Of a stretch of 64,000 bases of DNA, positions 1-64,000 are shown piece after piece. Location: NCBI RefSeq assembly GCF_006438955.1, contig NZ_RCZK01000010.1, positions 1 to 64,000 of the forward strand. The letters are read 5' to 3'. The notes below the pieces were generated by a model that did no database searches, was not told the DNA's origin, and saw only the letters and a program-made list of their open reading frames with translations. Each line of letters begins with the position of its first letter. The first letter of the stretch is position 1. This DNA is from Sphingomonas oligophenolica (lineage in GTDB: Bacteria > Pseudomonadota > Alphaproteobacteria > Sphingomonadales > Sphingomonadaceae). The translations under genes and the position numbers were made by a program.

Positions 1-1
1 C

Positions 2-235
2 GCCATCAGTATGGACGGCAAGGGCTGCTGGCGCGACAACGTGTTCGTTGAGCGCCTTTGGCGCTCGGTGAAATACGAGGAGGTATATCTGCACGCCTAC
101 GCATCGGTCCCCGAGGCCCGCGCCGGCATCGGCCGATACTTCGCATTTTATAATGGCATCCGGCCGCACTCAGCTCTTGGCGGCCGCACGCCCGACCAGA
201 TATACTTCGACCAGCCGCTTCTCGCAGCGGCATGA
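2..235 (+). CDS. IS3-family transposase, C-terminal fragment (cut by window edge)
   Basis: The reading frame is open from the left edge of the window to a TGA at 233-235. It encodes the end of an rve/integrase-core transposase of the IS3 OrfB type. The residues WRDNVFVERLWRSVKYEEVY carry the last catalytic glutamate region of the DDE domain, and the FYNGIRPHSALGGRTP block is the typical C-terminus of this group. Only about 77 residues are present, so neither completeness nor subgroup can be judged. The right end of the element must lie between the stop and the ABC transporter gene that follows within about 60 bp. Confidence 0.85.
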   Translation, partial: AISMDGKGCWRDNVFVERLWRSVKYEEVYLHAYASVPEARAGIGRYFAFYNGIRPHSALGGRTPDQIYFDQPLLAAA

Positions 236-296
236 TCAACCAGCGGCGATCCACTTATCCAAGCCGCGAGCCTGTGCAGACGACCGGAGCCACCTC

Positions 297-1247
297 TTGG
301 TCAGCCATGTGACCAAGACATACGGCGCCCGAGTAGCACTGGACGACGTCAGCTTTTCGGTAGCGCGCGGTGACATCGTCGGCATCCTCGGGCGCAACGG
401 TGCGGGCAAGTCGACACTGCTGCGTCTGCTGCTGCGGCTCAGCACCCCGACGGCGGGGGTGTTGCAGGTGGCGGGGCAGGGGGACCGCGCACGGACCTCC
501 GATGTCGCGCAACGCACCGGTTACGTGGCGCAAGACAGCATGTTCGATTACCGTGCGACCCCGCGCAGCGAGTTGCAGTTCCAGGCCCGGCTGTTCGGCA
601 TGTCGCGGCGGGTCGCGTCGACGCGGGCGGGCGAACTCCTGGCGCTCGTGGGCCTTGCCGATTCCGCCGACGTGCGGATCGTGACGCTGTCCGGCGGCAA
701 CCGCCGCCGCCTGGATATCGCGATGGCGCAGCTCCACTATCCCGATCTCATCATCCTCGACGAGCCCACCCAAGGCCTCGACGTGCAGAGTCGCGCCGAT
801 GTCTGGGTCGCGCTCGAGCGGTTGAACCGCGACGGAGTGACAATCGTTTTCACGACGCACGACATGGCGGAGGCCGAACAACACGCGCGGCGGTTGCTGA
901 TGATGCAGGGCGGCCGCATATTGGCGGACGATACGACCGCGGCGATCTGCGCGGCGCACCGCGCCGACGTGCTCATCCTCGCGCTGGAAGGCGTGCTGGA
1001 CGAGGGGGCGCTGCTCGACACCGCCCGGCGCTTCACCACCGCGGAGCCGTGGATCGCCGACCGGCGGCTGTTCCTGCCGATGGGCGATGCGCAGAAGAAC
1101 GGGCTGGTGGTGGCCGAGGCGCTGCGCAGTGGCGGCGCGACCATCACCGAATTCCAGATCAAGCGTCGATCGCTCGAAGCGGCCTATCTCGCAATCGCGC
1201 GGGGTCCGCTCGAGATCAAGCCGGTACCGCTCCGCCGGGCGGCCTGA
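297..1247 (+). CDS. ABC-2 type exporter, ATP-binding subunit
   Basis: This is an ATPase of the NatA/DrrA type that would power the membrane subunit encoded 27 bp downstream. Walker A (GRNGAGKST), the signature LSGGNRRRLDIA and Walker B (LIILDEPTQGLD) are intact, followed by the H-loop in TTHDMAEAE. A C-terminal regulatory extension of about 100 residues is typical of NatA-like exporters. I place the start at TTG 297 because GGAG lies 7 nt upstream and the protein then begins at the usual VSHVTKTYG strand. A longer frame to ATG 153 would run into the transposase gene. The insertion sequence upstream may have removed the native promoter or the first codons. The substrate is unknown. Confidence 0.85.
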   Translation: MVSHVTKTYGARVALDDVSFSVARGDIVGILGRNGAGKSTLLRLLLRLSTPTAGVLQVAGQGDRARTSDVAQRTGYVAQDSMFDYRATPRSELQFQARLFGMSRRVASTRAGELLALVGLADSADVRIVTLSGGNRRRLDIAMAQLHYPDLIILDEPTQGLDVQSRADVWVALERLNRDGVTIVFTTHDMAEAEQHARRLLMMQGGRILADDTTAAICAAHRADVLILALEGVLDEGALLDTARRFTTAEPWIADRRLFLPMGDAQKNGLVVAEALRSGGATITEFQIKRRSLEAAYLAIARGPLEIKPVPLRRAA

Positions 1248-1274
1248 CCCAAGAGAAATTCGTGGAGACACATT

Positions 1275-2039
1275 ATGCGATCCGCAGCATTGATCACCGC
1301 CCGCGCACTACATTTTTCGATCAAATCGCCCTTTTATCTGATCTTCGCGCTCACCCAGCCGCTCATCTGGCTGCTGTTGTTCGGCAGCCTGTTCGCGCCG
1401 GTCATGAGCCGCTTGGCGGGCACGGGCGGCTATGGTTATATCGCGTATATCGCCCCTGGTATCGCGATCATGTCGGCGGCGATGAGCGCCAGCTATGCGG
1501 GCATTCAGGTGTTGTCCGACCTGCAACGCGGCGCGATGAACCGGCTGTTCTTTTCGCCCGCGTCGGACGTCGCGATCGCGTGTTCGCCGCTGATCCATGC
1601 CGGGATCATCTCTTCGGTCCAAGCGGCGGTGCTGCTCGTCGTCGGGCGGATCGCGGGGGCGGGCGACATGTCGGTGCTGGCGGTGATCGTCACCGCGGTG
1701 GTGGGCTTTCTGGTCGGGGTCGGGTTTTCCGGTCTGTCGGTCGCGGTCGCGCTGCACTTTCGCCAGATCCAAGTGATTATCGGTACGATGAACTTCCTGA
1801 CGCTGCCGCTGACCTTCCTGTCGAGCGTCCTCGTCGCCCATCGCACCATGCCGTGGTGGATGACGATCATCGCCTATGCGAACCCGATCGATTGGGGGGC
1901 GTCGCTCGCGCGATATTCGATGGGGGCCGCGATGACCGAGGCGTCGGTCGTGCGCAACGTCGCGCTGGTGGTCGGCTTCGCCGCGGCGTCCTGCGCGCTG
2001 AGCGTGCTGACGCTGCGCCGCTATCGGCAATCCTTCTGA
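1275..2039 (+). CDS. ABC-2 type exporter, permease subunit
   Basis: A 254-residue integral membrane protein with about six hydrophobic segments and the ABC-2 permease pattern (NodJ/DrrB/NatB-like): a long N-terminal segment with FALTQPLIWLLLFGSLF and a late MPWWMTIIAYANPIDW segment. GGAGA stands 7 nt before the ATG. It follows the ATPase gene in the same direction, so the two should form one exporter. Its 3' end converges on the TonB-receptor operon with only 13 bp between stops. DesK/DesR-type two-component genes are often found beside such exporters, which suggests a link with the operon across the gap. Confidence 0.85.
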   Translation: MRSAALITARALHFSIKSPFYLIFALTQPLIWLLLFGSLFAPVMSRLAGTGGYGYIAYIAPGIAIMSAAMSASYAGIQVLSDLQRGAMNRLFFSPASDVAIACSPLIHAGIISSVQAAVLLVVGRIAGAGDMSVLAVIVTAVVGFLVGVGFSGLSVAVALHFRQIQVIIGTMNFLTLPLTFLSSVLVAHRTMPWWMTIIAYANPIDWGASLARYSMGAAMTEASVVRNVALVVGFAAASCALSVLTLRRYRQSF

Positions 2040-2052
2040 TCCACGTCGGAGG

Positions 2053-4263
2053 TCAGAAGTTCAGCGAAATCCCGGCGGTCAGGACGCGCCCGGGATAGCT
2101 GCGCAAGCGGAGCGACGACGGGTCCGTGGAGAGAATCTGCGACGAGGCGTTGCGCCGATCGAGTAGGTTGTTGATCGACAGGAAAGCCAGCGGCCTGACG
2201 CTGGCCGACAGCGCCAGTGGCCGCGCGATGCTGGTATCCACGCTGAAATAGGGCGGCAGGCGCTCGCCGTTGATCGGGCCGGTGACGGGGACGGGTCCGT
2301 CGCGCGGGTCGTCGGCGATCGACGTCACCCGCGTGAAGGCCGCGCCGTCGCGCGCGGTCGCGGCCAAGTTCAGGCCCCACCCCGCGATCTGATACCGTAC
2401 CGCCCCGCGCGCGATATACGCAAAGTCGTTGCTGCCGTCGAAGGTCTGACCGCCGATGGCGGTGTGCTGGCCAATCCTGCTGAGCGACAGCTTGGCTTCC
2501 ATCCCCGAGACTGGCGACACGTCGGCATAGAGTTCGACGCCGGTTGTGACGGTGCGTCGCCCCACGCCCGTTAGCGTGTCGTCGAAGACGTAGAAGCGCC
2601 CTTCCGCCAACGCGGAGCGAGTCCGATCGGCGGTCTCCTCGCTGTGGTAGACCGACAGGCCCAACCGCAATCGGGGTGCGGTGAATGAATAATCCGCCTC
2701 GATCTGACGGCTGACCGATCGCGCGAGCCCGCCATCATAGGCGTATTGCGGCAGCTCGACGCCGAAATATCGACCCAACGAAACGATCAGCTTGTGTTTT
2801 TTGTCGGCGCTGGACGCGGTGGCGCTCATCTGCAGGCCATAGTCGGCGCCGAGGCTGCTCGCCACGGTGCGCCGACCACCCACGCTGATTAGCGTATTCG
2901 CACCGACTCGGTAGGAGGCGAATCCATAGGCGGCCATGTCGTCGTTGCGGTTCGCGACTCTGGTCGGCGCGGTCGCGCCGATCGGCGCCAGCGACGCGTC
3001 GAAGGCTTGCCTGCTCGATTGCGACACGGCGTCGCTGTCGATGCCCAGGCGATAGGTGAGGCGGGACTCCAGCGCGTCGCCGCCGAGATCGATTGACCAG
3101 AACAGATAGCGATTGTCGCTCGCGGACGACCAGCCAGCATAGGCCTGATTGCTATGCGCATGCGTGTAGGATCCGTTGGCCGTCAGTGCCATCGCGCCGA
3201 GCGTCGTCGCGTAGGAGGAGAGCAGGCGTTCGCGATCGGTGTCCTGCCGAAATTCACCACGCGCGCCCAGTATCTCGACCGGGTAGCGGCCAGCCTCAGT
3301 CTCGGCCTGCGCGAACACGCTCAGCGCAGACTGTCGGTCCAGCGCCGCCCGACCGATCAAGCCCACACTGCGCAGGCGCAATCGCGAGATCAATTCGGTC
3401 AACCGGTCATTGAGCGCGAGCTGCGGCTGGAGGTCGGAATACAGGCCGGTCAGCGTCGCGAACGATCCGCCGTCGCCGGGCGCTACCGTGCCGGCGAGCC
3501 CAATCGCGGCGGTGTTGAGCGCCAGATTGCCGCCCGGGTTGGCGGTGGTGGGCGGCAATGCCCTGAGCGCGCCACCCGACGAACCCGCCAGGTACAACGG
3601 CGGGTTGCTCGGGTACGCTTCGACATCCTTGGTGTTGCCGAGGTTCAGGATCGATCCGGCTTGGGTCGCATTGTCCAGGCTGCCGCCGCGACCGAATTCG
3701 AACACCGGGACGTCGTCGAGATAGAGCCGACTGATCGTGGGGCGCGTCGCGCGCAGGCTCAGGGTGGCGTTCCCCGCGACGTTGGTGCTCGACGGCAGGT
3801 CGTTCGCCGCCAGTACCGGGTCGGCATTCGCGCGTGCGTCGGTCACGATGTCGAGCAATCCCAGCGTGCTGGGGCTGAAGGGGCGGGACATGCGCTTGGC
3901 GACGATGACGATGCTGTTGTCACCGTCCGCCGCTTCGAGCCGGACCGCGAGGTCGTGTTCCATGCCTGGCGCCACGTGAACGCGCGCATCGCGATATCCC
4001 ATCGCGCTCACCGTCACGGCCGCGCCCCGATCGGGATCGATCATCGGCGCATCGAGCAGCACGTCACCGTCAGTATTCGATAGCAACGCGTCCGGCGCGT
4101 CGGTTCCGTCGGCGGGGTCCGTGACCTGCACCTCGGCAGCCTCAATCGGTCGCCCATCGGCGTCGGTGACGTGGATGCGGAACCCTGCCTGCGTCTGCGC
4201 CGCCGCTAGTGCCGGGCACAGCAGGGCGAGCGCGCCGATGCCGCACAGCGCGGTGCGGATCAC
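2053..4263 (-). CDS. TonB-dependent outer-membrane receptor with N-terminal carboxypeptidase-like domain
   Basis: This protein has 736 residues. A signal peptide (about 1-22) is followed by a carboxypeptidase-regulatory-like beta-sandwich (about 27-110, GFRIHVTDADGRPIEAAEV). A plug domain starts near IVIVAKRMSRP and includes SRLYLDDVPVFEFG. A long beta-barrel ends in the aromatic terminus ISLNF. Such receptors take up large ligands across the outer membrane using TonB energy. The ATG overlaps the stop of the upstream TPR gene (ATGA), so the two are translationally coupled. The barrel is short for receptors with this N-terminal domain. The ligand is unknown. Confidence 0.85.
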   Translation of the reverse strand: MIRTALCGIGALALLCPALAAAQTQAGFRIHVTDADGRPIEAAEVQVTDPADGTDAPDALLSNTDGDVLLDAPMIDPDRGAAVTVSAMGYRDARVHVAPGMEHDLAVRLEAADGDNSIVIVAKRMSRPFSPSTLGLLDIVTDARANADPVLAANDLPSSTNVAGNATLSLRATRPTISRLYLDDVPVFEFGRGGSLDNATQAGSILNLGNTKDVEAYPSNPPLYLAGSSGGALRALPPTTANPGGNLALNTAAIGLAGTVAPGDGGSFATLTGLYSDLQPQLALNDRLTELISRLRLRSVGLIGRAALDRQSALSVFAQAETEAGRYPVEILGARGEFRQDTDRERLLSSYATTLGAMALTANGSYTHAHSNQAYAGWSSASDNRYLFWSIDLGGDALESRLTYRLGIDSDAVSQSSRQAFDASLAPIGATAPTRVANRNDDMAAYGFASYRVGANTLISVGGRRTVASSLGADYGLQMSATASSADKKHKLIVSLGRYFGVELPQYAYDGGLARSVSRQIEADYSFTAPRLRLGLSVYHSEETADRTRSALAEGRFYVFDDTLTGVGRRTVTTGVELYADVSPVSGMEAKLSLSRIGQHTAIGGQTFDGSNDFAYIARGAVRYQIAGWGLNLAATARDGAAFTRVTSIADDPRDGPVPVTGPINGERLPPYFSVDTSIARPLALSASVRPLAFLSINNLLDRRNASSQILSTDPSSLRLRSYPGRVLTAGISLNF

Positions 4264-5054
4264 GGCTGTTTCGGCGCCGCCGCCGCCACGTGGAGCGAGG
4301 CGCTATCGGGATATTCGCCGGCGAAGCGCGTCAGGATCGATTGCGCTTCGTCGTCGCGGCCACCCGCGCGCAGGATCTTCACGAGCAACGCGGCGCTGTC
4401 GTCGCGCCCCCAGCCGGGCTTGAGCGCGCGCGTCGATTCGCGCGGCTGCGCGATCGCGCCGCGCGCGTATTTTTCGGCGACGCGCCCAACGCCATATTGT
4501 TTCGGTGTCGTGTAATCCGCCAGCGCGCGGGCGTAGAGGACGCGGACGTTGGTGGCATCGAGCGCAACGGCTTTCTCCAACGCGTCGCGGGCCTGGCCGA
4601 TCGCCTCGCCGATCTGTTCGGGGGTCGTCACCGCGATCCGCAGGCCTGCGACCAAGCTCAATAGCGCATCGGTCTCGACATCGCTGGTGGGGGCCGCCGT
4701 CAAGACGGCGACGGCTTCGCTCAGCGCCTGCATTGCCTCTCCCTTGCGAGCCGCTTTCAAGAGGGTTCCGGCCGCCAGATAATCGGTGTAGGCGAGCCAA
4801 TAAGGGACGTAATAGGCCATCGGCCCCGAACGCGCGGTGTTCGCCGCGCGCAGGCTGGCCGCGATGTCTGCCAGCCCCGATACGTCGCCCGAAGTCGCGG
4901 CGACCAATCGCGCTCGATCGATTCGCTGCTGGATATCGGCCAGCACCTGGGTCGGCGCGGGGCGCCCTTGAGTCGGTGGAGACTGGGTAACGGCTGCAAC
5001 AGGGGTTGCGATCCCACCCAGTACCATGAGCGCCATCGCGCATCGTCGAACCAT
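4260..5054 (-). CDS. Exported tetratricopeptide-like protein
   Basis: A 264-residue protein with a signal peptide (about 1-23, ending PVAAV). The rest is helical: repeated amphipathic helix pairs such as GEAMQALSEAVAVLTAA, IGQARDALEKAVALDATNVRVLYARALADY and DEAQSILTRFAGEYPDSASLHVA resemble tetratricopeptide repeats. GGAGG lies about 7 nt before the ATG. It sits between the response regulator gene and the receptor gene and shares ATGA with the receptor start. It is probably a periplasmic partner of that receptor. No enzymatic motif is visible. Confidence 0.75.
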   Translation of the reverse strand: MVRRCAMALMVLGGIATPVAAVTQSPPTQGRPAPTQVLADIQQRIDRARLVAATSGDVSGLADIAASLRAANTARSGPMAYYVPYWLAYTDYLAAGTLLKAARKGEAMQALSEAVAVLTAAPTSDVETDALLSLVAGLRIAVTTPEQIGEAIGQARDALEKAVALDATNVRVLYARALADYTTPKQYGVGRVAEKYARGAIAQPRESTRALKPGWGRDDSAALLVKILRAGGRDDEAQSILTRFAGEYPDSASLHVAAAAPKQP

Positions 5055-5083
5055 CTACGCCTCCTCTTCCACACGGCCGCGCG

Positions 5084-5701
5084 TCACAGCCACCCGCTGC
5101 CGCGCGCGATCCGACACGCTTCTATTCGGTTGCCGGCCCCCAGCTTCGATCCGGCGTCGGACAGGTAATTGCGAACGGTGCCCGCCGCGAGGCCGAGCGT
5201 GTCGCCGATATCGCGGTTCGACAGCCCGCTCTCCGCCAGCCGGAGGACGTCGCGTTCGCGGGGGTTGAGCGGGTCCGGGGGTGCCTGTTCGCTGGCCGCG
5301 ATCAACGCAGGCGAGATCGCCCTGCCGCCCGATGCGACGGTGCGGATGGCGGCCAGCAGCTCGTCGATCGGGGCGTCCTTCAGAAGGTAGCCGCGCACCC
5401 CGGCGCGGCGGGCTCGCGCGAAATACCCCATGCGTCCGAAGGTGGTGAGCATGATTGTTCGCGTCGGCAGCGCTTCGTCGGCAATTGCGTCCGCCACGTC
5501 GATTCCCGATCGGCCGGGCATTTCGATGTCGGTTACCAGGATATCCGGGACCAGGCGACGGACGGTCACCAACGCAGCATCGCCGTCGCGAGCCTGGCCG
5601 ACGATGTCGATGTCGTCCTCCAGCGCGAGCAGCGCCGCGATCGCGCCAAGGACGAGTTGCTGATCCTCCGCCACCAGCACGCGGATCGGGCGCATCGTCA
5701 T
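5084..5701 (-). CDS. NarL/DesR-type response regulator
   Basis: This regulator has 205 residues. The receiver domain (about 5-120) has the acidic pair AEDQQ, phospho-acceptor Asp58 in VTDIEMPG and Lys108 in GYLLKDA. A LuxR-type helix-turn-helix (about 143-205) contains LNPRERDVLRLAESGLSNRDIG and LGLAAGTVRNYLSD. Its ATG overlaps the stop of the histidine kinase gene (ATGA), so kinase and regulator are made together. DesR family members control membrane-lipid or transporter genes. Here the likely targets are its own operon and perhaps the neighbouring exporter. A palindrome upstream of the kinase is a candidate binding site. Confidence 0.9.
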   Translation of the reverse strand: MTMRPIRVLVAEDQQLVLGAIAALLALEDDIDIVGQARDGDAALVTVRRLVPDILVTDIEMPGRSGIDVADAIADEALPTRTIMLTTFGRMGYFARARRAGVRGYLLKDAPIDELLAAIRTVASGGRAISPALIAASEQAPPDPLNPRERDVLRLAESGLSNRDIGDTLGLAAGTVRNYLSDAGSKLGAGNRIEACRIARGSGWL

Positions 5702-6762
5702 GCCGGCACCAACGCTTCGAGACGCAGGCCAGGGTTGTTGGGCGTGAGCGCGAGCGAACCGCCCGCCGCAGCGAGTCGCTGGCGCATCCCGCGCAGCCCG
5801 CTGCCGTCGGTGACCGACCCGTCGTCGCCGATCCCGTCGTCGGCCACCGCGAGGCGGGCGTAGAGGTCGTCGAACGAAATCGCGATCTCGCAGGATCGCG
5901 CCTGGGCGTGGCGGATCGTGTTCGTCACCGCTTCGCGAAGCGCCATCGCAAGGATCGCGCCGGTATCGCCGGGAATCGCGCACGCGCCGCCCGACACCTG
6001 GACGTCGATGCCCGCGGCGCTCAACGCCTCGACCGAGGCTTGCAGTTCGTGCGTCAGGCTGCCGCCCAGCTGCCCCGCCAGCGCGGCCCTGATGTCGGCG
6101 AGGCCGTCGCGCGCGGTGCGGCCGATCGCCAGCGTCTCGTGCACCGCTGCGGTGGGGTCGCGCGGCACGAGCTTGCCCGCGAGATCTGACTTGATCGCGA
6201 TGAGGGTCAGCGTGCGGCCGATGACATCGTGGAGATCGCGCGCCATGCGTTCGCGCTCCGCGGTTCCCGCCAGTCGGCGCACCTCCTCCTGGGTCAACAG
6301 CAGCGCCACGGTGCGGTCGAAGAACGCCTCCCGCGATACCGACCCCATCCCGGTCATGACGACCAGCAGTGCCGCGATCGCCAGCGTCAGCGCCGAATCG
6401 TGGAACAGCAGCCCCCATCCGGTTGTCGCCACCGCGACCAGCACGACGCCGACCGTCGCGGACGTCGCGGGGCGGAGGCGACCGAGCAGCAGCGCCGCAT
6501 AGATCGACAGCGTCGTCCAGCCGCCCCCGAGCGGGGACAACAGGAAACCCAGGCCCGCGATCAGGATCGAGAGCATGATCAACCGATGATCTTGGGATCG
6601 GAACGCGCGCAGATAGAGCGGTATGAAAACGGCGAGACCGATGATCGACCACATGACGACCCCGAAGGTGGGCGCGCGCCAGATCCACGGGAACGGATAG
6701 AAGAAGAGATAGGCGAGCCACGGCCACGGGCCATCCCACCAGCCCCGCCGCTCTAGCGACAT
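5698..6762 (-). CDS. DesK-type membrane histidine kinase
   Basis: This kinase has 354 residues. About four to five hydrophobic segments (20-140) form the sensor. The dimerisation domain of the HisKA_3 type has the H-box ERMARDLHDVIGRT with phospho-accepting His178. The HATPase domain has an N-box REAVTNTIRHAQA and the G-box VADDGIGD, then GSGLRGMRQRL. There is no large periplasmic domain, so the signal is probably sensed in or at the membrane. It is the first gene of the kinase-regulator-TPR-receptor operon. A perfect 8-bp inverted repeat lies 24 bp before its start. Confidence 0.9.
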   Translation of the reverse strand: MSLERRGWWDGPWPWLAYLFFYPFPWIWRAPTFGVVMWSIIGLAVFIPLYLRAFRSQDHRLIMLSILIAGLGFLLSPLGGGWTTLSIYAALLLGRLRPATSATVGVVLVAVATTGWGLLFHDSALTLAIAALLVVMTGMGSVSREAFFDRTVALLLTQEEVRRLAGTAERERMARDLHDVIGRTLTLIAIKSDLAGKLVPRDPTAAVHETLAIGRTARDGLADIRAALAGQLGGSLTHELQASVEALSAAGIDVQVSGGACAIPGDTGAILAMALREAVTNTIRHAQARSCEIAISFDDLYARLAVADDGIGDDGSVTDGSGLRGMRQRLAAAGGSLALTPNNPGLRLEALVPA

Positions 6763-6785
6763 GATCCACCGATCGACGCTATAGT

Positions 6786-6804
6786 TACCGATCGATGATC
6801 GGTA
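6786..6804. promoter_or_regulatory. Candidate operator upstream of the kinase operon
   Basis: TACCGATC-GAT-GATCGGTA is a perfect inverted repeat with 8-bp arms and a 3-nt spacer. It lies 24 bp upstream of the kinase start codon, where a dimeric regulator could bind. NarL-family regulators bind such inverted repeats. Assigning this site to the operon's own regulator is inference. Confidence 0.45.
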
Positions 6805-6968
6805 CTTGTGCCGATAACAATATCAAGTGCGAGTCGACTCGTCATGGGCCGACTATGCTCTCATCGTACAGCGCTACGGAAGTGACGAATGTCATGATCC
6901 GATCCAAGGCCGTTCGGATCTGGAGCTAACGGGTCTTGCTATCCTGCCAGGGGATCGATCGCGTCGAT

Positions 6969-8504
6969 TTACGGGCGATGCTTCGCCCAATATTCGTCGC
7001 GCAGCAGGCGTTTGTAGAGCTTGCCGGTCTCGGTCCGTGGCAGTTCGTCGCGGAAGTCGATCCGGCGCGGGGCCTTGACGTGGCTGAGGTTGGCCCGCGC
7101 GAAGGCGTGGAGTTCGGCGGCGAGCGCCGCGCGGTCGGCATTCGGATCGGCTGGCTGGATCACGGCGACGACCTGCTCCCCCATCTCCTCGTGCGGCGCG
7201 CCGATCACCGCGACGTCGGCGACCTTGGGGTGGGTGACGAGCAAATTCTCGATCTCGGCGGGGTAGATGTTGACGCCGCCCGAGATGATCATGAAGCTCT
7301 TGCGGTCGGTGAGGTAGACATAGCCGTCCTCGTCGATCCAGCCGACGTCGCCCAGCGTCGTCCAGCCTTGCGGATGCGTTGCCTCGGCGGTCTTGGCGGG
7401 GTCGTTATGATAGGCGAATTCGGTGCCGCCCGCGAAGAAGATCGTCCCCTCCGTTCGCGCGGGCAGCTCGGTGCCGTCCTCGCCGCAGATCTTGGTAACC
7501 GAGGTGAGGTTGCGCCCCACCGAGCCGCGATGCTCCAGCCATTCGGCGCTCGATATCGCGCAAAAGCCGTTACCCTCGGTCCCGGCATAATATTCGTGGA
7601 CGATCGGCCCCCACCAATCGATCATCGCCTGTTTGGTCGGGATCGGACAGGGGGCGGCGGCATGCCACGTCGCCTGCAGGCTCGCCATGTCGTAGCGCGC
7701 GCGGATCGCGTCGGGCAGCTTGAGCATCCGGATGAAATGCGTCGGCACGAACTGCGCATGGGTGACGTGATAGCGTTCGATGTCGGCAAGCGCCTGTTCG
7801 GCGTCGAACCGTTCCATCACCACGACCGTCCCCCCCAGCTGCTGCACCGCCATCGACCAGCGCAGCGGCGCGGCGTGATAGAGCGGTGCGGGGCTGAGAT
7901 AGACCATGTCGGGGGTGAAGCCGTAGAGCGCCTGGCCGAGCATCACGAGCGCGGAGACGTTGGTCCCGAACGGTTCCTCGCTCAGCGCGTGGCGAACGCC
8001 CTTGGGCTGGCCGGTGGTCCCCGACGAATAGAGCATGATGCCGCCGCTGACCGGATCGTCGATCGGCGCGGATGACTGCGCGTCGCGCGCGGCTTCATAC
8101 GCGTCGTAGCCGACGATCGTGCCGTCGACCATGTAACGCCGGACATTTCCGGTCAGCGGCACCAGCTGTTCGGCGACCGCACCGATCCCCTTGCTCGCGA
8201 TCAGCACGCGGCAGTTGCCGTCGCGGATGATATAGTTTGCCTCGGCGGCGGTGAGCTTCGAGGACAGGCAGGTGCAATAGACCCCTATCCGTTCGGCGGC
8301 CCACATCACCTCGAGAAAGCGCGGCGAATTGTCCATCATCACCGCGACGCCATCGCCCCTGCCGAGTCCGAGCGAACGGAGCAGCCGCGCGCCCTGGTTC
8401 GCGCGCGCGTCGAGCTCGGCATAGGTAACGGTCTCCCCGCTCGCGGCCATGATGTAGGCGGGCCGATCGGGGGTGTCGGTCGCGTGGCGGACGGGGTGTA
8501 GCAT
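6969..8504 (-). CDS. Acyl-CoA synthetase (AMP-forming)
   Basis: A 511-residue member of the ANL superfamily that would activate a carboxylic acid, probably a fatty or aromatic acid, to its CoA thioester through an acyl-AMP. The P-loop LYSSGTTGQPKGVRH, the A5 region YYAGTEGNGF, the A7 motif TLGDVGWIDEDGYVYLTDR and the C-terminal Lys motif PRTETGKLYKRLL are present. The gene lies 15 bp downstream of a thiolase gene in the same direction, so both probably act in one beta-oxidation-like route. The exact substrate cannot be read from sequence. Confidence 0.9.
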   Translation of the reverse strand: MLHPVRHATDTPDRPAYIMAASGETVTYAELDARANQGARLLRSLGLGRGDGVAVMMDNSPRFLEVMWAAERIGVYCTCLSSKLTAAEANYIIRDGNCRVLIASKGIGAVAEQLVPLTGNVRRYMVDGTIVGYDAYEAARDAQSSAPIDDPVSGGIMLYSSGTTGQPKGVRHALSEEPFGTNVSALVMLGQALYGFTPDMVYLSPAPLYHAAPLRWSMAVQQLGGTVVVMERFDAEQALADIERYHVTHAQFVPTHFIRMLKLPDAIRARYDMASLQATWHAAAPCPIPTKQAMIDWWGPIVHEYYAGTEGNGFCAISSAEWLEHRGSVGRNLTSVTKICGEDGTELPARTEGTIFFAGGTEFAYHNDPAKTAEATHPQGWTTLGDVGWIDEDGYVYLTDRKSFMIISGGVNIYPAEIENLLVTHPKVADVAVIGAPHEEMGEQVVAVIQPADPNADRAALAAELHAFARANLSHVKAPRRIDFRDELPRTETGKLYKRLLRDEYWAKHRP

Positions 8505-8519
8505 CGGACCGCGCGCCGC

Positions 8520-9773
8520 TCAGACGCGTTCGATGATGATCGCAGGCGCCATCCCACCTGCCGCGCACATCGTCACGAGGCCGTAGCGCCCGCCGGTCCG
8601 CTCAAGCTCGTCGAGGATCGTGCCGATCAGGATCGACCCGGTCGCGCCGATCGGGTGGCCGAGCGCGATCGCGCCGCCGTTGACGTTCACCTTCTCGCGA
8701 TCGAGATCGAGATCGCGGATGAATTTTTCCGCGACCACCGCGAACGCCTCGTTGATTTCCCACAGGTCGATGTCGTCGACCGTCAGCCCTGCCTTCTTGA
8801 GCACCTTCCGGGCGGCGGGGACGGGGGCATTGAGCATCAGCGTGGGATCGTCGCCGATGTTCGCGGTCGCGACGATCCGCGCGCGGGGTTTCAGGCCGTG
8901 CGCGTCGGCATATTCCTTCGACGCGAGCAGCACCGCGGCGGCACCGTCGACGACGCCCGACGAGTTGCCGGCGTGGTGGAAATGCTTGATCTCCAGATCG
9001 GGGTATTTGCGGTTGATCAGCGATTTGAAGGTCGTGCCGTCCTGGTCGAGCGGCATGTCGCCCATGCCCGCGAAACTCGGTTTCAGCGCGGCGAGACCCT
9101 CCGCGGTGGTCTGCGGCCGCGGGAATTCCTCCTGGTCGAGCACGACGTTGCCCTCGTCGTCGGTGACGGGAACGAGGCTTTTGTCGAACCGCCCCTCGGC
9201 GATCGCACGCGCCGCGCGTTGCTGGCTGACGAGGCCGAGCGCGTCGAGCGCCTCGCGGTCGATCCCCTCCATGCTCGCGATCGCGTCGCCGCAGATTCCC
9301 TGATGCGATTGCGGATGCGTTTCCTGGAGCCGCGCATTGCCCGATCCCATCCCGAGCGGGCGTTTGCCCTCGGCCATTTCCTCCTGCATCATCGACGAGG
9401 TCAGCGACATCATCTCGGTCCCGCCCGCGATGACGAGGTCTTCCATCCCGCTCATGATCTGCGCCGCCGCCAGGCTGACGCTGGTGATGCCGCCGCCGCA
9501 GAAGCGATCGAGCGTCGTGCCGCTCGCCTTCTGGTCATAGCCCGCATCGAGCGCCGCCATCCGGCCGAGGTCGCCGCCCTGTTTGCCGCGCTGGGTCGAG
9601 GTCGACCAGATGATGTCGTCGACATCGGCGGTGTCGAGATGATTGCGGTCTTTGATGGCCTTCAACACCGTCGCCGCGAGATGCTGCGGATGCATGTGCG
9701 CCAGCGCGCCCTTACCCGTCTTGCCGATCCCGCGCGGGGTGCGGACGGCATCGATGATATAGGCGTCGGGCAT
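8520..9773 (-). CDS. Acetyl-CoA acyltransferase (thiolase)
   Basis: A 417-residue thiolase. The nucleophilic cysteine lies in LDRFCGGGITSV, the histidine in GGAIALGHPIGATGS and the second cysteine in MCAAGGMAP. It would catalyse the last, CoA-dependent cleavage of beta-oxidation or the reverse condensation. I chose ATG 9773 over an upstream frame extension because a CAGGAGAG ribosome-binding site lies about 7 nt before it and the protein then starts at the conserved YIIDAVRTPRG. It leads a two-gene transcription unit with the acyl-CoA synthetase. Confidence 0.92.
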   Translation of the reverse strand: MPDAYIIDAVRTPRGIGKTGKGALAHMHPQHLAATVLKAIKDRNHLDTADVDDIIWSTSTQRGKQGGDLGRMAALDAGYDQKASGTTLDRFCGGGITSVSLAAAQIMSGMEDLVIAGGTEMMSLTSSMMQEEMAEGKRPLGMGSGNARLQETHPQSHQGICGDAIASMEGIDREALDALGLVSQQRAARAIAEGRFDKSLVPVTDDEGNVVLDQEEFPRPQTTAEGLAALKPSFAGMGDMPLDQDGTTFKSLINRKYPDLEIKHFHHAGNSSGVVDGAAAVLLASKEYADAHGLKPRARIVATANIGDDPTLMLNAPVPAARKVLKKAGLTVDDIDLWEINEAFAVVAEKFIRDLDLDREKVNVNGGAIALGHPIGATGSILIGTILDELERTGGRYGLVTMCAAGGMAPAIIIERV

Positions 9774-9918
9774 GGGATAGCTCTCCTGAATTCGGGTGGA
9801 GGCCTGCGCTTGCTGAGCGGTGCCGCCGGGCTTCCGTAACATTCGTTATGGAGCTCGTCGGTGTCAAGATGCCGCTGCTGGGGTCGCAATCACATTTGCG
9901 GGCATCTGGTGGTGTTAG

Positions 9919-9946
9919 AAATCCTCCCCCTGGCGGGGGAGGATTT
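9919..9946 (-). terminator. Terminator-like hairpin after the amidohydrolase pair
   Basis: AAATCCTCCCC...GGGGAGGATTTT forms a GC-rich stem with A/T flanks on both sides, so it could stop transcription in either direction. It lies about 30 bp past the end of the amidohydrolase operon. The same sequence type also occurs as a dispersed palindrome in related genomes, so a REP identity is possible. Confidence 0.5.
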
Positions 9947-9976
9947 TGAGGCCCGCTCGCCCCGTGTCGTCAGGCC

Positions 9977-11314
9977 CTAGTGCTCATACGCCTTGGGCAG
10001 CGCGCCTTCGGATGGGGTCATGTAGCGGTCGCGCAATTGGGTCTGGCGCGAGGTCATGGGGTGCGCGCGGCCGTCGATATAGACCGCGACCGGGGCCGAC
10101 GACAGTTCGAGCGGGTCGCCGTCCCAGATCACGACATCGGCGCGGCGGCCCGCGCGCAGCGAGCCGATGTCGCCGTCCATCCCGATCGCTTGCGCGGGTC
10201 CCGAGGTGATCGCCGCGAACGCGTGGCCCCAATCGAGTCCGCTCGATCCCGGAACCTTGGCGATCCCGACCAGATTCCCGGCATATTGCCTGACGACATG
10301 GTCGCCGGGCGCGGTGTTCGCGCCCACGGTCGACAGCGCGACGGTGACCCCGGCGGCTTCCATCCGCCCGACGTTCGATTCGGTCGCGGCGAGCGATTCG
10401 AACTTCGCGGGCAGATCGGCGAGCGCGCCCGCGATCACTGGTACCCTTGCCGCGGCGATATCGCGCGCGACCATCCACCCCTCCGCGGCACCGACCAGCA
10501 CCAAGTCGAGTTTGGGAAAGTCCTGTTTGAGCGCGAGCACCGAGCGGATGTCGCTCGCGCGTTCGACATGGACGAGCAGCCTGGTCTTGCCGTCAAGCAC
10601 ATCGCCCAGCGCGATCGCATCGCCGCGTTTCAGCAGCGAATCCTTCTCGCGCCCGCCGAACCCGGCGGGGTTGCGGCGATAGTCCTGCGCCTGCGCGAAC
10701 GCATCACGCAGCATCGCATAGGCGGCAGGGCGGCTGCCGCCCGCGTCGCTCGCGCCGTTTTCGCCCAGTTCGACGAACTGGAATGCGCGGGCGCGGGTGA
10801 TCGGATCGGCATCGGCGCCCAGATCGATCACCGCGCCTTGCCCCGCGAAGATCGATCCCGCGCTTGATGGCGTCACGATCGCGCGGGTGATGCCGCCCAA
10901 TCGCTCGTTGTCGATCATCACCGCCTGGGGATTGATTGCGGGTGCGATGTCGATCGCTGCGGCGAAGGGCGATGTCCGCGCCGCGCTGTCGTTGCTCTCC
11001 TCGACCCCGTTGACGTCGAGTAGCCCGAGGTCGCTGAACCCCGCGACCATGCCCGCCGCGACCCATTTGCCCGCGGCGTCGATCACGGTGGCGCCCGCGG
11101 GCACCGCGATGCCTTGGCCCGCCGCGACGATGCGCCCGTCACGGAAGACGACGGTGCCGTTCTGGATCGGCGCCGACCCGTCGCCGATCGCGACGGTGCC
11201 GCCGGTGATCGCAAAAGTGCCACCCCGCAAAGTGCTACTTTGCGGGGACCCCGGAGTCTGGGCCGTAACGGGGGTGGCGACCAGCGCCGCGAAGCCGAGC
11301 AGCAGCGCCTTCAT
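9977..11314 (-). CDS. Exported amidohydrolase-like protein lacking the HxH metal motif
   Basis: A 445-residue protein with a signal peptide (about 1-19). Its overall fold matches the amidohydrolase/imidazolonepropionase group: an N-terminal beta-sandwich (VFRDGRIVAAGQGIAVPAGATVIDAAG) and a C-terminal closure with GSLRAGRRADVVIWDGDPLE. Where relatives have DxHxH after the first strand, this one has GFSDLG, and the second histidine pair is also missing. It is therefore probably not an independent metal hydrolase. Its ATG overlaps the stop of the upstream intact homologue (ATGA), which suggests a heteromeric partner. A short perfect palindrome is embedded near the 5' end. Confidence 0.8.
   Translation of the reverse strand: MKALLLGFAALVATPVTAQTPGSPQSSTLRGGTFAITGGTVAIGDGSAPIQNGTVVFRDGRIVAAGQGIAVPAGATVIDAAGKWVAAGMVAGFSDLGLLDVNGVEESNDSAARTSPFAAAIDIAPAINPQAVMIDNERLGGITRAIVTPSSAGSIFAGQGAVIDLGADADPITRARAFQFVELGENGASDAGGSRPAAYAMLRDAFAQAQDYRRNPAGFGGREKDSLLKRGDAIALGDVLDGKTRLLVHVERASDIRSVLALKQDFPKLDLVLVGAAEGWMVARDIAAARVPVIAGALADLPAKFESLAATESNVGRMEAAGVTVALSTVGANTAPGDHVVRQYAGNLVGIAKVPGSSGLDWGHAFAAITSGPAQAIGMDGDIGSLRAGRRADVVIWDGDPLELSSAPVAVYIDGRAHPMTSRQTQLRDRYMTPSEGALPKAYEH
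11223..11247. repeat. In-frame palindromic element within amidohydrolase gene
   Basis: An 11-bp perfect inverted repeat (CCCCGCAAAGT / ACTTTGCGGGG) with a 3-nt loop lies inside the coding sequence just after the signal-peptide region. It adds a short Ser/Thr/Gly segment (STLRGG) without breaking the frame. Confidence 0.6.
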
Positions 11315-12756
11315 TTCACGTCTCCCGCACCCGGCAGTCCCAGTTCGAAATCGGACACCGGGCGCAATTTCGGATTGTTTGCATCGTAGAGCAGCGCGCC
11401 ATCGATCCACACCTTTTCCGGGCGGGTATAGACGCTGAACGGATAGCCGTTCCACAGCACGACATCGGCCATCTTGCCGGGCTTCAGGCTGCCGGTCCGG
11501 TCGGCGATACCGAGCGCCTTGGCAGGGTTGTAGCTCAACCATTCCCACGCAGTCGCGTCCGAAATGTCGATCCCCGCATGCCGCGCGGAAGACAGCACCT
11601 TGGCGACTTCCTGGTTGAGCCGTTGGATGCCGTTCTCGTCGTCGGAATGGATCATCGCGCAGGTGCCCGCATTCTGGAGCAGCGCCAGGTTCGCGCCGAT
11701 CCCGTCGAAGCTTTCCATCTTGAAGCCGTACCAATCCGCCCAGACCGCGGCGCAGACGCCGTTTGCCTTGAGCAGGTCGGCGATCTTGTAGGCCTCGACC
11801 GCGTGGTGGAACGCGGTGACGTGATAGCCGAACTCCTTAGCCATATCGATGACGTTGGCCATCTCGTCGGCGCGATAGCAGTGGTTGTGGACCAGGATCT
11901 CGCCATCGAGCACGCCGCGCAGCGTATCCATCCCGATGTCGCGGTCGGGCGGATCGCCGCCTTCCTTTTCGTATTTGGTCCACTTGCGATCATAGGCGCG
12001 CGCCTTCGCCCAGGTCTGGCGATCGACCGCGATATTGCCCATCCGGGTCGACGGCTCGCGACCCTTCGCGCCATAGACGCGCTTGGGGTTCTCGCCGCAC
12101 GCCATCTTCAGGCCATAGGGCGCACCGGGGAATTTCATGCCCTGCGTCGTGCGCGCGTAGACGTTCTTGAGCACCACCGATCGTCCGCCGAACAGGTTGG
12201 CGGAGCCGGGCAGGATCTGCAGCGTCGTGACCCCGCCGTTGGCCAGCGCGCGCCCGAAACCGGGGTCCTGCGGCCAGACGCTGTGTTCGGCCCACACGTC
12301 GGCGGTGACCGGGCTCGTCGCCTCGTTGCCGTCGGAATTGGCGCGCACCGCAGGCGAGGGATAGTCCCCCAGATGGCTGTGGATGTCGATGATCCCGGGG
12401 GTCAGGTATCTGCCGGTGCCGTCGATCACCGTGGCCCCCGCGGGCGCATCGACGCGCTGCCCGACCGCGACGATCTTGCCGTCGGCGAACAGCGCCTCGC
12501 CATTGTCGATCCGCGCGCCCTCGCCATCGAAGATCGTGACGTTGCGCACCACCGTCGGCACGCCGGGATAGGCATGGTAGGTCGACGGATACGGATCGCG
12601 CGCATAGCGCCGCGCGGCGACCGCCGTGGCGCTTGTATCCTTCGAACTCGCCGATTCCGGACGATCGTTCGCCGCGCCGCAGGCGGCGAGTGCCAATCCC
12701 ATAGCCAAGGCCGTGCTCAGCCGAATGCCTTTCAGCCGGGTCCTCCGGTCGGTCAT
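11311..12756 (-). CDS. Exported lipoprotein amidohydrolase
   Basis: This amidohydrolase-superfamily enzyme has 481 residues. A lipoprotein signal peptide with lipobox LAAC places it at the membrane facing the periplasm. The metal motif IDIHSHLGD, later histidines in LVHNHCYRAD and TAFHHAVE, and the final metal aspartate in IHSDDENG are all present. It would hydrolyse an amide, imide or peptide-like bond of an unknown substrate. It is coupled to the following, motif-less paralogue. Such pairs are annotated as amidohydrolase family proteins without known substrate. Confidence 0.87.
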   Translation of the reverse strand: MTDRRTRLKGIRLSTALAMGLALAACGAANDRPESASSKDTSATAVAARRYARDPYPSTYHAYPGVPTVVRNVTIFDGEGARIDNGEALFADGKIVAVGQRVDAPAGATVIDGTGRYLTPGIIDIHSHLGDYPSPAVRANSDGNEATSPVTADVWAEHSVWPQDPGFGRALANGGVTTLQILPGSANLFGGRSVVLKNVYARTTQGMKFPGAPYGLKMACGENPKRVYGAKGREPSTRMGNIAVDRQTWAKARAYDRKWTKYEKEGGDPPDRDIGMDTLRGVLDGEILVHNHCYRADEMANVIDMAKEFGYHVTAFHHAVEAYKIADLLKANGVCAAVWADWYGFKMESFDGIGANLALLQNAGTCAMIHSDDENGIQRLNQEVAKVLSSARHAGIDISDATAWEWLSYNPAKALGIADRTGSLKPGKMADVVLWNGYPFSVYTRPEKVWIDGALLYDANNPKLRPVSDFELGLPGAGDVK

Positions 12757-12796
12757 CGTGCGTCGTTCCCCTATATAATGATGTTAGCGCGCGCGA

Positions 12797-13318
12797 TCAG
12801 CGTACCCGCTTGATGAGAATCGATCTGCCACCGTCGATCATCGCGCGAAAGCCGCCGAGCGGGGCTCGCCGGATCGTGATGTCGGCGCCAGTGCGCGGTT
12901 CGAATGCGACCGGATCGATCGTCTCCCACACCGTGTCGTTCGCAAGCGCGAGGCGATAGCGGCCATAGCCGAACTGGCTGACGCCCGACACCTTGGTGTC
13001 GACCTTGGTGACCGCGATCTCGCGGTCGACCGATCCGCCCCCCAACGGTTTGTCGGTCTGCCCGCCCAGCCCAAACGCACGGCGCTTGTTCTCGACCACC
13101 TTCTGCCGATCGAGCGCCAATAAGTCGCCGGATGCGCGGGCTGCCAGGATGCGCTCGCTCACTCGATCGAAACAGGCAAGCCGCGCGGCGTCTGTGGTGA
13201 TCGCCTTGCAGGTCCCGAGTTCGTCCAACGTCTTCGACCCGAGGCGAACGTTCTGGGCATGCGCTGTTCCAATCGGCAGCACCAGCCCAAGCCCCGCACC
13301 CACTATCCACCAGCGCAT
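12797..13318 (-). CDS. Exported protein of unknown function
   Basis: A 173-residue protein with a signal peptide ending at TAHAQ (about residue 21). I recognise no domain. The mature part has a short cysteine pair (GTCKAIT...RLACFDR) resembling the start of small periplasmic proteins. A C-terminal beta-rich part follows (ITIRRAPLGGFRAMIDGGRSI). An in-frame GTG at 13339 could add 7 residues, but GGGGG lies about 7 nt before the ATG at 13318. It stands alone between the amidohydrolases and a divergent receptor gene. Confidence 0.6.
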   Translation of the reverse strand: MRWWIVGAGLGLVLPIGTAHAQNVRLGSKTLDELGTCKAITTDAARLACFDRVSERILAARASGDLLALDRQKVVENKRRAFGLGGQTDKPLGGGSVDREIAVTKVDTKVSGVSQFGYGRYRLALANDTVWETIDPVAFEPRTGADITIRRAPLGGFRAMIDGGRSILIKRVR

Positions 13319-13543
13319 TATCAAACCCCCGGGAATCACTCGTCCCGATTACCTTAGCGTGATCGTGCGACTGGGGAATGTGGCGTTTTTGTCACGTTGC
13401 CGTAGCAATCAGTGGGCGGAAGGGGCCGATTCGAAGATATCCGTTGCGACCCTTTGGCGCGGTTCGCTACAGCCACGCCAGAACCGGTAATGATCCGGCC
13501 AGGCATGACCCGAACATACGGGTCGGCAATAAAGGGGCTTCAA

Positions 13544-16500
13544 ATGACTTCTCCACGCGCACGTTTGCTGGCTTCGACGCTGATCGCCGGCATGGCGACA
13601 ATCGCTACGCCGGCTCTCGCTCAGACCCAAACGCAGACGACTACCAGCACCCAGAGCACGACTGCGACAGGCGACCAGGTTGGCGTTCAGCCGGTCGAAG
13701 CAGCACCCGCCGCGACTTCGCAGCAGGGCGACATCATCGTGACCGGCACGTTGGTCCGCGACCCCAACCTCGTTTCGAGCGCGCCTGTCGCGACGATCGG
13801 TCAAGGCGAGCTACAGCTGCGCCAGACCAACGTCGCCGAGGAAGTGCTGCGCACGATCCCGGGTATCGTTCCCAGCATCGGCAGCAACGTCAATAATGGC
13901 AACGGCGGTGCGGCGTTCGTCAACCTTCGCGGCCTCGGTTCGAACCGTAACCTTGTCCTGCTCGACGGGGCGCGTATCGCGCCGGCAGGCTTGGGCGGCC
14001 AGGTCGATCTCAACAACATTCCGCTCGCGTTGCTTGAGCGCGTCGATGTTCTGACCGGTGGTGCCAGTTCGACCTATGGTGCGGACGCAGTGTCGGGCGT
14101 GGTCAACTTCATCACCAAGCAGGATTTTGCTGGGATGGAGGCCAACGTCTCCGAGCAGATCACCCAGCGTGGAGACGGCAATCATCTCCGTGCCGACCTG
14201 ACTCTGGGCGCTAATTTCGATGACGGTCGTGGCAACGCGGTACTGAGCCTCGGATATCAGGAGTCGGATCCCGTGTACTTCGGGGGACCGGATCGTCCTG
14301 CGTCGGACGTGACGCTCGAATCTTACGATCGCTTCTACGTGGCTGGTCAGGGTTCATCGACCACGACGCCGGCGGCGCTCGACATTGGCGGCGGTCGCAA
14401 GCGTCAACAGATTTCTGCGGACGGGACAGACATCACGCCATTCTACTCGGCGTTCAACTTCAATCCCTACAACGTGTTTCAGGTGCCCTTCACGCGTTAC
14501 AACATGTATGGCGCGGCGCATTACGATGTTGCCGATCATGTGACCGTCTATGCGCGGGGCTTGTTCTCGGACAATACGGTGAAGACGATCATCGCGCCAT
14601 CGGGGGTGTTTGGTTCGTCGGTCACGGTGCCGGTCAGCAACCCATTCATCTCGCCGGCGCAACGCACCTACCTGTGCGCGAACGCCGACACGAACACCGC
14701 GGTGGCAGGCAATCAGACGTTGACGGCGGCACAATGCTCGGCGGCGGCGTTGGCGACCAGCCCGACCAGTCCCGACTATCGTACCTTCACCTTCGGTTTA
14801 CGTCGTCGTACGACGGAAGTCGGGCCGCGGATCAGCGACTACAACACGCAGATTTTCGATTTCCGCGCTGGCGTCCGTGGCGACATCACGAGCAACATCG
14901 GGTTCGACGTGTCAGGTTCCTACGGTCGTTCCAGGAACACGCAGGCAATTCAGAATTATGTGCTGACATCGCGCGTTCGTCAGGCACTGCTCGCGACCAA
15001 CACGACCACCTGCCTCACCAACTCCAATGGGTGCGTCCCCCTCAACATTTTTGGGGCGAACAACTCGATCACTCCCGCGATGGTCGACTATATCTCGGAT
15101 GACGCCACGACCTTTGTCGAAACGACGCTGGGCCAGGCGCGCGGCGTGATCAATGGCGACCTCGGCTTCGGTTCGCCGTTCGCGTCGCAGAACATCAATT
15201 TTGCGGTTGGTACGGAATATCGCAAATACACCGCGAAGCAGCGGTCGGACGTCTTGGCGAAGACTCCCGGTGAACTGGGCGGCGCAGGAGGCGCAGCGCC
15301 CGACATCACCGGTGGTTTCGATGTCGTCGAAGGGTTTGGCGAGCTGGTTGTCCCACTGATCACCGATCGGCCATTTTTCCAGTCGTTGACGGCGGAAGGC
15401 GGGATTCGCCAGTCGCACTACAAGATCGATACGGCCGGCAATCCGACGTTTAACACCACGACGTGGAAGGCCGGCGGCAGCTGGCAGCCGGTGAACGACA
15501 TCAAGTTCCGCGGCAATTACCAGCGTGCGGTTCGCGCACCTAACGTCGGCGAGCTGTTTTCGCCGGTGTCGACGGGGCTGACCAATTTGGGCACCGATCC
15601 GTGCGCGGGCGCCGCGCCGGTAAGCAACCCCAACCTGCGCGCAGTGTGTATTGCGCAGGGCGCACCGGTGGCGACGATCGGCACCATTCAGAACCCGACC
15701 GCGGGTCAGGCGAATGTAACCGGCGGCGGCAATCCGCTGCTCAAGCCCGAAGTGTCGAATTCATATACCTTCGGCGCGGTGGTGACCCCGTCGTTCTTCC
15801 GTGGGTTCACGGCGACGGTCGATTACTATCATATCAAGGTGAACGGTGCTGTCAGTTCGCCGACGCCTGCCGATCTGATCGCGGCGTGTTTCGGTTCAAG
15901 CCCGACATCGCCGCCGGCTTCGGCTGCGACCAGCAAGGATTGTACCGTCATTCGGCGCAATCCGAACACCGGCGCACTTGATGGCGATCCGGCAACGACC
16001 CAGGGTCTGTTCGGTCCTTCGTCGAACCTCGGCACGATCGAAACCGCGGGTATCGATCTGACCGCGGCATACAAGATGCGTCTGGGATCGCTGTTCGGTG
16101 AAGAGGCTGGCCTCAACCTGTCGTTCACCGGCAACTGGACCGAGAAGTCAAAGTTCCAGGCGACACCGACCTCGATCAACCGTGATTGCGTCGGCTTCTA
16201 CAGCGTCAACTGCGGTTCCATCCAGCCGAAGTTCTCGTTCAATCAGCGCACCACGCTGACGATGGGCAAGGTCGATGTGTCGCTCCTGTGGCGCTACATT
16301 CATCCGGTCGATTTCGAACCGCTGCAGTATGCGGCAGATGTTGCGGCAGCACAGGCATCGCCTGCCAACTGCCCCAATTATCAAACCGACTCTGGCGATC
16401 AGATTTCCAACGGTGGTGGCGGTTGCATCGTCGACAGCCCGTTCCGCCATATCGGTGCGAAGCATTATTTCGATCTGTCGACTCGCTTCGCTGCGACCGA

Positions 16501-16663
16501 GAATTTCGAAATGACGATCACGGTGCAGAACCTGTTCGATCTGCAGCCTCCCACGGTGGGCGGCGATGTGGGTGCGACAACCTATAATGGGGGCAACACC
16601 TATCCCTCGACGTACGATGCGCTGGGTCGTCGCTTTGCGGTTGGAGCGCGCCTGAAGTTCTGA
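13544..16663 (+). CDS. TonB-dependent receptor, first of the AspH cluster
   Basis: This receptor has 1039 residues. A signal peptide ends near TPALAQ, followed by a Gln/Thr-rich linker. The TonB box region is DIIVTGTLVRDPN, the plug contains FVNLRGLGSNRNLVLLDGAR and YGADAVSGVVNFITK, and the barrel ends in FAVGARLKF. Several cysteine-containing loops (YLCANADT, NCPNYQT) suggest disulfide-braced extracellular loops. I chose ATG 13544 because AAAGGGG lies just upstream and the signal peptide follows directly. It opens a cluster containing a sulfotransferase-like gene and two beta-hydroxylase genes. A strong terminator follows. The ligand is unknown. Confidence 0.9.
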   Translation: MTSPRARLLASTLIAGMATIATPALAQTQTQTTTSTQSTTATGDQVGVQPVEAAPAATSQQGDIIVTGTLVRDPNLVSSAPVATIGQGELQLRQTNVAEEVLRTIPGIVPSIGSNVNNGNGGAAFVNLRGLGSNRNLVLLDGARIAPAGLGGQVDLNNIPLALLERVDVLTGGASSTYGADAVSGVVNFITKQDFAGMEANVSEQITQRGDGNHLRADLTLGANFDDGRGNAVLSLGYQESDPVYFGGPDRPASDVTLESYDRFYVAGQGSSTTTPAALDIGGGRKRQQISADGTDITPFYSAFNFNPYNVFQVPFTRYNMYGAAHYDVADHVTVYARGLFSDNTVKTIIAPSGVFGSSVTVPVSNPFISPAQRTYLCANADTNTAVAGNQTLTAAQCSAAALATSPTSPDYRTFTFGLRRRTTEVGPRISDYNTQIFDFRAGVRGDITSNIGFDVSGSYGRSRNTQAIQNYVLTSRVRQALLATNTTTCLTNSNGCVPLNIFGANNSITPAMVDYISDDATTFVETTLGQARGVINGDLGFGSPFASQNINFAVGTEYRKYTAKQRSDVLAKTPGELGGAGGAAPDITGGFDVVEGFGELVVPLITDRPFFQSLTAEGGIRQSHYKIDTAGNPTFNTTTWKAGGSWQPVNDIKFRGNYQRAVRAPNVGELFSPVSTGLTNLGTDPCAGAAPVSNPNLRAVCIAQGAPVATIGTIQNPTAGQANVTGGGNPLLKPEVSNSYTFGAVVTPSFFRGFTATVDYYHIKVNGAVSSPTPADLIAACFGSSPTSPPASAATSKDCTVIRRNPNTGALDGDPATTQGLFGPSSNLGTIETAGIDLTAAYKMRLGSLFGEEAGLNLSFTGNWTEKSKFQATPTSINRDCVGFYSVNCGSIQPKFSFNQRTTLTMGKVDVSLLWRYIHPVDFEPLQYAADVAAAQASPANCPNYQTDSGDQISNGGGGCIVDSPFRHIGAKHYFDLSTRFAATENFEMTITVQNLFDLQPPTVGGDVGATTYNGGNTYPSTYDALGRRFAVGARLKF

Positions 16664-16688
16664 TCGTCTGATCAGCGCACGATCGAAG

Positions 16689-16716
16689 GGGGCGTTCCTG
16701 CGGGAGCGCCCCTTTT
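16689..16716 (+). terminator. Rho-independent terminator after the receptor gene
   Basis: GGGGCG pairs with CGCCCC across a 12-nt loop region that can itself pair in part, followed directly by TTTT. It begins 26 bp after the receptor stop codon. Confidence 0.75.
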
Positions 16717-16765
16717 GCGTTGATCGCGACAACCGACGCCCGGTCGGCCATCGCCAACGAATAGA

Positions 16766-17791
16766 TCAGCCGAGCGCTAGCTCGGCAGGTGGAACGACGG
16801 CGACCCCCGCGGTGTCGGCGACGGCCGTCGCCCACACCAGAACCTTGTCGATTTCGTCGGCATGCAGCGACTCCCCCGCTTCCCGATTGGTCTGTCGCTG
16901 GCCGGGAGGGAAGGCCGTGCCGGTCTTGGCGTCGCGCCCAAAATCCCGCTTCACGCTCGCCTCGATCGTCGCATCATCGAGGATCAAATCGAACAGCCCG
17001 GCAACCGCGCGGAGCGTTGCTGCTGGCGCATTAACGAGCGTCTCGCTGTCGAGCATTCGCGCGCGATCGGGAATCGCCGCGGCAAGTTGGGTGAACAGGG
17101 CCTGTTGCGCCAGCCATCCGACCGCCGCTGCCTGTAGGTCGGTCAGCAGGAAATAATCGCGGCTCTCGAATCCCAGGTGGACAATACCGTCCATCAACTG
17201 CTTCGATAGCAGTTCGCGCACCCAGAGGCGTCCCCACATTCCCTTGCGTGCGATCGACGCTATGAACGACCGCAACGGCGCATATAACAGGATGGCGCGC
17301 GCCGCGGGACGCAGGCCCAACGCGGGCTCGATCAACCCGTTAAAGACGTTGGATGGCTTGACGACAACGGTCTCGTTGCGCTCGAACGGGCGTGCGAGCA
17401 GGTCCAAGGCCGATCCGATCACCGGCGCGATAGCGGCAGGTTTGCCGCCGCGATGTCGCCACCCGACCAGGTCGTTCAACATCTGCGGTTCCCTGAGCGT
17501 GCTCGCCACCCCTGGGATGTCGAGCGCGCGCGCGAGGAGCGTGGAACAGCAATAGGCCGAATGGAAAATAAAATGAATCGGTGCGGCCGGCGCGGCTGCC
17601 ACGATGGCATCGGCGCGGGCGATGATCCGTGGTGCATCAGCGGGCAGTTCGGCATCGATCAGAAAGGTCGCGGCCGCGCGCGCGCGCCGGTCGGCGCGAA
17701 GGAAATGAACCGCGTCATGCTCGGGGTCGTAGCGGTGGGCAAGCCAGGCGGGGTCTCCCAGCGTCCGATCGGCGATGCTGGCATCGGTCAT
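16766..17791 (-). CDS. Sulfotransferase-like P-loop protein
   Basis: A 341-residue cytoplasmic protein. An N-terminal region is followed by HSAYCCSTLLARAL (about 77-90), which has the form of the phosphosulfate-binding loop of sulfotransferases, then TLREPQMLND. A later VVVKPSNVFN fits the 3'-phosphate-binding strand. The family has no assigned substrate. It is read away from the adjacent hydroxylase gene, with about 95 bp for two promoters, and faces the receptor gene. The neighbourhood suggests it modifies or handles the same molecule or protein as the hydroxylases. It could instead be a P-loop kinase-like protein. Confidence 0.6.
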   Translation of the reverse strand: MTDASIADRTLGDPAWLAHRYDPEHDAVHFLRADRRARAAATFLIDAELPADAPRIIARADAIVAAAPAAPIHFIFHSAYCCSTLLARALDIPGVASTLREPQMLNDLVGWRHRGGKPAAIAPVIGSALDLLARPFERNETVVVKPSNVFNGLIEPALGLRPAARAILLYAPLRSFIASIARKGMWGRLWVRELLSKQLMDGIVHLGFESRDYFLLTDLQAAAVGWLAQQALFTQLAAAIPDRARMLDSETLVNAPAATLRAVAGLFDLILDDATIEASVKRDFGRDAKTGTAFPPGQRQTNREAGESLHADEIDKVLVWATAVADTAGVAVVPPAELALG

Positions 17792-17886
17792 TCGGACGCA
17801 TCATGGCACAGCCACGTACGGGATCAAGCGCGCCGCGCCGTCGCAACGCTACTGCGTCGGCCCGCTTCCGTTCGCATAGCAATTTC

Positions 17887-19185
17887 ATGGCGCACCAGCC
17901 GACGATAGACGCGCACATCGCCGCCCTTCTTCAGGAGGCAGGACAAGAGCGGCAGGGCGGCGAGTTGACGCGAGCGCAAACCCTGTACCACAGTATCTTG
18001 GCCATGGATTCGGCGCAGGCCGTGGCGTTGAATGCATTGGGGATGATGGCGCTCGATGCGCAAGATCCGGCGACCGCAGCGGGTTGGTTTACCCGTGCGA
18101 CCGAAGCCGACCCCTCCGCGCCTCCGCTATGGCTCAACCTGGCCACGGCAACCCGGGCGCAACGCGATGAGCGCGGGGAACGCTACGCGCTTGAACAGGC
18201 TCTTGCGATAGATCGGCGGCACGTGATGGCGAATTATCGCATTGCCGAGCTGTTCGAGCGGATTGGTGAAGAGCATCGTGCCTTCGAGCATTGGCAGGGG
18301 CTCGCGACCATGCTGGCAGCGGTGCGGAATGAATCGCCCCAGCTCGCCGACATTCTGGCCCAAGCGCGCGCACGAAGCGCGGCGTATGCCACGATGATGA
18401 CGCGGGAACTCGACGGCGCACTGGCTAGTGGGTGCGCGACGCATTCCGATGTCGATCGCCGCCGGGTCGAGGCGTGTGTCGACGCGATGGTCGGGCGACG
18501 CCGGATTTATGCCAATGAATGTCATGGCGTTCACTTCCCGTTCCTTCCAGCCGATGAATTTTTCGCGCGGGAACATTTTCCCTGGCTCGCCGCGATCGAG
18601 GCCGAGACGGACGCAATTCGAGCTGAATGCCAGGGGCTGCTTGCTTCCCCTGACGAAGGATTCCAACCCTATGTAACGCTTGCTCCCGGTAGCCCCGAGA
18701 ACCTCTGGACCCCCCTCGATGGTTCCACTCAGTGGCGATCGCGACATCTTTGGCGCCACGGAAAGCGTATCGACGACGTGTGCGAGCGATGCCCGCGGAC
18801 CGCGGCGGCGATCGATGCGATCCCGCGCGCGCATCTCGCGGGACGGATGCCGACCGCGTTTTTCTCTATCCTCAGCCCCCGCACTCGCCTGCCGGCTCAT
18901 ACCGGTGTCAGCAACGTGCGCGCGATCGTCCATCTGCCGCTGATCGTGCCGCGGGGCTGTGGTTTTCGAGTCGGCGGCGAAACCCGCGCGTGGCGCGTCG
19001 GGGAAGCGTTCGTGTTCGATGACACTATCGAGCATGAGGCGTGGAACGACAGCGATGCGGTCCGCGCGGTGTTGATCTTCGATGTCTGGAATCCTCATCT
19101 GACCGTGCCCGAACAGACGATGCTGCAAGAGTTGTTCGCGACGATGCGGTCGTTGGGCGTGGGCGCCTCCAATCTCGTCGACTAA
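17887..19185 (+). CDS. TPR / aspartyl-asparaginyl beta-hydroxylase protein (AspH-like), copy 1
   Basis: This protein has 432 residues and two parts. An N-terminal tetratricopeptide region (about 1-160: AQTLYHSILAMDSAQAVALNALGMMAL and following helices) is the likely substrate-binding part. A C-terminal 2-oxoglutarate/Fe(II) dioxygenase follows. The facial triad lacks the acidic ligand, as in animal AspH: His338 (LPAHTG) and His383 (IEHEAWN) bind iron, and Arg393 (AVRAVLIF) binds 2-oxoglutarate. It would hydroxylate Asp or Asn side chains of a protein or peptide. ATG 17887 is the first start that does not overlap the divergent gene. A small TonB-C gene follows. Confidence 0.85.
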   Translation: MAHQPTIDAHIAALLQEAGQERQGGELTRAQTLYHSILAMDSAQAVALNALGMMALDAQDPATAAGWFTRATEADPSAPPLWLNLATATRAQRDERGERYALEQALAIDRRHVMANYRIAELFERIGEEHRAFEHWQGLATMLAAVRNESPQLADILAQARARSAAYATMMTRELDGALASGCATHSDVDRRRVEACVDAMVGRRRIYANECHGVHFPFLPADEFFAREHFPWLAAIEAETDAIRAECQGLLASPDEGFQPYVTLAPGSPENLWTPLDGSTQWRSRHLWRHGKRIDDVCERCPRTAAAIDAIPRAHLAGRMPTAFFSILSPRTRLPAHTGVSNVRAIVHLPLIVPRGCGFRVGGETRAWRVGEAFVFDDTIEHEAWNDSDAVRAVLIFDVWNPHLTVPEQTMLQELFATMRSLGVGASNLVD

Positions 19186-19264
19186 AATGCCCCGTGACGT
19201 TGCTGGATCGTTGTCGACGGCTTAGGTTGACCGGATCGCGGAGTCACTCGGGGAGTCGTAGAAG

Positions 19265-19849
19265 ATGCGTCGTTGGGTCATAGCAATCGAGGCAATCGCA
19301 CTGGCAACAGGGATGGCGACGGCGGCTTCGGCGCAGGGCGAAGACGCAACGGCGGTACGCCGCACATCCGATCAGATCAGGTTCGCGAACTATCCCCCTG
19401 AATCGATGCGGCGCGGCGAGGAGGGCGTGGTCGGCGTCCGCGTCACGACCGATCGCAAGGGTGCGATGACGGACTGCAAGGTAACCAAGACTAGCGGGTA
19501 TATCGGGTTGGACACCGCCAGTTGCGACATGCTGCTGGCCTATGGCCGAACCCAGCCGTTCCTGGGTCCCGATGGCAGGAAAGTGATCCGCGAACAAGAT
19601 GGCCAGGTCTATTGGCAATTGCCGCCCGAAAAGCGGCCTGCGATTCCACCGCCCCAAACTGTTTCGGCATCGTTCCTCGCATCGAACCGGTCGGATTCTG
19701 AGAAGGTAATCTGCCATACCCAGACCCGAACGGGATCGCTGGCGGAACGGCAGAAGATTTGCATGACCGCATCGCAGTGGGAACGTCAGCGGCGAGGTGC
19801 ACAGGACGATTTGACGTCGATGACGCCGAAATATCAATCCGGACAATAG
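19265..19849 (+). CDS. Periplasmic TonB-C-terminal-domain protein
   Basis: This protein has 194 residues. An N-terminal signal peptide (cleavage near AASAQ) is followed by a TonB C-terminal-type domain (about 38-120: YPPESMRRGEEGVVGVRVTTD and CDMLLAYGRTQPF). There is no proline-rich spacer, and the N-terminal segment looks cleavable rather than like a permanent ExbB-binding anchor. It may therefore be a soluble domain acting on receptors or on the hydroxylase substrate, not a normal energy transducer. It follows the first hydroxylase gene by 79 bp and converges with the second. Confidence 0.7.
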   Translation: MRRWVIAIEAIALATGMATAASAQGEDATAVRRTSDQIRFANYPPESMRRGEEGVVGVRVTTDRKGAMTDCKVTKTSGYIGLDTASCDMLLAYGRTQPFLGPDGRKVIREQDGQVYWQLPPEKRPAIPPPQTVSASFLASNRSDSEKVICHTQTRTGSLAERQKICMTASQWERQRRGAQDDLTSMTPKYQSGQ

Positions 19850-19861
19850 CGTCGCGGTTTC

Positions 19862-21040
19862 TCATCCCGCGTCGATCGCGACCCCCTGATAACGGTCGAT
19901 CGCTTCGAACAGGTCGGTGAGCGCGGCGCGTTCGGTGGCAGTCAGTTCGGGACGCCAGATTTCGAACAACAGGACGACGCGGGCCTCGGTGCCGCGATTC
20001 CATGCTTCGTGTTCGAACGAATCGTCGAAGATCAGCGTCTCGCCCGGTCGCCACGTCCGGGTCTCCGCGCCGACCCGCAGCCCGCAGCCAGCGGGCGCGA
20101 TCAGCGGGACATGGCAGATCAGCCGGGTGTTGAGCAGCCCGTGGTGCGGCTGGATATGGGTTCCCGGCGTCAGCAGCGAATAGATCGCCATCGGGGATCG
20201 CCCCGCGATGACCGGGATCGGCGCATGGTCCAGCGCAGCCATCGTCGCGGGGCATCGCGCGGCGTTGTCGGCGACGGGCAGGCCGCCCTGCCACAGATGG
20301 AACGCGCTCCAATTCGGATCGTCGCGGAGCGGGTTGGCGGGGGGCGGGCGATCGGGCGACGAGCGGACATAGGGTTCGAAGCCGGTGTGCGCCGCCATCG
20401 CCGCCGACGCTTCCGCGCGCATCGCGGGGACCGCGGCCTCGATCGACGCGAGCCAGGCGAATTCGTCACGTTCGAAGAACGAGCGCTGCGCCAGGCCGGG
20501 AAAATAGAACATCGAGGGTTGCTGGACGAAGAGGTCGCTGCGCCCGAGCAGCAGGTCGATCGCCTGGCGGATGCGCGCGCCCGCCACCCCGTCGGCCAGT
20601 CCCGTCGCATCGACCGCAGCCTCCAGATGCGCCGAGAAACGTGTGGTCGAGGCGGCCAGAAACGCCTCGCCCGCGCGCAGCATCGGCACGAGCACCGGGG
20701 CGATCGTCGCCCCCGGCTGGGTCGCCGCCCCCAGCGCGGTGCGATAGAAGGTCTGCGCCGCGCGCTCGTCGCCCCCGCGGACCTTGAGCGCCGCCATCAT
20801 CAGCAGCGCGCCAAGGTGGCGCGGCTCGTCCTTCAGATAGTGCGCCAACGCGACCTCGGCCTCTGCGTCGTCGCCCAGCCGCTCGGCGGCTTGCGCGATC
20901 AGCAGCCACGGCGCGGGGATGCCCGGTGCGCCCTCCTTCAGCAGCGACAAGCGGGCAAAAGCGGTGCCAGCGTCCCCCGCGCGCAGCGCCGCCATCCCCT
21001 CGCGCGCCAGCCGTTCGCCCTCGGCGTGAGTCAGCGGCAT
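19862..21040 (-). CDS. TPR / aspartyl-asparaginyl beta-hydroxylase protein (AspH-like), copy 2
   Basis: A 392-residue paralogue of the hydroxylase encoded about 1 kb away on the opposite strand. TPR-like helices (about 1-150) precede the dioxygenase domain. The iron ligands are His299 (QPHHGLLN) and His344 (FEHEAWN), and Arg354 (EARVVLLF) would bind 2-oxoglutarate. The spacing of the three residues (45 and 10) is the same as in copy 1. It lies 37 bp downstream of a TonB-dependent receptor gene in the same direction, so the two form an operon. Each half of the cluster thus has one receptor and one hydroxylase. Confidence 0.85.
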   Translation of the reverse strand: MPLTHAEGERLAREGMAALRAGDAGTAFARLSLLKEGAPGIPAPWLLIAQAAERLGDDAEAEVALAHYLKDEPRHLGALLMMAALKVRGGDERAAQTFYRTALGAATQPGATIAPVLVPMLRAGEAFLAASTTRFSAHLEAAVDATGLADGVAGARIRQAIDLLLGRSDLFVQQPSMFYFPGLAQRSFFERDEFAWLASIEAAVPAMRAEASAAMAAHTGFEPYVRSSPDRPPPANPLRDDPNWSAFHLWQGGLPVADNAARCPATMAALDHAPIPVIAGRSPMAIYSLLTPGTHIQPHHGLLNTRLICHVPLIAPAGCGLRVGAETRTWRPGETLIFDDSFEHEAWNRGTEARVVLLFEIWRPELTATERAALTDLFEAIDRYQGVAIDAG

Positions 21041-21077
21041 GCGCAGGCCATGGTCGGCATTCCCGCGCCCGGCATGG

Positions 21078-24029
21078 CTAGAATTTGAACTCGGTCAGCA
21101 CCGTGAACGATCGCCCGCGCGGATCCGCGACGCGGGGTTCCCACGAACTGCCGCTGCCATTGTTGCTGTCGTACGAGATCGCGAACGGCGGGTCGGTGTC
21201 GAACAGGTTCTTCACGCCGAACGCCAGCTTGAAATTGGGCGCCAACGTATAGCCCGCCGAGACATTGTAGAGGATGTAGTTGGCGACGCGGTCGACATCG
21301 TTGGGCGGGTTGAAGGTGCCTGCGGCGATGCCCGGCAGCACCTGGTTCTTGTACCCGTCGCGGAACACCTGGGTCAGCGCCAGCGTCCAGGGGCCGTTCG
21401 AATAGCCGACATAGGCGTTGTACTTCCACCGCAGGCCCAGGTCGGCGGCGAGCGAATAGACCCCCAGTTCGTCGATCACCGTCGCGGCGGCGTTCACCTG
21501 TTCGTCCTTCTTGGTCAGGTACGTCCCGTCGATCCCCGCCGCGATCTGGCCGCGACCCAGATCGAAATTGACGCGCGCGGTGAAATCGATCCCGCGGGTC
21601 CGCGTCGTGCCCGCGTTCGAATAGCTCTGGTCGACGGTCTGGAGCACGCCGCCGGCGTCACGGATGAAGCGATCGGCGAACAGCGTGTAGTTGGCGAACA
21701 GCGTCTGCAGCGCGAGCACCTGGATCGTGTTCTCGCGGTGGATCGACCAATAGTCGACCGAGGCGCTGAAGTGGCGCGACGGTTCGAACACCCCGCCGAC
21801 GCTGAATTCCTTCGCGGTTTCGGGGCCGAGGTTGGGATTGCCGCCGCTGCGGATATTGATCGCGCGGCTGAGCGAGGGACACCCCGATGCCTCGTTGATC
21901 TTGCCGCCCGGGCAATTCTTGGGATCGGCGAAATCGGCGCCGGTATAGACCGAATCGACCACCGGATTGAAGATCTGGTTGAAGGTCGGCACCCGGAACG
22001 CGGTGTTGTACGACCCGCGGAACATGATCGGTTTGAAGGGGCGGAATTTTACCGACACCTTGGGGTTCGTGGTCGTCCCGAATCCGGTGTAATCGTCGAT
22101 CCGCCCCGCCGCGGAGACCTCGAGCCCCGGCAACACCGGGATCAGGATTTCGGCATAGGCGGCCTTGATGTCGCGATGGATGCCGTCGAGCACATTGCCG
22201 TTGTCGAACGGCGCGGCGATGATGACCCGCTGGGTCGCGCGCTGATCGCCGGTGAAGCTATATTCCTCGCGCCGGAAATCGACCCCCGCCGCGATCTTCA
22301 CTTCGCCCGCGGGCAGCCGGAACAGCGATCCCGCGACCGATCCGTCGACCTGTTTGACCGAATATTTGCCGCCATACAGCCGGACGCCCTGCGCCGATGC
22401 GGCCTGCAGCGCGGCGAGACCCGCTGCACTCTGGGTCTGGCCCGCGAACAGGAACGGGTTGATCGCGCCGCTGTTGAGCGCGGGGATCAGCCCCGGGCTG
22501 CCGTCGAGCGTGCCGTTGTCGTTGGTGCCGCGAAAATAATAGCCGGTGCCGAGCAGCGACGACGACTGGCTCTGTGCATAGGAGACACCGGTGCGGTAAT
22601 CCCAATCGCCGAACAGCGGCCCTTCCGCGTTGAGCGCGCCGCGGAACGTCGTCGTCCGGGTGGTGAGTTCGCGTTCGCCGCATTCGACGCACCGCCACCG
22701 GTACGCAAAGCTCGAATTCTGGTTGAGCAGTCCGGGATAGACCGAATTGACCCGCGCGATCAGGTTATCGAACGCCGCATCGTTGACGCCGACGATCCGC
22801 TTGTAGCGATAATTCTGCGTCGAGGTGTTGGGGGTGATCTGCACCGGGGAAAACCGCTTGGCGGAATCCGCGCGCGACCCGGTCACTTCGAGGACGATGT
22901 CGTGGTGCCCGAACCGCTTCACCGCGCGGCCCAGATACGTCAGCGTCTCGAGCTTTTGCTGGAGGTACACGTTCTTGCCGGTGTCGAAGGTGCAGGCGAG
23001 TCCGTTGCCCGGCGCGGCCCAGACCTGGGTGTCGTAGTCACCCTGGTCGAGGATCGATGCGCACCCCGGTTGTCCGGGCAAGCGCAGGATGTTGAGCCCC
23101 CCGGTCGCGCGCTGCGTCGTGCCCGGGATGAGCGGGAACGATCCACTCGTCGGAAACGAGGTGCCCGCCAGATTGACGATCGTCGCGAACGGCGTGCCGC
23201 GGGTATCGACCCCGAGGCCCCGATCATGCTGGAACGTGTCGACGAAATCGCGGGTCTTGGCCTGCAACGGCGCGATCCAGCTATAGCCGACCGTCCCCAT
23301 GACGTTGAAGCCCTGGTCGTCGAGGTCGCCATAGCCCGCGATCGCCGACAGCCGATAGATCGGCGAATCGCCGCGTTCGGTGATGTCGGTATAGGCCGAC
23401 GCGCCGAACCCCTTGTAATCCTTCTTGGTAATGAAGTTGATCACGCCCGCCAGCGCATCGGTGCCGTAGATCGCCGACGCGCCGTCCTTCAGCACCTCGA
23501 CGCGGTCGATCGCCTGGAACGGGATCTGGTTGACGTCGACCGCGCTGCCCGTGGTGCCCTGCGCCGCGACCCGCCGGCCGTTGAGCAGCACCAGCGTCGC
23601 CGCCGGACCTTGCCCGCGCAGGTTCGCGAACGACGCGCCGTTGTTGCCGCGGCGTTCGGCGGTGACGACATCGGAATTGCTCGCGAGATTATCCGCGCCC
23701 GACCCGTTGCTGGTCAGGAAGGAGATCAGCTGTTCGGGGCTGACGATGCCGTTGCGCTGGAGCTCCTGCGTCGTGATGATCTGGAGCGGCAGCGCGCTGT
23801 CGTTGGGATCCTGCTTGATCCGCGATCCGGTGACCAGGATATCGCGGCCGTTGTCGCTTTCCGCCGCGGTGTCGCCGCTGAGCGAAGCACCGCTCGTAGG
23901 GGTCGCCGCGCCGGTCTGGGTCGCGGCCTCGCGCGTCGTCTGCGCCTGCGCCATCGCGAGATGCGGCATCGCGCACGCCAGCGCGGTTCCGCTCACCAGA
24001 ATCAGCTTCAGCGTCGTCCTACCAGCCAT
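21078..24029 (-). CDS. TonB-dependent receptor, second of the AspH cluster
   Basis: This receptor has 983 residues. A signal peptide ends near LAMAQ. The linker is Thr/Ala-rich and the TonB box region is DILVTGSRIKQDPND. The plug has FANLRGQGPAATLVLLNGRR and YGTDALAGVINFITKKDY, and the barrel ends in RSFTVLTEFKF. I chose ATG 24029 because GGGGGG lies 7 nt upstream, whereas the ATG at 24035 is only 1 nt after it. It belongs to the same broad receptor class as the copy at 13544 but is not a close duplicate. It leads the operon with the second hydroxylase gene. Confidence 0.9.
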   Translation of the reverse strand: MAGRTTLKLILVSGTALACAMPHLAMAQAQTTREAATQTGAATPTSGASLSGDTAAESDNGRDILVTGSRIKQDPNDSALPLQIITTQELQRNGIVSPEQLISFLTSNGSGADNLASNSDVVTAERRGNNGASFANLRGQGPAATLVLLNGRRVAAQGTTGSAVDVNQIPFQAIDRVEVLKDGASAIYGTDALAGVINFITKKDYKGFGASAYTDITERGDSPIYRLSAIAGYGDLDDQGFNVMGTVGYSWIAPLQAKTRDFVDTFQHDRGLGVDTRGTPFATIVNLAGTSFPTSGSFPLIPGTTQRATGGLNILRLPGQPGCASILDQGDYDTQVWAAPGNGLACTFDTGKNVYLQQKLETLTYLGRAVKRFGHHDIVLEVTGSRADSAKRFSPVQITPNTSTQNYRYKRIVGVNDAAFDNLIARVNSVYPGLLNQNSSFAYRWRCVECGERELTTRTTTFRGALNAEGPLFGDWDYRTGVSYAQSQSSSLLGTGYYFRGTNDNGTLDGSPGLIPALNSGAINPFLFAGQTQSAAGLAALQAASAQGVRLYGGKYSVKQVDGSVAGSLFRLPAGEVKIAAGVDFRREEYSFTGDQRATQRVIIAAPFDNGNVLDGIHRDIKAAYAEILIPVLPGLEVSAAGRIDDYTGFGTTTNPKVSVKFRPFKPIMFRGSYNTAFRVPTFNQIFNPVVDSVYTGADFADPKNCPGGKINEASGCPSLSRAINIRSGGNPNLGPETAKEFSVGGVFEPSRHFSASVDYWSIHRENTIQVLALQTLFANYTLFADRFIRDAGGVLQTVDQSYSNAGTTRTRGIDFTARVNFDLGRGQIAAGIDGTYLTKKDEQVNAAATVIDELGVYSLAADLGLRWKYNAYVGYSNGPWTLALTQVFRDGYKNQVLPGIAAGTFNPPNDVDRVANYILYNVSAGYTLAPNFKLAFGVKNLFDTDPPFAISYDSNNGSGSSWEPRVADPRGRSFTVLTEFKF

Positions 24030-24191
24030 GATCATACCCCCCGGCCGCAGGTCCCCCCGGCGGCAACACACGATCAACGTAACCGGAATGTCATGTTGCG
24101 CCAGTGATTTTTTGGATCGCCGAAGCCCCAACGACCAATGCCCCGATCGACTATGTCGACCGGGGCATCGTCGCCGACCGGATCGCGCCGT

Positions 24192-26351
24192 TCAGCCCGC
24201 GCCGGTGTGCGCCGCCAGCGCCGCGAGCAGCAGCAGCGCGACGATGTTGGTGATCTTGATCATCGGGTTCACCGCGGGACCCGCGGTGTCCTTGTATGGA
24301 TCGCCGACGGTGTCGCCGGTCACCGCGGCCTTGTGCGCCTCGCTGCCCTTGCCGCCGTAATTGCCGTCCTCGATATACTTCTTGGCGTTGTCCCACGCGC
24401 CGCCGCCGCTGGTCATCGAGATCGCGACAAACAGCCCCGAGACGATCACGCCGAGCAGCAACGCGCCGAGGCAGGCGAAGGCGCTCGCCTGATCCGACAC
24501 CGCGAGGATCACGAAGAACACCACGATCGGGGTCAGCACCGGGAGCAGGCTGGGGACGATCATTTCCTTGATCGCGGCCTTGGTGACCAGATCGACGGTG
24601 CGCGCGTAATTGGGGCGGCTGGTGCCCGCCATGATGCCCGGATCGTCACGGAACTGGGCGCGGACGTCCTCGACCACCGCACCCGCGGCGCGGCCCACCG
24701 CGGTCATCCCGAACGCGCCGAAGCTGAACGGCAGCAGCGCGCCGAGCAGCAGCCCGACGATGACGTAAGGGTTGGAGAGGCTGAAGTTCACCGTGATATT
24801 GGGGAAGTAGATACCGAGATCGGTGGTGTACGCGCCGAACAGCACCAGCGCGGCGAGCGCGGCGGAACCGATCGCATAGCCCTTGGTCACCGCCTTGGTG
24901 GTGTTGCCGACCGCATCGAGCGCGTCGGTGCGCTGGCGGACGTCGTCGGGCAGCCCCGCCATCTCGGCGATGCCGCCCGCGTTGTCGGTGACCGGACCAT
25001 AGGCGTCGAGCGCGACGACCATGCCGGCGAGCGCGAGCATGCTGGTGGCACCGAACGCGATGCCGATGATCCCGGCGAGCTGGTAGGTCGCGATCACCGC
25101 GATCGAGATGACGATCGTGGGGAGCGCGGGGCTTTCGAGGCTGATCGCGAGACCCTGGATGACGTTGGTGCCGTGGCCGGTGACACTGGCCTTGGCGATC
25201 GATTTGACCGGGCGGTAGTTGGTGCCGGTGTAGTATTCGGTGATCCACACCAGCGCGCCGGTGAGCGCGAGGCCGATCATCATGCACCAGAACAGCCCCA
25301 TCCCGGTGAAGCTGGTCGCGGTGCTGCCCGCGACCGCGTCGGGGGTGAGGTTTCCAAGCGCGACCGAGCCGCCGAGGACGGCGTGCATGTCGCCCAGGAC
25401 ATACTGGGTCGCGAAGTAGATCGCGGGGATCGACAGGATGACGGTGGTCCAGAACCCCTTGTAGAGCGCGCCCATGATGCTGCCGCCGCCGAGGCGGACG
25501 AAATAGGTGCCGATGATCGAGGTGATGATGCACACGCCGCCGACGATCAGCGGGAGCGTCATCAGCGCGAACAGATCGTCCGCGTTGGGGAGCAGCAGCG
25601 CCATCGACGCCATCGTGACGCCGATCGTGACGACATAGGTTTCGAACAGATCGGCGGCCATCCCGGCGCAATCGCCGACGTTGTCGCCGACATTGTCCGC
25701 GATGGTGGCGGGGTTGCGGGGGTCGTCCTCGGGGATCCCCGCCTCGACCTTGCCGACCAGATCGGCACCGACGTCGGCGGCCTTGGTGAAGATGCCGCCG
25801 CCGAGGCGCGCGAAGATGGAGATCAGCGACGCGCCGAACGCGAGCGCCACAAGGGTGTCGACGATGACGCGGCGATCGGCGCCGACCGCGAGGTCATAAT
25901 GGCCGAGGGTGAGGAGCGCCCAGAACATGCCGCTGATCGCGAGCAGGCCCAGGCCGGCGACGAGCATGCCGGTGACCGCGCCCGAGCGGAACGCCATCGT
26001 GAGCCCGCCCTGGAGCGAGGTGCGCGCGGCCTCTGCAGTGCGGACGTTGGCCTTGACCGAGACGTTCATGCCGATGAAGCCGGTGATCCCCGACAGGATC
26101 GCGCCGATCGCAAAGCCGGCAGCCGAGATCGGCCCGAGGAACAGCCCGACGATGATCGCGACGACGACGCCGACGATTGCGATGGTGCGATACTGGCGAC
26201 CGAGATAGGCCTTGGCCCCCTCCGCGATGGCGGCGGCGATGTCCTGCATCTTGGCGTCGCCCGCGGGAGCGCGGAGCACCTGCTGGCTGGTAATGATGCC
26301 ATAGACGACGGCGATCAGGCCGCAGACGATGGCGATGTAGACCGTGGTCAT
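24192..26351 (-). CDS. hppA: K+-independent proton-pumping membrane pyrophosphatase
   Basis: A 719-residue integral membrane enzyme that couples pyrophosphate hydrolysis to proton export. The pyrophosphate-binding motif lies in [19 protein letters not shown], followed by [18 protein letters not shown]. Family knowledge ties the residue after GNTT to cation need: here it is lysine (GNTTKA), which marks the K+-independent H+-pumping class. About 16 membrane segments are expected. I prefer ATG 26351 because the GGGGAAGG site directly touches the ATG at 26357 and sits 6 nt before this one. It stands alone between the receptor and thiL genes. Confidence 0.95.
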
Positions 26352-26453
26352 GAACATCCTTCCCCTTATGTGGCGAAGCCGCCGGTTTTGCCCGGTCGTG
26401 CTCCTGTCGATGCGCGGGGGTATAAAGGGCGAGCCGGGGCTGGCAAGCGCGAC

Positions 26454-27350
26454 TTAGGGGGCGGCGGTCCCGTGGTCGAAGCCCAGGCGCGCGGGCAGGG
26501 GGGTCGGCGCGCCGTCATTCGTCAGCGTCAACCCGGCGCCGTCGCTGAACCTGCCGATCATGGTCGCGCGCATCGTGGGGACGAAGGCGGGGGCGGCGGC
26601 GAACAGCAATTCGTAATCGTCCCCCGCGGTCGCCGCCGCGATCGGGTCGCCCGACCAGGCGAGATAGTCCGCCGACAGCGGCACGCGCGCGAGGTCGATG
26701 GTGACCGCCACGCCGCTCGCCGCCGCCATCCGTTGCGCATCGATGAGCAACCCGTCCGACACGTCCATCATCGCATGCGCGGAGCGCGCGATCCGCCTGC
26801 CCTCGGCGAGCCGCGGGGTCGGCCGCCGATAGCGCGCGAGCAGGGTGGCGGGGCCAGCCTCTCCGCGCGCGATCGCGAGCCCCGCGCCGGCATCGCCGAT
26901 CGTGCCCGTCACCCACAGCCGGTCGCCCGCCAGCGCGCCCGATCGCGGCGGCGCCGGGCTCAACTGGCCGAACGCGGTGACCGTCAGGACGCGCGGCGCG
27001 CCTGCGGGCAGCGACACCGTATCGCCGCCGATCAGCGGGCAATCATGCGCGGCCAGGACATCGCCGAGTCCCTTCAGGAAGCCGCGGTCCCACGCCGCGT
27101 CCGACAGCGGGTAGTTGAGCAACACGCCGATCGGGGTCGAACCCTTGGCGGCGAGATCGGACAGGTTGGTCGCGACCAGTTTCCACGCGACATCGGCGGC
27201 GGGATCGTCCGGCAGGAAGTGGATTCCCTCGACCAGCGTGTCGGTGGTCACGATCATCCCGCCGAGCAGCGCGACATCGTCGGCCAGCGCGCGCGCGGCG
27301 GGATGGAGCGGCAGGGTGCGCAGCGCGGCGATGAAATCGGCTTCGGTCAT
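26454..27350 (-). CDS. thiL: Thiamine-monophosphate kinase
   Basis: A 298-residue enzyme of the PurM/AIR-synthase superfamily. It phosphorylates thiamine phosphate to thiamine diphosphate, the last step of cofactor synthesis. The aspartate-rich substrate sites are visible as ADDVALLGG, TTDTLVEGIHF and NLSDLAAKG, with later MMDVSDGLLIDA and AGDDYELLFA. The length is close to the family norm of about 300-330. No other thiamine gene lies nearby. Relatives often carry it beside hppA, as here. Confidence 0.93.
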   Translation of the reverse strand: MTEADFIAALRTLPLHPAARALADDVALLGGMIVTTDTLVEGIHFLPDDPAADVAWKLVATNLSDLAAKGSTPIGVLLNYPLSDAAWDRGFLKGLGDVLAAHDCPLIGGDTVSLPAGAPRVLTVTAFGQLSPAPPRSGALAGDRLWVTGTIGDAGAGLAIARGEAGPATLLARYRRPTPRLAEGRRIARSAHAMMDVSDGLLIDAQRMAAASGVAVTIDLARVPLSADYLAWSGDPIAAATAGDDYELLFAAAPAFVPTMRATMIGRFSDGAGLTLTNDGAPTPLPARLGFDHGTAAP

Positions 27351-27488
27351 GGTGCGACGTGTAGCCGGACCGGGGCGCGCGTGTCTGCTGTTGTGAACCC
27401 GAAAGGGGCAATGGAGCGATCGACCCAGCGGCTGGAAAAGCGCGCCAGAATGCCCATATGACGGTAACTACTTGAAGGGATAAGCAAA

Positions 27489-27752
27489 ATGGCTGGCGGT
27501 TGGGCGCGTGACGGCGCGATTCAGGATCAGATCGACGATACGGTCACCGACGCCGTGCTGCTCGCGCGTTCGCGGATGCCGACCGGCGACAGCGAACCCT
27601 ATTGCGCCACCTGTGGCGACGACATTCCCGAGGCGCGGCGTCGCGCGTTGCCCGGTGTCCGCACGTGCGTTGCGTGCCAGACCGAGCGTGACCGCACCGC
27701 CAAGACCGCGGGGATCAACCGCCGCGGCAGCAAGGACAGCCAGCTGCGCTAA
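27489..27752 (+). CDS. DksA/TraR-type C4 zinc-finger protein
   Basis: An 87-residue protein. Four cysteines in CATCGDDIPEARR...RTCVACQTERD form the DksA/TraR zinc finger. It lacks the long coiled coil of full DksA and resembles short YbiI-like members. Those have been linked to RNA polymerase or stress responses, but no role is settled for this one. Its stop codon overlaps by 4 bp the stop of the convergent hydrolase gene. Confidence 0.85.
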   Translation: MAGGWARDGAIQDQIDDTVTDAVLLARSRMPTGDSEPYCATCGDDIPEARRRALPGVRTCVACQTERDRTAKTAGINRRGSKDSQLR

Positions 27753-29443
27753 AGCGCGACGTGGGTGGCGGTGCCCGCGACCATGTACCAGGTGACGAAC
27801 AACGTACCGATCAGCGCCCCCGCCAGCACGCTGCCGGTCCTCTCCCGGGCGTGCGCGGCCAGCAGCGCCAGCCCCGCGAGCAGCGGCACGAACTGGATCG
27901 CGACGATCGCGTTCAGGGCCTCGAACGCGATCGGCAACCGCCCGGTCGCGAACAGGAACAGATATTGCGCGCCGGTCAACACCAGGAAGCCGCCTGCGAA
28001 CGCTGCCATCGCGACCCAGCGCCGCGCATTCTTGGTTTGCACCGGCGCCAGCAGCGCATCGAGCCCGCGGCACGCGACGATCAGGAATGCCGCGAACGGC
28101 AACAGATAGACCAGCCAGGCGGGGACCAGCCGGATCGCCAGTGGTCGCAGCGCGACGACCCAGAAGCGGAAATCGAGCGGGATCAGCGCGGCCGCGGCGA
28201 CGATCGCGTAGAGGATGCCGACGACGATCACCGCCAGCAGCGTGGGCAGGAGCGGTCGTCCGAGCCCGTTGCTGGGTAGCGATCGGCGCAGCAGCCAGCC
28301 CAAGGCGACGCCGATCGCCGCGTTGAGCAGCGCCCAGATCGTGAGCCAGTCGGTGATCGCCTGCGGCAACAGCCGCGATGGCCCGAGCGGGGGCGGCAGA
28401 CCGAGCGGCGCCAGATAATAGGTGATCGCGGGGACGAAGGCGGTGGCGAGCAACAGCGTCCACCACGCCCGCCCGCGTGGTGCGATCGACCCGGTCGACG
28501 CGGCGCGCAACGCCGCGAACGCGGGGAGCGCCAACACCAGATCGAACAGCGCGAACGCCAGGATCGCGAGCCCGATCAGCGCGAGCCCGGTGCCGATTTC
28601 CTTGCCCCACCAGATTTGGTCGAGCGGCGCCAGTTCCGAGCGCGGCGCCCCGAGCGTGCGGTCGAACCACGCGACCGCATCGCCCACCGCCGCGCGCGAC
28701 AGGTGATCGCCGGGATGGGTCGCGATGGGCTGGTGCAACAGCCGGGCGGTGCCCGCGGCGATGCTGCCATAGACGCGATCCGGCACCACGGTGTCGTTGG
28801 TCCCGAACAGCGCCTTCAGCTTCGCGCTCGTGCCCACGTCGACCGCGCGTGGCATGCTCCACATCAGCGGTGCGAATTCGTCGTAGCGGCTGTAGACCAC
28901 CGCCAGGTTGCGCGGCCAATCGGGCGTCCCCTCGCGCGCGAACGGTGCGCCGGTCGACGATCCCTCGAGCACCATCGACCGATAACCTTCGGGCAGGGCG
29001 GCGGCGGCGGCGAGCACCGTCCACCCGCCCATGCTGTGCCCCTCCAGCCCGATCCGGGTCGGATCGACGAACCGCAAGCCCCGCAAATAGGCCAGGCCTT
29101 CGGGGCCGCCGAAGCCGTCGCGGGTCGCCGCCCCACCGCTGCCGCCATGGCCGCGCTGGTCGAGCGCCAACACCACATAGCCGCGCCGCGCAAATTCGAT
29201 CGCAAACGGCGATTGGGTTTCACGGGTGTTTATATAGCCATGGACCGCGAGGATGCCCGGCGCGGGGGTTTGCGGGGTCGCGGTCGCGGGGCGGTAGAGC
29301 AGGCCGGCCATGATCGTGCCATCGGACGCGCGAAACCTGGTCTCGCTGACCGATACCTGCCCGCGGGTCTGGGTCCAGGCCGCCAGCCCAAGCCCCGCCA
29401 GCATGAGCGTGATCGCCAGCGCAAAGCGGCCAGCGGCGCTCAT
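27749..29443 (-). CDS. Membrane-anchored alpha/beta hydrolase
   Basis: This protein has 564 residues. One N-terminal membrane helix (about 5-25) precedes an alpha/beta-hydrolase domain (about 35-285) with nucleophile elbow GLEGHSMGGW and an oxyanion region AVHGYINTRET. The second half is a membrane domain of about seven to eight helices. This is an unusual combination of a periplasmic dienelactone-hydrolase-like esterase with a polytopic domain. I chose ATG 29443 because it overlaps the stop of the upstream gene (ATGA). The substrate is unknown. Confidence 0.75.
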   Translation of the reverse strand: MSAAGRFALAITLMLAGLGLAAWTQTRGQVSVSETRFRASDGTIMAGLLYRPATATPQTPAPGILAVHGYINTRETQSPFAIEFARRGYVVLALDQRGHGGSGGAATRDGFGGPEGLAYLRGLRFVDPTRIGLEGHSMGGWTVLAAAAALPEGYRSMVLEGSSTGAPFAREGTPDWPRNLAVVYSRYDEFAPLMWSMPRAVDVGTSAKLKALFGTNDTVVPDRVYGSIAAGTARLLHQPIATHPGDHLSRAAVGDAVAWFDRTLGAPRSELAPLDQIWWGKEIGTGLALIGLAILAFALFDLVLALPAFAALRAASTGSIAPRGRAWWTLLLATAFVPAITYYLAPLGLPPPLGPSRLLPQAITDWLTIWALLNAAIGVALGWLLRRSLPSNGLGRPLLPTLLAVIVVGILYAIVAAAALIPLDFRFWVVALRPLAIRLVPAWLVYLLPFAAFLIVACRGLDALLAPVQTKNARRWVAMAAFAGGFLVLTGAQYLFLFATGRLPIAFEALNAIVAIQFVPLLAGLALLAAHARERTGSVLAGALIGTLFVTWYMVAGTATHVAL

Positions 29444-29793
29444 GCCTCCGCCAGCCACGCTTGTGCGCTCGCCATGTCGCCGAACACCCGGACCCGGTCG
29501 ATCGCCAGGCTGCGCCGTGCCTGCATCCCCGCGAGCGCGCTGGTCATCACGATCGCAGTGCGCCGCGCCGATCCTTGTTCCGCCAATTGTCGAAACCGGT
29601 CGGCGACGTCGGCGGTCTGCACCGCGAATTCGCGCGCATCGCTCAACACATCGAAACTGTCGTGCCGTGTCATCGCGGCGGCGCTTTCGGCGCGAACTTC
29701 ATCGGCGAAGCGCGCGGTCGTCGCGGCGTCCCAGAAGCCGGTCAGCCGCAGCCGCATCACCCTCTTCGCCTCATCGAAGACGATTTCGAACAT
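29440..29793 (-). CDS. STAS/SpoIIAA-like small protein
   Basis: A 117-residue soluble protein. The pattern MFEIVFDEAKRVMRLRLTGFWD..ATTARFADEVRAE and the closing RVFGDMASAQAWL match SpoIIAA/STAS-like proteins of unknown ligand. The frame can begin at TTG 29796 or ATG 29793; I use the ATG, with GGGGGAG a few bases upstream. It is coupled to the downstream membrane hydrolase by ATGA. Confidence 0.6.
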   Translation of the reverse strand: MFEIVFDEAKRVMRLRLTGFWDAATTARFADEVRAESAAAMTRHDSFDVLSDAREFAVQTADVADRFRQLAEQGSARRTAIVMTSALAGMQARRSLAIDRVRVFGDMASAQAWLAEA

Positions 29794-29920
29794 CAACTCC
29801 CCCGGTGCTCACGCCGCGATCATCGTGTCGCGTATGACCGCAGCGTTCGCGGTTTTTACCGCCGATGTCCACGGGTTTTGCGGTTCGGCCCCGCCGCCGC
29901 GGTGGGGCGGGACGCCGCGA

Positions 29921-30598
29921 TCACTCCGCAAATCCGACGAATACTGCGGCCTCGTCGACCGATTTGCGGTCCGATACCACCGCGTTGGCCGGGAAGCTCT
30001 CGTCGGGCCAGCCGAGCGCGATGCTCTTCATGATGACCTGGTCGTCCGCGATCCCCGCGTGTTCGCGCACCACCGGCGACTGCATGATCCCCTGGCTGTT
30101 GATCACCGTCCCCAGCCCGCGCGACCAGGCGGCGGTGACCAGCGCGGTCGCCACCGCGCCGCAGTCGAACGGGGTGTCGTCGCTGCCATCGAGCACGCGA
30201 TCATAGGTCACGATGACGCACACCGGCGCGTCGAACTGGCGAAAGCCGCGCAGCACCCAATCCTGGCGCTGGTCCTTGTCGTCGCGCGCGATCCCCATCG
30301 CGGAGAACAATTGCTTGGCGACCCCGATCTGGCGATCGCGATGATGCCCCGCAAACGCCTGGCCGGTGCGGAATTCGCGCGATTGCGGCACTCCAGCCAC
30401 CATCCGGTCGGTGTTGCCCGCGCGGATCCGGTCCAGTGGCTCGCCGGTGATGACGTAGAAATTCCACGGCTGAGTGTTCATCGACGAGGGCGCGCGCATC
30501 GCCAGCGCGAGGATTTCCTCGATCAGCGCGCGCGGCACCGGATCGGGCTTGTAGCCGCGGATGCTCCGTCGGCCGAGGACAACGTCGTCGAATTGCAT
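29921..30598 (-). CDS. Nitroreductase-family FMN oxidoreductase
   Basis: A 225-residue flavoenzyme. The FMN-binding motifs of the family are present: GRRSIRGYKPDPVP near the start, APSSMNTQPWNFYVI, and a late SIALGWPDESFPANAV. Nitroreductases transfer hydride from NAD(P)H to nitroaromatics, quinones or other acceptors. The natural substrate is not evident. An AAGGA site precedes the ATG. It lies 28 bp downstream of the M61 peptidase gene's stop in the same direction. Confidence 0.88.
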   Translation of the reverse strand: MQFDDVVLGRRSIRGYKPDPVPRALIEEILALAMRAPSSMNTQPWNFYVITGEPLDRIRAGNTDRMVAGVPQSREFRTGQAFAGHHRDRQIGVAKQLFSAMGIARDDKDQRQDWVLRGFRQFDAPVCVIVTYDRVLDGSDDTPFDCGAVATALVTAAWSRGLGTVINSQGIMQSPVVREHAGIADDQVIMKSIALGWPDESFPANAVVSDRKSVDEAAVFVGFAE

Positions 30599-30626
30599 GG
30601 GATATCCTTGGGTACAGTGCGATCGC

Positions 30627-32495
30627 TCAGTCGGCGGTACCGAGCCAGGCGGCGCGGAAGCGGTGCTGTGCAGGGGTGAGGGGGGTGCCGAGCGTCTCGG
30701 TGCGGACGATCTCGAGCCGCGGGTCCGAAAGCGGGGTCAGCATCACGCGGTGATCGCCGGTGCGATCGCGATAGGCCAGCGGTACGGGCTTGCCGACGCT
30801 CGCGGTCGCGAGCGCTGCGGTCCATTCCTCGGGCGTCGCGAGCGGCTGACCACCCAGGCTGACCAGCGTGTCGCCGCGATCGACCCCGGCGCGGTACAAC
30901 GGCGTGTCGGGTGCGGGAATCTCGTCGAGCGTCAGCGCGCCATCGACCGTTTTGACGCGGGTCGCGCCAAGCCATGGCTGAGCGGGCGCCGCGTGCCGCA
31001 GCGTCAATCCGGCGGGCGCGAGCAACGGTGCGAAATCGGGTAGCGCACTGCCGCGGACATGCGCCGCGAAGAATTCGTGCGCGAACGCGGGGTCCTTGGT
31101 CAGTTCGGCGAGCCCCGCCTCCAAATCCTCGGGCGTATAGGGTTTGGCGGGTGCGTAATCGACCTGCTCGACGCCATTGCGCGCCCACATGTGCCGCATA
31201 TACGCATCGAGCGAGAGCCCCGGATAGCGTTCGCGCAGCGACAGATCGAGCGCCAGCGCGACGACCGCCCCATAGGGGTAATAGGACACGAAGATCGTGC
31301 CATTGACCGGATCGATCGATTGCGCGGCATCGACGAACGGCGCGCGCAGGCTCATCTCCTGCGGTGAGCCATAGCGGCGCGCGGGTGCATTGACGACGCC
31401 GCTGAGCGTCCCGCCGAGCCCCTTGAGATACGCGTCGAGCGACTTTTCGCCCGCGCGATGGATCAGCAGCGGCCCGTAATATTGCGTGAACCCTTCGGCG
31501 AACCAAAGCGACGGGGTCGGGTTGGCGCGGGTGAAGTCGAACGGTTCGAGCCCGCGCGGGCGCAACCGTTCGACGTTCCAGCCATGGACGAATTCGTGGC
31601 TCAGAGTGTCGATCTGCGCGAAATCGGCATCCTTGAGCGATCGCGGCTGGCTGATCATCGTCGAATTGCGATGCTCCATCCCGTCGCCGCTGATCTGCGG
31701 CATGTAATCGGCGATGAAGGTATAGGTGCCGAAATCATAGACGGGCGGGCCGCCGAACAGCGCAAAATGCTGCGCGATCACGCGCTTGGCTTCGGCGGCG
31801 AACCGGTCGACATCCGCGGGGGTGTCCTGGCTGTGGACCGCGAGGCGGATCGTATACGTCCTGCCGTTCGCTGCGAGCGGCCACGTCCGCAGCTGGAAGT
31901 CCGACAGTTCGGTCGGGCTGTCCATCAGATATTGCAGGTTGGGTGCCCAGAAGGTGTCGGCGCTGCCCGTGCTCGGCGGCAATTGGGTCGCGATCTTCCA
32001 GCTCTTGTCGAGCGGGTGGAAGGTGACGCGGATCGCGCGATCGTCATAGCCGCGCGCCCACATCATCGTCGCGGGCATGTTGAGATGCGCGTGGGTCGGA
32101 TCGATCTGCGCATAGGTGCCGTCGCCATGATCGCCATAGAGCGTGTAGCGCAGCGTCACGGTGCCGCGATGCGCGGGGACGGTCCAGCTATACGGATCGG
32201 CGCGCCGGACCGCGAGCGGCTGGCCGGCGGCGTCGGTCGCGGTGACCGAATAGACGTTCTTGGCGAATTCGTGGAGCGCGTACCGCCCCGGCGACGACCG
32301 CGCCATCCGGAACTCGACCGGCCCCGGCTTCAGGTCGCGATACGTCACCGCGATCTGCGCCTCGTGATGCACCGCGTTGTCGAAGCGCACGTCGTAGCTG
32401 ACGTCGGCATCGCGCCCGGGATCGCGCGCCTGCGCCTCCGCTATGCCGGTGCCCGCAAACGCCATCACCGCGCCCGCCACGATCCGTTGCATCAT
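30627..32495 (-). CDS. Exported M61-family metallopeptidase with PDZ domain
   Basis: This peptidase has 622 residues. A signal peptide ends near GIAEAQ. The N-terminal beta-rich domain is followed by the zinc site: His300 and His304 in SHEFVHGWN and Glu334 in WFAEGFTQYY, as in the glycyl aminopeptidase family M61. A C-terminal PDZ domain (about 525-610, LYRAGVDRGDTLVSLGGQPL) probably gates substrate entry. Its likely role is trimming peptides in the periplasm. The ATG at 32495 has a GGGGG stretch about 8 nt upstream. A longer open frame exists but adds no signal-like sequence. Confidence 0.88.
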   Translation of the reverse strand: MMQRIVAGAVMAFAGTGIAEAQARDPGRDADVSYDVRFDNAVHHEAQIAVTYRDLKPGPVEFRMARSSPGRYALHEFAKNVYSVTATDAAGQPLAVRRADPYSWTVPAHRGTVTLRYTLYGDHGDGTYAQIDPTHAHLNMPATMMWARGYDDRAIRVTFHPLDKSWKIATQLPPSTGSADTFWAPNLQYLMDSPTELSDFQLRTWPLAANGRTYTIRLAVHSQDTPADVDRFAAEAKRVIAQHFALFGGPPVYDFGTYTFIADYMPQISGDGMEHRNSTMISQPRSLKDADFAQIDTLSHEFVHGWNVERLRPRGLEPFDFTRANPTPSLWFAEGFTQYYGPLLIHRAGEKSLDAYLKGLGGTLSGVVNAPARRYGSPQEMSLRAPFVDAAQSIDPVNGTIFVSYYPYGAVVALALDLSLRERYPGLSLDAYMRHMWARNGVEQVDYAPAKPYTPEDLEAGLAELTKDPAFAHEFFAAHVRGSALPDFAPLLAPAGLTLRHAAPAQPWLGATRVKTVDGALTLDEIPAPDTPLYRAGVDRGDTLVSLGGQPLATPEEWTAALATASVGKPVPLAYRDRTGDHRVMLTPLSDPRLEIVRTETLGTPLTPAQHRFRAAWLGTAD

Positions 32496-32611
32496 CCGCC
32501 ATCCCCCTTCAAGAACCCGCGAACCGATGGCTGGCATTACCATCGGCGCGCGTCCTCCCCTCGCAAGGGAGAATTGCCAGCGCGAGCCGACGTCACGCAA
32601 TGCTATCCCCG

Positions 32612-32893
32612 CTAGCGGAAATTGTCCGCGTAGGCCTGCAGCTTCAGCGTCTTGCTCGGCGTGGGGACGAGCGAATAGCCCCAGCCCTGCCGCTCGCAAT
32701 AGGCGATCGCGGCCTCCTGCGTCGGAAAGCCCAGCCGGACCTGGTCGCGGGTATCCCCACTGCCCGCCCAGCCGGTGAGCGGGTCGGGCTGTTTGGCCTC
32801 GGTCGGTTCGAATTCGAGCTGCCAGCGATCGGTACGATAGCGACCGGACTGCATCGCGTTCTTGGGGCGCTGAAAGATTCGGGCGGTGGGCAT
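32612..32893 (-). CDS. NDUFS4-type accessory subunit of respiratory complex I
   Basis: A 93-residue protein matching the ETC complex I subunit family found in alphaproteobacteria and mitochondria (NDUFS4). Visible blocks are ARIFQRPKNAMQSGR near the start, then WQLEFEPTE, LTGWAGSGDTRDQVRLGFPTQEAAIAYCERQGWGY. It would bind peripherally to NADH dehydrogenase and stabilise it. The nuo operon itself is not in the window. It is spaced 9 bp from the helicase gene upstream. Confidence 0.9.
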   Translation of the reverse strand: MPTARIFQRPKNAMQSGRYRTDRWQLEFEPTEAKQPDPLTGWAGSGDTRDQVRLGFPTQEAAIAYCERQGWGYSLVPTPSKTLKLQAYADNFR

Positions 32894-32902
32894 GGTACCC
32901 TC

Positions 32903-35422
32903 CTATCGCTTCGCAGGCGCGGGCGCATCAGCATTTTTCATCGCGCGCGCATCGGCGTTCTTGGTGCGCAGCGTCGCCGACGCCGCGGCGGGATCGTCGG
33001 GCCAGGGATGGCGCGGATAGCGTCCGCGCATGTCCTTGGCGACCGCACGCCAGCTTCCCGCCCAGAACCCGGGCAGATCGCGCGTCGTCTGGATCGGGCG
33101 GCCCGCCGGGCTGGTGAGACTCAATACCAGCGGGGTGCGCGCATCGCCGATCGTCGGATGCTCGGCGAGCCCGAACAGCGCCTGCGGCCGGAGTTCGACC
33201 GTCGGACCAGCCTCCGCCGCATAGTCGATCCGGTGCGTGCTGCCCGCGGGACTGGTGAAGTCGGCGGGCACGAGGCGATCGATCGTGCGGAGCGAATCCC
33301 AACCGAGCAGCGTGCGCAGCGCGTCGTTCAGCGCGGGCGGCGGAATCGCATCGAGCCGACGCTTGCCCGCCGCCAGCGCCGGGAGCCATTCGTCGAGCCG
33401 CGCGACCAGTGTGGCGTCATCGAGCGCGACCCCTGCATAGGCGGCGCGATGGCGCAGAACGGTCGCCGCATCGTTCCACGGCAACAGCGCGACGCCGTGC
33501 GCGCGGACCCCCTCGACCAGCGCCGCCGCGATTGCCGCCGGATCGGCGTGGCTGTCGGGGCCGCTCGACAGGCGGAGCGCACCCAACCGCCGTTCGCGCA
33601 GCGCGACGACCCCGCCGCTCGCCGGGTCGAAATCGGCGGTGCGGCGGGTTTCAATCCGGTCGGCGAAGAGCATTTCGATCGTGGCAAGGCCGATCGCCGC
33701 ACCCGACAGGATCCGCGCGCCCGACGCCGCACCCTGGGTATCCGCCACCGCGAGCCATTCGTGCCGGGTTAGCGACGCGGTCGGATCGAGCCGGAAACCG
33801 CGGCCCCCGACCGACGCCCAGTGCTCGCCCGACGCATCGCGACGCCGCGCGATCCGATCGGGGAAGGCGAGCGCGATGCACGTGGCGATGGCGACCGCAG
33901 GATCATCACCACCCGCTCCGTTCGTTTCGAGCGGGGGTTGGGGCCGAGCCGTCAGCTTCTCCCACCGCGTCGCCAACAAGCGCGCCGCGTCCGCCTTCCG
34001 GCCGCGATCACCGCGCCATCGCCGCCAGCGCGCCTCCAGATCGGGATCGTCGCCGCCCAGCCCGCGCTCGCTGAGCAGCACCGCGACCTCCGCCGCGACG
34101 CGCGCCAGCCCCAGCGGCCCGGCGCAGCGCAGCATGTGTGCGAGCCGCGGTGGCATCGGCATCCCTGCAATCGCCTTTCCATGCGCGGTCGGCCGCCCGT
34201 CGGCATCGAGCGCGCCCAGCGTCGTCAGTCGCGCGCGCGACTCGACCGCCGCGGCTTCGGGCGGGGGATCGAGCCAGCGCAGCGCGCGCGGATCGGCCAC
34301 CCCCCAGAGCGCGGTGGCGAGGACGAGGCTCGACAGGTCGGCCTCGAGGATTTCGGGCGGGTCGAACCGCGGCAGCCCCGCGGTCGCGGCCTCTTCCCAC
34401 AGCCGATAGGCGATCCCCGGCCCGAGCCGCGCGGCGCGGCCCGCGCGCTGGGTGACCGCGGCCTGGCTGGCGCGTTCGGTGACGAGCCGGGTCATCCCCG
34501 CCGCGCGATCGTAGCGCGGGCGCCGCGCCAGCCCCGAATCGACGACGATCGACACCCCCGCCAGCGTCAGGCTGGTTTCGGCGATGCTGGTCGCGAGCAC
34601 CAGCTTCCGCCGCCCGTCCGGCTCGGGCAAAATCGCGGCGCGCTGGTCACGCGGATCGAGGCTGCCGTGCAGCTGGTGGAGCGCGATCGTGTCGGGCAAA
34701 TCGTCGAGCCGTTCGGCAACCCGCTCGATTTCCGCGACGCCGGGCAGGAAGGCCAGAATCCCCCCATCGCCGTCGCGCAGCGCGGTACGGATCGCGCTCG
34801 CCATTGCAACCTCGATCCGCACCTCTGCGCGGCGCCCGAGATAGCGGAGATCGAGCGGATAGCGCCGTCCGTCGCTCTCGATCACCGGTGCCGAACCCAT
34901 GATCCCCGAAAACCGCGCGCCGTCGAGCGTCGCCGACATCGCGACCAGCCGCAGGTCGGGTCGGAACGCCGCCTGCGCATCGAGCGCGAAGGCGAGCCCG
35001 GTATCGCCGTCGAGGCTGCGTTCGTGGACCTCGTCGAACAACACCGCGGAGACGCCCGCGAGTTCGGGGTCGGACTGGATCCGCGCGACGAAGATGCCCT
35101 CGGTCACGACGGTGACGCGCGTCGCCGCCGACCGTTTCGAATCCATCCGCGTCGCATAGCCGAACGTCTTGCCGACCGGTTCGCTCGCCAGCGCGGCCAT
35201 CCGCTCCGCCGCCGCACGCGCCGCCAACCGGCGCGGCGACAGCAGCAGTATCTCGCCGGTGCACCACGGCTCGGCCAGCAACGCGGGCGCGACCGCGGTG
35301 GTCTTGCCCGCCCCCGGCGGCGCGACGAGCACCGCGTTGGCCGCATCGCGCAACGCCGCGACGAGATCGGGCAGCACCGCGTCGATCGGCAGCGTCGTCA
35401 CGGAGTTGTCGGCGGGCGGCAT
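32903..35422 (-). CDS. hrpB: ATP-dependent helicase HrpB
   Basis: An 839-residue DExH-box helicase. Walker A is APPGAGKTT, the DEAH-type box is [10 protein letters not shown], and motif III is MSATLDG. The second RecA domain ends in [12 protein letters not shown] (motif VI). The HrpB-specific C-terminal region follows, with LEWLPAL-like and GWDSLR segments. The role of HrpB is uncertain: an RNA helicase that is dispensable in many bacteria. The start at ATG 35422 gives [20 protein letters not shown], the usual N-terminus. An open extension upstream lies in the infA promoter region. Confidence 0.92.
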
Positions 35423-35585
35423 GCGGTCGCCATGCCATGATCCTCCGCTACGGAACAGGCAGCCGCGCAACCGGGTTGGCGGCGATACGGCGGCAGCCCG
35501 TGGCGAAACCACGGTCGCTTTCCTTTGCGCGCGTTGTCGGCTAAGGGGCGGCGCAAGATTTCCCCTATATTGTCAGAGGTTTTGT

Positions 35586-35831
35586 TTGGCCAAGGAAGAA
35601 CTACTCGAAATGCGCGGCCAGGTGGTGGAATTGCTCCCCAACGCCATGTTCCGCGTCCGGCTCGAGAACGACCATGAGGTCCTCGGTCACACCGCGGGCA
35701 AGATGCGCAAGAATCGCATCCGCGTCCTCGTCGGTGACGAAGTGCTCGTCGAGATGACGCCCTATGACCTGACCAAGGGGCGAATTACCTATCGCTTCAT
35801 GCCGGGACGCGGCGGCCCCGGCCCGCAGTAA
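35586..35831 (+). CDS. infA: Translation initiation factor IF-1 (TTG start)
   Basis: An 81-residue S1-fold protein that helps assemble the 30S initiation complex. The sequence after the start, [19 protein letters not shown] then [19 protein letters not shown], is the IF-1 family core. No in-frame ATG gives the conserved N-terminus, so translation must start at TTG 35586, with AGAGGT 5 nt upstream. A weak start on an initiation factor gene may serve autoregulation. It begins the conserved infA-maf-RNase-yacG block. Confidence 0.95.
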
Positions 35832-35915
35832 TCCGCGGACGATCGCGCCTTCCTTGGCGTGACGGCGCGCGCATCAGGCTTCCCTTGCCGCGCGAATGAT
35901 GCTTCCGACAGCGCG

Positions 35916-36509
35916 ATGACCAACCCCGTCGATTCCCCGCCCCGGCTCGTGCTCGCCTCCTCCTCGCCGCGGCGGCGCGACCTGCTCGCGCGGTTGGGGG
36001 TCGAGCCCGATCGAATCGCCGCGCCCGACGTCGACGAAACGCCGCTGAAGGCAGAACCGCCGCGCGATTATGCCGTCCGCATCGCGCTCGCCAAGGCGGC
36101 GACGGTCGCGCGCGGCCCCGACGAGATCGTGCTGGCAGGCGACACCATTATCGCGGTCGGCCGCCGGATCCTCGGCAAGCCCGCCGACGATGTCGAGCTT
36201 GCGCGGATGCTCGCGCTGCTGTCAGGGCGCCGCCACCATTGTCTATCGGCGGTTGCAGTGGTGGCGCGCGACGGCTTCGTGCGCCACCGGCTGTCGGACA
36301 CGATCGTCGCATTCCGTCCGCTCGATGCCGCCGAAATCACGGCCTATGTCGCGAGCGGAGAGGGCCGCGGCAAAGCGGGGGGCTATGCGATCCAGGGCCG
36401 CGCCGAGGCGTTCGTCCGCTTCCTCCACGGCAGCCATTCGGGGGTCGTCGGGCTGCCGCTGATGGAAACGCGCGCGCTGCTGCGCACCGCGGGACTGCCA
36501 CTTGCCTGA
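35916..36509 (+). CDS. maf: Maf-like nucleotide pyrophosphatase
   Basis: A 197-residue Maf/Ham1-type protein that hydrolyses non-canonical nucleoside triphosphates. The N-terminal motif LASSSPRRRDLL, the catalytic region ETPLKAEPPRDYAVRIALAKA, and DTIIAVGRRILGKP are conserved. The later GGYAIQGRAEAFV and GLPLMET complete the fold. ATG 35916 gives the typical N-terminus, though no clear ribosome-binding site is seen. An alternative in-frame start lies at 35859. It overlaps the next gene by 8 nt. Confidence 0.92.
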   Translation: MTNPVDSPPRLVLASSSPRRRDLLARLGVEPDRIAAPDVDETPLKAEPPRDYAVRIALAKAATVARGPDEIVLAGDTIIAVGRRILGKPADDVELARMLALLSGRRHHCLSAVAVVARDGFVRHRLSDTIVAFRPLDAAEITAYVASGEGRGKAGGYAIQGRAEAFVRFLHGSHSGVVGLPLMETRALLRTAGLPLA

Positions 36510-37431
36510 GTGGCTCTGGGAGCGCGGCATCGGCGAAGCCCGCGCCGCGCTGGTCGAGGACGATCGGATCGTCGAGGCCACGATCGAGCTCGACGATGGA
36601 CTGCGCGTCGGCGCGATCCTGTCGGCGCGGCGCACCGCGGTCGACCGCGTGGCGCTGGCGGACGGCGGGGAGCTCCAACTTGTCTCGCCACCACCCGGCG
36701 TGCCGCAGGGTGCCACGCTGACGGTCGAGATCGTGCGCGAGGCGATTCCCGAGGCAGGGCGTGCCAAGCTGCCACGCTGCGCGCCGACCGACGCCGACCC
36801 GCGCGCCGCGCCCGATCTCCACGACCGCATCGCCGCCACCGGCCACCCGATCCGCGAATTGCGCGCGCACGAACCCGATGCGTTGGAGGCGGCGGGATGG
36901 TCCGAATTGCTCGACGAAGCGACCAGTGGTGAGATCGTCTTCGCGAGCGGCGCGCTCCGGATGTCGCCCACGCCAGCGATGACGCTGTTCGATGTCGATG
37001 GCGCCGCGCCGCTCGACGCGCTCGCAATCGCCGCCGCGCGCGCGGTCGCACAGGCGATCCGCCGCCACGGCATCGGCGGATCGATCGGGATCGATTTTCC
37101 GACGCTTGCGGGCAAGGCCGCGCGCCAGGCGGTCGCCGCGGCGATCGACGCGCAGCTGCCCGCGCCGTTCGAGCGCACCGCGATGAACGGGTTCGGGTTC
37201 CTCCAGATCGTCCGCCCGCGCCCGCGCGCCTCGATCCCCGAGCTGCTGCGCAGCGACCCGGTCGCCGCCGCCGCGCGCGCCGCGCTGCGCACGCTGGAGC
37301 GGACCCCGCCGGGCAGCCCGCGGACGCTGCGCGTGGTGCCGCCGGTCCTTGCCTATCTCACCGCACGCCCCACATGGCTGGCCGAGCTCGCGCGCCGCAC
37401 CGGTGTCGCGCTCCGCCTGGAGAGCGCATGA
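36502..37431 (+). CDS. Ribonuclease E/G-type protein
   Basis: A 309-residue protein related to the RNase E/G catalytic region. It begins LPEWLWERGIGEARAALVEDDRIVEA, like the S1-bearing N-terminus of RNase G. It carries SIGIDFPTL and a C-terminal NGFGFLQIVRPRPRASI, matching the RNase E/G core block. It is shorter than RNase G (about 490), so it may be a reduced form. The TTG start at 36502 overlaps the maf stop. Its own stop overlaps the yacG start (ATGA). The order maf-RNase-yacG is conserved in sphingomonads. Confidence 0.75.
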   Translation: MPEWLWERGIGEARAALVEDDRIVEATIELDDGLRVGAILSARRTAVDRVALADGGELQLVSPPPGVPQGATLTVEIVREAIPEAGRAKLPRCAPTDADPRAAPDLHDRIAATGHPIRELRAHEPDALEAAGWSELLDEATSGEIVFASGALRMSPTPAMTLFDVDGAAPLDALAIAAARAVAQAIRRHGIGGSIGIDFPTLAGKAARQAVAAAIDAQLPAPFERTAMNGFGFLQIVRPRPRASIPELLRSDPVAAAARAALRTLERTPPGSPRTLRVVPPVLAYLTARPTWLAELARRTGVALRLESA

Positions 37432-37601
37432 CCAGCCCGACCTGCCCGATCTGCGACAAGCCTGCGAGCGACCAGGACGCGCCATTCTGCTCGCGCGGCT
37501 GCGCCAGCCGCGACCTGTTGCAATGGCTCGGCGACGGCTATCGCATCCCCGGCCCGCCCGCCCATGACGACGGGGTGGACAGCGCCCAGACCGCCGACTA
37601 A
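37428..37601 (+). CDS. yacG: DNA gyrase inhibitor YacG
   Basis: A 57-residue zinc protein. Four cysteines in CPICDKPA and FCSRGCASRDL bind zinc. In E. coli YacG blocks DNA binding by the GyrB subunit. The start codon overlaps the preceding gene's stop (ATGA). Confidence 0.92.
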   Translation: MTSPTCPICDKPASDQDAPFCSRGCASRDLLQWLGDGYRIPGPPAHDDGVDSAQTAD

Positions 37602-37630
37602 AGCCCCGCTTCCGATCGCATCGCGGTCTG

Positions 37631-37706
37631 GCCCGGGTAGCTCAGTTGGTAGAGCATGCGACTGAAAATCGCAGTGTCGGCGGTTCGAACCCGTCCCCGG
37701 GCACCA
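37631..37706 (+). tRNA. tRNA-Phe (GAA)
   Basis: A 76-nt tRNA. The acceptor stem is GCCCGGG/CCCGGGC and the D-arm contains AGCTCAGTTGGTAGAGC. The anticodon loop CTGAAAA gives anticodon GAA, the T-arm is GGTTCGAACCC, and the 3' CCA is encoded. It ends the infA-yacG block. A decayed island begins 11 bp downstream. Confidence 0.97.
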
Positions 37707-37716
37707 TTGGTTACAT

Positions 37717-37916
37717 TCACAAGCGGCCAAGAGCCAAAAACTCCGGGAAGCCTAGCTGCTGCCGGGTTCCCGTTACGGTCACGTGGATTTCTTGCACCGC
37801 GTCCTCAGCCACCGCGGGTTCGACGAGGATACGTAGGCAGAGGCCGAATAGTTTTGCCGTGGTACACTGATAGATCGCCGGGAACGCGGAATGTGGCCAA
37901 GCGTCACCCGATCCAT
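37717..37916 (-). pseudogene. Frameshifted and truncated SigK-type ECF sigma factor
   Basis: The minus strand encodes MDRVTLGHIP in one frame. A frame change then gives AIYQCTTAKLFGLCLRILVE and AVAEDAVQEIHVTV, after which the sequence turns unrelated and stops. These blocks match region 2 of SigK-like ECF sigma factors (AKLFGLCLRIL, AEDxLQEVYVTV). Region 4 and the anti-sigma gene rskA, which normally follow, are missing: the remnant ends 11 bp from tRNA-Phe. It cannot make a working sigma factor. Confidence 0.7.
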
Positions 37917-38055
37917 CGCTCTTGCGAGCTAACCCGCATCGTCGGGCTTGGAGGAATTGGGGACATCCGGCGTGGCAGGAACGACGCGCGATCGTCCCGG
38001 TGAGTCCAATGCCCGATCCGCACGGTAGCGCTGCGCCACTGCGGGTGCGCCGCTT

Positions 38056-38967
38056 TCACGAGCGCAGTTGGCTCACGCTCGAAAGGTGGTTCCCGACGGA
38101 GGTCCAGGTCAAGCCGGGGTATCGGTCATTATCGAGGTGGGCAAGGCGAACGACGCCGCTGAACTGGTCGCGCATGTACTGCATGCCCTGCCAGGCCGGG
38201 AACGCAGTATCGGGCTGCGGAGCCACAAGTTTGGCGACGCGGATCATCACACCAAGCGAGCCGAGCGTTCCCGCCCACAACGGTCGGTATCGCTGTTCCG
38301 AGACGCCGGTCATCGTCATCGCGATATCACGCGCACTCACGCTCTCACCGGCGATCCTTAAAATACGTGGCGCCGTGTCATCGAGCGCGGCTTCGGCGGT
38401 GTACGCTGCGGTGTTGTCCTTGGTGGTGAAGTCGAGGACCTGATCGGCGTCATGCCAGTAGAGTACGCGGTGGATGCGCGGCTGGATGATTGGCATCTCC
38501 GCGCCCAGCATGTCGAGGAATGCGCCGTTGAGGATCGAAGTCGCCTCGATCGGCGCGGCATCGATCCGCGCCATGAATTCGCGGCGGAGGTCGAAATTGC
38601 GGTTGCGGCCTGGCTTTGTCTTGGTGAAGTCGGCAGAATAATCCGACGGGATGAACCGCGGCACGCCCGCCTTGATCGCTCCATCGAGCAACACGCCTTG
38701 GCGGTCTATCATCACCTCGCGGACCCCGTTAAGTGCCGAGACTACGCATCCCGCTTGGCCTATCGCGTGCGCCATGTCGTCAATGCTTGCTGGATCGGCC
38801 GCCACGGCGGTGACGCCAAGTGCTTCGATCCGCGCACGCTCCTTATTCGTAAGGCCCGGACGGATCAGCGCGCGTACGTTTGCGCCGCGCGCGGCGAGAG
38901 CCGTTGCGATCCGACTGCCAAGATCACCGCCGGCGCCGGCGATCGCGATGACCGGTCGATCGATCAT
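38056..38967 (-). CDS. NmrA/isoflavone-reductase-like NAD(P)-binding protein
   Basis: A 303-residue Rossmann-fold protein. The nucleotide motif near the N-terminus is AIAGAGGDLGSRIATAL, followed by RALIRPG, typical of atypical SDRs of the NmrA type. Later parts include RFIPSDYSADFTK and FLDMLGAEMPIIQPRIH. The start ATG 38967 is chosen because the Rossmann strand then begins directly. Upstream sequence is arginine-rich and unlike the family. It is the one apparently intact enzyme gene of this island, just downstream of a cupin fragment. Confidence 0.8.
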   Translation of the reverse strand: MIDRPVIAIAGAGGDLGSRIATALAARGANVRALIRPGLTNKERARIEALGVTAVAADPASIDDMAHAIGQAGCVVSALNGVREVMIDRQGVLLDGAIKAGVPRFIPSDYSADFTKTKPGRNRNFDLRREFMARIDAAPIEATSILNGAFLDMLGAEMPIIQPRIHRVLYWHDADQVLDFTTKDNTAAYTAEAALDDTAPRILRIAGESVSARDIAMTMTGVSEQRYRPLWAGTLGSLGVMIRVAKLVAPQPDTAFPAWQGMQYMRDQFSGVVRLAHLDNDRYPGLTWTSVGNHLSSVSQLRS

Positions 38968-39013
38968 GACCCGTTCCCGGTAGCGTTCGTATCGACCGCG
39001 ATGAGGCATTCGA

Positions 39014-39145
39014 TCACGCGACACTCCGTCGCGTCGGGACGATCAGCGGACAACGCGTTGCCAGGCAAACCGCCCTGTGGCCGACATCTGCCAACGCCCG
39101 GCCAACCTTCCCCAAGGTTCGCTGCTGCAAAATCCCGGCGATCAT
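39014..39145 (-). CDS. Small coupled ORF, unknown
   Basis: A 43-residue open frame. Its ATG overlaps the stop of the cupin fragment (ATGA), and GGAG lies 8 nt upstream. It starts MIAGILQQRTLGKVGRALAD and ends before the NmrA-type gene. No family is recognised. It could be the start of a longer gene lost by deletion, or simply an open frame in decayed DNA. Confidence 0.3.
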   Translation of the reverse strand: MIAGILQQRTLGKVGRALADVGHRAVCLATRCPLIVPTRRSVA

Positions 39146-39420
39146 GACGGCTCTCCTTGTTGAATATCGGGCGCGAGCGGCGTCGCACCGGGCGTGTTGT
39201 CCATACCGTAGCGGCGGTGGTGTTCTGGGGAGAGATTCGGCGGCGGTGTCGCATCCTTGGGCGGTCTCGTGCGCGTTGGCGCTACCATCGCGTTCCCGAT
39301 CACGGCAAGTTCCAGCCCGGCAGGCGTATAGCCGTTGAGGAATACCGCGGTGTCGCTATCGACTCGGAAGGCATGGCGGGTGTTGCGCGGCACGAAGATG
39401 AGGCCGCCTTTGCGCCCCAC
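39142..39420 (-). pseudogene. Cupin-domain protein, C-terminal fragment
   Basis: About 92 residues remain. FVPRNTRHAFRVDSDTAVFL and GYTPAGLE match the second half of a cupin barrel of the small quercetin-dioxygenase-like type, with the late histidine metal ligand in TRHAF. The first half is missing. Reading upstream of the GTG at 39420 gives unrelated residues before AT-rich DNA begins. The break point lies beside a GTGGGACCCA motif near 39438. Confidence 0.6.
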
Positions 39421-39498
39421 TGTTGATAGGCGTCGAAGTGGGACCCAATCAGATTGCAGTATAACTATCTGAAAACGGATAATAATATGGATGTTTTA

Positions 39499-39528
39499 GG
39501 GGTTCCGATCGGCGCCGATCGGGACCCC
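39499..39528. repeat. 30-bp palindrome in AT-rich DNA
   Basis: GGGGTTCCGATCGGC is followed directly by its near-perfect complement GCCGATCGGGACCCC (one T/C change). It sits in an AT-rich stretch (about 39440-39560) that contrasts with the rest of the window. It may be a terminator or an end or junction of a lost mobile element. Confidence 0.5.
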
Positions 39529-39535
39529 TATAACC

Positions 39536-39730
39536 TCATATTCTTTTTCCTTTACAAGTTGTTACCGGGAGTCTGGCGAGGGTCCCGCTTCGACGCTTAT
39601 TCACAGTCAAGACGTCGCTGAAGCAAACCTCGAGCAACAGGCGGGCGGGGAGCTTCGCGATGTCGAATTCACCGAGCGGCTGTTCGACGAGGATCGCGGG
39701 CGTCACATATGGGAATGTCGTCCTCGCCAA
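39536..39730 (-). pseudogene. Probable DGQHR-domain protein, N-terminal fragment
   Basis: A 64-residue frame. The stretch PAILVEQPLGEFDIAKLPAR followed by LLLEVCFSDVL resembles the start of DGQHR-domain proteins, a family related to DndB and found in defence and mobile islands. After about 45 residues the similarity ends and the frame closes soon after. The full domain needs some 300 more residues, so this is a remnant. Identification is from memory of the motif and should be tested by profile search. Confidence 0.4.
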
Positions 39731-39824
39731 CTCCTACGACTGGAAGCCGCTCAGGGCGTCGTCGCCCATGAGTGGCGCGACCGGATCGACATCGCCCGTG
39801 GCGACCTCGGGCTTAGGCATGGGA

Positions 39825-40172
39825 TCATCCCGCAGCGTAGACGATCCGCCAGCACGAAAGGGCTGCGGCGCTCGCGATCAGACCCAGAATTATTGCGGCC
39901 CAGTTCGCGAGACTTGCCGCGAACACGAGCACTAGTGCCAGTGCTCCAAACAGGATTCCGATTAGGAACGCCAACGCTCTCAAGCTGCGGAGCGTTTCGG
40001 AGATCAACAGCTGCAGCACGGAAGAGCCGAGCACCGCGGGAAAATACGTGGCGATTGCCGTTCGCAGCGCCACCGCCGTCCCGGGTTCGGGACCGATGCC
40101 GACGCAGAGCTTGAAGAACTCCAGCCACACACCGACAGCGGCGAACATCAAGAAGCTGCCGATGAAAAACAA
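39825..40172 (-). CDS. Small membrane protein, unknown
   Basis: A 115-residue protein with about four hydrophobic segments (IGSFLMFAAVGVWLEF, AVLGSSVLQLLIS, ALAFLIGILFGALALVLVF and ILGLIASAAAL). The only standard start is TTG 40172. The frame stays open about 70 bp further upstream (LKRRWKEPSGHPTFG) without an ATG, so the 5' end may be lost or use an unusual start. No family is recognised. Its island setting makes a mobile-gene origin likely. Confidence 0.45.
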   Translation of the reverse strand: MFFIGSFLMFAAVGVWLEFFKLCVGIGPEPGTAVALRTAIATYFPAVLGSSVLQLLISETLRSLRALAFLIGILFGALALVLVFAASLANWAAIILGLIASAAALSCWRIVYAAG

Positions 40173-40556
40173 TCCGAAGGTCGGATGTCCGCTCGGTTCC
40201 TTCCAACGTCGCTTCAGTTCGGCAAATAGCCGAGCATAGCCATCTTATTGAGCGATCGTCTAATCCACCATAACTTCCCCGTCCCGGCGCTCTTTGCCCC
40301 TGGCTGCCGCCAACCCCAGCCTCCGCTGCCGGTTTCGCGCGCGTTCCGACAACGGGTCGCTCAAATCGACCCAAAATCAAGCAGGTTACGCGTCAGTTCG
40401 GATGGGTTTGCGTCGTCTGCCCTTCCCGCGTCACATGTTGCGCCCCACTAGGCGAGAAGCGGAGAGGACGGATCGGACGGTTGTTCCTCTTGACGATCAT
40501 CGCGTTTGACATCGAAGCTCCAGGTAAGCCGGTCAGCCGGTCCCCGTGTGGATCGC
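40173..40556. other. Stretch without a recognisable gene
   Basis: Apart from the open upstream extension of the membrane-protein frame, I see no convincing coding sequence, RNA gene or repeat here. It is the border between the decayed island and the homogentisate operon. Confidence 0.5.
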
Positions 40557-41195
40557 TCACGCCTGATCGGCGTCCGGCTGGCGGCTCGGGTGCGCGGCGG
40601 CGAAGGCGGGTAGCGCGCGCGCCTTTTCCCCCGCCGCGACCAGCCGCGGATAGGGTGTCAGGTCGAGCGAGAAACGCTCCGCCGAATAGAGTTGCGGCAC
40701 CAGGAAACAGTCGGCGAGCGTCGGGGTGTCGGCATAGGCGAAGCCGTTGCCGTACTGCGCGATCAGCGGTTCGAGCGCCGCGAAGCCGTCACCGATCCAC
40801 CGCGCGGCCCAGCGCTGTACCGCAATCGGGTCCGCGTTGAGGTCGCTGGCCAGCGCCTTGAGGACGCGCAAATTGTGGAGCGGATGCGTATCCGCGCCGA
40901 TGATCGCGACCATCGCGCGTACGATCGCGCGCGCCGTCGCGTCGGCGGGAAGCAGGGGAGGCGCGGGATGGGTCTCTTCGAGCCATTCGAGGATCGCGCT
41001 CGATTGCGTCAACACCGTGTCGTCTGCAACCAGCGTCGGCACGAGATGCTGCGTGTTGAGCGCCGTGTAGCCCGCCGCGGCCTGCGCCCCGGTGCGCAGG
41101 TCGTGGTTGACCTGATCATAGGCGAGGCCCTTCAGCCCGAGCGCGATCCGCACCCGGTACGCCGCACCCGATCGCCAGTAACCGTGCAGGATCAC
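40557..41195 (-). CDS. maiA: Maleylacetoacetate isomerase
   Basis: A 212-residue zeta-class glutathione transferase. It isomerises maleylacetoacetate to fumarylacetoacetate with glutathione, the step after homogentisate cleavage. The catalytic N-terminal motif [14 protein letters not shown] has the zeta-class serine. [24 protein letters not shown] is the glutathione-binding block. The GTG start at 41195 overlaps the hmgA stop (GTGA) and gives the usual N-terminus (M)ILHGYWRSG. The final enzyme, fumarylacetoacetase, is not in the window. Confidence 0.93.
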
Positions 41196-42469
41196 GGCAA
41201 TTTTGCCTTGGGAAAGTCGTTCCACACCGCGTCGTAATCGAACTGCGCGCGGTCGAGCGCGTAGCGGGTCGGTTTGTACGGCCAGCAGCTTTCGAGCATG
41301 AACGCCATCGTCCCCTCGATCTTCTGCGGCTGGAGGTCGGCGGCGCTCGCGCCCTGCCAGCTTGCGACATCGGGGCCGTGCCCGGACATGAGGTTGTGAA
41401 GGCTGATCCCGCCGGGCTGGAACCCTTCCGCCTTTGCATCATAGGCGCCGGTGATGAGACCCATCCCCTCGCTCATCACGTTGCGGTGGAACCACGGCGG
41501 ACGGAACGTGCCCTCCGCGACCATCCAGCGCGGCGGGAAGATCACGAAATCGGCGTTGGCGCGGCCCGGCACGTCCGACGGGCTGGTCAGCACGGTGAAG
41601 ATCGAGGGGTCGGGGTGGTCGAAGCTCACCGTGTTGATCGTGTTGAACCGCGACAAATCGTAGCGCCATGGCGCGAGGTTGCCGTGCCACGCGACGACAT
41701 CGAGCGGCGAGTGATCGAGCGTCATCGACCAGAGCGAGCCCATGAACTTCTGGATCACCTCGGTCGGCTCGTCGCGATCCTCGAACCACGCGACCGGGGT
41801 TTCGAAATCGCGCGGGTTGGCAAGGCCGTTGGCGCCGATTGGGCCGAGGTCTGGCAGCCGGAACAACGCGCCGTGATTCTCGGCGACATAGCCTTTGGCG
41901 GTGCCATCGGGGAGCAGGGCGCGGAATTTCACGCCGCGCGGGATCAGCGCGACCTGGCCGGGTGAAATTGCGATCCGGCCGAGTTCGGTCAGCAGGTCGA
42001 GCCGCCCCTCCTGCGGAATGAACAGCAATTCGCCGTCGGCATCGACGAAGACGCGGGTCGTCATGTCCTGGTTGGCGGCATAGACGTGGAGCGCGACGCC
42101 CTCCAGATCGGCGGGATCGCGGTTGGCGAGCATCGTCGTCATACTGTCGATCAGGTCGACTGGTGCGTCGGGTGACGCGATCGGGTCCCAGCGCAGACGG
42201 TTGGGCGCTAGCGGATCGTCCGTGGTGCCGGGAGCGAACCGATCGGCGCCCTTGTAGCGCTCATACGGCGGATGCTCTGCGGTCGGGCGCATCCGGTAGA
42301 GCCACGAGCGGCGATTTTCGTGCCGCGGGGCGGTGAAGGCAGTACCCGACAGCTGCTCGGCGTAGAGGCCGAACGCGGGTTTCTGCGGCGAATTGCGCCC
42401 GATGGGGAGCGCGCCGGGGACCGCCTCGGTCGAGACGTGATTGCCGAAGCCGGGGATGTAATCGGTCAT
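41192..42469 (-). CDS. hmgA: Homogentisate 1,2-dioxygenase
   Basis: A 425-residue non-haem iron enzyme that opens the ring of homogentisate to maleylacetoacetate in tyrosine degradation. [13 protein letters not shown] at the start, [35 protein letters not shown] and [10 protein letters not shown] in the iron-binding part are characteristic. The length equals the family norm. It is coupled to maiA by GTGA and separated from hppD by 111 bp that carry two palindromic repeats. Confidence 0.96.
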
Positions 42470-42483
42470 AACGTCCTTTCGTC

Positions 42484-42571
42484 ATGCCGGACTTGTTCCG
42501 GCATCCATCGTGCCGCTTATCCATCGGCGGTTGCGTTTGCGGAAGCATGGACCCCGGGACGAGCCTGGGGT
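42484..42571. repeat. Pair of REP-like palindromes between hppD and hmgA
   Basis: The first element is ATGCCGGA-CTTGT-TCCGGCAT (42484-42504), a perfect 8-bp stem. The second, ACCCCGGGACGAGCCTGGGGT (42551-42571), has an 8-bp stem with one mismatch. They follow hppD in the transcript and could stabilise or partly terminate it before hmgA. Confidence 0.65.
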
Positions 42572-42580
42572 GACGATGGT

Positions 42581-43645
42581 TTACGCGTCGACGGTGATGA
42601 CGCCGCGGCGGATCTGGTCGAGTTCGATGCTCTCGTACAGCGCCTGGAAATTGCCGTTGCCGAAGCCTTCGTTACCTTTGCGCTGGATGATTTCGAAGAA
42701 GATCGGGCCGACCATATTCTCGGTGAAGATCTGGAGCAGGATGCCCTCGTTTTCGACGTCGCCGTCGATCAGGATACGGTTCTTCTTGAGCCGCGCCAGA
42801 TCTTCGCCATGGCCCGGGACGCGCTTGTCGACGAGTTCAAAATAGGTCTCGATCGTGTCCTGCAGCTTGACGCCGCGGTCGCGCAGTTGCTCGACCGTTT
42901 CGAAGATGTCGCCGGTCGTCAGCGCGAGGTGCTGGATGCCCTCACCATTGTAATCCTTGATGAATTCCTCGATCTGGCTCTTGTCGTCCTGGCTTTCGTT
43001 CAGGGGAATGCGGATCGCCTTGTCGGGGGCGATCATCGCCTGGCTGAACAACCCCGTAGCCTTGCCCTTGATGTCGAAATATTTCTGCTCTTCGAAGCCG
43101 AAAATCTGGCCGTAGAATTCCGACCATACGCGCATCTGCCCGCGACGGACGTTGTGGGTGAGGTGATCGAGGATATCGAGCCCGACGTTGTTCTTCGCTT
43201 CCGCTTCGGCGGCGCCGGGCACCTGATCCCAGCTGTCGTAGATCGTCCCCTTCGCGCCATGCCGGTCGACGAGGTAGAGCAGCGATCCGCCGATGCCTTC
43301 GAGCACCGGAATGTCGCCGAGCGCCGCGCCCGCAGGGCCGGGCTTCGCGCCGCGTTCGATCGCGGCGTCATAGGCAGCCTTGGCATCCTCGACGCGGAAC
43401 GCCATCGCGCTCGCCGAGGGGCCGTGTTCCTTGCGGAAATCGGCGGCGTGGCCGCTATCTTCGCGGTTGAGGAGCAGGTTGATCCGCCCCTGTTTGTAGC
43501 GCGTCACCGCCTTGGTCGGGTGGGTCGAGGCGGGGACGAACCCCATCGCCTCGAACTGCGCGGCGAGCTGCTCGGGATCGGGCGAGGTGAATTCGCAGAA
43601 TTCGAAGCCGTTGAGGCCCATCGGATTGACGTCGATATGGTCCAT
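42581..43645 (-). CDS. hppD: 4-hydroxyphenylpyruvate dioxygenase
   Basis: A 354-residue vicinal-oxygen-chelate enzyme that converts 4-hydroxyphenylpyruvate to homogentisate. The iron ligands are visible as His in DHLTHNV, His in GIQHLALTTGDI and Glu in FFEIIQRKG, the 2-His-1-Glu triad. ATG 43645 is preceded by AGGAG at 7 nt. The frame stays open far upstream, but that part is antisense to the marR gene and is not coding. It heads the homogentisate gene set and shares its control region with a divergent MarR regulator. Confidence 0.95.
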   Translation of the reverse strand: MDHIDVNPMGLNGFEFCEFTSPDPEQLAAQFEAMGFVPASTHPTKAVTRYKQGRINLLLNREDSGHAADFRKEHGPSASAMAFRVEDAKAAYDAAIERGAKPGPAGAALGDIPVLEGIGGSLLYLVDRHGAKGTIYDSWDQVPGAAEAEAKNNVGLDILDHLTHNVRRGQMRVWSEFYGQIFGFEEQKYFDIKGKATGLFSQAMIAPDKAIRIPLNESQDDKSQIEEFIKDYNGEGIQHLALTTGDIFETVEQLRDRGVKLQDTIETYFELVDKRVPGHGEDLARLKKNRILIDGDVENEGILLQIFTENMVGPIFFEIIQRKGNEGFGNGNFQALYESIELDQIRRGVITVDA

Positions 43646-43671
43646 GTCGCGACTCCTGATACGGTGAATTA

Positions 43672-43685
43672 GTATCTGTTGATAC
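43672..43685. promoter_or_regulatory. Candidate MarR operator
   Basis: GTATC-TGTT-GATAC is a perfect inverted repeat 27 bp upstream of the hppD start, in the hppD-marR control region. MarR-family dimers bind short inverted repeats of this kind. A further GGATAC half-site lies near 43750. Function is inferred from position. Confidence 0.45.
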
Positions 43686-43701
43686 CATATCGACCCTGAT
43701 C

Positions 43702-43746
43702 TGCCAAATCGGGATCTGCCAAACCGGGTTTTGCCAAACCGGTTGC
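43702..43746. repeat. Three 15-bp tandem repeats in the hppD-marR control region
   Basis: TGCCAAATCGGGATC, TGCCAAACCGGGTTT and TGCCAAACCGGTTGC follow each other with an exact 15-bp period at 43702, 43717 and 43732. The core TGCCAAAYCGG is kept in all three copies. The repeats end 19 bp before the marR start codon. Confidence 0.8.
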
Positions 43747-43765
43747 ATCGGATACGATCGGGCAG

Positions 43766-44203
43766 ATGGCCCGGCTCGTTCTCGACGATTTCATTCCGTA
43801 CCGGTTGTCGGTCGTGTCCAACCTGGTGTCCGACGGTATCGCCAAGACGTACGAGGCGCTGTTCGGGCTCAACATTCCCGAATGGCGGCTTGTCGCGGTG
43901 ATCGCGGAGAGCGATGGCATCACGCAGCAGGCGATCGGACAGCGGACGCGGATGGACAAGGTCACCGTCAGCCGCGCCGCGATCGCGTTGGTCGAACGCG
44001 AACTTCTGACCCGGACCGCGAACCCCGACGATCGCCGCTCGCATTTGTTGCGGTTGAGCGCGGCGGGGGAGGAGCTTTACGCCGCGGTCGCGCCCAAGGC
44101 GCTCGACCTGGAGGCGCGGCTGTTCGCGCATTTCGAGCCCGTGGAGGTCGCGCAATTCATGACGATGCTGCGCCGGATCGAGACGCTGGCACGCGATGCC
44201 TGA
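43766..44203 (+). CDS. MarR-family transcriptional regulator
   Basis: A 145-residue winged-helix regulator. The recognition region ESDGITQQAIGQRTRMDKVTVSRA and wing LLTRTANPDDRRSHLLRLSAAGEEL are typical of MarR. It is divergent from hppD, so it is the likely controller of tyrosine degradation and of its own gene. MarR proteins usually repress until a phenolic ligand binds; homogentisate or 4-hydroxyphenylpyruvate are natural candidates. Inverted and tandem repeats between the two genes are possible binding sites. Confidence 0.9.
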   Translation: MARLVLDDFIPYRLSVVSNLVSDGIAKTYEALFGLNIPEWRLVAVIAESDGITQQAIGQRTRMDKVTVSRAAIALVERELLTRTANPDDRRSHLLRLSAAGEELYAAVAPKALDLEARLFAHFEPVEVAQFMTMLRRIETLARDA

Positions 44204-44304
44204 CCTGAAACCGTCATCGCACTGGCACGCGACTGTCACCAGGGTGAGACACGCGGGACTTATTCGTATGGCATAGGCTTCGAACGACAGCCGGGAGCCT
44301 GCCG

Positions 44305-45162
44305 ATGCCGCCGTTAGAAAATGTCGCCGATATCGCCGATTTCCTGCATTCGACGCCCGCGATTCCCGAACGGATTGTCGAGCGCCGCCGCTATCGCACG
44401 ATCTGGATCAGCGATGTCCATCTCGGTACGCGCGGCTGCAACGCCGACCTGCTCATCGATTTCCTCGACCATGTCGACAGCGATACGATGTATCTGGTCG
44501 GCGACATGATCGACGGGTGGCGGCTGAAGAAGAAGTTCTACTGGCCGGTCGCGCATAACGACGTCGTCTGGCGGCTGCTGAAACGCGCCAAGCGCGGCAC
44601 CCGCGTCGTCTATATCCCCGGAAACCACGACGAGGTGTTCCGCCAGTTTTCGGGACTCGATTTCGGTGGCGTCTCGATCCGGCGCAAGGCGATCCACGAG
44701 ACCGCCGACGGCCGCCGCCTGCTGGTGCTCCACGGCGATGAATTCGACGCGATCACGCTCGCGCATCGCTGGCTCGCGTATCTGGGCGACACCGCCTACA
44801 CCGCGCTGATGGCGGTCAACCGCTGGGTCAATGCCGCACGCCGCCGGATGGGGATGCCCTATTGGTCGCTGTCGAAACACGCCAAGGCCAAGGTCAAGAA
44901 CGCGGTCGCGTTCATCTCGCAGTTCGAGGAGGTCGTCGCGCATGCCGCGGGCAGCCGCGGGGTCGACGGCGTCGTGTGCGGGCATATCCACACCGCCGAG
45001 GCGCGCGAGATCGGTGGCATCCAGTATTTCAACGATGGCGACTGGGTCGAGGGCTGCACCGCGCTGGTCGAGCATCACGACGGGCGGATGGAGTTGCTCC
45101 ACTGGGCCGACGAGATCGCCGCCCGCACGACCGACGCCGCCATTATCGCCATCGCCGCCTGA
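44305..45162 (+). CDS. UDP-2,3-diacylglucosamine pyrophosphatase-like metallophosphoesterase
   Basis: A 285-residue calcineurin-like phosphoesterase. The metal motifs are SDVHLGTRG, GDMIDGW, GNHDE, LHGDEFD and GHIHTAE. It resembles LpxH-like enzymes that release lipid X for lipid A synthesis, but it has an N-terminal extension of about 35 residues. Family proteins next to a glycosyltransferase gene, as here, are found in many alphaproteobacteria and may act on another glycolipid. The glycosyltransferase gene follows by 22 bp. Confidence 0.8.
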   Translation: MPPLENVADIADFLHSTPAIPERIVERRRYRTIWISDVHLGTRGCNADLLIDFLDHVDSDTMYLVGDMIDGWRLKKKFYWPVAHNDVVWRLLKRAKRGTRVVYIPGNHDEVFRQFSGLDFGGVSIRRKAIHETADGRRLLVLHGDEFDAITLAHRWLAYLGDTAYTALMAVNRWVNAARRRMGMPYWSLSKHAKAKVKNAVAFISQFEEVVAHAAGSRGVDGVVCGHIHTAEAREIGGIQYFNDGDWVEGCTALVEHHDGRMELLHWADEIAARTTDAAIIAIAA

Positions 45163-45184
45163 CCCGGACCGAGAGGACATACGC

Positions 45185-46213
45185 ATGCGCATCGCCATCG
45201 TCACCGACGCCTGGACCCCGCAGGTCAACGGCGTCGTTCGCACGCTCGAGGCGGTGCGCCGCGAGCTCGAGGCGCTGGGGCACGAGGTGCTGGTCATCGC
45301 GCCCGACAGCTTCGTGTCGATGCCGTGCCCGACCTATCCCGAAATTCGCCTGGCGCTCGCGCGCTCGGCCGTCGTGGGGCGGCGGATCGAGCACTTCGGG
45401 GCGGAGGCGATCCATCTCGCGACCGAGGGGCCGATCTGCCTTGCCGCGCGGAAATATTGCCTGCGCCAGGGACTGCCCTTCACCAGCGCCTACCACACCC
45501 AATTCCCCGACTATGTCGCGGCACGGACGGGCGCGAACCCGGCGTGGATCTGGCGCTACATCCGCTGGTTCCATGCGCCGGCGCAGGCGGTGCTCGCTTC
45601 GACCCCATCGGTGGCGGCGCTGCTGGGCGAGCACGGGATCGACCATATCCGCCCCTGGGGCCGCGGCGTCGATTTCGCGACCTTCGGCACCGACGGCGCG
45701 CGCGATCCCGCGGTCATGGCGCTGGGGGGGCCAATCCAGCTTTATGTCGGGCGTGTCGCGGTCGAGAAGAACGTCGAGTCCTTCCTCGCCTGTGCGCATC
45801 CCGGCACCAAGGTCGTCGTCGGCGACGGCCCCGCGCGCGCCGACCTCGAGCGGCGGTTTCCCGAGGCGCATTTTCTCGGTGCGCGCCGCGGCGCCGAACT
45901 CGCCGCGGCGTATCGCAGCGCGGACGTGCTCGTCTTCCCGAGCCGCACCGACACCTTTGGTCTGGTGATGGCGGAGGCATTGGCGTGCGGCACGCCGGTG
46001 GCGGCGTATCCGGTCGCAGGGCCGCTCGACGTCATCGACCACCGGGTCGGCGCGATGGCGGAGAATCTCGATGATGCGATCGCCGATGCGCTGACGCGCC
46101 CACGGGCGATCTGTTCGGCGTTTGCCGCACGGTTCAGCTGGCCCGCGAGCGCGCGGCAATTTCTCGACGCGCTGGTGCCGATCGAGCGGGGCGTGCATCT
46201 GCTCGCCGCCTGA
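45185..46213 (+). CDS. Glycosyltransferase, GT4-type
   Basis: A 342-residue GT-B enzyme. The acceptor half begins RIAIVTDAWTPQVNGVVRTL, as in mannosyltransferases acting on lipids. The donor half has YVGRVAVEKNVESFL and FPSRTDTFGLVMAEALACGTPVAAYPVAGP with the E-x7-E motif. Family members of this type add sugar to diacylglycerol or phosphatidylinositol-like lipids. In an organism with glycosphingolipids or glycolipid membranes such a role is likely, but the acceptor is not evident. Confidence 0.87.
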   Translation: MRIAIVTDAWTPQVNGVVRTLEAVRRELEALGHEVLVIAPDSFVSMPCPTYPEIRLALARSAVVGRRIEHFGAEAIHLATEGPICLAARKYCLRQGLPFTSAYHTQFPDYVAARTGANPAWIWRYIRWFHAPAQAVLASTPSVAALLGEHGIDHIRPWGRGVDFATFGTDGARDPAVMALGGPIQLYVGRVAVEKNVESFLACAHPGTKVVVGDGPARADLERRFPEAHFLGARRGAELAAAYRSADVLVFPSRTDTFGLVMAEALACGTPVAAYPVAGPLDVIDHRVGAMAENLDDAIADALTRPRAICSAFAARFSWPASARQFLDALVPIERGVHLLAA

Positions 46214-46277
46214 CCGGCACAATTCTGCGACAATTGGGTTTTAGTCGCCGCGCTCCCCAAGTCGAGGCGGCCTGTCC

Positions 46278-48974
46278 ATGCGTATCTTTCTGTTCCTGAT
46301 CGCCGCGAGCGCTCCCGCCATGGCAAGCGCGCAGCAAGCGCCGCCAACCCAGCAGCCATCCGCCGCAGCGGCGGCCGAGCCCGTGATCTCCGACGAACCC
46401 GACATCATCGTCGAGGGGCAGCGCAACCTGCCCGGCGCGGTGATCGGCGACATCCCGCCCGAACAGCAATTGGGTCCATCGGACATCCGCAGCTATGGCG
46501 TCAGCTCGGTCGCCGATCTGCTCACCGAACTCGCGCCGCAGACGCAGAGCGGCGTCGGCGGACCGCCGGTGGTGCTGCTCAACGGTAAGCGGATCGCGGG
46601 GTTTCGCGAAATCCGCGACATCCCGACCGAGGCGATCGCGCGGGTCGACATCCTGGCCGAAGAGGTCGCACTGAAATACGGCTTTCGCGCCGACCAGAAG
46701 GTCGTGAACATCGTCCTGCGTCGTCGCTTTGGCGCGGTGACGGGCGAATTGACCGATCGGATCGCGACCGAGGGCGGGCGCAATGCGCCGCAGGCCGAGC
46801 TCGACCTGCTCAAAATCCGCAATAGCGGGCGTTTCCAGCTGCATAGCGAATATAAGTCGTCGTCGGCGCTGACCGAGAGCGAACGCGCCATCGCGGCGCC
46901 GGTCGCCGGCGGTACGGCGTCAGCGTTCGACCAGCGCCCGTTTCGGACGCTGCTGCCCTTTTCGCGCGAGCTTCAGACCAACGCGGTCTATGCGCGCAAT
47001 TTCGGCAATGTGTCGGCGACGTTCAACGGTGCGATCGAATCGAGCGAGAGCAAGGGCTTGAACGGACTTCCCGGCGCGACCTTCCTCGTCCCCGCGACAA
47101 GCCCGTTCGCGACCGGCGGCGCGGCGACCAGCGTGTCGGGGGTGTTCGACGGCAGCAGCTTCGTGCCGCTGGCGCAGAATAGCCGGTCGATCACGGGGCA
47201 TCTGGGCACCACGCTGAACGGCGCGATCGACGGCTGGCAATGGTCGCTGACGGGCGCGTACGATCACGTCGATACGCGCAATTTCAGCGATACCGGCTTC
47301 GACGCCACGGCGTATCAGGCGCGAGTCGCCGCGGGCGATCCGATCGCCAACCCGGCGGGGCCGTTCGCGCGGAGCGATCTTGCCGCGCGGTTCTACAACA
47401 GCGGCTCGTCGGTCTCGAACGCGGGCAAGGTCGACGCGCTGATCAACGGCTCGCCCTTCTCGCTGCCCGCGGGCGCGGTATCGACCAGCCTGCGGCTGAC
47501 TGGCGAGACGACCGACCTGTCGAGCCGATCCTATCGTAGCGGGCTGATCCAATCGGGCGATATTTCTCGCCAGCGCGGCAATGCGCAGATCAACATCGAC
47601 CTGCCGATCACCAGCCGATCGAAGGGGGTGTTGGCGGCGATCGGCGACCTTTCGCTCAACGGCAACGCCGCGATCGAGCAGGTGTCGGATTTCGGTACGC
47701 TGACGACCTATGGCTATGGCGCGAACTGGTCGCCGGTGAAGGGCGTCCGCCTGATCGGTTCGGTCAGCGATCAGGACGAAGCGCCGAGCGCGCAGCAACT
47801 CGGCAATCCAGTGATCACGACGCCCAATGTGCGCGTGTTCGACTATGTCGCGGGGACGACCGCAACGGCGACGACGATCAGTGGCGGCAATCCTTTTCTC
47901 ACCGCCGACAACCGCCATGTCGACAAGATCGGGCTGACGCTGAAGCCGTTCGACCAGACCGACCTGACGCTGACCGCCAATTACACGCGCCAGCACACCG
48001 ATAATCCGATCGCGGGCTTCCCGACCCCGACCGCGGCGATCGAGGCTGCGTTTCCGACGCGGTTCACGCGCGACGAGGCGGGCAATCTGCTGAGGATTGA
48101 TACGCGCTCGATCAATTATGCGCGCACCGAGAGTTCGAATTTACGCTGGGGCATCAACTTCTCGAAGCGGCTGACGTCGAAGATCCAGAAGGAAATCGAG
48201 GCGTATCGCGCCGGAACCGGTCCCAATCCGTTCGCAGGCATGAGTTTTCCCGGACAGCGACGCCGGCGCGACGGCGCGGACGACCAGACGCCGCCGGGCG
48301 GCACCACGCCATCGGGGGCAAGATCGGCGAATGCCGGGCAGGCGGGTGCCCCGACGCAGGCCGGCCAGGGTGCGTCGGCTACACCTCAGGCGGGCGAAGG
48401 ACCGCCGTCGGAAGAGGCCCGCGGTGGCGGGCGCGGTGGTCTTCGCGGCTTTGGCGGACGCGGCGGGGGCGGGCGTGGCGGCGGCGGCGGACGGCTGCAG
48501 TTTGCGGTCTATCACACGCTGCACCTGACCGATACGGTGCTCGTCGCGGCTGGCGGGCCACGGCTCGACCTGCTTCATGGCGATGCGATCGGCCAGAATG
48601 GCGGGCAGGCGCGCAACGAGGTCGAGGTGCAGGCGGGCTATACCAACAACGGACTCGGCGCGCGGCTATCGGGCAATTACATGCAGGGGACGCGGGTGAA
48701 CGGCGGCACGCCCGCGAACCCGACCGCGCTCGATTTCGGATCGCTCACGACCTTCAACCTGCGGCTGTTCGGCGATCTGGGCGGGCGGCTCGAATGGGTG
48801 AAGGCGCATCCGTTTTTGCGCGGCACGCGGGTGACGCTGTCGTTCGATAATCTGCTCAACTCGCGTCAGCGGGTGACCGATGCGATGGGGGCGACGCCGG
48901 TGAGCTTCCAGCCTGATTATCTCGATCCGCTCGGACGGTCGATCCGGTTGAGCATCCGCAAATTGTTCTTCTGA
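46278..48974 (+). CDS. TonB-dependent receptor with Gly/Arg-rich insert
   Basis: This receptor has 898 residues. A signal peptide ends near ASAQQ. A Gln/Ala/Pro linker precedes the TonB-box-like DIIVEGQRN. The plug contains GPPVVLLNGKRIAGF, and the barrel ends in RSIRLSIRKLFF. Between about residues 650 and 735 there is a low-complexity region with Pro, Ala, Gln and Gly that ends in an RGG-like stretch, directly before barrel strands resume (LQFAVYHTLHL). Such a segment would form a long disordered loop, probably outside the cell. It stands alone downstream of the glycosyltransferase gene. Confidence 0.85.
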   Translation: MRIFLFLIAASAPAMASAQQAPPTQQPSAAAAAEPVISDEPDIIVEGQRNLPGAVIGDIPPEQQLGPSDIRSYGVSSVADLLTELAPQTQSGVGGPPVVLLNGKRIAGFREIRDIPTEAIARVDILAEEVALKYGFRADQKVVNIVLRRRFGAVTGELTDRIATEGGRNAPQAELDLLKIRNSGRFQLHSEYKSSSALTESERAIAAPVAGGTASAFDQRPFRTLLPFSRELQTNAVYARNFGNVSATFNGAIESSESKGLNGLPGATFLVPATSPFATGGAATSVSGVFDGSSFVPLAQNSRSITGHLGTTLNGAIDGWQWSLTGAYDHVDTRNFSDTGFDATAYQARVAAGDPIANPAGPFARSDLAARFYNSGSSVSNAGKVDALINGSPFSLPAGAVSTSLRLTGETTDLSSRSYRSGLIQSGDISRQRGNAQINIDLPITSRSKGVLAAIGDLSLNGNAAIEQVSDFGTLTTYGYGANWSPVKGVRLIGSVSDQDEAPSAQQLGNPVITTPNVRVFDYVAGTTATATTISGGNPFLTADNRHVDKIGLTLKPFDQTDLTLTANYTRQHTDNPIAGFPTPTAAIEAAFPTRFTRDEAGNLLRIDTRSINYARTESSNLRWGINFSKRLTSKIQKEIEAYRAGTGPNPFAGMSFPGQRRRRDGADDQTPPGGTTPSGARSANAGQAGAPTQAGQGASATPQAGEGPPSEEARGGGRGGLRGFGGRGGGGRGGGGGRLQFAVYHTLHLTDTVLVAAGGPRLDLLHGDAIGQNGGQARNEVEVQAGYTNNGLGARLSGNYMQGTRVNGGTPANPTALDFGSLTTFNLRLFGDLGGRLEWVKAHPFLRGTRVTLSFDNLLNSRQRVTDAMGATPVSFQPDYLDPLGRSIRLSIRKLFF

Positions 48975-48975
48975 G

Positions 48976-50514
48976 CTAAAGCCCGATCGCGTTCTCGAGC
49001 CACTTCGCCGCCTGTTCGGGCGAGCGTTTGTCGGCGTCGCGATCGACCTGATAGTTGGCGGTGCGCATCGCGTCGACGCCGACGCGCCCGACCAGCGGCT
49101 TGAGCGCGGCCAGAAACCGTGCGTCGGCGCGGCGTTTGGGGGCGACGAGCAGGATCGCGTCGTAGCCCGGGATGGCGTGGCGCGGGTCGGTCAACACGGT
49201 GAGGTGATCGGCCGCGATCCGTCCGTCGGACGAGAAGGCGGAGATCACGTCGACCCTGCCGCTGGCGAGCGCGCGGTACATGAAGGTGGGGCTGAACGGC
49301 GTCGCGCTCGCGAAGCGGAGCGGATAGGCCTTTTTCACCGCGGCCCATTCGGGGCGTTCGAGGAATTCGAGATCGCTGCCCAGCGCGAGGCGCGGCGCGG
49401 CAGGAATCAGGTCGGCGAGGCTTGTGATGCCGCGCCGCTTCGCCGCGTCGGTCTTCATCGCGAAGGCATAGGCATTCTCGAACCCCAGCGCGCCGACCAG
49501 CCCGACATGGTGCGTCGCGGCGGCCCAGGCCCCGATCGCGGGGACCATCTCGGCGGGCGGCGGAATGTCGTGCCGCTTCATCTCGTTGGTCCAGATCGTG
49601 CCCGCGTAATCGACATAGACATCGATATCGCCGCCGGTGACCGCGCCGAAAATCACCGCCGACCCCAGGCCGTCGCGGTACTCCACCCGGTAGCCCGCGT
49701 GTTCGAGCTGATCGCCGATGACGCGCGCGAGGATATATTGTTCCGCAAAATTCTTGGCGCCGACGACCACGGTACGCTTGTCCGACCCCTGCGCCCACAG
49801 CGGCGCGGTCGCAGCGAGGACGCCCGCCAGCAGCAGCGCCGCGCCGGTGATCCACAGCCCACGGCGGCGGGTCCGCAGCCCGCGCTCGATCAGCCCGATC
49901 AGCGCATCGACGCACAGCGCCAACGCCGCAGCCGACACGCAGCCCGCGAGCACCAGCGCCCAGTTCTGCGTCTGGAGGCCCGCGAAGATCAGATCGCCTA
50001 GGCTGGGCTGACCGACCGTCGTCGACAGCGTCGCGGCGCCGATCGTCCACACGGCGGCAGTGCGGATGCCCGCGATCAGCACTGGCGCGACGAGTGGGGC
50101 CTCGACGAGGCGGAGCTTCTGCGCGGGGGTCATGCCCACCGCGTCGGCGGCCTGGCGCACCGCGGGATCGATCCCCTCGAGCCCCGCGACCCCGTTCCTG
50201 AGAATCGGCAGCAGCGCGTACAGCGTCAGCGCGATCAGCGAGGGCAGGAAGCCGAGTGCCGGAATGCCGCCACCGACGACGCCCGACAGCCACAGCAGCA
50301 GCGGATAGAAGAGCGCGAGCAGCGCGAGGCTGGGGATTGTCTGGACGAGGCTCGCGAAGCCGAGCGCAAGGCGCGACACGCCTTCGTTGCGCGACGACCA
50401 GACCGCGAGCGGCAGGCTGATCGCGATTCCGATCAGCAGCGCCGCGCCCGCGAGCAGGACGTGCTGGGCCAGCAGCGGGGGTACGCGGGTAAGGGCATCG
50501 AGGAAGGGGGTCAT
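48976..50514 (-). CDS. Osmoprotectant ABC importer, fused permease and substrate-binding protein
   Basis: A 512-residue fusion. The N-terminal half (about 1-210) is a ProW/OpuCB-type permease with about six helices and the conserved GMTPAQKLRLVEAPLVAPV loop that contacts the ATPase. A linker helix leads to a periplasmic binding domain (about 235-512), beginning VVVGAKNFAEQYILARVIGD, of the glycine betaine/choline-binding type. It imports compatible solutes. The matching ATPase gene lies upstream, across a palindromic repeat of about 85 bp. Confidence 0.9.
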   Translation of the reverse strand: MTPFLDALTRVPPLLAQHVLLAGAALLIGIAISLPLAVWSSRNEGVSRLALGFASLVQTIPSLALLALFYPLLLWLSGVVGGGIPALGFLPSLIALTLYALLPILRNGVAGLEGIDPAVRQAADAVGMTPAQKLRLVEAPLVAPVLIAGIRTAAVWTIGAATLSTTVGQPSLGDLIFAGLQTQNWALVLAGCVSAAALALCVDALIGLIERGLRTRRRGLWITGAALLLAGVLAATAPLWAQGSDKRTVVVGAKNFAEQYILARVIGDQLEHAGYRVEYRDGLGSAVIFGAVTGGDIDVYVDYAGTIWTNEMKRHDIPPPAEMVPAIGAWAAATHHVGLVGALGFENAYAFAMKTDAAKRRGITSLADLIPAAPRLALGSDLEFLERPEWAAVKKAYPLRFASATPFSPTFMYRALASGRVDVISAFSSDGRIAADHLTVLTDPRHAIPGYDAILLVAPKRRADARFLAALKPLVGRVGVDAMRTANYQVDRDADKRSPEQAAKWLENAIGL

Positions 50515-50530
50515 CGTAGCGGCCCTCTCC

Positions 50531-50614
50531 CCGTTCGTGCTGAGCCTGTCGAAGCACGGTGAGACACGAAACCGCTGTCGCGCGACTGCCCTTCGACAGG
50601 CTCAGGGCGAACGG
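50531..50614. repeat. Large REP-like inverted repeat in the osmoprotectant operon
   Basis: The left arm CCGTTCGTGCTGAGCCTGTC plus GAAG and the right arm CTTCGACAGGCTCAGGGCGAACGG are complementary except at two positions. They enclose about 35 bp. The core CTGAGCCTGTCGAAG is a repeat widespread in sphingomonads and other Proteobacteria. It lies between the ATPase and permease genes and could reduce downstream expression. Confidence 0.8.
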
Positions 50615-50623
50615 TTGATGCCC

Positions 50624-51373
50624 TCACTCTGCCAACGCCCTGAGCCGCTCGGCCTGTTCGCGCGGGACCGCGACCAGCGCCTGTGCCTCCTCGCCGCCGC
50701 CGCCGCTTGCGAGCTGCGCGGGGGTCGCGTCTGCCACGATCCGCCCGTTGCTCATGACCAGCACCCGGTCCGCGAGCAGCAGCGCCTCCGCCATGTCGTG
50801 CGTCACCAACACGGTCGTCAGGCCGAGATCGGCGTGCAGCCGCCGGATTTCGGTTCCCAAGGCGTCGCGGGTGACGGGATCGAGCGCGCCGAATGCCTCG
50901 TCGAGGAGCAGAAGCTTGGCGCCCGGCGCGAGCGCGCGGGCGATGCCGACGCGCTGGCGCTGGCCGCCCGACAGTTCGTCGGGCATGCGGTCGGCGACAT
51001 CGCGCGGCAATTCGACCTGATCGAGCGCTGCACCGATATCGACGGTGTCGCCCGCGATCCGCGCGCCGATCGCGATGTTTTCCGCCACCGTCATGTGCGG
51101 GAACAGCCCGACGCCCTGGAAGACATAACCGATCCGCCGCCTGAGCGTGGGGGCGGGGCCGTCCGCGACATCCCGGCCATCGATCGTCACGCGGCCCTCG
51201 GTCGGTTCGATCAGCCGGTTGATCATCTTGAGCAAGGTCGATTTGCCCGATCCCGATGCGCCGACGAGCGCGACGAAGCTGCCGCCGGCGATGGCGAGCG
51301 ACACCGCATCGACCGCCACGGTCTGCCCGAACCGTTTGGTTAGGTTGTCGAACGCAATCGAATTGGCTGGCAT
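50624..51373 (-). CDS. Osmoprotectant ABC importer, ATP-binding subunit
   Basis: A 249-residue ProV/OpuCA-type ATPase. Walker A is GASGSGKST, the signature is LSGGQRQRVGIARAL, Walker B is LLLLDEAFGALD, and THDMAEAL carries the H-loop. The C-terminal CBS domains of longer relatives are absent. An alternative GTG at 51403 would add 10 residues; neither start has a strong ribosome-binding site. It is divergent from an SDR gene. Confidence 0.9.
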   Translation of the reverse strand: MPANSIAFDNLTKRFGQTVAVDAVSLAIAGGSFVALVGASGSGKSTLLKMINRLIEPTEGRVTIDGRDVADGPAPTLRRRIGYVFQGVGLFPHMTVAENIAIGARIAGDTVDIGAALDQVELPRDVADRMPDELSGGQRQRVGIARALAPGAKLLLLDEAFGALDPVTRDALGTEIRRLHADLGLTTVLVTHDMAEALLLADRVLVMSNGRIVADATPAQLASGGGGEEAQALVAVPREQAERLRALAE

Positions 51374-51430
51374 CGGTAAGAACGATGGGCGATGCAGCGC
51401 CACCCGTCAAACGATACGCAGGAGCGACGC

Positions 51431-52225
51431 ATGAGCGAGGTCAAGGCGATTTTCATCACCGGTGGCGGATCGGGGATTGGGCGCGCGACCGCGCGGCTGT
51501 TCGCGCAGCGCGGCTGGCGGGTCGGGATCGCGGACGTCAACGCCGCAGGACTTGCGGAGACGATCGCGCTGATGGGCGGCGGCATGGCGCAAAGCTATGT
51601 CATGGACGTCCGCGACCGCGAGGCATGGGTGGCGCACCTCGACAGCTTCACGACCGTGAGCGGGGGGCGGCTCGACGTGTTGTTCAACAACGCTGGGATC
51701 GGCACCGGCGGGCCGCTCGCCGAGGCGGATTTCGACGAACTCGACCGGACCGTCGCGATCAACCTGATGGGCGTGATCAACGGCGCGCGGATCGGGTACG
51801 CCTATCTGGCGAAGTCGCGCGGGTGCCTGCTCAACACCGCGTCTGCCTCTGCGATCTACGGCTCGTCGGGGCTCGCGACCTATTCGGCGACCAAGTTCGG
51901 GGTGCGTGCGCTAACCGAGGCGCTCGACGGCGAATGGCATGGGGCGGGCGTCAGGGTGCGCGACATTATTCCGGGCTTCATCGAAACCCCGCTGCTCGAC
52001 GGGATTGCGGGTCGGACCAACCGGTCGATCCGTGAAAGCGTAATCGCGGCCGGGCTGGAACTGACGAGCGCCGACACGGTCGCTGAAGCCGCGTGGGATG
52101 CAGTGCACGGGACCAAGGTCCACACCTATGTCGGCAAGACCGCACACCGGCTGGCTTTTGCGGCGCGGTGGATGCCTGGATCGCTGCGCAAGCGGATGCA
52201 GCGCGGGCTCGGCAGCGAAGGCTAA
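51431..52225 (+). CDS. Short-chain dehydrogenase/reductase
   Basis: A 264-residue classical SDR. The cofactor motif is [21 protein letters not shown] follows, with the catalytic Tyr and Lys in YSATKFG and the Ser in [10 protein letters not shown]. An acidic residue after the second strand (IADVN) suggests NAD rather than NADP. AGGAG precedes ATG 51431 by 8 nt. The substrate is unknown. Its stop overlaps the convergent phhB gene by 4 bp. Confidence 0.9.
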
Positions 52226-52524
52226 TCCTCGCCGAGCACGCCGTCGATCGCCTCGGCCAATTCGATGTCGCGTTCCGACAGGCCGCCCGCGTCGTGCGTC
52301 GTCAGCAGTATGTCGACGCGATTATAGACGTTTTTCCATTCGGGATGATGATCCGCCTTCTCGGCGAGCATCGCGACCTGGGTCATGAAGCCGAACGCTT
52401 CGACGAAATCGGAGAAGACGATCGTCCGGGTGATTGCGTCGCGCGAGTCGTCGTAATCCCATTCGGCCAGGCCATCGAGTGCCTCGGCGCGTTCGGTGTC
52501 GTTGAGGGGTTCGATCGCCGCCAT
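52222..52524 (-). CDS. phhB: Pterin-4a-carbinolamine dehydratase
   Basis: A 100-residue enzyme that regenerates the tetrahydropterin cofactor of phenylalanine hydroxylase by dehydrating the 4a-carbinolamine. The motif [20 protein letters not shown] with the conserved HHPEW is diagnostic, followed by [21 protein letters not shown]. No phenylalanine hydroxylase gene is in the window, but the product would feed the tyrosine pathway encoded 9 kb away. Confidence 0.93.
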
Positions 52525-52571
52525 CGCTCATTCCTTGCCGCTGTGAAGCAACCACGGGTATGGCTAGCGCC

Positions 52572-52982
52572 ATGACCCGGCAAGCCCCCATCGGTGAAGC
52601 GCCCGACGCCGATGCGATGGAGGCGATCGCGCGCGCCACCATCGCGCGGCTGCCGGACGCATTCCGCGCGCATCTCGGCGATGTCGTGCTGATCGTCGAA
52701 GAGTATGCCGATGACGAGACGCTGAAAGCATTGGGGATCGACCATCCGCTCGAGCTCAGCGGGCTTTATCACGGACGCCCGGTGGGGGATAAATCGTCGA
52801 TGGAATCGGGCGCGCTGCCCGATCGCATCCATCTCTATCGCCAGGCGATCCTTGCCGAATGGTGCGAAACCGGGGTGCGGTTCGACGATCTGGTCGCGCA
52901 TGTGACGATCCACGAGATCGGGCATCATTTCGGGCTGAGCGACGCCGACATGCACGCGCTTGAAGAGTCGGTCGCGGATTGA
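52572..52982 (+). CDS. Zincin-like metallopeptidase family protein
   Basis: A 136-residue protein. The short zinc motif HEIGHHFGLSD near the C-terminus marks a minimal zincin of the family often annotated metallopeptidase family protein. No protease activity has been settled for it. A start at ATG 52560 would add 4 residues. Its stop overlaps the TTG start of ccmA, so it may be co-transcribed with the cytochrome c maturation genes. Confidence 0.85.
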   Translation: MTRQAPIGEAPDADAMEAIARATIARLPDAFRAHLGDVVLIVEEYADDETLKALGIDHPLELSGLYHGRPVGDKSSMESGALPDRIHLYRQAILAEWCETGVRFDDLVAHVTIHEIGHHFGLSDADMHALEESVAD

Positions 52983-53545
52983 CCGCGCTCCGCTTCGAGC
53001 AGGTGGCGGGCGCGCGCGGGGGGCGGGCGTTGTTCGCCGACGTCTCGTTCGACCTGGCGCCGGGCGATGCCGCGCTGGTCAGCGGCCCCAACGGCGTCGG
53101 CAAATCGACGCTGGTGCGGATCGCGGCGGGGCTGCTTGCGGGGGCGGCGGGGGCGGTGACGCGCGTGGGGGACGTCGCGCTGCTGACCGAGGCACATGCG
53201 CTCGACCCGGAACGGCGGCTCGGCGAGGCGCTCGGCTTCTGGGTCGGCAACCACCGCGCGTTGCCCGCGCTCGATGCGCTGGGGCTGGGCGAGATGGCCG
53301 ACGCGCCGGTCCGCATCCTGTCGACCGGGCAGCGGCGCCGGGCGGCGATCGCGCGCATCCTGGCAAGCGACGCGTCGATCTGGCTGCTCGACGAACCCGC
53401 CAATGGTCTCGACACCGGCGCGGTCGAAGTGGTCGAGACGCTGATCGCGGGACATCGTGCGGCGGGAGGGATCGCGCTGGTCGCGACGCACCAGCCGATT
53501 ACGATGATCGGCGCAACGTCGATCGCGCTCGGCGGTCGGCCATGA
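52979..53545 (+). CDS. ccmA: Haem exporter ATP-binding protein CcmA
   Basis: A 188-residue ATPase of system I cytochrome c maturation. The CcmABCD complex releases haem-loaded CcmE. Walker A is GPNGVGKST, the signature region ILSTGQRRRAAIARIL, and Walker B IWLLDEPANGLD. The TTG start at 52979 overlaps the previous stop. Its stop overlaps the ccmB start by ATGA. Confidence 0.92.
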   Translation: MTALRFEQVAGARGGRALFADVSFDLAPGDAALVSGPNGVGKSTLVRIAAGLLAGAAGAVTRVGDVALLTEAHALDPERRLGEALGFWVGNHRALPALDALGLGEMADAPVRILSTGQRRRAAIARILASDASIWLLDEPANGLDTGAVEVVETLIAGHRAAGGIALVATHQPITMIGATSIALGGRP

Positions 53546-54180
53546 TCCCCGCGCTGATCCTGCGCGATGCGCGCCGGGCCTATACGGGCGGGGGCGCGAC
53601 GCTGGTCGTCGCGTTCTTCCTGTTGGTGACCACCTTGTTCCCGTTCGCGATCGGGCCGGATACCGCGTTGCTGGCGCGGGTCGGTGGCGGGGTGATCTGG
53701 GCGGCGGCGCTGCTTGCGGCATTGTTGCCGGTCGAGCGACTGGTCGGTCCCGATCTCGATGCGGGGGTGCTCGATCAACTGGCGGTGCGCGGGGTGTCGA
53801 TGGCAGCGACCGCGGCGGCGAAGATGGTCGCGCACTGGCTCGCCTTCGCGCCACCGCTGATGCTCGCGACGATCGTCGCCGCCGCGCTGCTCGACCTGCC
53901 CGTCGCGACGCTGATGACGGTCGAGGCGGGGCTGGCGATCGGCACGCCGGGGCTTGCCGCGCTCGCGGTGGCGACGGGCGCACTGGTCGCGGGGCTGCGC
54001 GGTGCGGGCGCGATCGCGGGGCTGGTGATGCTGCCGCTCGCGATCCCGCTGCTGATTTTCGGCGCGGGTGCGATCGAGGGCGGTCCCAGCGCGTTGAAAT
54101 TGCTCGCCGCGGTCAGCCTGATGCTGGCCGCGGGCGCGCCGTTCGTCGCGGGCGCGGCGATCCGCGCAGGAATGGACTAA
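53542..54180 (+). CDS. ccmB: Haem exporter permease CcmB
   Basis: A 212-residue membrane protein with six predicted helices. The family block LLPVERLVGPDLDAGVLDQL and MLPLAIPLLIFGAGAI are clear CcmB features. It pairs with CcmA. The usual next genes (ccmC, ccmE, ccmF) are not here: the acyl-CoA dehydrogenase gene converges and overlaps by 4 bp, so the rest of the system must lie elsewhere. Confidence 0.93.
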   Translation: MIPALILRDARRAYTGGGATLVVAFFLLVTTLFPFAIGPDTALLARVGGGVIWAAALLAALLPVERLVGPDLDAGVLDQLAVRGVSMAATAAAKMVAHWLAFAPPLMLATIVAAALLDLPVATLMTVEAGLAIGTPGLAALAVATGALVAGLRGAGAIAGLVMLPLAIPLLIFGAGAIEGGPSALKLLAAVSLMLAAGAPFVAGAAIRAGMD

Positions 54181-55901
54181 GCCGCGAACGCCTCGGGTTC
54201 GAGCGCGTAGAGCACGTCGGCGCTTGCACTCGCCGCCGCGTCGAGACCCAGCGCTTCGGGGACGATCTGATCGAGGTAGAAGCGCACCGACGCCGCCTTC
54301 ATCCGCCCGAATTCGCTGTCGGGCACCGCGCGCCCTTCGCGCTCCATCAGCCAGCCGCAGGTCGCGACCGACAGCATCGTCAAGAACGGATAGCTCGCCG
54401 CAAGCCGGTCGTCGGCATCGGCGGTCTGGAGCCGTCGCCCGATCGCGTCGCAAGCATCAATAAGGGTGATCAGGCGTTCATGCTTGGCCTCGCTGCGCAT
54501 GTCGGCGATCAGCGCGGCGAACGCGCCGTCCCCGTCTTGATTGTGCCCGAGTCCGAGCTTGCGGCCGACCAGATCGGCGGCCTGGATGCCGTTGGTGCCT
54601 TCGTAGATCGGGGTGATCCGCGCCTCGCGGAAATATTGCGCCGCGCCGGTTTCCTCGATGAAACCCATGCCGCCATGGACTTGGATGCCGAGGCTGGCGA
54701 CCTCGTTGCCGAGATCGGTACCGTGCGCCTTGGCGAGCGGGGTCACGACCTCGAGCCGGTTCATCGCGCCGTCTTCGCCCAGCGTCGCGCGATCGACCTG
54801 CCCCGCGGCGTAATAGACCAGCGCGCGCGCCGCCTGGGTCTGCGCCTTCATCCGCATCAGCATGCGGCGAACGTCGGGATGGTCGATGATCGCGACAGGC
54901 GATTTGTCGGGCGATCCGGCGCGGGCGCTCTGGATCCGCTCGCGCGCATAGGCGACCGCTGCCTGCGTAGCACCTTCCGCGATCTGGACGCCCTGAAGCC
55001 CGACGTTGAGGCGCGCGTTGTTCATCATCGTGAACATCGCGCGCATCCCGCCATGTTCCGCGCCGATCAGTTCGCCGATGCAATCGTCGTGGTCGCCGAA
55101 GCTCAGCACGCACGTTGGAGACGCATGGAGCCCCATCTTGTGCTCGATCGACACCACGCGGACGTCGTTGAAATCGCCGGGCTTGCCGTCGGCGTCGAGC
55201 CGGTATTTGGGGACGAGGAACAGCGAAATCCCGCGCGTCCCTTCGGGGGCGCCGGGGGTCCGAGCGAGGACGAGGTGGACGATGTTCTTCGCCATGTCGT
55301 GGTCGCCGAACGAGATGTAGATCTTGGTGCCCTTGATCGACCATGTTCCGTCGCCGCGCGGGGTCGCCTGGGTACGCAGCGCGCCGACGTCGCTGCCCGC
55401 CTGCGGTTCGGTGAGGTTCATCGTGCCGGTCCACGCGCCGGTCGCGAGATGCGGGAGGTAGAGCGCCTGCTGCTCGGGCGACCCGTGATGGCTGAGCGCC
55501 TCGATCGCGCCGACGGTCAGCGTCGGGCACAGTGCGAACCCCATGTTCGCTGATCCCAGCGTGTCGAGCACCGCGGTCTGGAGTGCGAAGGGCAGGCCTT
55601 GGCCGCCGAATTCCTCGGGCACGCCGATCGTCCCCCAGCCGCCGTCGACGTAATCCTGATACGCCGCGACGAAGCCGTCGGGCATCACGACGCCATCGGG
55701 GGTCCATTTCGCGCCGATGGTATCGCCGATGCGGTTCAACGGCGCCCATTCGCCTGCCGCAAGTGCGCCAGCGCCTTCGAGCACCGCATCGATGACATCA
55801 TCGCTCGCAGCCGCGAACCGGTCGGTCGCGCCGAGTTCGCCGATCGCGACGATCCGGTCGAGGACGAACCGTTGTTCGGTGATGGCGGGGGTGAAGGGCA
55901 T
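54177..55901 (-). CDS. Acyl-CoA dehydrogenase
   Basis: A 574-residue flavoprotein that introduces the 2,3 double bond of an acyl-CoA. The FAD/substrate motif LTEPQAGSDVGALRT and the C-terminal QVHGGMGFIEETGAAQYFREARI are typical, as is IYEGTNGIQAADLVGRKL. It is longer than short-chain enzymes because of a C-terminal extension found in the FadE-like group. Such enzymes usually pass electrons to ETF. A promoter region of about 40 bp separates it from divergent tsaC. Confidence 0.93.
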   Translation of the reverse strand: MPFTPAITEQRFVLDRIVAIGELGATDRFAAASDDVIDAVLEGAGALAAGEWAPLNRIGDTIGAKWTPDGVVMPDGFVAAYQDYVDGGWGTIGVPEEFGGQGLPFALQTAVLDTLGSANMGFALCPTLTVGAIEALSHHGSPEQQALYLPHLATGAWTGTMNLTEPQAGSDVGALRTQATPRGDGTWSIKGTKIYISFGDHDMAKNIVHLVLARTPGAPEGTRGISLFLVPKYRLDADGKPGDFNDVRVVSIEHKMGLHASPTCVLSFGDHDDCIGELIGAEHGGMRAMFTMMNNARLNVGLQGVQIAEGATQAAVAYARERIQSARAGSPDKSPVAIIDHPDVRRMLMRMKAQTQAARALVYYAAGQVDRATLGEDGAMNRLEVVTPLAKAHGTDLGNEVASLGIQVHGGMGFIEETGAAQYFREARITPIYEGTNGIQAADLVGRKLGLGHNQDGDGAFAALIADMRSEAKHERLITLIDACDAIGRRLQTADADDRLAASYPFLTMLSVATCGWLMEREGRAVPDSEFGRMKAASVRFYLDQIVPEALGLDAAASASADVLYALEPEAFAA

Positions 55902-55940
55902 TGTTTCTCTCCTGGTATCGGGGCGCTATAGCGGCCCGCG

Positions 55941-56894
55941 ATGACTCCACAAATCCGCAGCTATGACGACGACGTGATCGCCGCCGCCGCCGCGATCATC
56001 GGGGGCGGCGGGATCGTCGCGGTGCCGACCGAGACGGTGTACGGCCTGGCCGCCGATGCGACCAACGCCGCTGCGGTCGCGCGGATCTATGCGGCGAAGG
56101 GGCGACCGGCGTTCAATCCGCTGATCGTCCACGTTGCCGATCTGGCAGCGGCGGAGCGGATTGCGGTGTTCGGCGATGACGCGCGCGCGCTGGCGGCGGC
56201 GTTCTGGCCGGGGCCACTGACGTTGGTGTTGCCGGTACGCGCGGAGGCAGGGGTCGCGGCGCTGGTCATCGCCGGGCTCGACACGATCGCGGTGCGGGTG
56301 CCGCGTCATCGCGCGATGCAGGCGCTGCTCGCGGCGACGGGGGTGCCGCTCGCGGCGCCTAGCTCGAATGCGAGCAATGGCATCAGCCCGACCCGCGCCG
56401 CGCATGTCGCGAGCAGTTTGGGGGGGCGGGTGCCGCTGATCATCGACGACGGCGCGTGCGCGGCAGGGCTCGAATCGACGATCGTCGCCGGACGGACGAT
56501 CTTGCGGCCGGGGCCGATCACAGCGGAGCAACTGACACGTGCGTTCCCCCGCGGAGGCGGGGGGCCAGCTTCGACTTCCGAGCTGTACCCCCGCCTCCGC
56601 GGGGGAACGCTCATCGCGCCCGGCCAGCTTGCCAGTCACTACGCGCCGTCGAAACCGCTGCGGCTCGATGCCGCACTTGCGAACCCCGACGAATATCTGA
56701 TCGGCTTCGGCGTGATCGAGGGTGACGAGAATCTGTCGCGCAGTGCCGATTTGGCCGAAGCCGCCACGCGGCTGTTCGATGCGCTCCATCGCGCGGACGC
56801 CGCGCCACAACCGCGAATTGCAACCGCCCCGATCCCGCATGACGGAATCGGGGCGGCGATCAACGATCGATTGAAGCGCGCGGCGACGCGTTAG
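55941..56894 (+). CDS. tsaC: Threonylcarbamoyl-AMP synthase (Sua5/YrdC)
   Basis: A 317-residue two-domain enzyme that makes threonylcarbamoyl-AMP for the tRNA t6A modification. The YrdC domain (about 10-195) has GGIVAVPTETVYGLAADAT and the ATP-site APSSNASNGISPT. The Sua5 domain follows, starting near APGQLASHYAPSKPL. Between the domains, residues about 200-223 are encoded by a long perfect palindrome that adds a Pro/Gly/Ser-rich linker in frame. The linker position should tolerate such an insert. Confidence 0.92.
   Translation: MTPQIRSYDDDVIAAAAAIIGGGGIVAVPTETVYGLAADATNAAAVARIYAAKGRPAFNPLIVHVADLAAAERIAVFGDDARALAAAFWPGPLTLVLPVRAEAGVAALVIAGLDTIAVRVPRHRAMQALLAATGVPLAAPSSNASNGISPTRAAHVASSLGGRVPLIIDDGACAAGLESTIVAGRTILRPGPITAEQLTRAFPRGGGGPASTSELYPRLRGGTLIAPGQLASHYAPSKPLRLDAALANPDEYLIGFGVIEGDENLSRSADLAEAATRLFDALHRADAAPQPRIATAPIPHDGIGAAINDRLKRAATR
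56541..56610. repeat. 70-bp palindromic element inserted in tsaC
   Basis: Perfect 23-bp inverted arms, beginning GCGTTCCCCCGCGGAGG (56541-56563) with the complement at 56588-56610, enclose 24 nt. The enclosed part contains a further CAGCT/AGCTG pairing. The whole forms a very strong hairpin yet keeps the reading frame open. Confidence 0.85.
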
Positions 56895-57178
56895 CGGACC
56901 GCGGCGGCTTGGTTGGCGACGATTTCGTCCTTCTGGGCATTGCTCATCGCCTGCGCATTAATGTCGGCGGCATCAATCGCATCGGCGCGCTGTTCGCCGA
57001 TGTCCCGCGTCCGATCGGCACGATCCTCCAAGTTGCTCGCCATTGCCTCCATCTGGTCGGCGCGGTTATCCGCTGCATCCTCGACGCGTCCGGCGAGTTT
57101 GTCGTCACCATTGCCGCCACAGGCCGCTAAAGGTGCGGTCAGCAAGGCAAGGCATGCCAGCGCAAGGATCGGTTTCAT
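56891..57178 (-). CDS. Small lipoprotein, unknown function
   Basis: A 95-residue precursor. The lipobox LAAC ends the signal peptide (about 1-20), so the mature protein is lipid-anchored. The rest is highly charged and helical with Asp/Ala/Arg repeats (RVEDAADNRADQMEAMASN, EDRADRTRDIGEQRADA), suggesting one long helix or coiled coil, somewhat like small Lpp-type or envelope-stress proteins. No known family is assigned. Its stop overlaps the tsaC stop. Confidence 0.75.
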   Translation of the reverse strand: MKPILALACLALLTAPLAACGGNGDDKLAGRVEDAADNRADQMEAMASNLEDRADRTRDIGEQRADAIDAADINAQAMSNAQKDEIVANQAAAVR

Positions 57179-57244
57179 GTTTAGTCCCCAGTAATTTCGT
57201 TCACTTAAGATAATTAAACAGGGGGTGTCCGCATTTAGTTCCGA

Positions 57245-57787
57245 TCAGGCCGCAACCCCGGCCTTCGACCGCGCCGCGAAGCTCTTGCGCAATTTCTGCA
57301 GCTTGGGCGGGATCACAGCCATGCAATACGGATTGGAACGACCCTCGGTCTCCCAATAATCCTGGTGATAACCTTCGGCGGTATACCAGGTCGACTCGGG
57401 CTCGATCGTGGTCACGATGGGCTTGTCGCTGGTCGCCTGTGCGCGGTCGGCCGCGGCGTGCATTGCCGCCTTCTGGTCATCGTCGACCGGGAACATCGCG
57501 GAGCGATATTGCGTGCCCACGTCGTTGCCCTGCCGGTTGAGCTGCGTCGCGTCATGCGTCGCGAAGAAGATGTCGAGCAGGTCGCCGAGATCGAGCTGGT
57601 CGGGATCGTAGCCGATGCGGATCGCCTCGGCATGCCCGGTAGCGCCGCTGCAGACCTGTTTGTAGGTCGGGTCGTCGACATGGCCACCGATATAGCCGCT
57701 TTCGACGCTCTGGACGCCGATCACATCCTTGAACACCGCCTCGGTACACCAGAAACAGCCGCCCGCCAGCGTCACATAATCGGTCAT
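57245..57787 (-). CDS. msrA: Peptide methionine (S)-S-oxide reductase
   Basis: A 180-residue repair enzyme that reduces the S-form of methionine sulfoxide. The catalytic cysteine is in GGCFWCTEAVF. The conserved GHAEAIRIGYDP, TQYRS and YHQDYW blocks follow. ATG 57787 is preceded by AGGAG at 9 nt; an upstream extension of the frame lies in the galE promoter region. It is divergent from galE. Confidence 0.95.
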   Translation of the reverse strand: MTDYVTLAGGCFWCTEAVFKDVIGVQSVESGYIGGHVDDPTYKQVCSGATGHAEAIRIGYDPDQLDLGDLLDIFFATHDATQLNRQGNDVGTQYRSAMFPVDDDQKAAMHAAADRAQATSDKPIVTTIEPESTWYTAEGYHQDYWETEGRSNPYCMAVIPPKLQKLRKSFAARSKAGVAA

Positions 57788-57845
57788 CGTGAAGTCTCCT
57801 TTCCCACCATGTAGGGAAAGGCTATCGCGATCGAAAGGAGTGTCG

Positions 57846-58850
57846 ATGGTGGATGCCGCGGGCAAGGTGATGGTGACGGGCGGGGCGGGCTATATCGGCA
57901 GCCATGCGGTGCTGGCGCTGCTCGATGCGGGCCATGAGGTCGTCGTCGTCGACAATCTGGTCACCGGGTTCGACTGGGCGGTCGATCCGCGGGCGGTGCT
58001 GGTGGTGGCGAACGTCGCCGACGACGCGGCTGTCCGCGGTGCGATCCGCGATCACCGCGTCCACGCGATCATGCATTTCGCCGGATCGGTGGTGGTTCCC
58101 GAATCGGTCGCCGATCCGCTGAAATATTATCGCAACAACACCGCCGCGACGCGATCGCTGATCGAGAGCGCGGTCGCAGGCGGGGTGCCGCATTTCATCT
58201 TCTCCTCGACCGCCGCGACCTATGGCACCCCCGCGCGCGTGCCGGTGCAGGAGGGCGATCCGACAATCCCGATCAACCCCTATGGCATGTCGAAGCTGAT
58301 GAGCGAGGCGATGCTGCGCGATGTCGCGGCGGCGCATCCGATCAACTACGCGGCGCTGCGCTATTTCAACGTCGCGGGCGCGGACCCGGTGGGGCGCAGC
58401 GGCCAGTCGACCGTGGGGGCGACCCATTTGATCAAGATCGCGGTCGAGGCGGCGACGGGGCGGCGCGACGCGGTGTCGGTATTCGGGACCGATTTCGACA
58501 CCGTCGACGGGACGGGGGTGCGCGATTACATCCATGTCAGCGACCTGGCCGCCGCGCACGTCGCCGCGTTGGAATTGCTGGTCGCGAACCCCGCCGACTC
58601 GCATATCCTCAACGCGGGCTATGGCCGTGGCTTTTCGGTCAACCAGGTGCTCGACGCGGTCGACCGGGTCACCAACCGGACGATCGAACGGCGCTACGAG
58701 GGGCGCCGCGCGGGCGACCCCGCCGAACTGATCGCGGACAATCGTGCGATCCTCGCGGCGCTCGTCTGGCAACCGAGGCGCGACGATCTCGACACGATCG
58801 TCACCGACGCGCTCGCCTGGGAACGCACCCTCGCCGAGCGGGGCCGCTAG
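57846..58850 (+). CDS. galE: UDP-glucose 4-epimerase
   Basis: A 334-residue extended SDR that interconverts UDP-glucose and UDP-galactose. The NAD motif is TGGAGYIGSHAVLALL. Catalytic Ser-x-Tyr-x3-Lys residues lie in FSSTAATYG and NPYGMSKLM, and IHVSDLAAAHVAAL is typical. AAAGGAG lies 6 nt before ATG 57846. No exopolysaccharide genes are adjacent, so it is probably a general supplier of UDP-galactose. Confidence 0.93.
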   Translation: MVDAAGKVMVTGGAGYIGSHAVLALLDAGHEVVVVDNLVTGFDWAVDPRAVLVVANVADDAAVRGAIRDHRVHAIMHFAGSVVVPESVADPLKYYRNNTAATRSLIESAVAGGVPHFIFSSTAATYGTPARVPVQEGDPTIPINPYGMSKLMSEAMLRDVAAAHPINYAALRYFNVAGADPVGRSGQSTVGATHLIKIAVEAATGRRDAVSVFGTDFDTVDGTGVRDYIHVSDLAAAHVAALELLVANPADSHILNAGYGRGFSVNQVLDAVDRVTNRTIERRYEGRRAGDPAELIADNRAILAALVWQPRRDDLDTIVTDALAWERTLAERGR

Positions 58851-59539
58851 CGCTCGCCGCCGATCGCGGCGCGCGCCTTGGCGGTCGCGATCCACCAGCC
58901 GAGCGCCCACAGCGTCCCAAAGCTCCATCCGGCGAGCACGTCGCTCGGCCAGTGGACCCCAAGATAGACGCGGCTGATCCCGACCGCGCCCGACAGCAGA
59001 ATCGCGATCGCGAAGAGATACATCCGCGTTGGCCGCGTCCGTGTGATCTGGCTCGCGAGCGCCGCCAGCGTCAGATAGACGATCGCGCTGTTCGCCGAAT
59101 GCCCGCTCGGGAAGGAATAGCCCGATGCCGCGACGAGGTGCGGGATCAGATCGGGCCGCGCGCGGACGATCACATGCTTGATCAGGTCGACCGCCCAGCC
59201 ACCGGTCAGCGTCGCCAGCGCCAGCGCCAGCGCAGTCAGCCATAGGCGCTGGACGAGCAGGAAACCCACGACCACCACGACGATGGTCGTCAGCACGACG
59301 CCGCCGCCCAGCGCGGTCACGTCGCGCGCGGCATAGGCCAGCCAGGCGGGCGGGTTGGTCCCGCGGATCCCTGCCATGATGCGTCGATCGAACGCGAAGG
59401 GATAGCGATCCACGATCAGCCCGAGCCCGAGGAACCCCGCGATGCCGAGCGCGCCAACCACCGCGCCGATCAGTTCGCGCGGCATTCGCCGCCCCCCGAC
59501 CTGGACGCCGATGGTGGGTCCGCCGGCTACCACATTCAT
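58847..59539 (-). CDS. PAP2-family membrane phosphatase
   Basis: A 230-residue protein with about six helices. The three acid-phosphatase motifs are present: KHVIVRARPD, the PSGHSA motif in YSFPSGHSANS, and SRVYLGVHWPSDVLAGW. It would dephosphorylate lipid phosphates such as phosphatidate or undecaprenyl diphosphate. Its stop codon overlaps the galE stop by 4 bp. It is the last backbone gene before a gene-poor accessory stretch. Confidence 0.92.
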   Translation of the reverse strand: MNVVAGGPTIGVQVGGRRMPRELIGAVVGALGIAGFLGLGLIVDRYPFAFDRRIMAGIRGTNPPAWLAYAARDVTALGGGVVLTTIVVVVVGFLLVQRLWLTALALALATLTGGWAVDLIKHVIVRARPDLIPHLVAASGYSFPSGHSANSAIVYLTLAALASQITRTRPTRMYLFAIAILLSGAVGISRVYLGVHWPSDVLAGWSFGTLWALGWWIATAKARAAIGGER

Positions 59540-60157
59540 GGTTTAACCAACTGCTTTTTCATCTGATAATTTGTTGTTCTCGGAAAATGACCCCATCGAT
59601 GCCCCACTGGATGATCCTCACTGCCCCTCTCGTACGTCAGCGAAGGATCGGGACAAGCCATGAGGAATGCAACTTTTTAAACACCGGTCGGGGGTTTCAC
59701 GCTTCCGGAGCGCATCTGTGGGTATGCCCCGAAACGGGACCCCGTGCGCTTCGCGCTAACCTGCGGCAATTACGCTGGGATCCTCGAGAGTGAAGCTTGA
59801 CATGCAATTCTACGTACCGCGCGGAGCTGATTGTGGTGCGACGCCCGCTCTTTGCAGTCGTGGTCGTGGAGTTGGAGCGTAACGCGACGCTCAGCGTGTC
59901 GGCGAGCAGCAGCTCGAGCGGCTCCGCCCCGATCCGGCGGCGAAGCCCGATGATTTTAAGGCGTTCGAAATGGCGGCCCGCGATGTGGTGGGAAATCGTC
60001 TGACGATCATCACGGCCATTGCTCCTCGTAGCATTGCGGCGAAGCCCAATCCGCTCAGGAAGGAAAATAGAGACAGCCCACACGCCCTCGACATCTTGCC
60101 TCCGGCAGCCGAGGAAAGGCAGCCTGGACCACTCATTGCTATTAATGGGACGCCACC
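59540..60157. other. 618-bp stretch without a recognisable gene
   Basis: Only short open frames occur and none resembles a family I know. A minor frame after 59880 (AQRVGEQQLERLRPDPAAKP) looks protein-like but is interrupted by a stop and has no start. The first 50 bp are AT-rich and probably hold the PAP2 promoter. The stretch is likely decayed DNA at the border of the accessory segment. Confidence 0.45.
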
Positions 60158-60970
60158 ATGACCACGAAATACGTCGCCTATTATTGCGTCAGCGCTGCTA
60201 AACCGGGACGATCCGGTTCGGGGTTGGAGGCGCAGCGCAAGGGCGTTGAGGGTTATCTGACCGGCATGTCCGGCATATTGGTTGGCGAGTTCACGGAAAT
60301 CGAGAGCGGTAGGCGCAACGATCGACGAGAGTTAGCCCGCGCACTGGCGGCATGCGACCTCACAGGCGCGATCCTGGTAGTCGCCAAGCTGCACAGGCTA
60401 TCGCGCAATGTCGCGTTTCTGGCAGTTCTACGGGACAGCGGAGCGCCCTTTGTCGCGGCGGACATGCCGGAGGCGAACGAACTCACAATTCACATCATGG
60501 CAACAGTCGCAGAAGAGGAGCGCAGGGCAATCTCCTACCGCACCAAGGAAGCGCTAACGGCGGCTAAGGCGCGGGGGGTGCAACTTGGAGGTGTTAGGGG
60601 AAATATCAGCGACTGGAAGCGCGGCGCCGTCGCTAGTGCGGCGGTCAGGGGCGAGGCGGCGGCAGATCGCAACGCGAACGTGCGTCGCCAGATCGCGGCC
60701 TTGGCTGGCAGTGAGAAGTTATCCCTTCGCCAGATTGCCGACCGCCTTAATACCGCCGGCGTTAGGACAGCGCGCGGCGGGCTATGGAGTGCGACGCAAG
60801 TTCGCCGAGCAATGGATGAATCGCGTGGCAGCGAGATTGTAATCACGGAATCGACTTCGAACGACCGCTGCCCCAGACCACGTTTAACCAAATCGTCAGC
60901 AGGGTCGTCCCGAATTAGAGGGTTACGTCGACGTCCAATCAGCATGCGACGAGCACGGCGCAGACGCTGA
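60158..60970 (+). CDS. Serine recombinase with altered catalytic motif
   Basis: A 270-residue resolvase/invertase-type protein. The N-terminal catalytic domain has YYCVSAAKPG with Ser12, then KLHRLSRNVAFL and EEERRAISYRTKEALTAAKARG. A helix-turn-helix region follows (LSLRQIADRLNTAGVRTARGGLW). Family members have Arg where this one has Cys10 (YxRVS), and Asp in KxDRLSR where this one has His. The last 50 residues (from about 221) are Ser/Arg-rich, unlike the family, and may come from a frameshift. It may be inactive. No partner genes or att sites were recognised. Confidence 0.8.
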   Translation: MTTKYVAYYCVSAAKPGRSGSGLEAQRKGVEGYLTGMSGILVGEFTEIESGRRNDRRELARALAACDLTGAILVVAKLHRLSRNVAFLAVLRDSGAPFVAADMPEANELTIHIMATVAEEERRAISYRTKEALTAAKARGVQLGGVRGNISDWKRGAVASAAVRGEAAADRNANVRRQIAALAGSEKLSLRQIADRLNTAGVRTARGGLWSATQVRRAMDESRGSEIVITESTSNDRCPRPRLTKSSAGSSRIRGLRRRPISMRRARRRR

Positions 60971-61055
60971 TGACGAAGATCGAGGCCCCGACGCCCACGA
61001 GCAGCGACACATCGGGTAGCGCGCGATGGAACCGTTCGGAAGGTCGCCCTAATAC

Positions 61056-61415
61056 ATGGCGCTCCGCCCCGTGTCCCGTCGCGACGCACCGTTGGAAGCT
61101 ACTACGCCCCGGGACGATCGCCAGCGACTCCAAACACAATTTTTTGCAGCCCGATCGCGGACGGCTTCGGTACCATGCCCTGCCAGGGGTGGCCCGTTCT
61201 TCACGGTCTCTCCCGGCCTACAGCCTTTCATGCGCGGAAGATGCAGCAGCATCGTAAAGCGTGTGGTGCGTTCGATGAGCGTGCCGATCGCGGATCGCGC
61301 GGACGTGCGCTGGATCGATGGAGCAGAGTTTGGCGGGTCGTTCATCGAGGAGCTGCCAGCCGCGGCGATAATCAACCTTTTAACGAGCGAGAATCCACCA
61401 CATTGCTGGAAATAG
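61056..61415 (+). pseudogene. Possible PilZ-domain protein remnant
   Basis: A 119-residue frame. The start RPVSRRDAPLEA and the end VRWIDGAEFGGSFIEELPAA look like the beginning and end of a PilZ domain (c-di-GMP-binding RRxxR start and VRWxDGxxFG end). The middle has no PilZ sequence and reads as arbitrary residues. It is either a strongly diverged gene or a decayed copy with compensating frame changes. Confidence 0.35.
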
Positions 61416-62327
61416 AGTGTAGAGCGCCCGCATGGCCGGAAGCCATGTACGCCGACCGCTCCGCATGACCGCCGATGGCGCCGAACCCGACCCGAACGTA
61501 ACCAACCGGGTGGTGAACTTGCACGGTATCAATAGGGTGACGCTCCGACGTCAAGAAAGGGAGTTTCAAACGATGTCGGAGTGTCGAAACGAAAGATGAG
61601 CGTCGGTAACGTCGTGGTCAACTTGCCCTTAAGCCTGTAGCGACCCGATCGGGTTCAAAATGGGACCCACGCATTGATGTGTGCGGTTGTAGCATACGGC
61701 ATGCAATCTACCGTCGACGGACGGGGGTGTCGCGATCTCGCCCATGCGCGTACTGACGGGGAGGCCCCGGCACGCCTGACCCCGGCTTGCGCGATAAGGC
61801 TTGGCCCTGCAGATCGGGCAGCTCGTTCGTCATCATAACCGGGGGATCGCAGTACCTCGGAATTCAGGCTTGGTGCGACGCACGGTTGAGGCTCGAAACA
61901 GTTGATCATACTCGCCAACCGGCGCCTCCGGTTATCTTCACGGTTGGTGGCTCATAACGCCCGAGGCTCTGAAAACGTCGCCCGACCCGCCAGCCGTCGC
62001 GATGCGGTTGCCACGGCCTCCTCCTCCGCAATAATGATCAGGTTCACATCGGCGTCGCTAAGCGCCACTGAGAATGCTAGTCGGAATCGTCGCTGGCTTC
62101 GCCAAGCGACGCGAGCAGATAGCCATCGAATACCACAGCGTATTCGAACGCTCTCCCCGATCAGCGGCGAATCTGCAGCATATATTAAGCCGTTTATCCC
62201 CTACACACACCTTGTAATGACTAGAACAAAAGGAGTCCATAGCGGGATTCAGCGCGTTGCGGCTCAACAATGGTTAAAGCAACGCCACGGACTTGCGCCG
62301 GAATCTCGTCTGTGCTACCGCCGATAA
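61416..62327. other. 912-bp stretch without a recognisable gene
   Basis: Several open frames of 60-140 codons occur but their residues look arbitrary. A minus-strand frame near 61960-62080 (ALSDADVNLIIIAEEEAVAT) reads like protein but is short and lacks a start with a ribosome-binding site. ATGGGACCCA near 61660 recalls a motif at 39437. The stretch appears to be decayed accessory DNA. Confidence 0.45.
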
Positions 62328-62858
62328 ATGGACAGAACCGTTCGCCAAGCCCTTGCCGATCTTCGCGCCTCGCTAGAGGTTCGGATCGCGGATGCGCGCC
62401 GGGAGATCGAGGTGTTGGAGGCTGAGCTTGCAGATACGAGGACAGCGGAAAAGGCGCTAATGCCCAAGGTTGAGCGCCTAGAGGCGCGCGGGCACGGGGC
62501 CAGCCAATTCGCCCTTAGTTATTGGTCGAAACAGGCGGTCAAGCCGATCCGCGATCTAACGATGAAGGAGCTAGTCCGTAAGGCGCTGGCGGAACAGTTC
62601 CCGAACGGCGCAACGGCTAGAATGATGTTGGACTTCTTCCACAACGCGTGGGGGCGCACCGATATCATTCGATCCAGTTTTAGCCCTCAGCTCTCGCGGA
62701 TGAAGGGCGATGAAGAAATCATATTGGAGGGGATGGTCTGGAAGCTCGCGGCTACCGCTGAGCAAGCCGACAATCCCGGCGCGCTAGCGCCCAACGAGAA
62801 TGAGCCGCCCAACGGGAAGCCCGCGGACGGCTCAGAAACCGCGCTAGCCGCGCAATAG
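62328..62858 (+). CDS. Coiled-coil / winged-helix-like protein, unknown
   Basis: This protein has 176 residues. A strong coiled coil (about 5-55: RASLEVRIADARREIEVLEA and following heptads) is followed by a basic linker. A compact helical domain (about 75-142) contains LTMKELVRKALAEQFPNGATARMMLDFF and ends with a beta-like EEIILEGMVWKL, resembling a winged helix. The tail is Pro/Asn/Gly-rich and disordered. I do not recognise the family. Its position between small mobile-region ORFs suggests a phage- or island-borne DNA-binding protein. Confidence 0.6.
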   Translation: MDRTVRQALADLRASLEVRIADARREIEVLEAELADTRTAEKALMPKVERLEARGHGASQFALSYWSKQAVKPIRDLTMKELVRKALAEQFPNGATARMMLDFFHNAWGRTDIIRSSFSPQLSRMKGDEEIILEGMVWKLAATAEQADNPGALAPNENEPPNGKPADGSETALAAQ

Positions 62859-62873
62859 AAGGAGACCACAGGA

Positions 62874-62945
62874 ATGTTCGACCATTCCGCAGGGTGGCGG
62901 GGGTTACAGCCCCTTAGCTACCCGTTGCTCTTGTTAAGGAGCTAG
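62874..62945 (+). CDS. Possible 23-residue leader peptide
   Basis: ATG 62874 has AAGGAG 9 nt upstream and encodes a short peptide with QPLSYPLLLLRS at its end. It stops six bases before a strong hairpin. The arrangement resembles a leader ORF, but there is no proof of translation. Confidence 0.3.
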   Translation: MFDHSAGWRGLQPLSYPLLLLRS

Positions 62946-62950
62946 TGGAC

Positions 62951-62980
62951 GCCGTGGCCGGGATCGCTCTCGGTCACGGC
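62951..62980. repeat. Hairpin before the 52-residue ORF
   Basis: GCCGTGGCCG and CGGTCACGGC pair over 10 bp with one G-T pair around a 10-nt loop. AAGGA before and TCCTT after can extend the structure. It lies 48 bp upstream of the next start codon. Confidence 0.55.
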
Positions 62981-63028
62981 TCCTTAGCTACGCGAATCTA
63001 TCGAATCCGTCAACAAAAGGAGCCTCTC

Positions 63029-63187
63029 ATGGCTAAATCACCACCGTCTCGCCAGACCTCCTCGAAGGTCTCCACAGTTGCATCCGGCATCCTGTCGGGC
63101 GCGATCAAGCCAACGCCTGCACAGATGCGGAGCGTTGCCGCTTCCGCTTTGGGGCAGGATCAGACACCCGGACAGCGCCGGAAGTAA
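63029..63187 (+). CDS. Small conserved mobile-region protein
   Basis: A 52-residue basic, Ser/Thr/Ala-rich protein starting at an ATG with AAAAGGAG 6 nt upstream. The composition and the ending RSVAASALGQDQTPGQRRK recall short proteins (often ending SAAASALSQ plus basic residues) found near insertion sequences and phage genes in alphaproteobacteria. Function is unknown. It overlaps the end of a convergent gene by about 80 bp. Confidence 0.55.
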   Translation: MAKSPPSRQTSSKVSTVASGILSGAIKPTPAQMRSVAASALGQDQTPGQRRK

Positions 63188-63428
63188 CATCCGGCTCATC
63201 TAGGTGAGTGACGCGTAGGACGCAGCGTGTGGGTATCTGGATCACTCCAGACACTTGCATGCTGCGTTCGTCGTTGATGGCCCCCATATTCGGGGCAAGG
63301 GCCTTCATGTCGTCATCGTCGCGTATCATCCATCCGACCGAAGCGCAGAGAATGATGCCTGGGGCTTCGAAAGATGCTAGGTAGGACCACGCCGGAATGG
63401 GTTGCGCGCTGTCTTCCCATTCGATCAT
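63105..63428 (-). CDS. Small conserved hypothetical protein
   Basis: A 107-residue soluble protein beginning MIEWEDSAQPIPAW, with ASVGWMIRDDDDMKALAPN and VSGVIQIPTRCVLRVTHLDE. I recall similar small proteins in phage-like or island contexts, all without known function. The frame is open upstream, but MIEW is the natural start. No clear ribosome-binding site is seen. It is divergent from the next small ORF and convergent with the previous one. Confidence 0.55.
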   Translation of the reverse strand: MIEWEDSAQPIPAWSYLASFEAPGIILCASVGWMIRDDDDMKALAPNMGAINDERSMQVSGVIQIPTRCVLRVTHLDEPDVTSGAVRVSDPAPKRKRQRSASVQALA

Positions 63429-63444
63429 GACGAGAGGACACGCA

Positions 63445-63639
63445 TTGGAACGGGTCACGTTATCAGCCGCATTGGCGGCGGGGGACTTAGAGCCCTTCAT
63501 CCGGCAAGCCGAACGCGACGGGGCGTTGGAGGTTGACGAGACCTTGTTCGGCGACCGTTTGTCAGCGCTCATCAAAGCGCCCCTACCAGCAGGTCGAACA
63601 TCCCGTTCACGCGCTCGCGATGGTTCGCACGGAAAGTGA
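63445..63639 (+). CDS. Small ORF overlapping the transposase antisense
   Basis: A 64-residue frame starting at TTG with GAGAGGA 7 nt upstream. The first 45 residues (LSAALAAGDLEPFIRQAERD and following) look like a normal small helical protein. The last 22 (RTSRSRARDGSHGK) lie antisense to the transposase end, so the true C-terminus may have been replaced by the insertion. Function is unknown. Confidence 0.4.
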   Translation: MERVTLSAALAAGDLEPFIRQAERDGALEVDETLFGDRLSALIKAPLPAGRTSRSRARDGSHGK

Positions 63640-64000
63640 ACTCGTCCAAATAGCGTTGTAGATGTTTAGGGCTGATCGCGACGTGGGTTGACCGAACCGA
63701 CGCCTTGAACAGCCGCCAGAAGCCTTCCACGCTGTTGACGTGGTGTTGCGCCTTGTGGCCGTAATCGTAGTAGCTCCATTCCTTCTTACCATGGCTAACG
63801 GTGCCGTGCTGGTAGCCGTCGCCAGTGAGTAAGCCGTAGGACATAAGCTCGTCGGTCGAGACGATCGAACCGGGCTCCACGTTGTCGAGAACGACCTCGC
63901 GGAGCGTCACCTTCTTCACGTTCGGGATGACCTTGGCGACCGTGCGGCCTTCGCGCTCGATCAGGCCCATCACGATCGTTTTGCCGGGTGCGCCGCGACC
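63572..64000 (-). CDS. IS1595-family (ISXO2-like) transposase, partial
   Basis: The frame is open to the right edge; the visible part is the C-terminal 142 residues. Catalytic-domain blocks are STDELMSYGLL, HGTVSHGKKEWSYYD and HVNSVEGFWRLFKASVR, the DDE/N pattern of ISXO2-like transposases, then YLDEFTFRANHR and FDLLVGAL at the end. The N-terminal zinc ribbon lies outside the window, so integrity is unknown. Confidence 0.9.
   Translation of the reverse strand, partial: GRGAPGKTIVMGLIEREGRTVAKVIPNVKKVTLREVVLDNVEPGSIVSTDELMSYGLLTGDGYQHGTVSHGKKEWSYYDYGHKAQHHVNSVEGFWRLFKASVRSTHVAISPKHLQRYLDEFTFRANHRERVNGMFDLLVGAL

Follow-up and report, generated by a model that had tools for sequence, protein, structure and literature searches.

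The pairing of a TonB-dependent receptor (TBDR) with an adjacent Fe(II)/2OG oxygenase is known from PiuA/PiuC, in which the oxygenase is of the PKHD type. The Sphingomonas locus described here shares the pairing of a TBDR with an Fe(II)/2OG oxygenase, but the oxygenase belongs to a different family, and we know of no PiuA/PiuC pair that is accompanied by a sulfotransferase or a hairpin protein. Methanobactin and lasso-peptide loci resemble the locus in another respect, as they hold a sulfotransferase together with peptide uptake or biosynthesis genes (for lasso peptides, in the gene list within the accessible part of PMC10040529). Unlike these loci, the unit described below showed neither a precursor peptide nor maturation machinery.

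The fold predicted for P0002, the sulfotransferase-like protein of the locus, is that of TPST1/2 and of bacterial RaxST. According to the available part of PMC6637879, RaxST is a bacterial tyrosylprotein sulfotransferase with RaxX as its substrate; the features of sulfotransferases include a Glu located between the PAPS motifs and a Ser within the second motif, and the basic residue of the first PAPS motif is listed as essential. The Glu and the Ser both occur in P0002. TPSTs and RaxST differ from P0002 in showing no sequence match to it and in that the P0002 loop, HSA[FY]CxST, lacks the basic residue; the RaxST system has a Tyr target and a 60-residue peptide as neighbour, whereas Thr/Ser is implicated and a receptor is the neighbour in the case of P0002. 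Human AspH, which combines TPRs with a PF05118 domain as P0003 does, has H679, H725, S668, H690 and R736 as its metal and 2OG residues (PMC13168262, in the portion available). By alignment and spacing these correspond to H338, H383, S327, H349 and R393 of P0003, R393 to within one position. P0003 differs from the human enzyme in being bacterial, with no leader seen and no EGF-like domain in its neighbourhood.

This report addresses a gene cluster that is widespread in soil and water bacteria and apparently undescribed, in which an outer-membrane uptake receptor is joined by two enzymes from families that modify proteins. Whether one of them, P0002, is present closely tracks residue 680 of the receptor, which suggests that the bacterium modifies its own receptor. 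The gene families themselves are of known kinds, and the novelty depends on the inferred mechanism. In the searchable portions of the open-access literature, only PMC10040529 combines a TBDR, an asparaginyl beta-hydroxylase and a sulfotransferase, as a co-occurrence table whose accessible part does not describe the unit. The same open-access literature yielded in its accessible portions no report of enzyme-installed sulfo groups on an outer-membrane receptor, and a word search of the main text of PMC7142613, a review of sphingomonad TBDRs, returned no hydroxylase, sulfotransferase or gene cluster.

The conserved unit and its distribution

The window is the whole stretch of Sphingomonas oligophenolica DNA that was analysed, 64,000 nucleotides in length. 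Between positions 13,544 and 24,035 it has a pair of TBDRs and a pair of TPR-AspH hydroxylases, together with one P-loop and one TonB_C protein; all six genes of the original prediction are present, five of them assigned by Pfam, and no ordinary metabolic gene lies between them. The order runs from TonB-dependent receptor 1 (P0001, 13544..16663, plus strand) through P0002 on the other strand (16766..17791, minus), hydroxylase 1 (P0003, 17887..19185, plus, its start codon picked by eye) and P0004 (19265..19849, plus) to hydroxylase 2 (P0005, 19862..21040) and TonB-dependent receptor 2 (P0006, 21078..24035), both on the minus strand. P0001 and P0006 are TBDRs by Pfam, with PF00593 at 1.3e-26 and 7.6e-37, respectively, and PF07715 in both. 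P0001 carries a TonB box-like DIIVTGTLV at residues 63-71 (13730-13756, plus strand). The gaps between the window genes, of 12-102 bp, leave no room for a peptide precursor gene. The genome, of 3.09 Mb, contains 17 TBDR genes (18 rows, two of which are one gene) and three PF05118 genes, two of them in this cluster. A plasmid origin was considered and rejected, with no megablast match in PLSDB.

The hydroxylase search covered 61 genomes, with up to 20 kb fetched around the matches, and was followed by 80 named loci, the best ones of 586; the loci were scanned with HMMs from our own clusters, run on stop-to-stop frames. The profile scan gave a recurrent order of receptor (forward), P0002 family (reverse), hydroxylase (forward) and small protein (forward), which recurs in Sphingomonas, Sphingobium, Novosphingobium, Sphingopyxis, Croceibacterium, Sandaracinobacter and Sphingorhabdus, and is partial or rearranged in Blastomonas and Polymorphobacter. 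Because this arrangement recurs across loci and receptor 2 is unlinked, it is the left part of the window cluster, with P0001, P0002, P0003 and a small secreted-looking Cys-hairpin protein, that makes up the conserved unit. Receptor 2 was rejected as a member of the unit, as the hydroxylase, P0002 and hairpin families are all missing from the 1.5 kb flanks of 5/5 homologues examined, and it is joined to the unit only in the window genome, as far as seen. The cluster had been called symmetrical; the symmetry, which rests on receptor 2, does not define the unit.

Linkage was counted in the 59 named Sphingomonadales loci, among the best 80 of 586 matches, that have 8 kb on each flank: the hydroxylase has a receptor no more than 5 kb away in 51/59, whereas by chance a TBDR would be expected that close to any one gene in roughly 8% of cases (17 TBDR genes in 3.09 Mb); the P0002 family lies within 3 kb in 47/59, the small hairpin protein within 3 kb in 44/59 and a TPR-sulfotransferase (PF13469) within 3 kb in 13/59; and clpB is found within 8 kb in 36/59, an M23 peptidase gene within 8 kb in 27/59. 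One row of the small-protein profile behind these locus counts is the TonB_C part of P0004, and the listed matches outside the window all show the hairpin. A small secreted-looking protein, divergent neighbour of receptor 1 (12797..13339, minus strand), belongs to a family with a member no more than 8 kb from the hydroxylase in 35 of these 59 loci from the best 80 of 586, a linkage that is possibly only synteny. The proposal of a dedicated receptor system is thus supported for the P0003 type and its receptor, and not for receptor 2. Further optional genes of the loci encode a TPR 2OG oxygenase (PF13759) and a TauD protein (PF02668). In L049, L050, L051 and L060 a receptor is present, and the hydroxylases were assigned to neither the P0003 nor the P0005 type.

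Outside the order, one locus (L173) combines a P0002-family gene (135 bits) with a hydroxylase, a TPR-sulfotransferase, a receptor and an oxygenase, and another (L172) has a hydroxylase with a receptor fragment at a contig end. The other eight class-level loci (L168-L171, L174-L177) contain no island-type receptor; weak TBDR matches of 40-100 bits occur in L169, L171 and L175. Among the recurrent neighbours in the other loci, in frames of at least 60 residues, there is no family of precursor peptide, NRPS, protease or exporter, and a RiPP-type precursor peptide with maturation enzymes was found neither in the window interval nor among the recurrent neighbour families.

The two enzyme families and the hairpin protein

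P0002 has no sequence match in Pfam, NCBIfam or PDB. Its model, built from a 45-member alignment with a pLDDT of 95, places TPST1/2 on top in Foldseek (best E 8.4e-6) and TPST on top in VIA-align (Z 15.4, 231 residues, 3.6 A), and has the sulfotransferase fold, in agreement with the P-loop sulfotransferase-like gene that had been proposed. Invariant in the 45 members are H77, C81, S83, T84, E101, K145, R192, D218, K289, R299 and E313, and Ser179 is near-invariant (at least 90% of the 45). The 5'-PSB loop, residues 77-84, reads HSA[FY]CxST with His77 at its start; its Ala is present in 74/77 aligned members, and the next residue is F or Y in the 20 listed. In the model, the strand that succeeds the P-loop helix leads into Glu101, and the following strand has Lys145 at its end; we take these to be the places occupied in TPST2 by the base Glu99 and by Lys158. 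The Glu base between two PAPS motifs and the Ser in the second are represented by Glu101 and Ser179, an equivalence judged from strand order and not from superposed coordinates. The basic residue is absent from its usual place in the 5'-PSB loop of P0002, and because it is missing, P0002 is called a sulfotransferase-fold protein with putative activity, and no further. P0002 homologues are also present in loci whose fetched flanks contain no island-type receptor (3/3 of those examined, L255-L257); the ten neighbours scanned there, four of them with Pfam matches (UvrA, DHDPS, DUF2062, metallo-beta-lactamase fold), gave no clue.

P0003 and P0005 both match PF05118 (4.5e-41 and 4.7e-41) with weak TPR matches in Pfam, and are 39% identical to each other. 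Their His-to-His spacing is identical, as had been noticed, being 45 in both (H338-H383 in P0003, H299-H344 in P0005). S327, H338, H349, H383 and R393 of P0003 are invariant in 24 aligned members, so that the PF05118 domain, the two metal His and the 2OG residues of an AspH enzyme are all in place. The expected co-occurrence of hydroxylases with receptors is borne out for the receptor-linked P0003 type and not for the P0005 type, which within the genus has a receptor in 0/10 loci with about 10 kb on each side (L036-L044, L046). L039 contains one 31-bit receptor fragment. Three loci from other families of the order, in which the hydroxylase best matched P0005 (L045, L047, L048), do have a receptor. 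In the genus the P0005 type mostly stands elsewhere, away from a receptor, and it stands beside P0003 in L034, L035 and L075-L079; hydroxylase 2 has thus joined the unit in the window genome and in these relatives.

P0004 contains PF03544 TonB_C (5.8e-11 in Pfam; residues 42-108) after an N-terminal hydrophobic leader, and ends in a Cys-hairpin of the form C-x5-TGSL-x6-C-x5-W (residues 150-172, 19712..19780, plus strand), which is shared with small secreted-looking proteins of other loci. A TonB energy transducer combines TonB_C with a membrane anchor and a Pro-rich linker; in the 194 residues of P0004, TonB_C begins within about 20 residues of the leader with no Pro-rich linker before it, the choice between anchor and cleaved leader being judged by eye. 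P0004 had been predicted as a free TonB-C protein, and the domain is indeed there, but the part that recurs elsewhere is the C-terminal hairpin. In other loci the small protein is an open frame of about 75-160 residues with a hydrophobic leader and the core C-x6-7-G[ST]-x6-8-C-x4-5-W, its gene adjoining the hydroxylase or the receptor in most of them; in the window it is found at the C-terminal end of P0004, in fusion with TonB_C. Eight examples of the small protein gave no Pfam family above cut-off. A genome search with a clean profile (A4), made without the out-of-frame row L067, returned one to seven members in 15/26 genomes, and none in ten genomes from other families of the order.

The hairpin core VTGS[L/R][VI] is similar to the TonB box that the adjacent receptor carries (for example DTIVVTGS[L/R]I). 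The L/R residue agrees between the two, the hairpin having R in 10/12 loci with receptor R and in 0/92 with receptor L; on the tree the agreement gives LR 16.5 (p 0.002) over 3 to 5 changes, a number of changes that leaves it suggestive and no more. TonB_C is the domain to which TonB boxes bind, so its fusion with the hairpin in P0004 fits a TonB-box mimic. A TonB-box consensus pentapeptide reportedly inhibited TonB-dependent processes (Tuckman and Osburne 1992, cited in PMC7142613).

Receptor residue 680 and the P0002 family

The AF2 model of P0001 has a pLDDT of 84 and, by our count, 22 strands. Its best Foldseek matches are PfeA and BtuB, receptors for siderophores and vitamin B12, at 10-15% identity in the rows listed, which is too distant for naming the ligand of P0001. 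Thr680, the candidate O-sulfation site (codon 15581..15583, plus strand; alignment column 664), was marked out by covariation with the P0002 family, and lies in the loop 665-735 between strands 653-664 and 736-747, the predicted extracellular L7.

In the discovery set, 76 unit receptors were aligned and each column was scanned against the presence of the P0002 family, leaving out L078, L097 and L102, which come from the same genomes as L034, L053 and L068. Thr stands at 680 in 63/63 receptors with a P0002-family gene in the locus and in 0/13 of those that lack one, where 7 Asp, 2 Val, 1 Ile and 1 Gly were read along with 2 gaps; this was the sole perfect test among 2858 column-residue tests. 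For the second set 296 genomes of the order were searched, with P0002 found in 105 (E 1e-20) and P0001 in 79 (E 1e-150); 80 regions were fetched, and position 680 was read in 78 receptors. With the gene within 8 kb the residues were 42 Thr, 2 Ser, 1 Asp and 1 Gly (Thr/Ser 44/46), and with no gene in that range 11 Thr, 2 Ser, 7 Gly, 6 Asp, 5 Ala and 1 Val (13/32). After removal of four receptors that were also in the discovery set, Thr/Ser stood at 41/43 vs 13/31 (Fisher 3.3e-7). Across both sets, 107/109 receptors with a P0002-family gene nearby have Thr/Ser, compared with 13/45 without, and dereplication at 97% identity gives 99/101 and 13/43. Asp is the commonest non-Thr residue where the gene is missing (13/43 distinct receptors), and Ser takes the place of Thr in two gene-bearing members, L243 and L247.

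The association was placed on the receptor phylogeny, made with FastTree and with the column masked, using a dependent-versus-independent trait test of our own making. Position 680 gave LR 42.5 on 145 tips and 39.7 on all 154, values unchanged after dereplication (135 and 144 tips); the best other column reached 22.5 among 179 candidate column-residue tests, and 143 simulated independent traits reached at most 18.2. In all, 204/233 column tests were computed, including 139/139 for P0002, 54 for AspH and 9 for the TPR-sulfotransferase. Nine loci (L121, L194, L195, L203, L207-L211) were left out of the main test because a P0002 homologue lies elsewhere in the genome; seven of them keep Thr without a local gene, and L121 and L203 do not.

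Independent pairs at 680 came out 7 for, 0 against and 8 ties, a score that the unrelated column 572 equals at 7:0. In six of the eight tied pairs Thr persists with no gene nearby, and in five of those cases the genome carries the gene at another place. Receptor copies within one genome differ as predicted in 3/5 cases, namely L183 (T beside the gene, D further off), L239/L203 (T/A) and L080/L121 (T/G); in the other two (L208, L209) Thr is kept. Among the 11 second-set receptors that keep Thr without a nearby gene, seven are in genomes with a good P0002 homologue elsewhere, and for four (L179, L190, L192, L193) no P0002 was found in the genome. The gene-bearing exceptions are one Asp (L183) and one Gly (L197, where the homologue is a weak one of 126 bits).

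The original prediction had also proposed that a peptide, or the receptors' own loops, is hydroxylated and perhaps sulfated. Sulfation of receptor loops gains indirect support from the covariation of Thr680 in the predicted L7; hydroxylation of the receptor was not supported. Receptor columns compared with hydroxylase presence gave no outlier, the best LR being 16.5 among 54 tests. D439 (column 423), the best raw Asp/Asn column (107/111 vs 12/43), was rejected as a hydroxylation site, with independent pairs at 1:1 and a position in a barrel strand of the model. Tyr at column 625 with the TPR-sulfotransferase was rejected as well, as its LR of 20.5 (27/38 vs 19/116) is within the range of background columns. 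In the hairpin protein no convincing Asp/Asn covaries with the hydroxylase (best 72/128 vs 1/18).

Readings of the unit

The reading we prefer, at a probability of roughly 45%, is that of an uptake receptor with its own modifying enzymes, in which P0002 sulfates the nascent receptor at Thr680. By eye there is no leader on P0002, P0003 or P0005; with their PAPS and 2OG cosubstrates the enzymes should therefore be cytosolic, and would meet protein substrates before export. P0002, as a divergent TPST-fold sulfotransferase, would thus reach the nascent receptor in the cytosol, ahead of export, and transfer a sulfo group onto the Thr680 hydroxyl. Other species have Thr or, rarely, Ser at this site, which would end up in extracellular L7 once the receptor is assembled. 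The charge at 680 may tune ligand binding or protect the receptor. Where the enzyme is absent the site would be free to change, often to Asp, which would keep a charge. P0003 would hydroxylate an Asp or Asn of some protein partner, and the small hairpin protein would work at the periplasmic end, probably by presenting its TonB box-like strand to TonB. What the analysis shows is the gene content, the conserved linkage, the fold predicted for P0002, the covariation with residue 680 and its predicted location in L7; the sulfo transfer, its timing and purpose, the target of the hydroxylase and the role of the hairpin are what we infer. Counting against this reading are the missing basic residue of the 5'-PSB loop, the receptors that keep Thr with no gene nearby (among them the two paralogue cases), the two gene-bearing exceptions, the tie at column 572, the P0002 homologues with no island-type receptor in the fetched flanks, and the search for a hydroxylation site, which came out empty. 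Doubtful as a whole is the combined proposal that P0002 sulfates the Thr/Ser of L7, that an AspH-type hydroxylase acts in the unit and that the secreted hairpin is a TonB-box mimic competing for TonB or recruiting it.

The main rival to receptor sulfation predicts the same covariation. In this rival a secreted ligand, either a peptide or a metallophore-like compound with genes elsewhere, is made or modified by the enzymes and re-imported by receptor 1, and residue 680 contacts its sulfated group. In the receptor model L7 is a plausible ligand loop, and methanobactin loci combine a sulfotransferase with a TBDR. A Pontixanthobacter/Allopontixanthobacter table in the accessible part of PMC10040529 has entries for 'Aspartyl beta-hydroxylase' and for 'Sulfotransferase' in its set of lasso-peptide genes, the cluster numbers being neighbouring ones. 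A contact residue, however, need not stay Thr/Ser as it does in 107/109 receptors, and the recurrent neighbours, in frames of at least 60 residues, offer no precursor peptide, NRPS, protease or exporter, nor do the short gaps of the window; we regard the secreted ligand as rather unlikely. The covariation might instead be a side effect, with one receptor subfamily carrying Thr680 and travelling with P0002, and no contact between enzyme and residue. Against this are the LR of 42.5, compared with at most 22.5 at other columns and 18.2 for simulated traits, the replication on mostly new genomes, and the replacement of Thr by Ser, and by no other residue, in L243 and L247 with the gene. A side effect thus seems distinctly unlikely, although both traits partly follow the receptor tree, most gene-less receptors score lower on a profile built mainly from gene-bearing ones, and the raw association is strong at columns 423 and 707 too, with column 572 tying in pairs.

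A further possibility makes the small secreted hairpin protein the real product on which the enzymes act, and the receptor its partner. The protein is small and secreted-looking like RaxX, the substrate of RaxST (PMC6637879, available part), and lies within 3 kb of the hydroxylase in 44/59 named loci from the best 80 of 586 matches, but it also adjoins receptors in loci with neither enzyme (10/30). It has no Tyr among its conserved columns and no Asp/Asn position conserved with the hydroxylase, the best being the 72/128 vs 1/18 given above, and we consider it an improbable substrate.

If receptor sulfation at Thr680 is true, outer-membrane uptake receptors would carry enzyme-installed sulfo groups. 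Both the enzyme and the residue would then have a name, and the species with Asp or Ala at the site would offer a natural test. This would bear on uptake in sphingomonads, and on the phages and bacteriocins that use receptor loops.

Receptor column 625

Column 625 of the receptor alignment (W641 of the window's TonB-dependent receptor P0001) is occupied by tyrosine in 27 of 38 receptors encoded near a TPR-sulfotransferase, versus 19 of 116 without one. In the phylogeny-aware trait test, this association gives a likelihood ratio of 20.5, which does not exceed the background columns.

Relatives outside the unit

The second hairpin-family protein of the genome is encoded at G000:C12:228895-229032, with another TonB-dependent receptor gene about 3.4 kb away. 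Homologues of P0002, the protein with a predicted tyrosylprotein-sulfotransferase fold, score about 300 bits in other genera (L255-L257), and no island-type receptor was found within their fetched flanks. For Pontixanthobacter relatives, table 2 in PMC10040529 gives, among lasso-peptide genes, cluster numbers for sulfotransferases and an aspartyl beta-hydroxylase. Within the predicted coding region 32903-35422 of the window, ARAGORN calls a tRNA at 33439-33527 (-) whose anticodon, cggc, is unusual; this call is probably spurious.

Variant enzyme sets

Outside the Sphingomonadales, locus L173 combines the P0002 family (135 bits), the hydroxylase, a TPR-sulfotransferase, the receptor and a TPR-oxygenase. 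The L164 unit (genome G015), flanked by M23 and clpB genes, holds the receptor, a TPR-sulfotransferase and the hairpin protein, with no P0002-family match found in the unit and a hydroxylase match of only 30 bits; enzyme sets seem to be swapped around the receptor.
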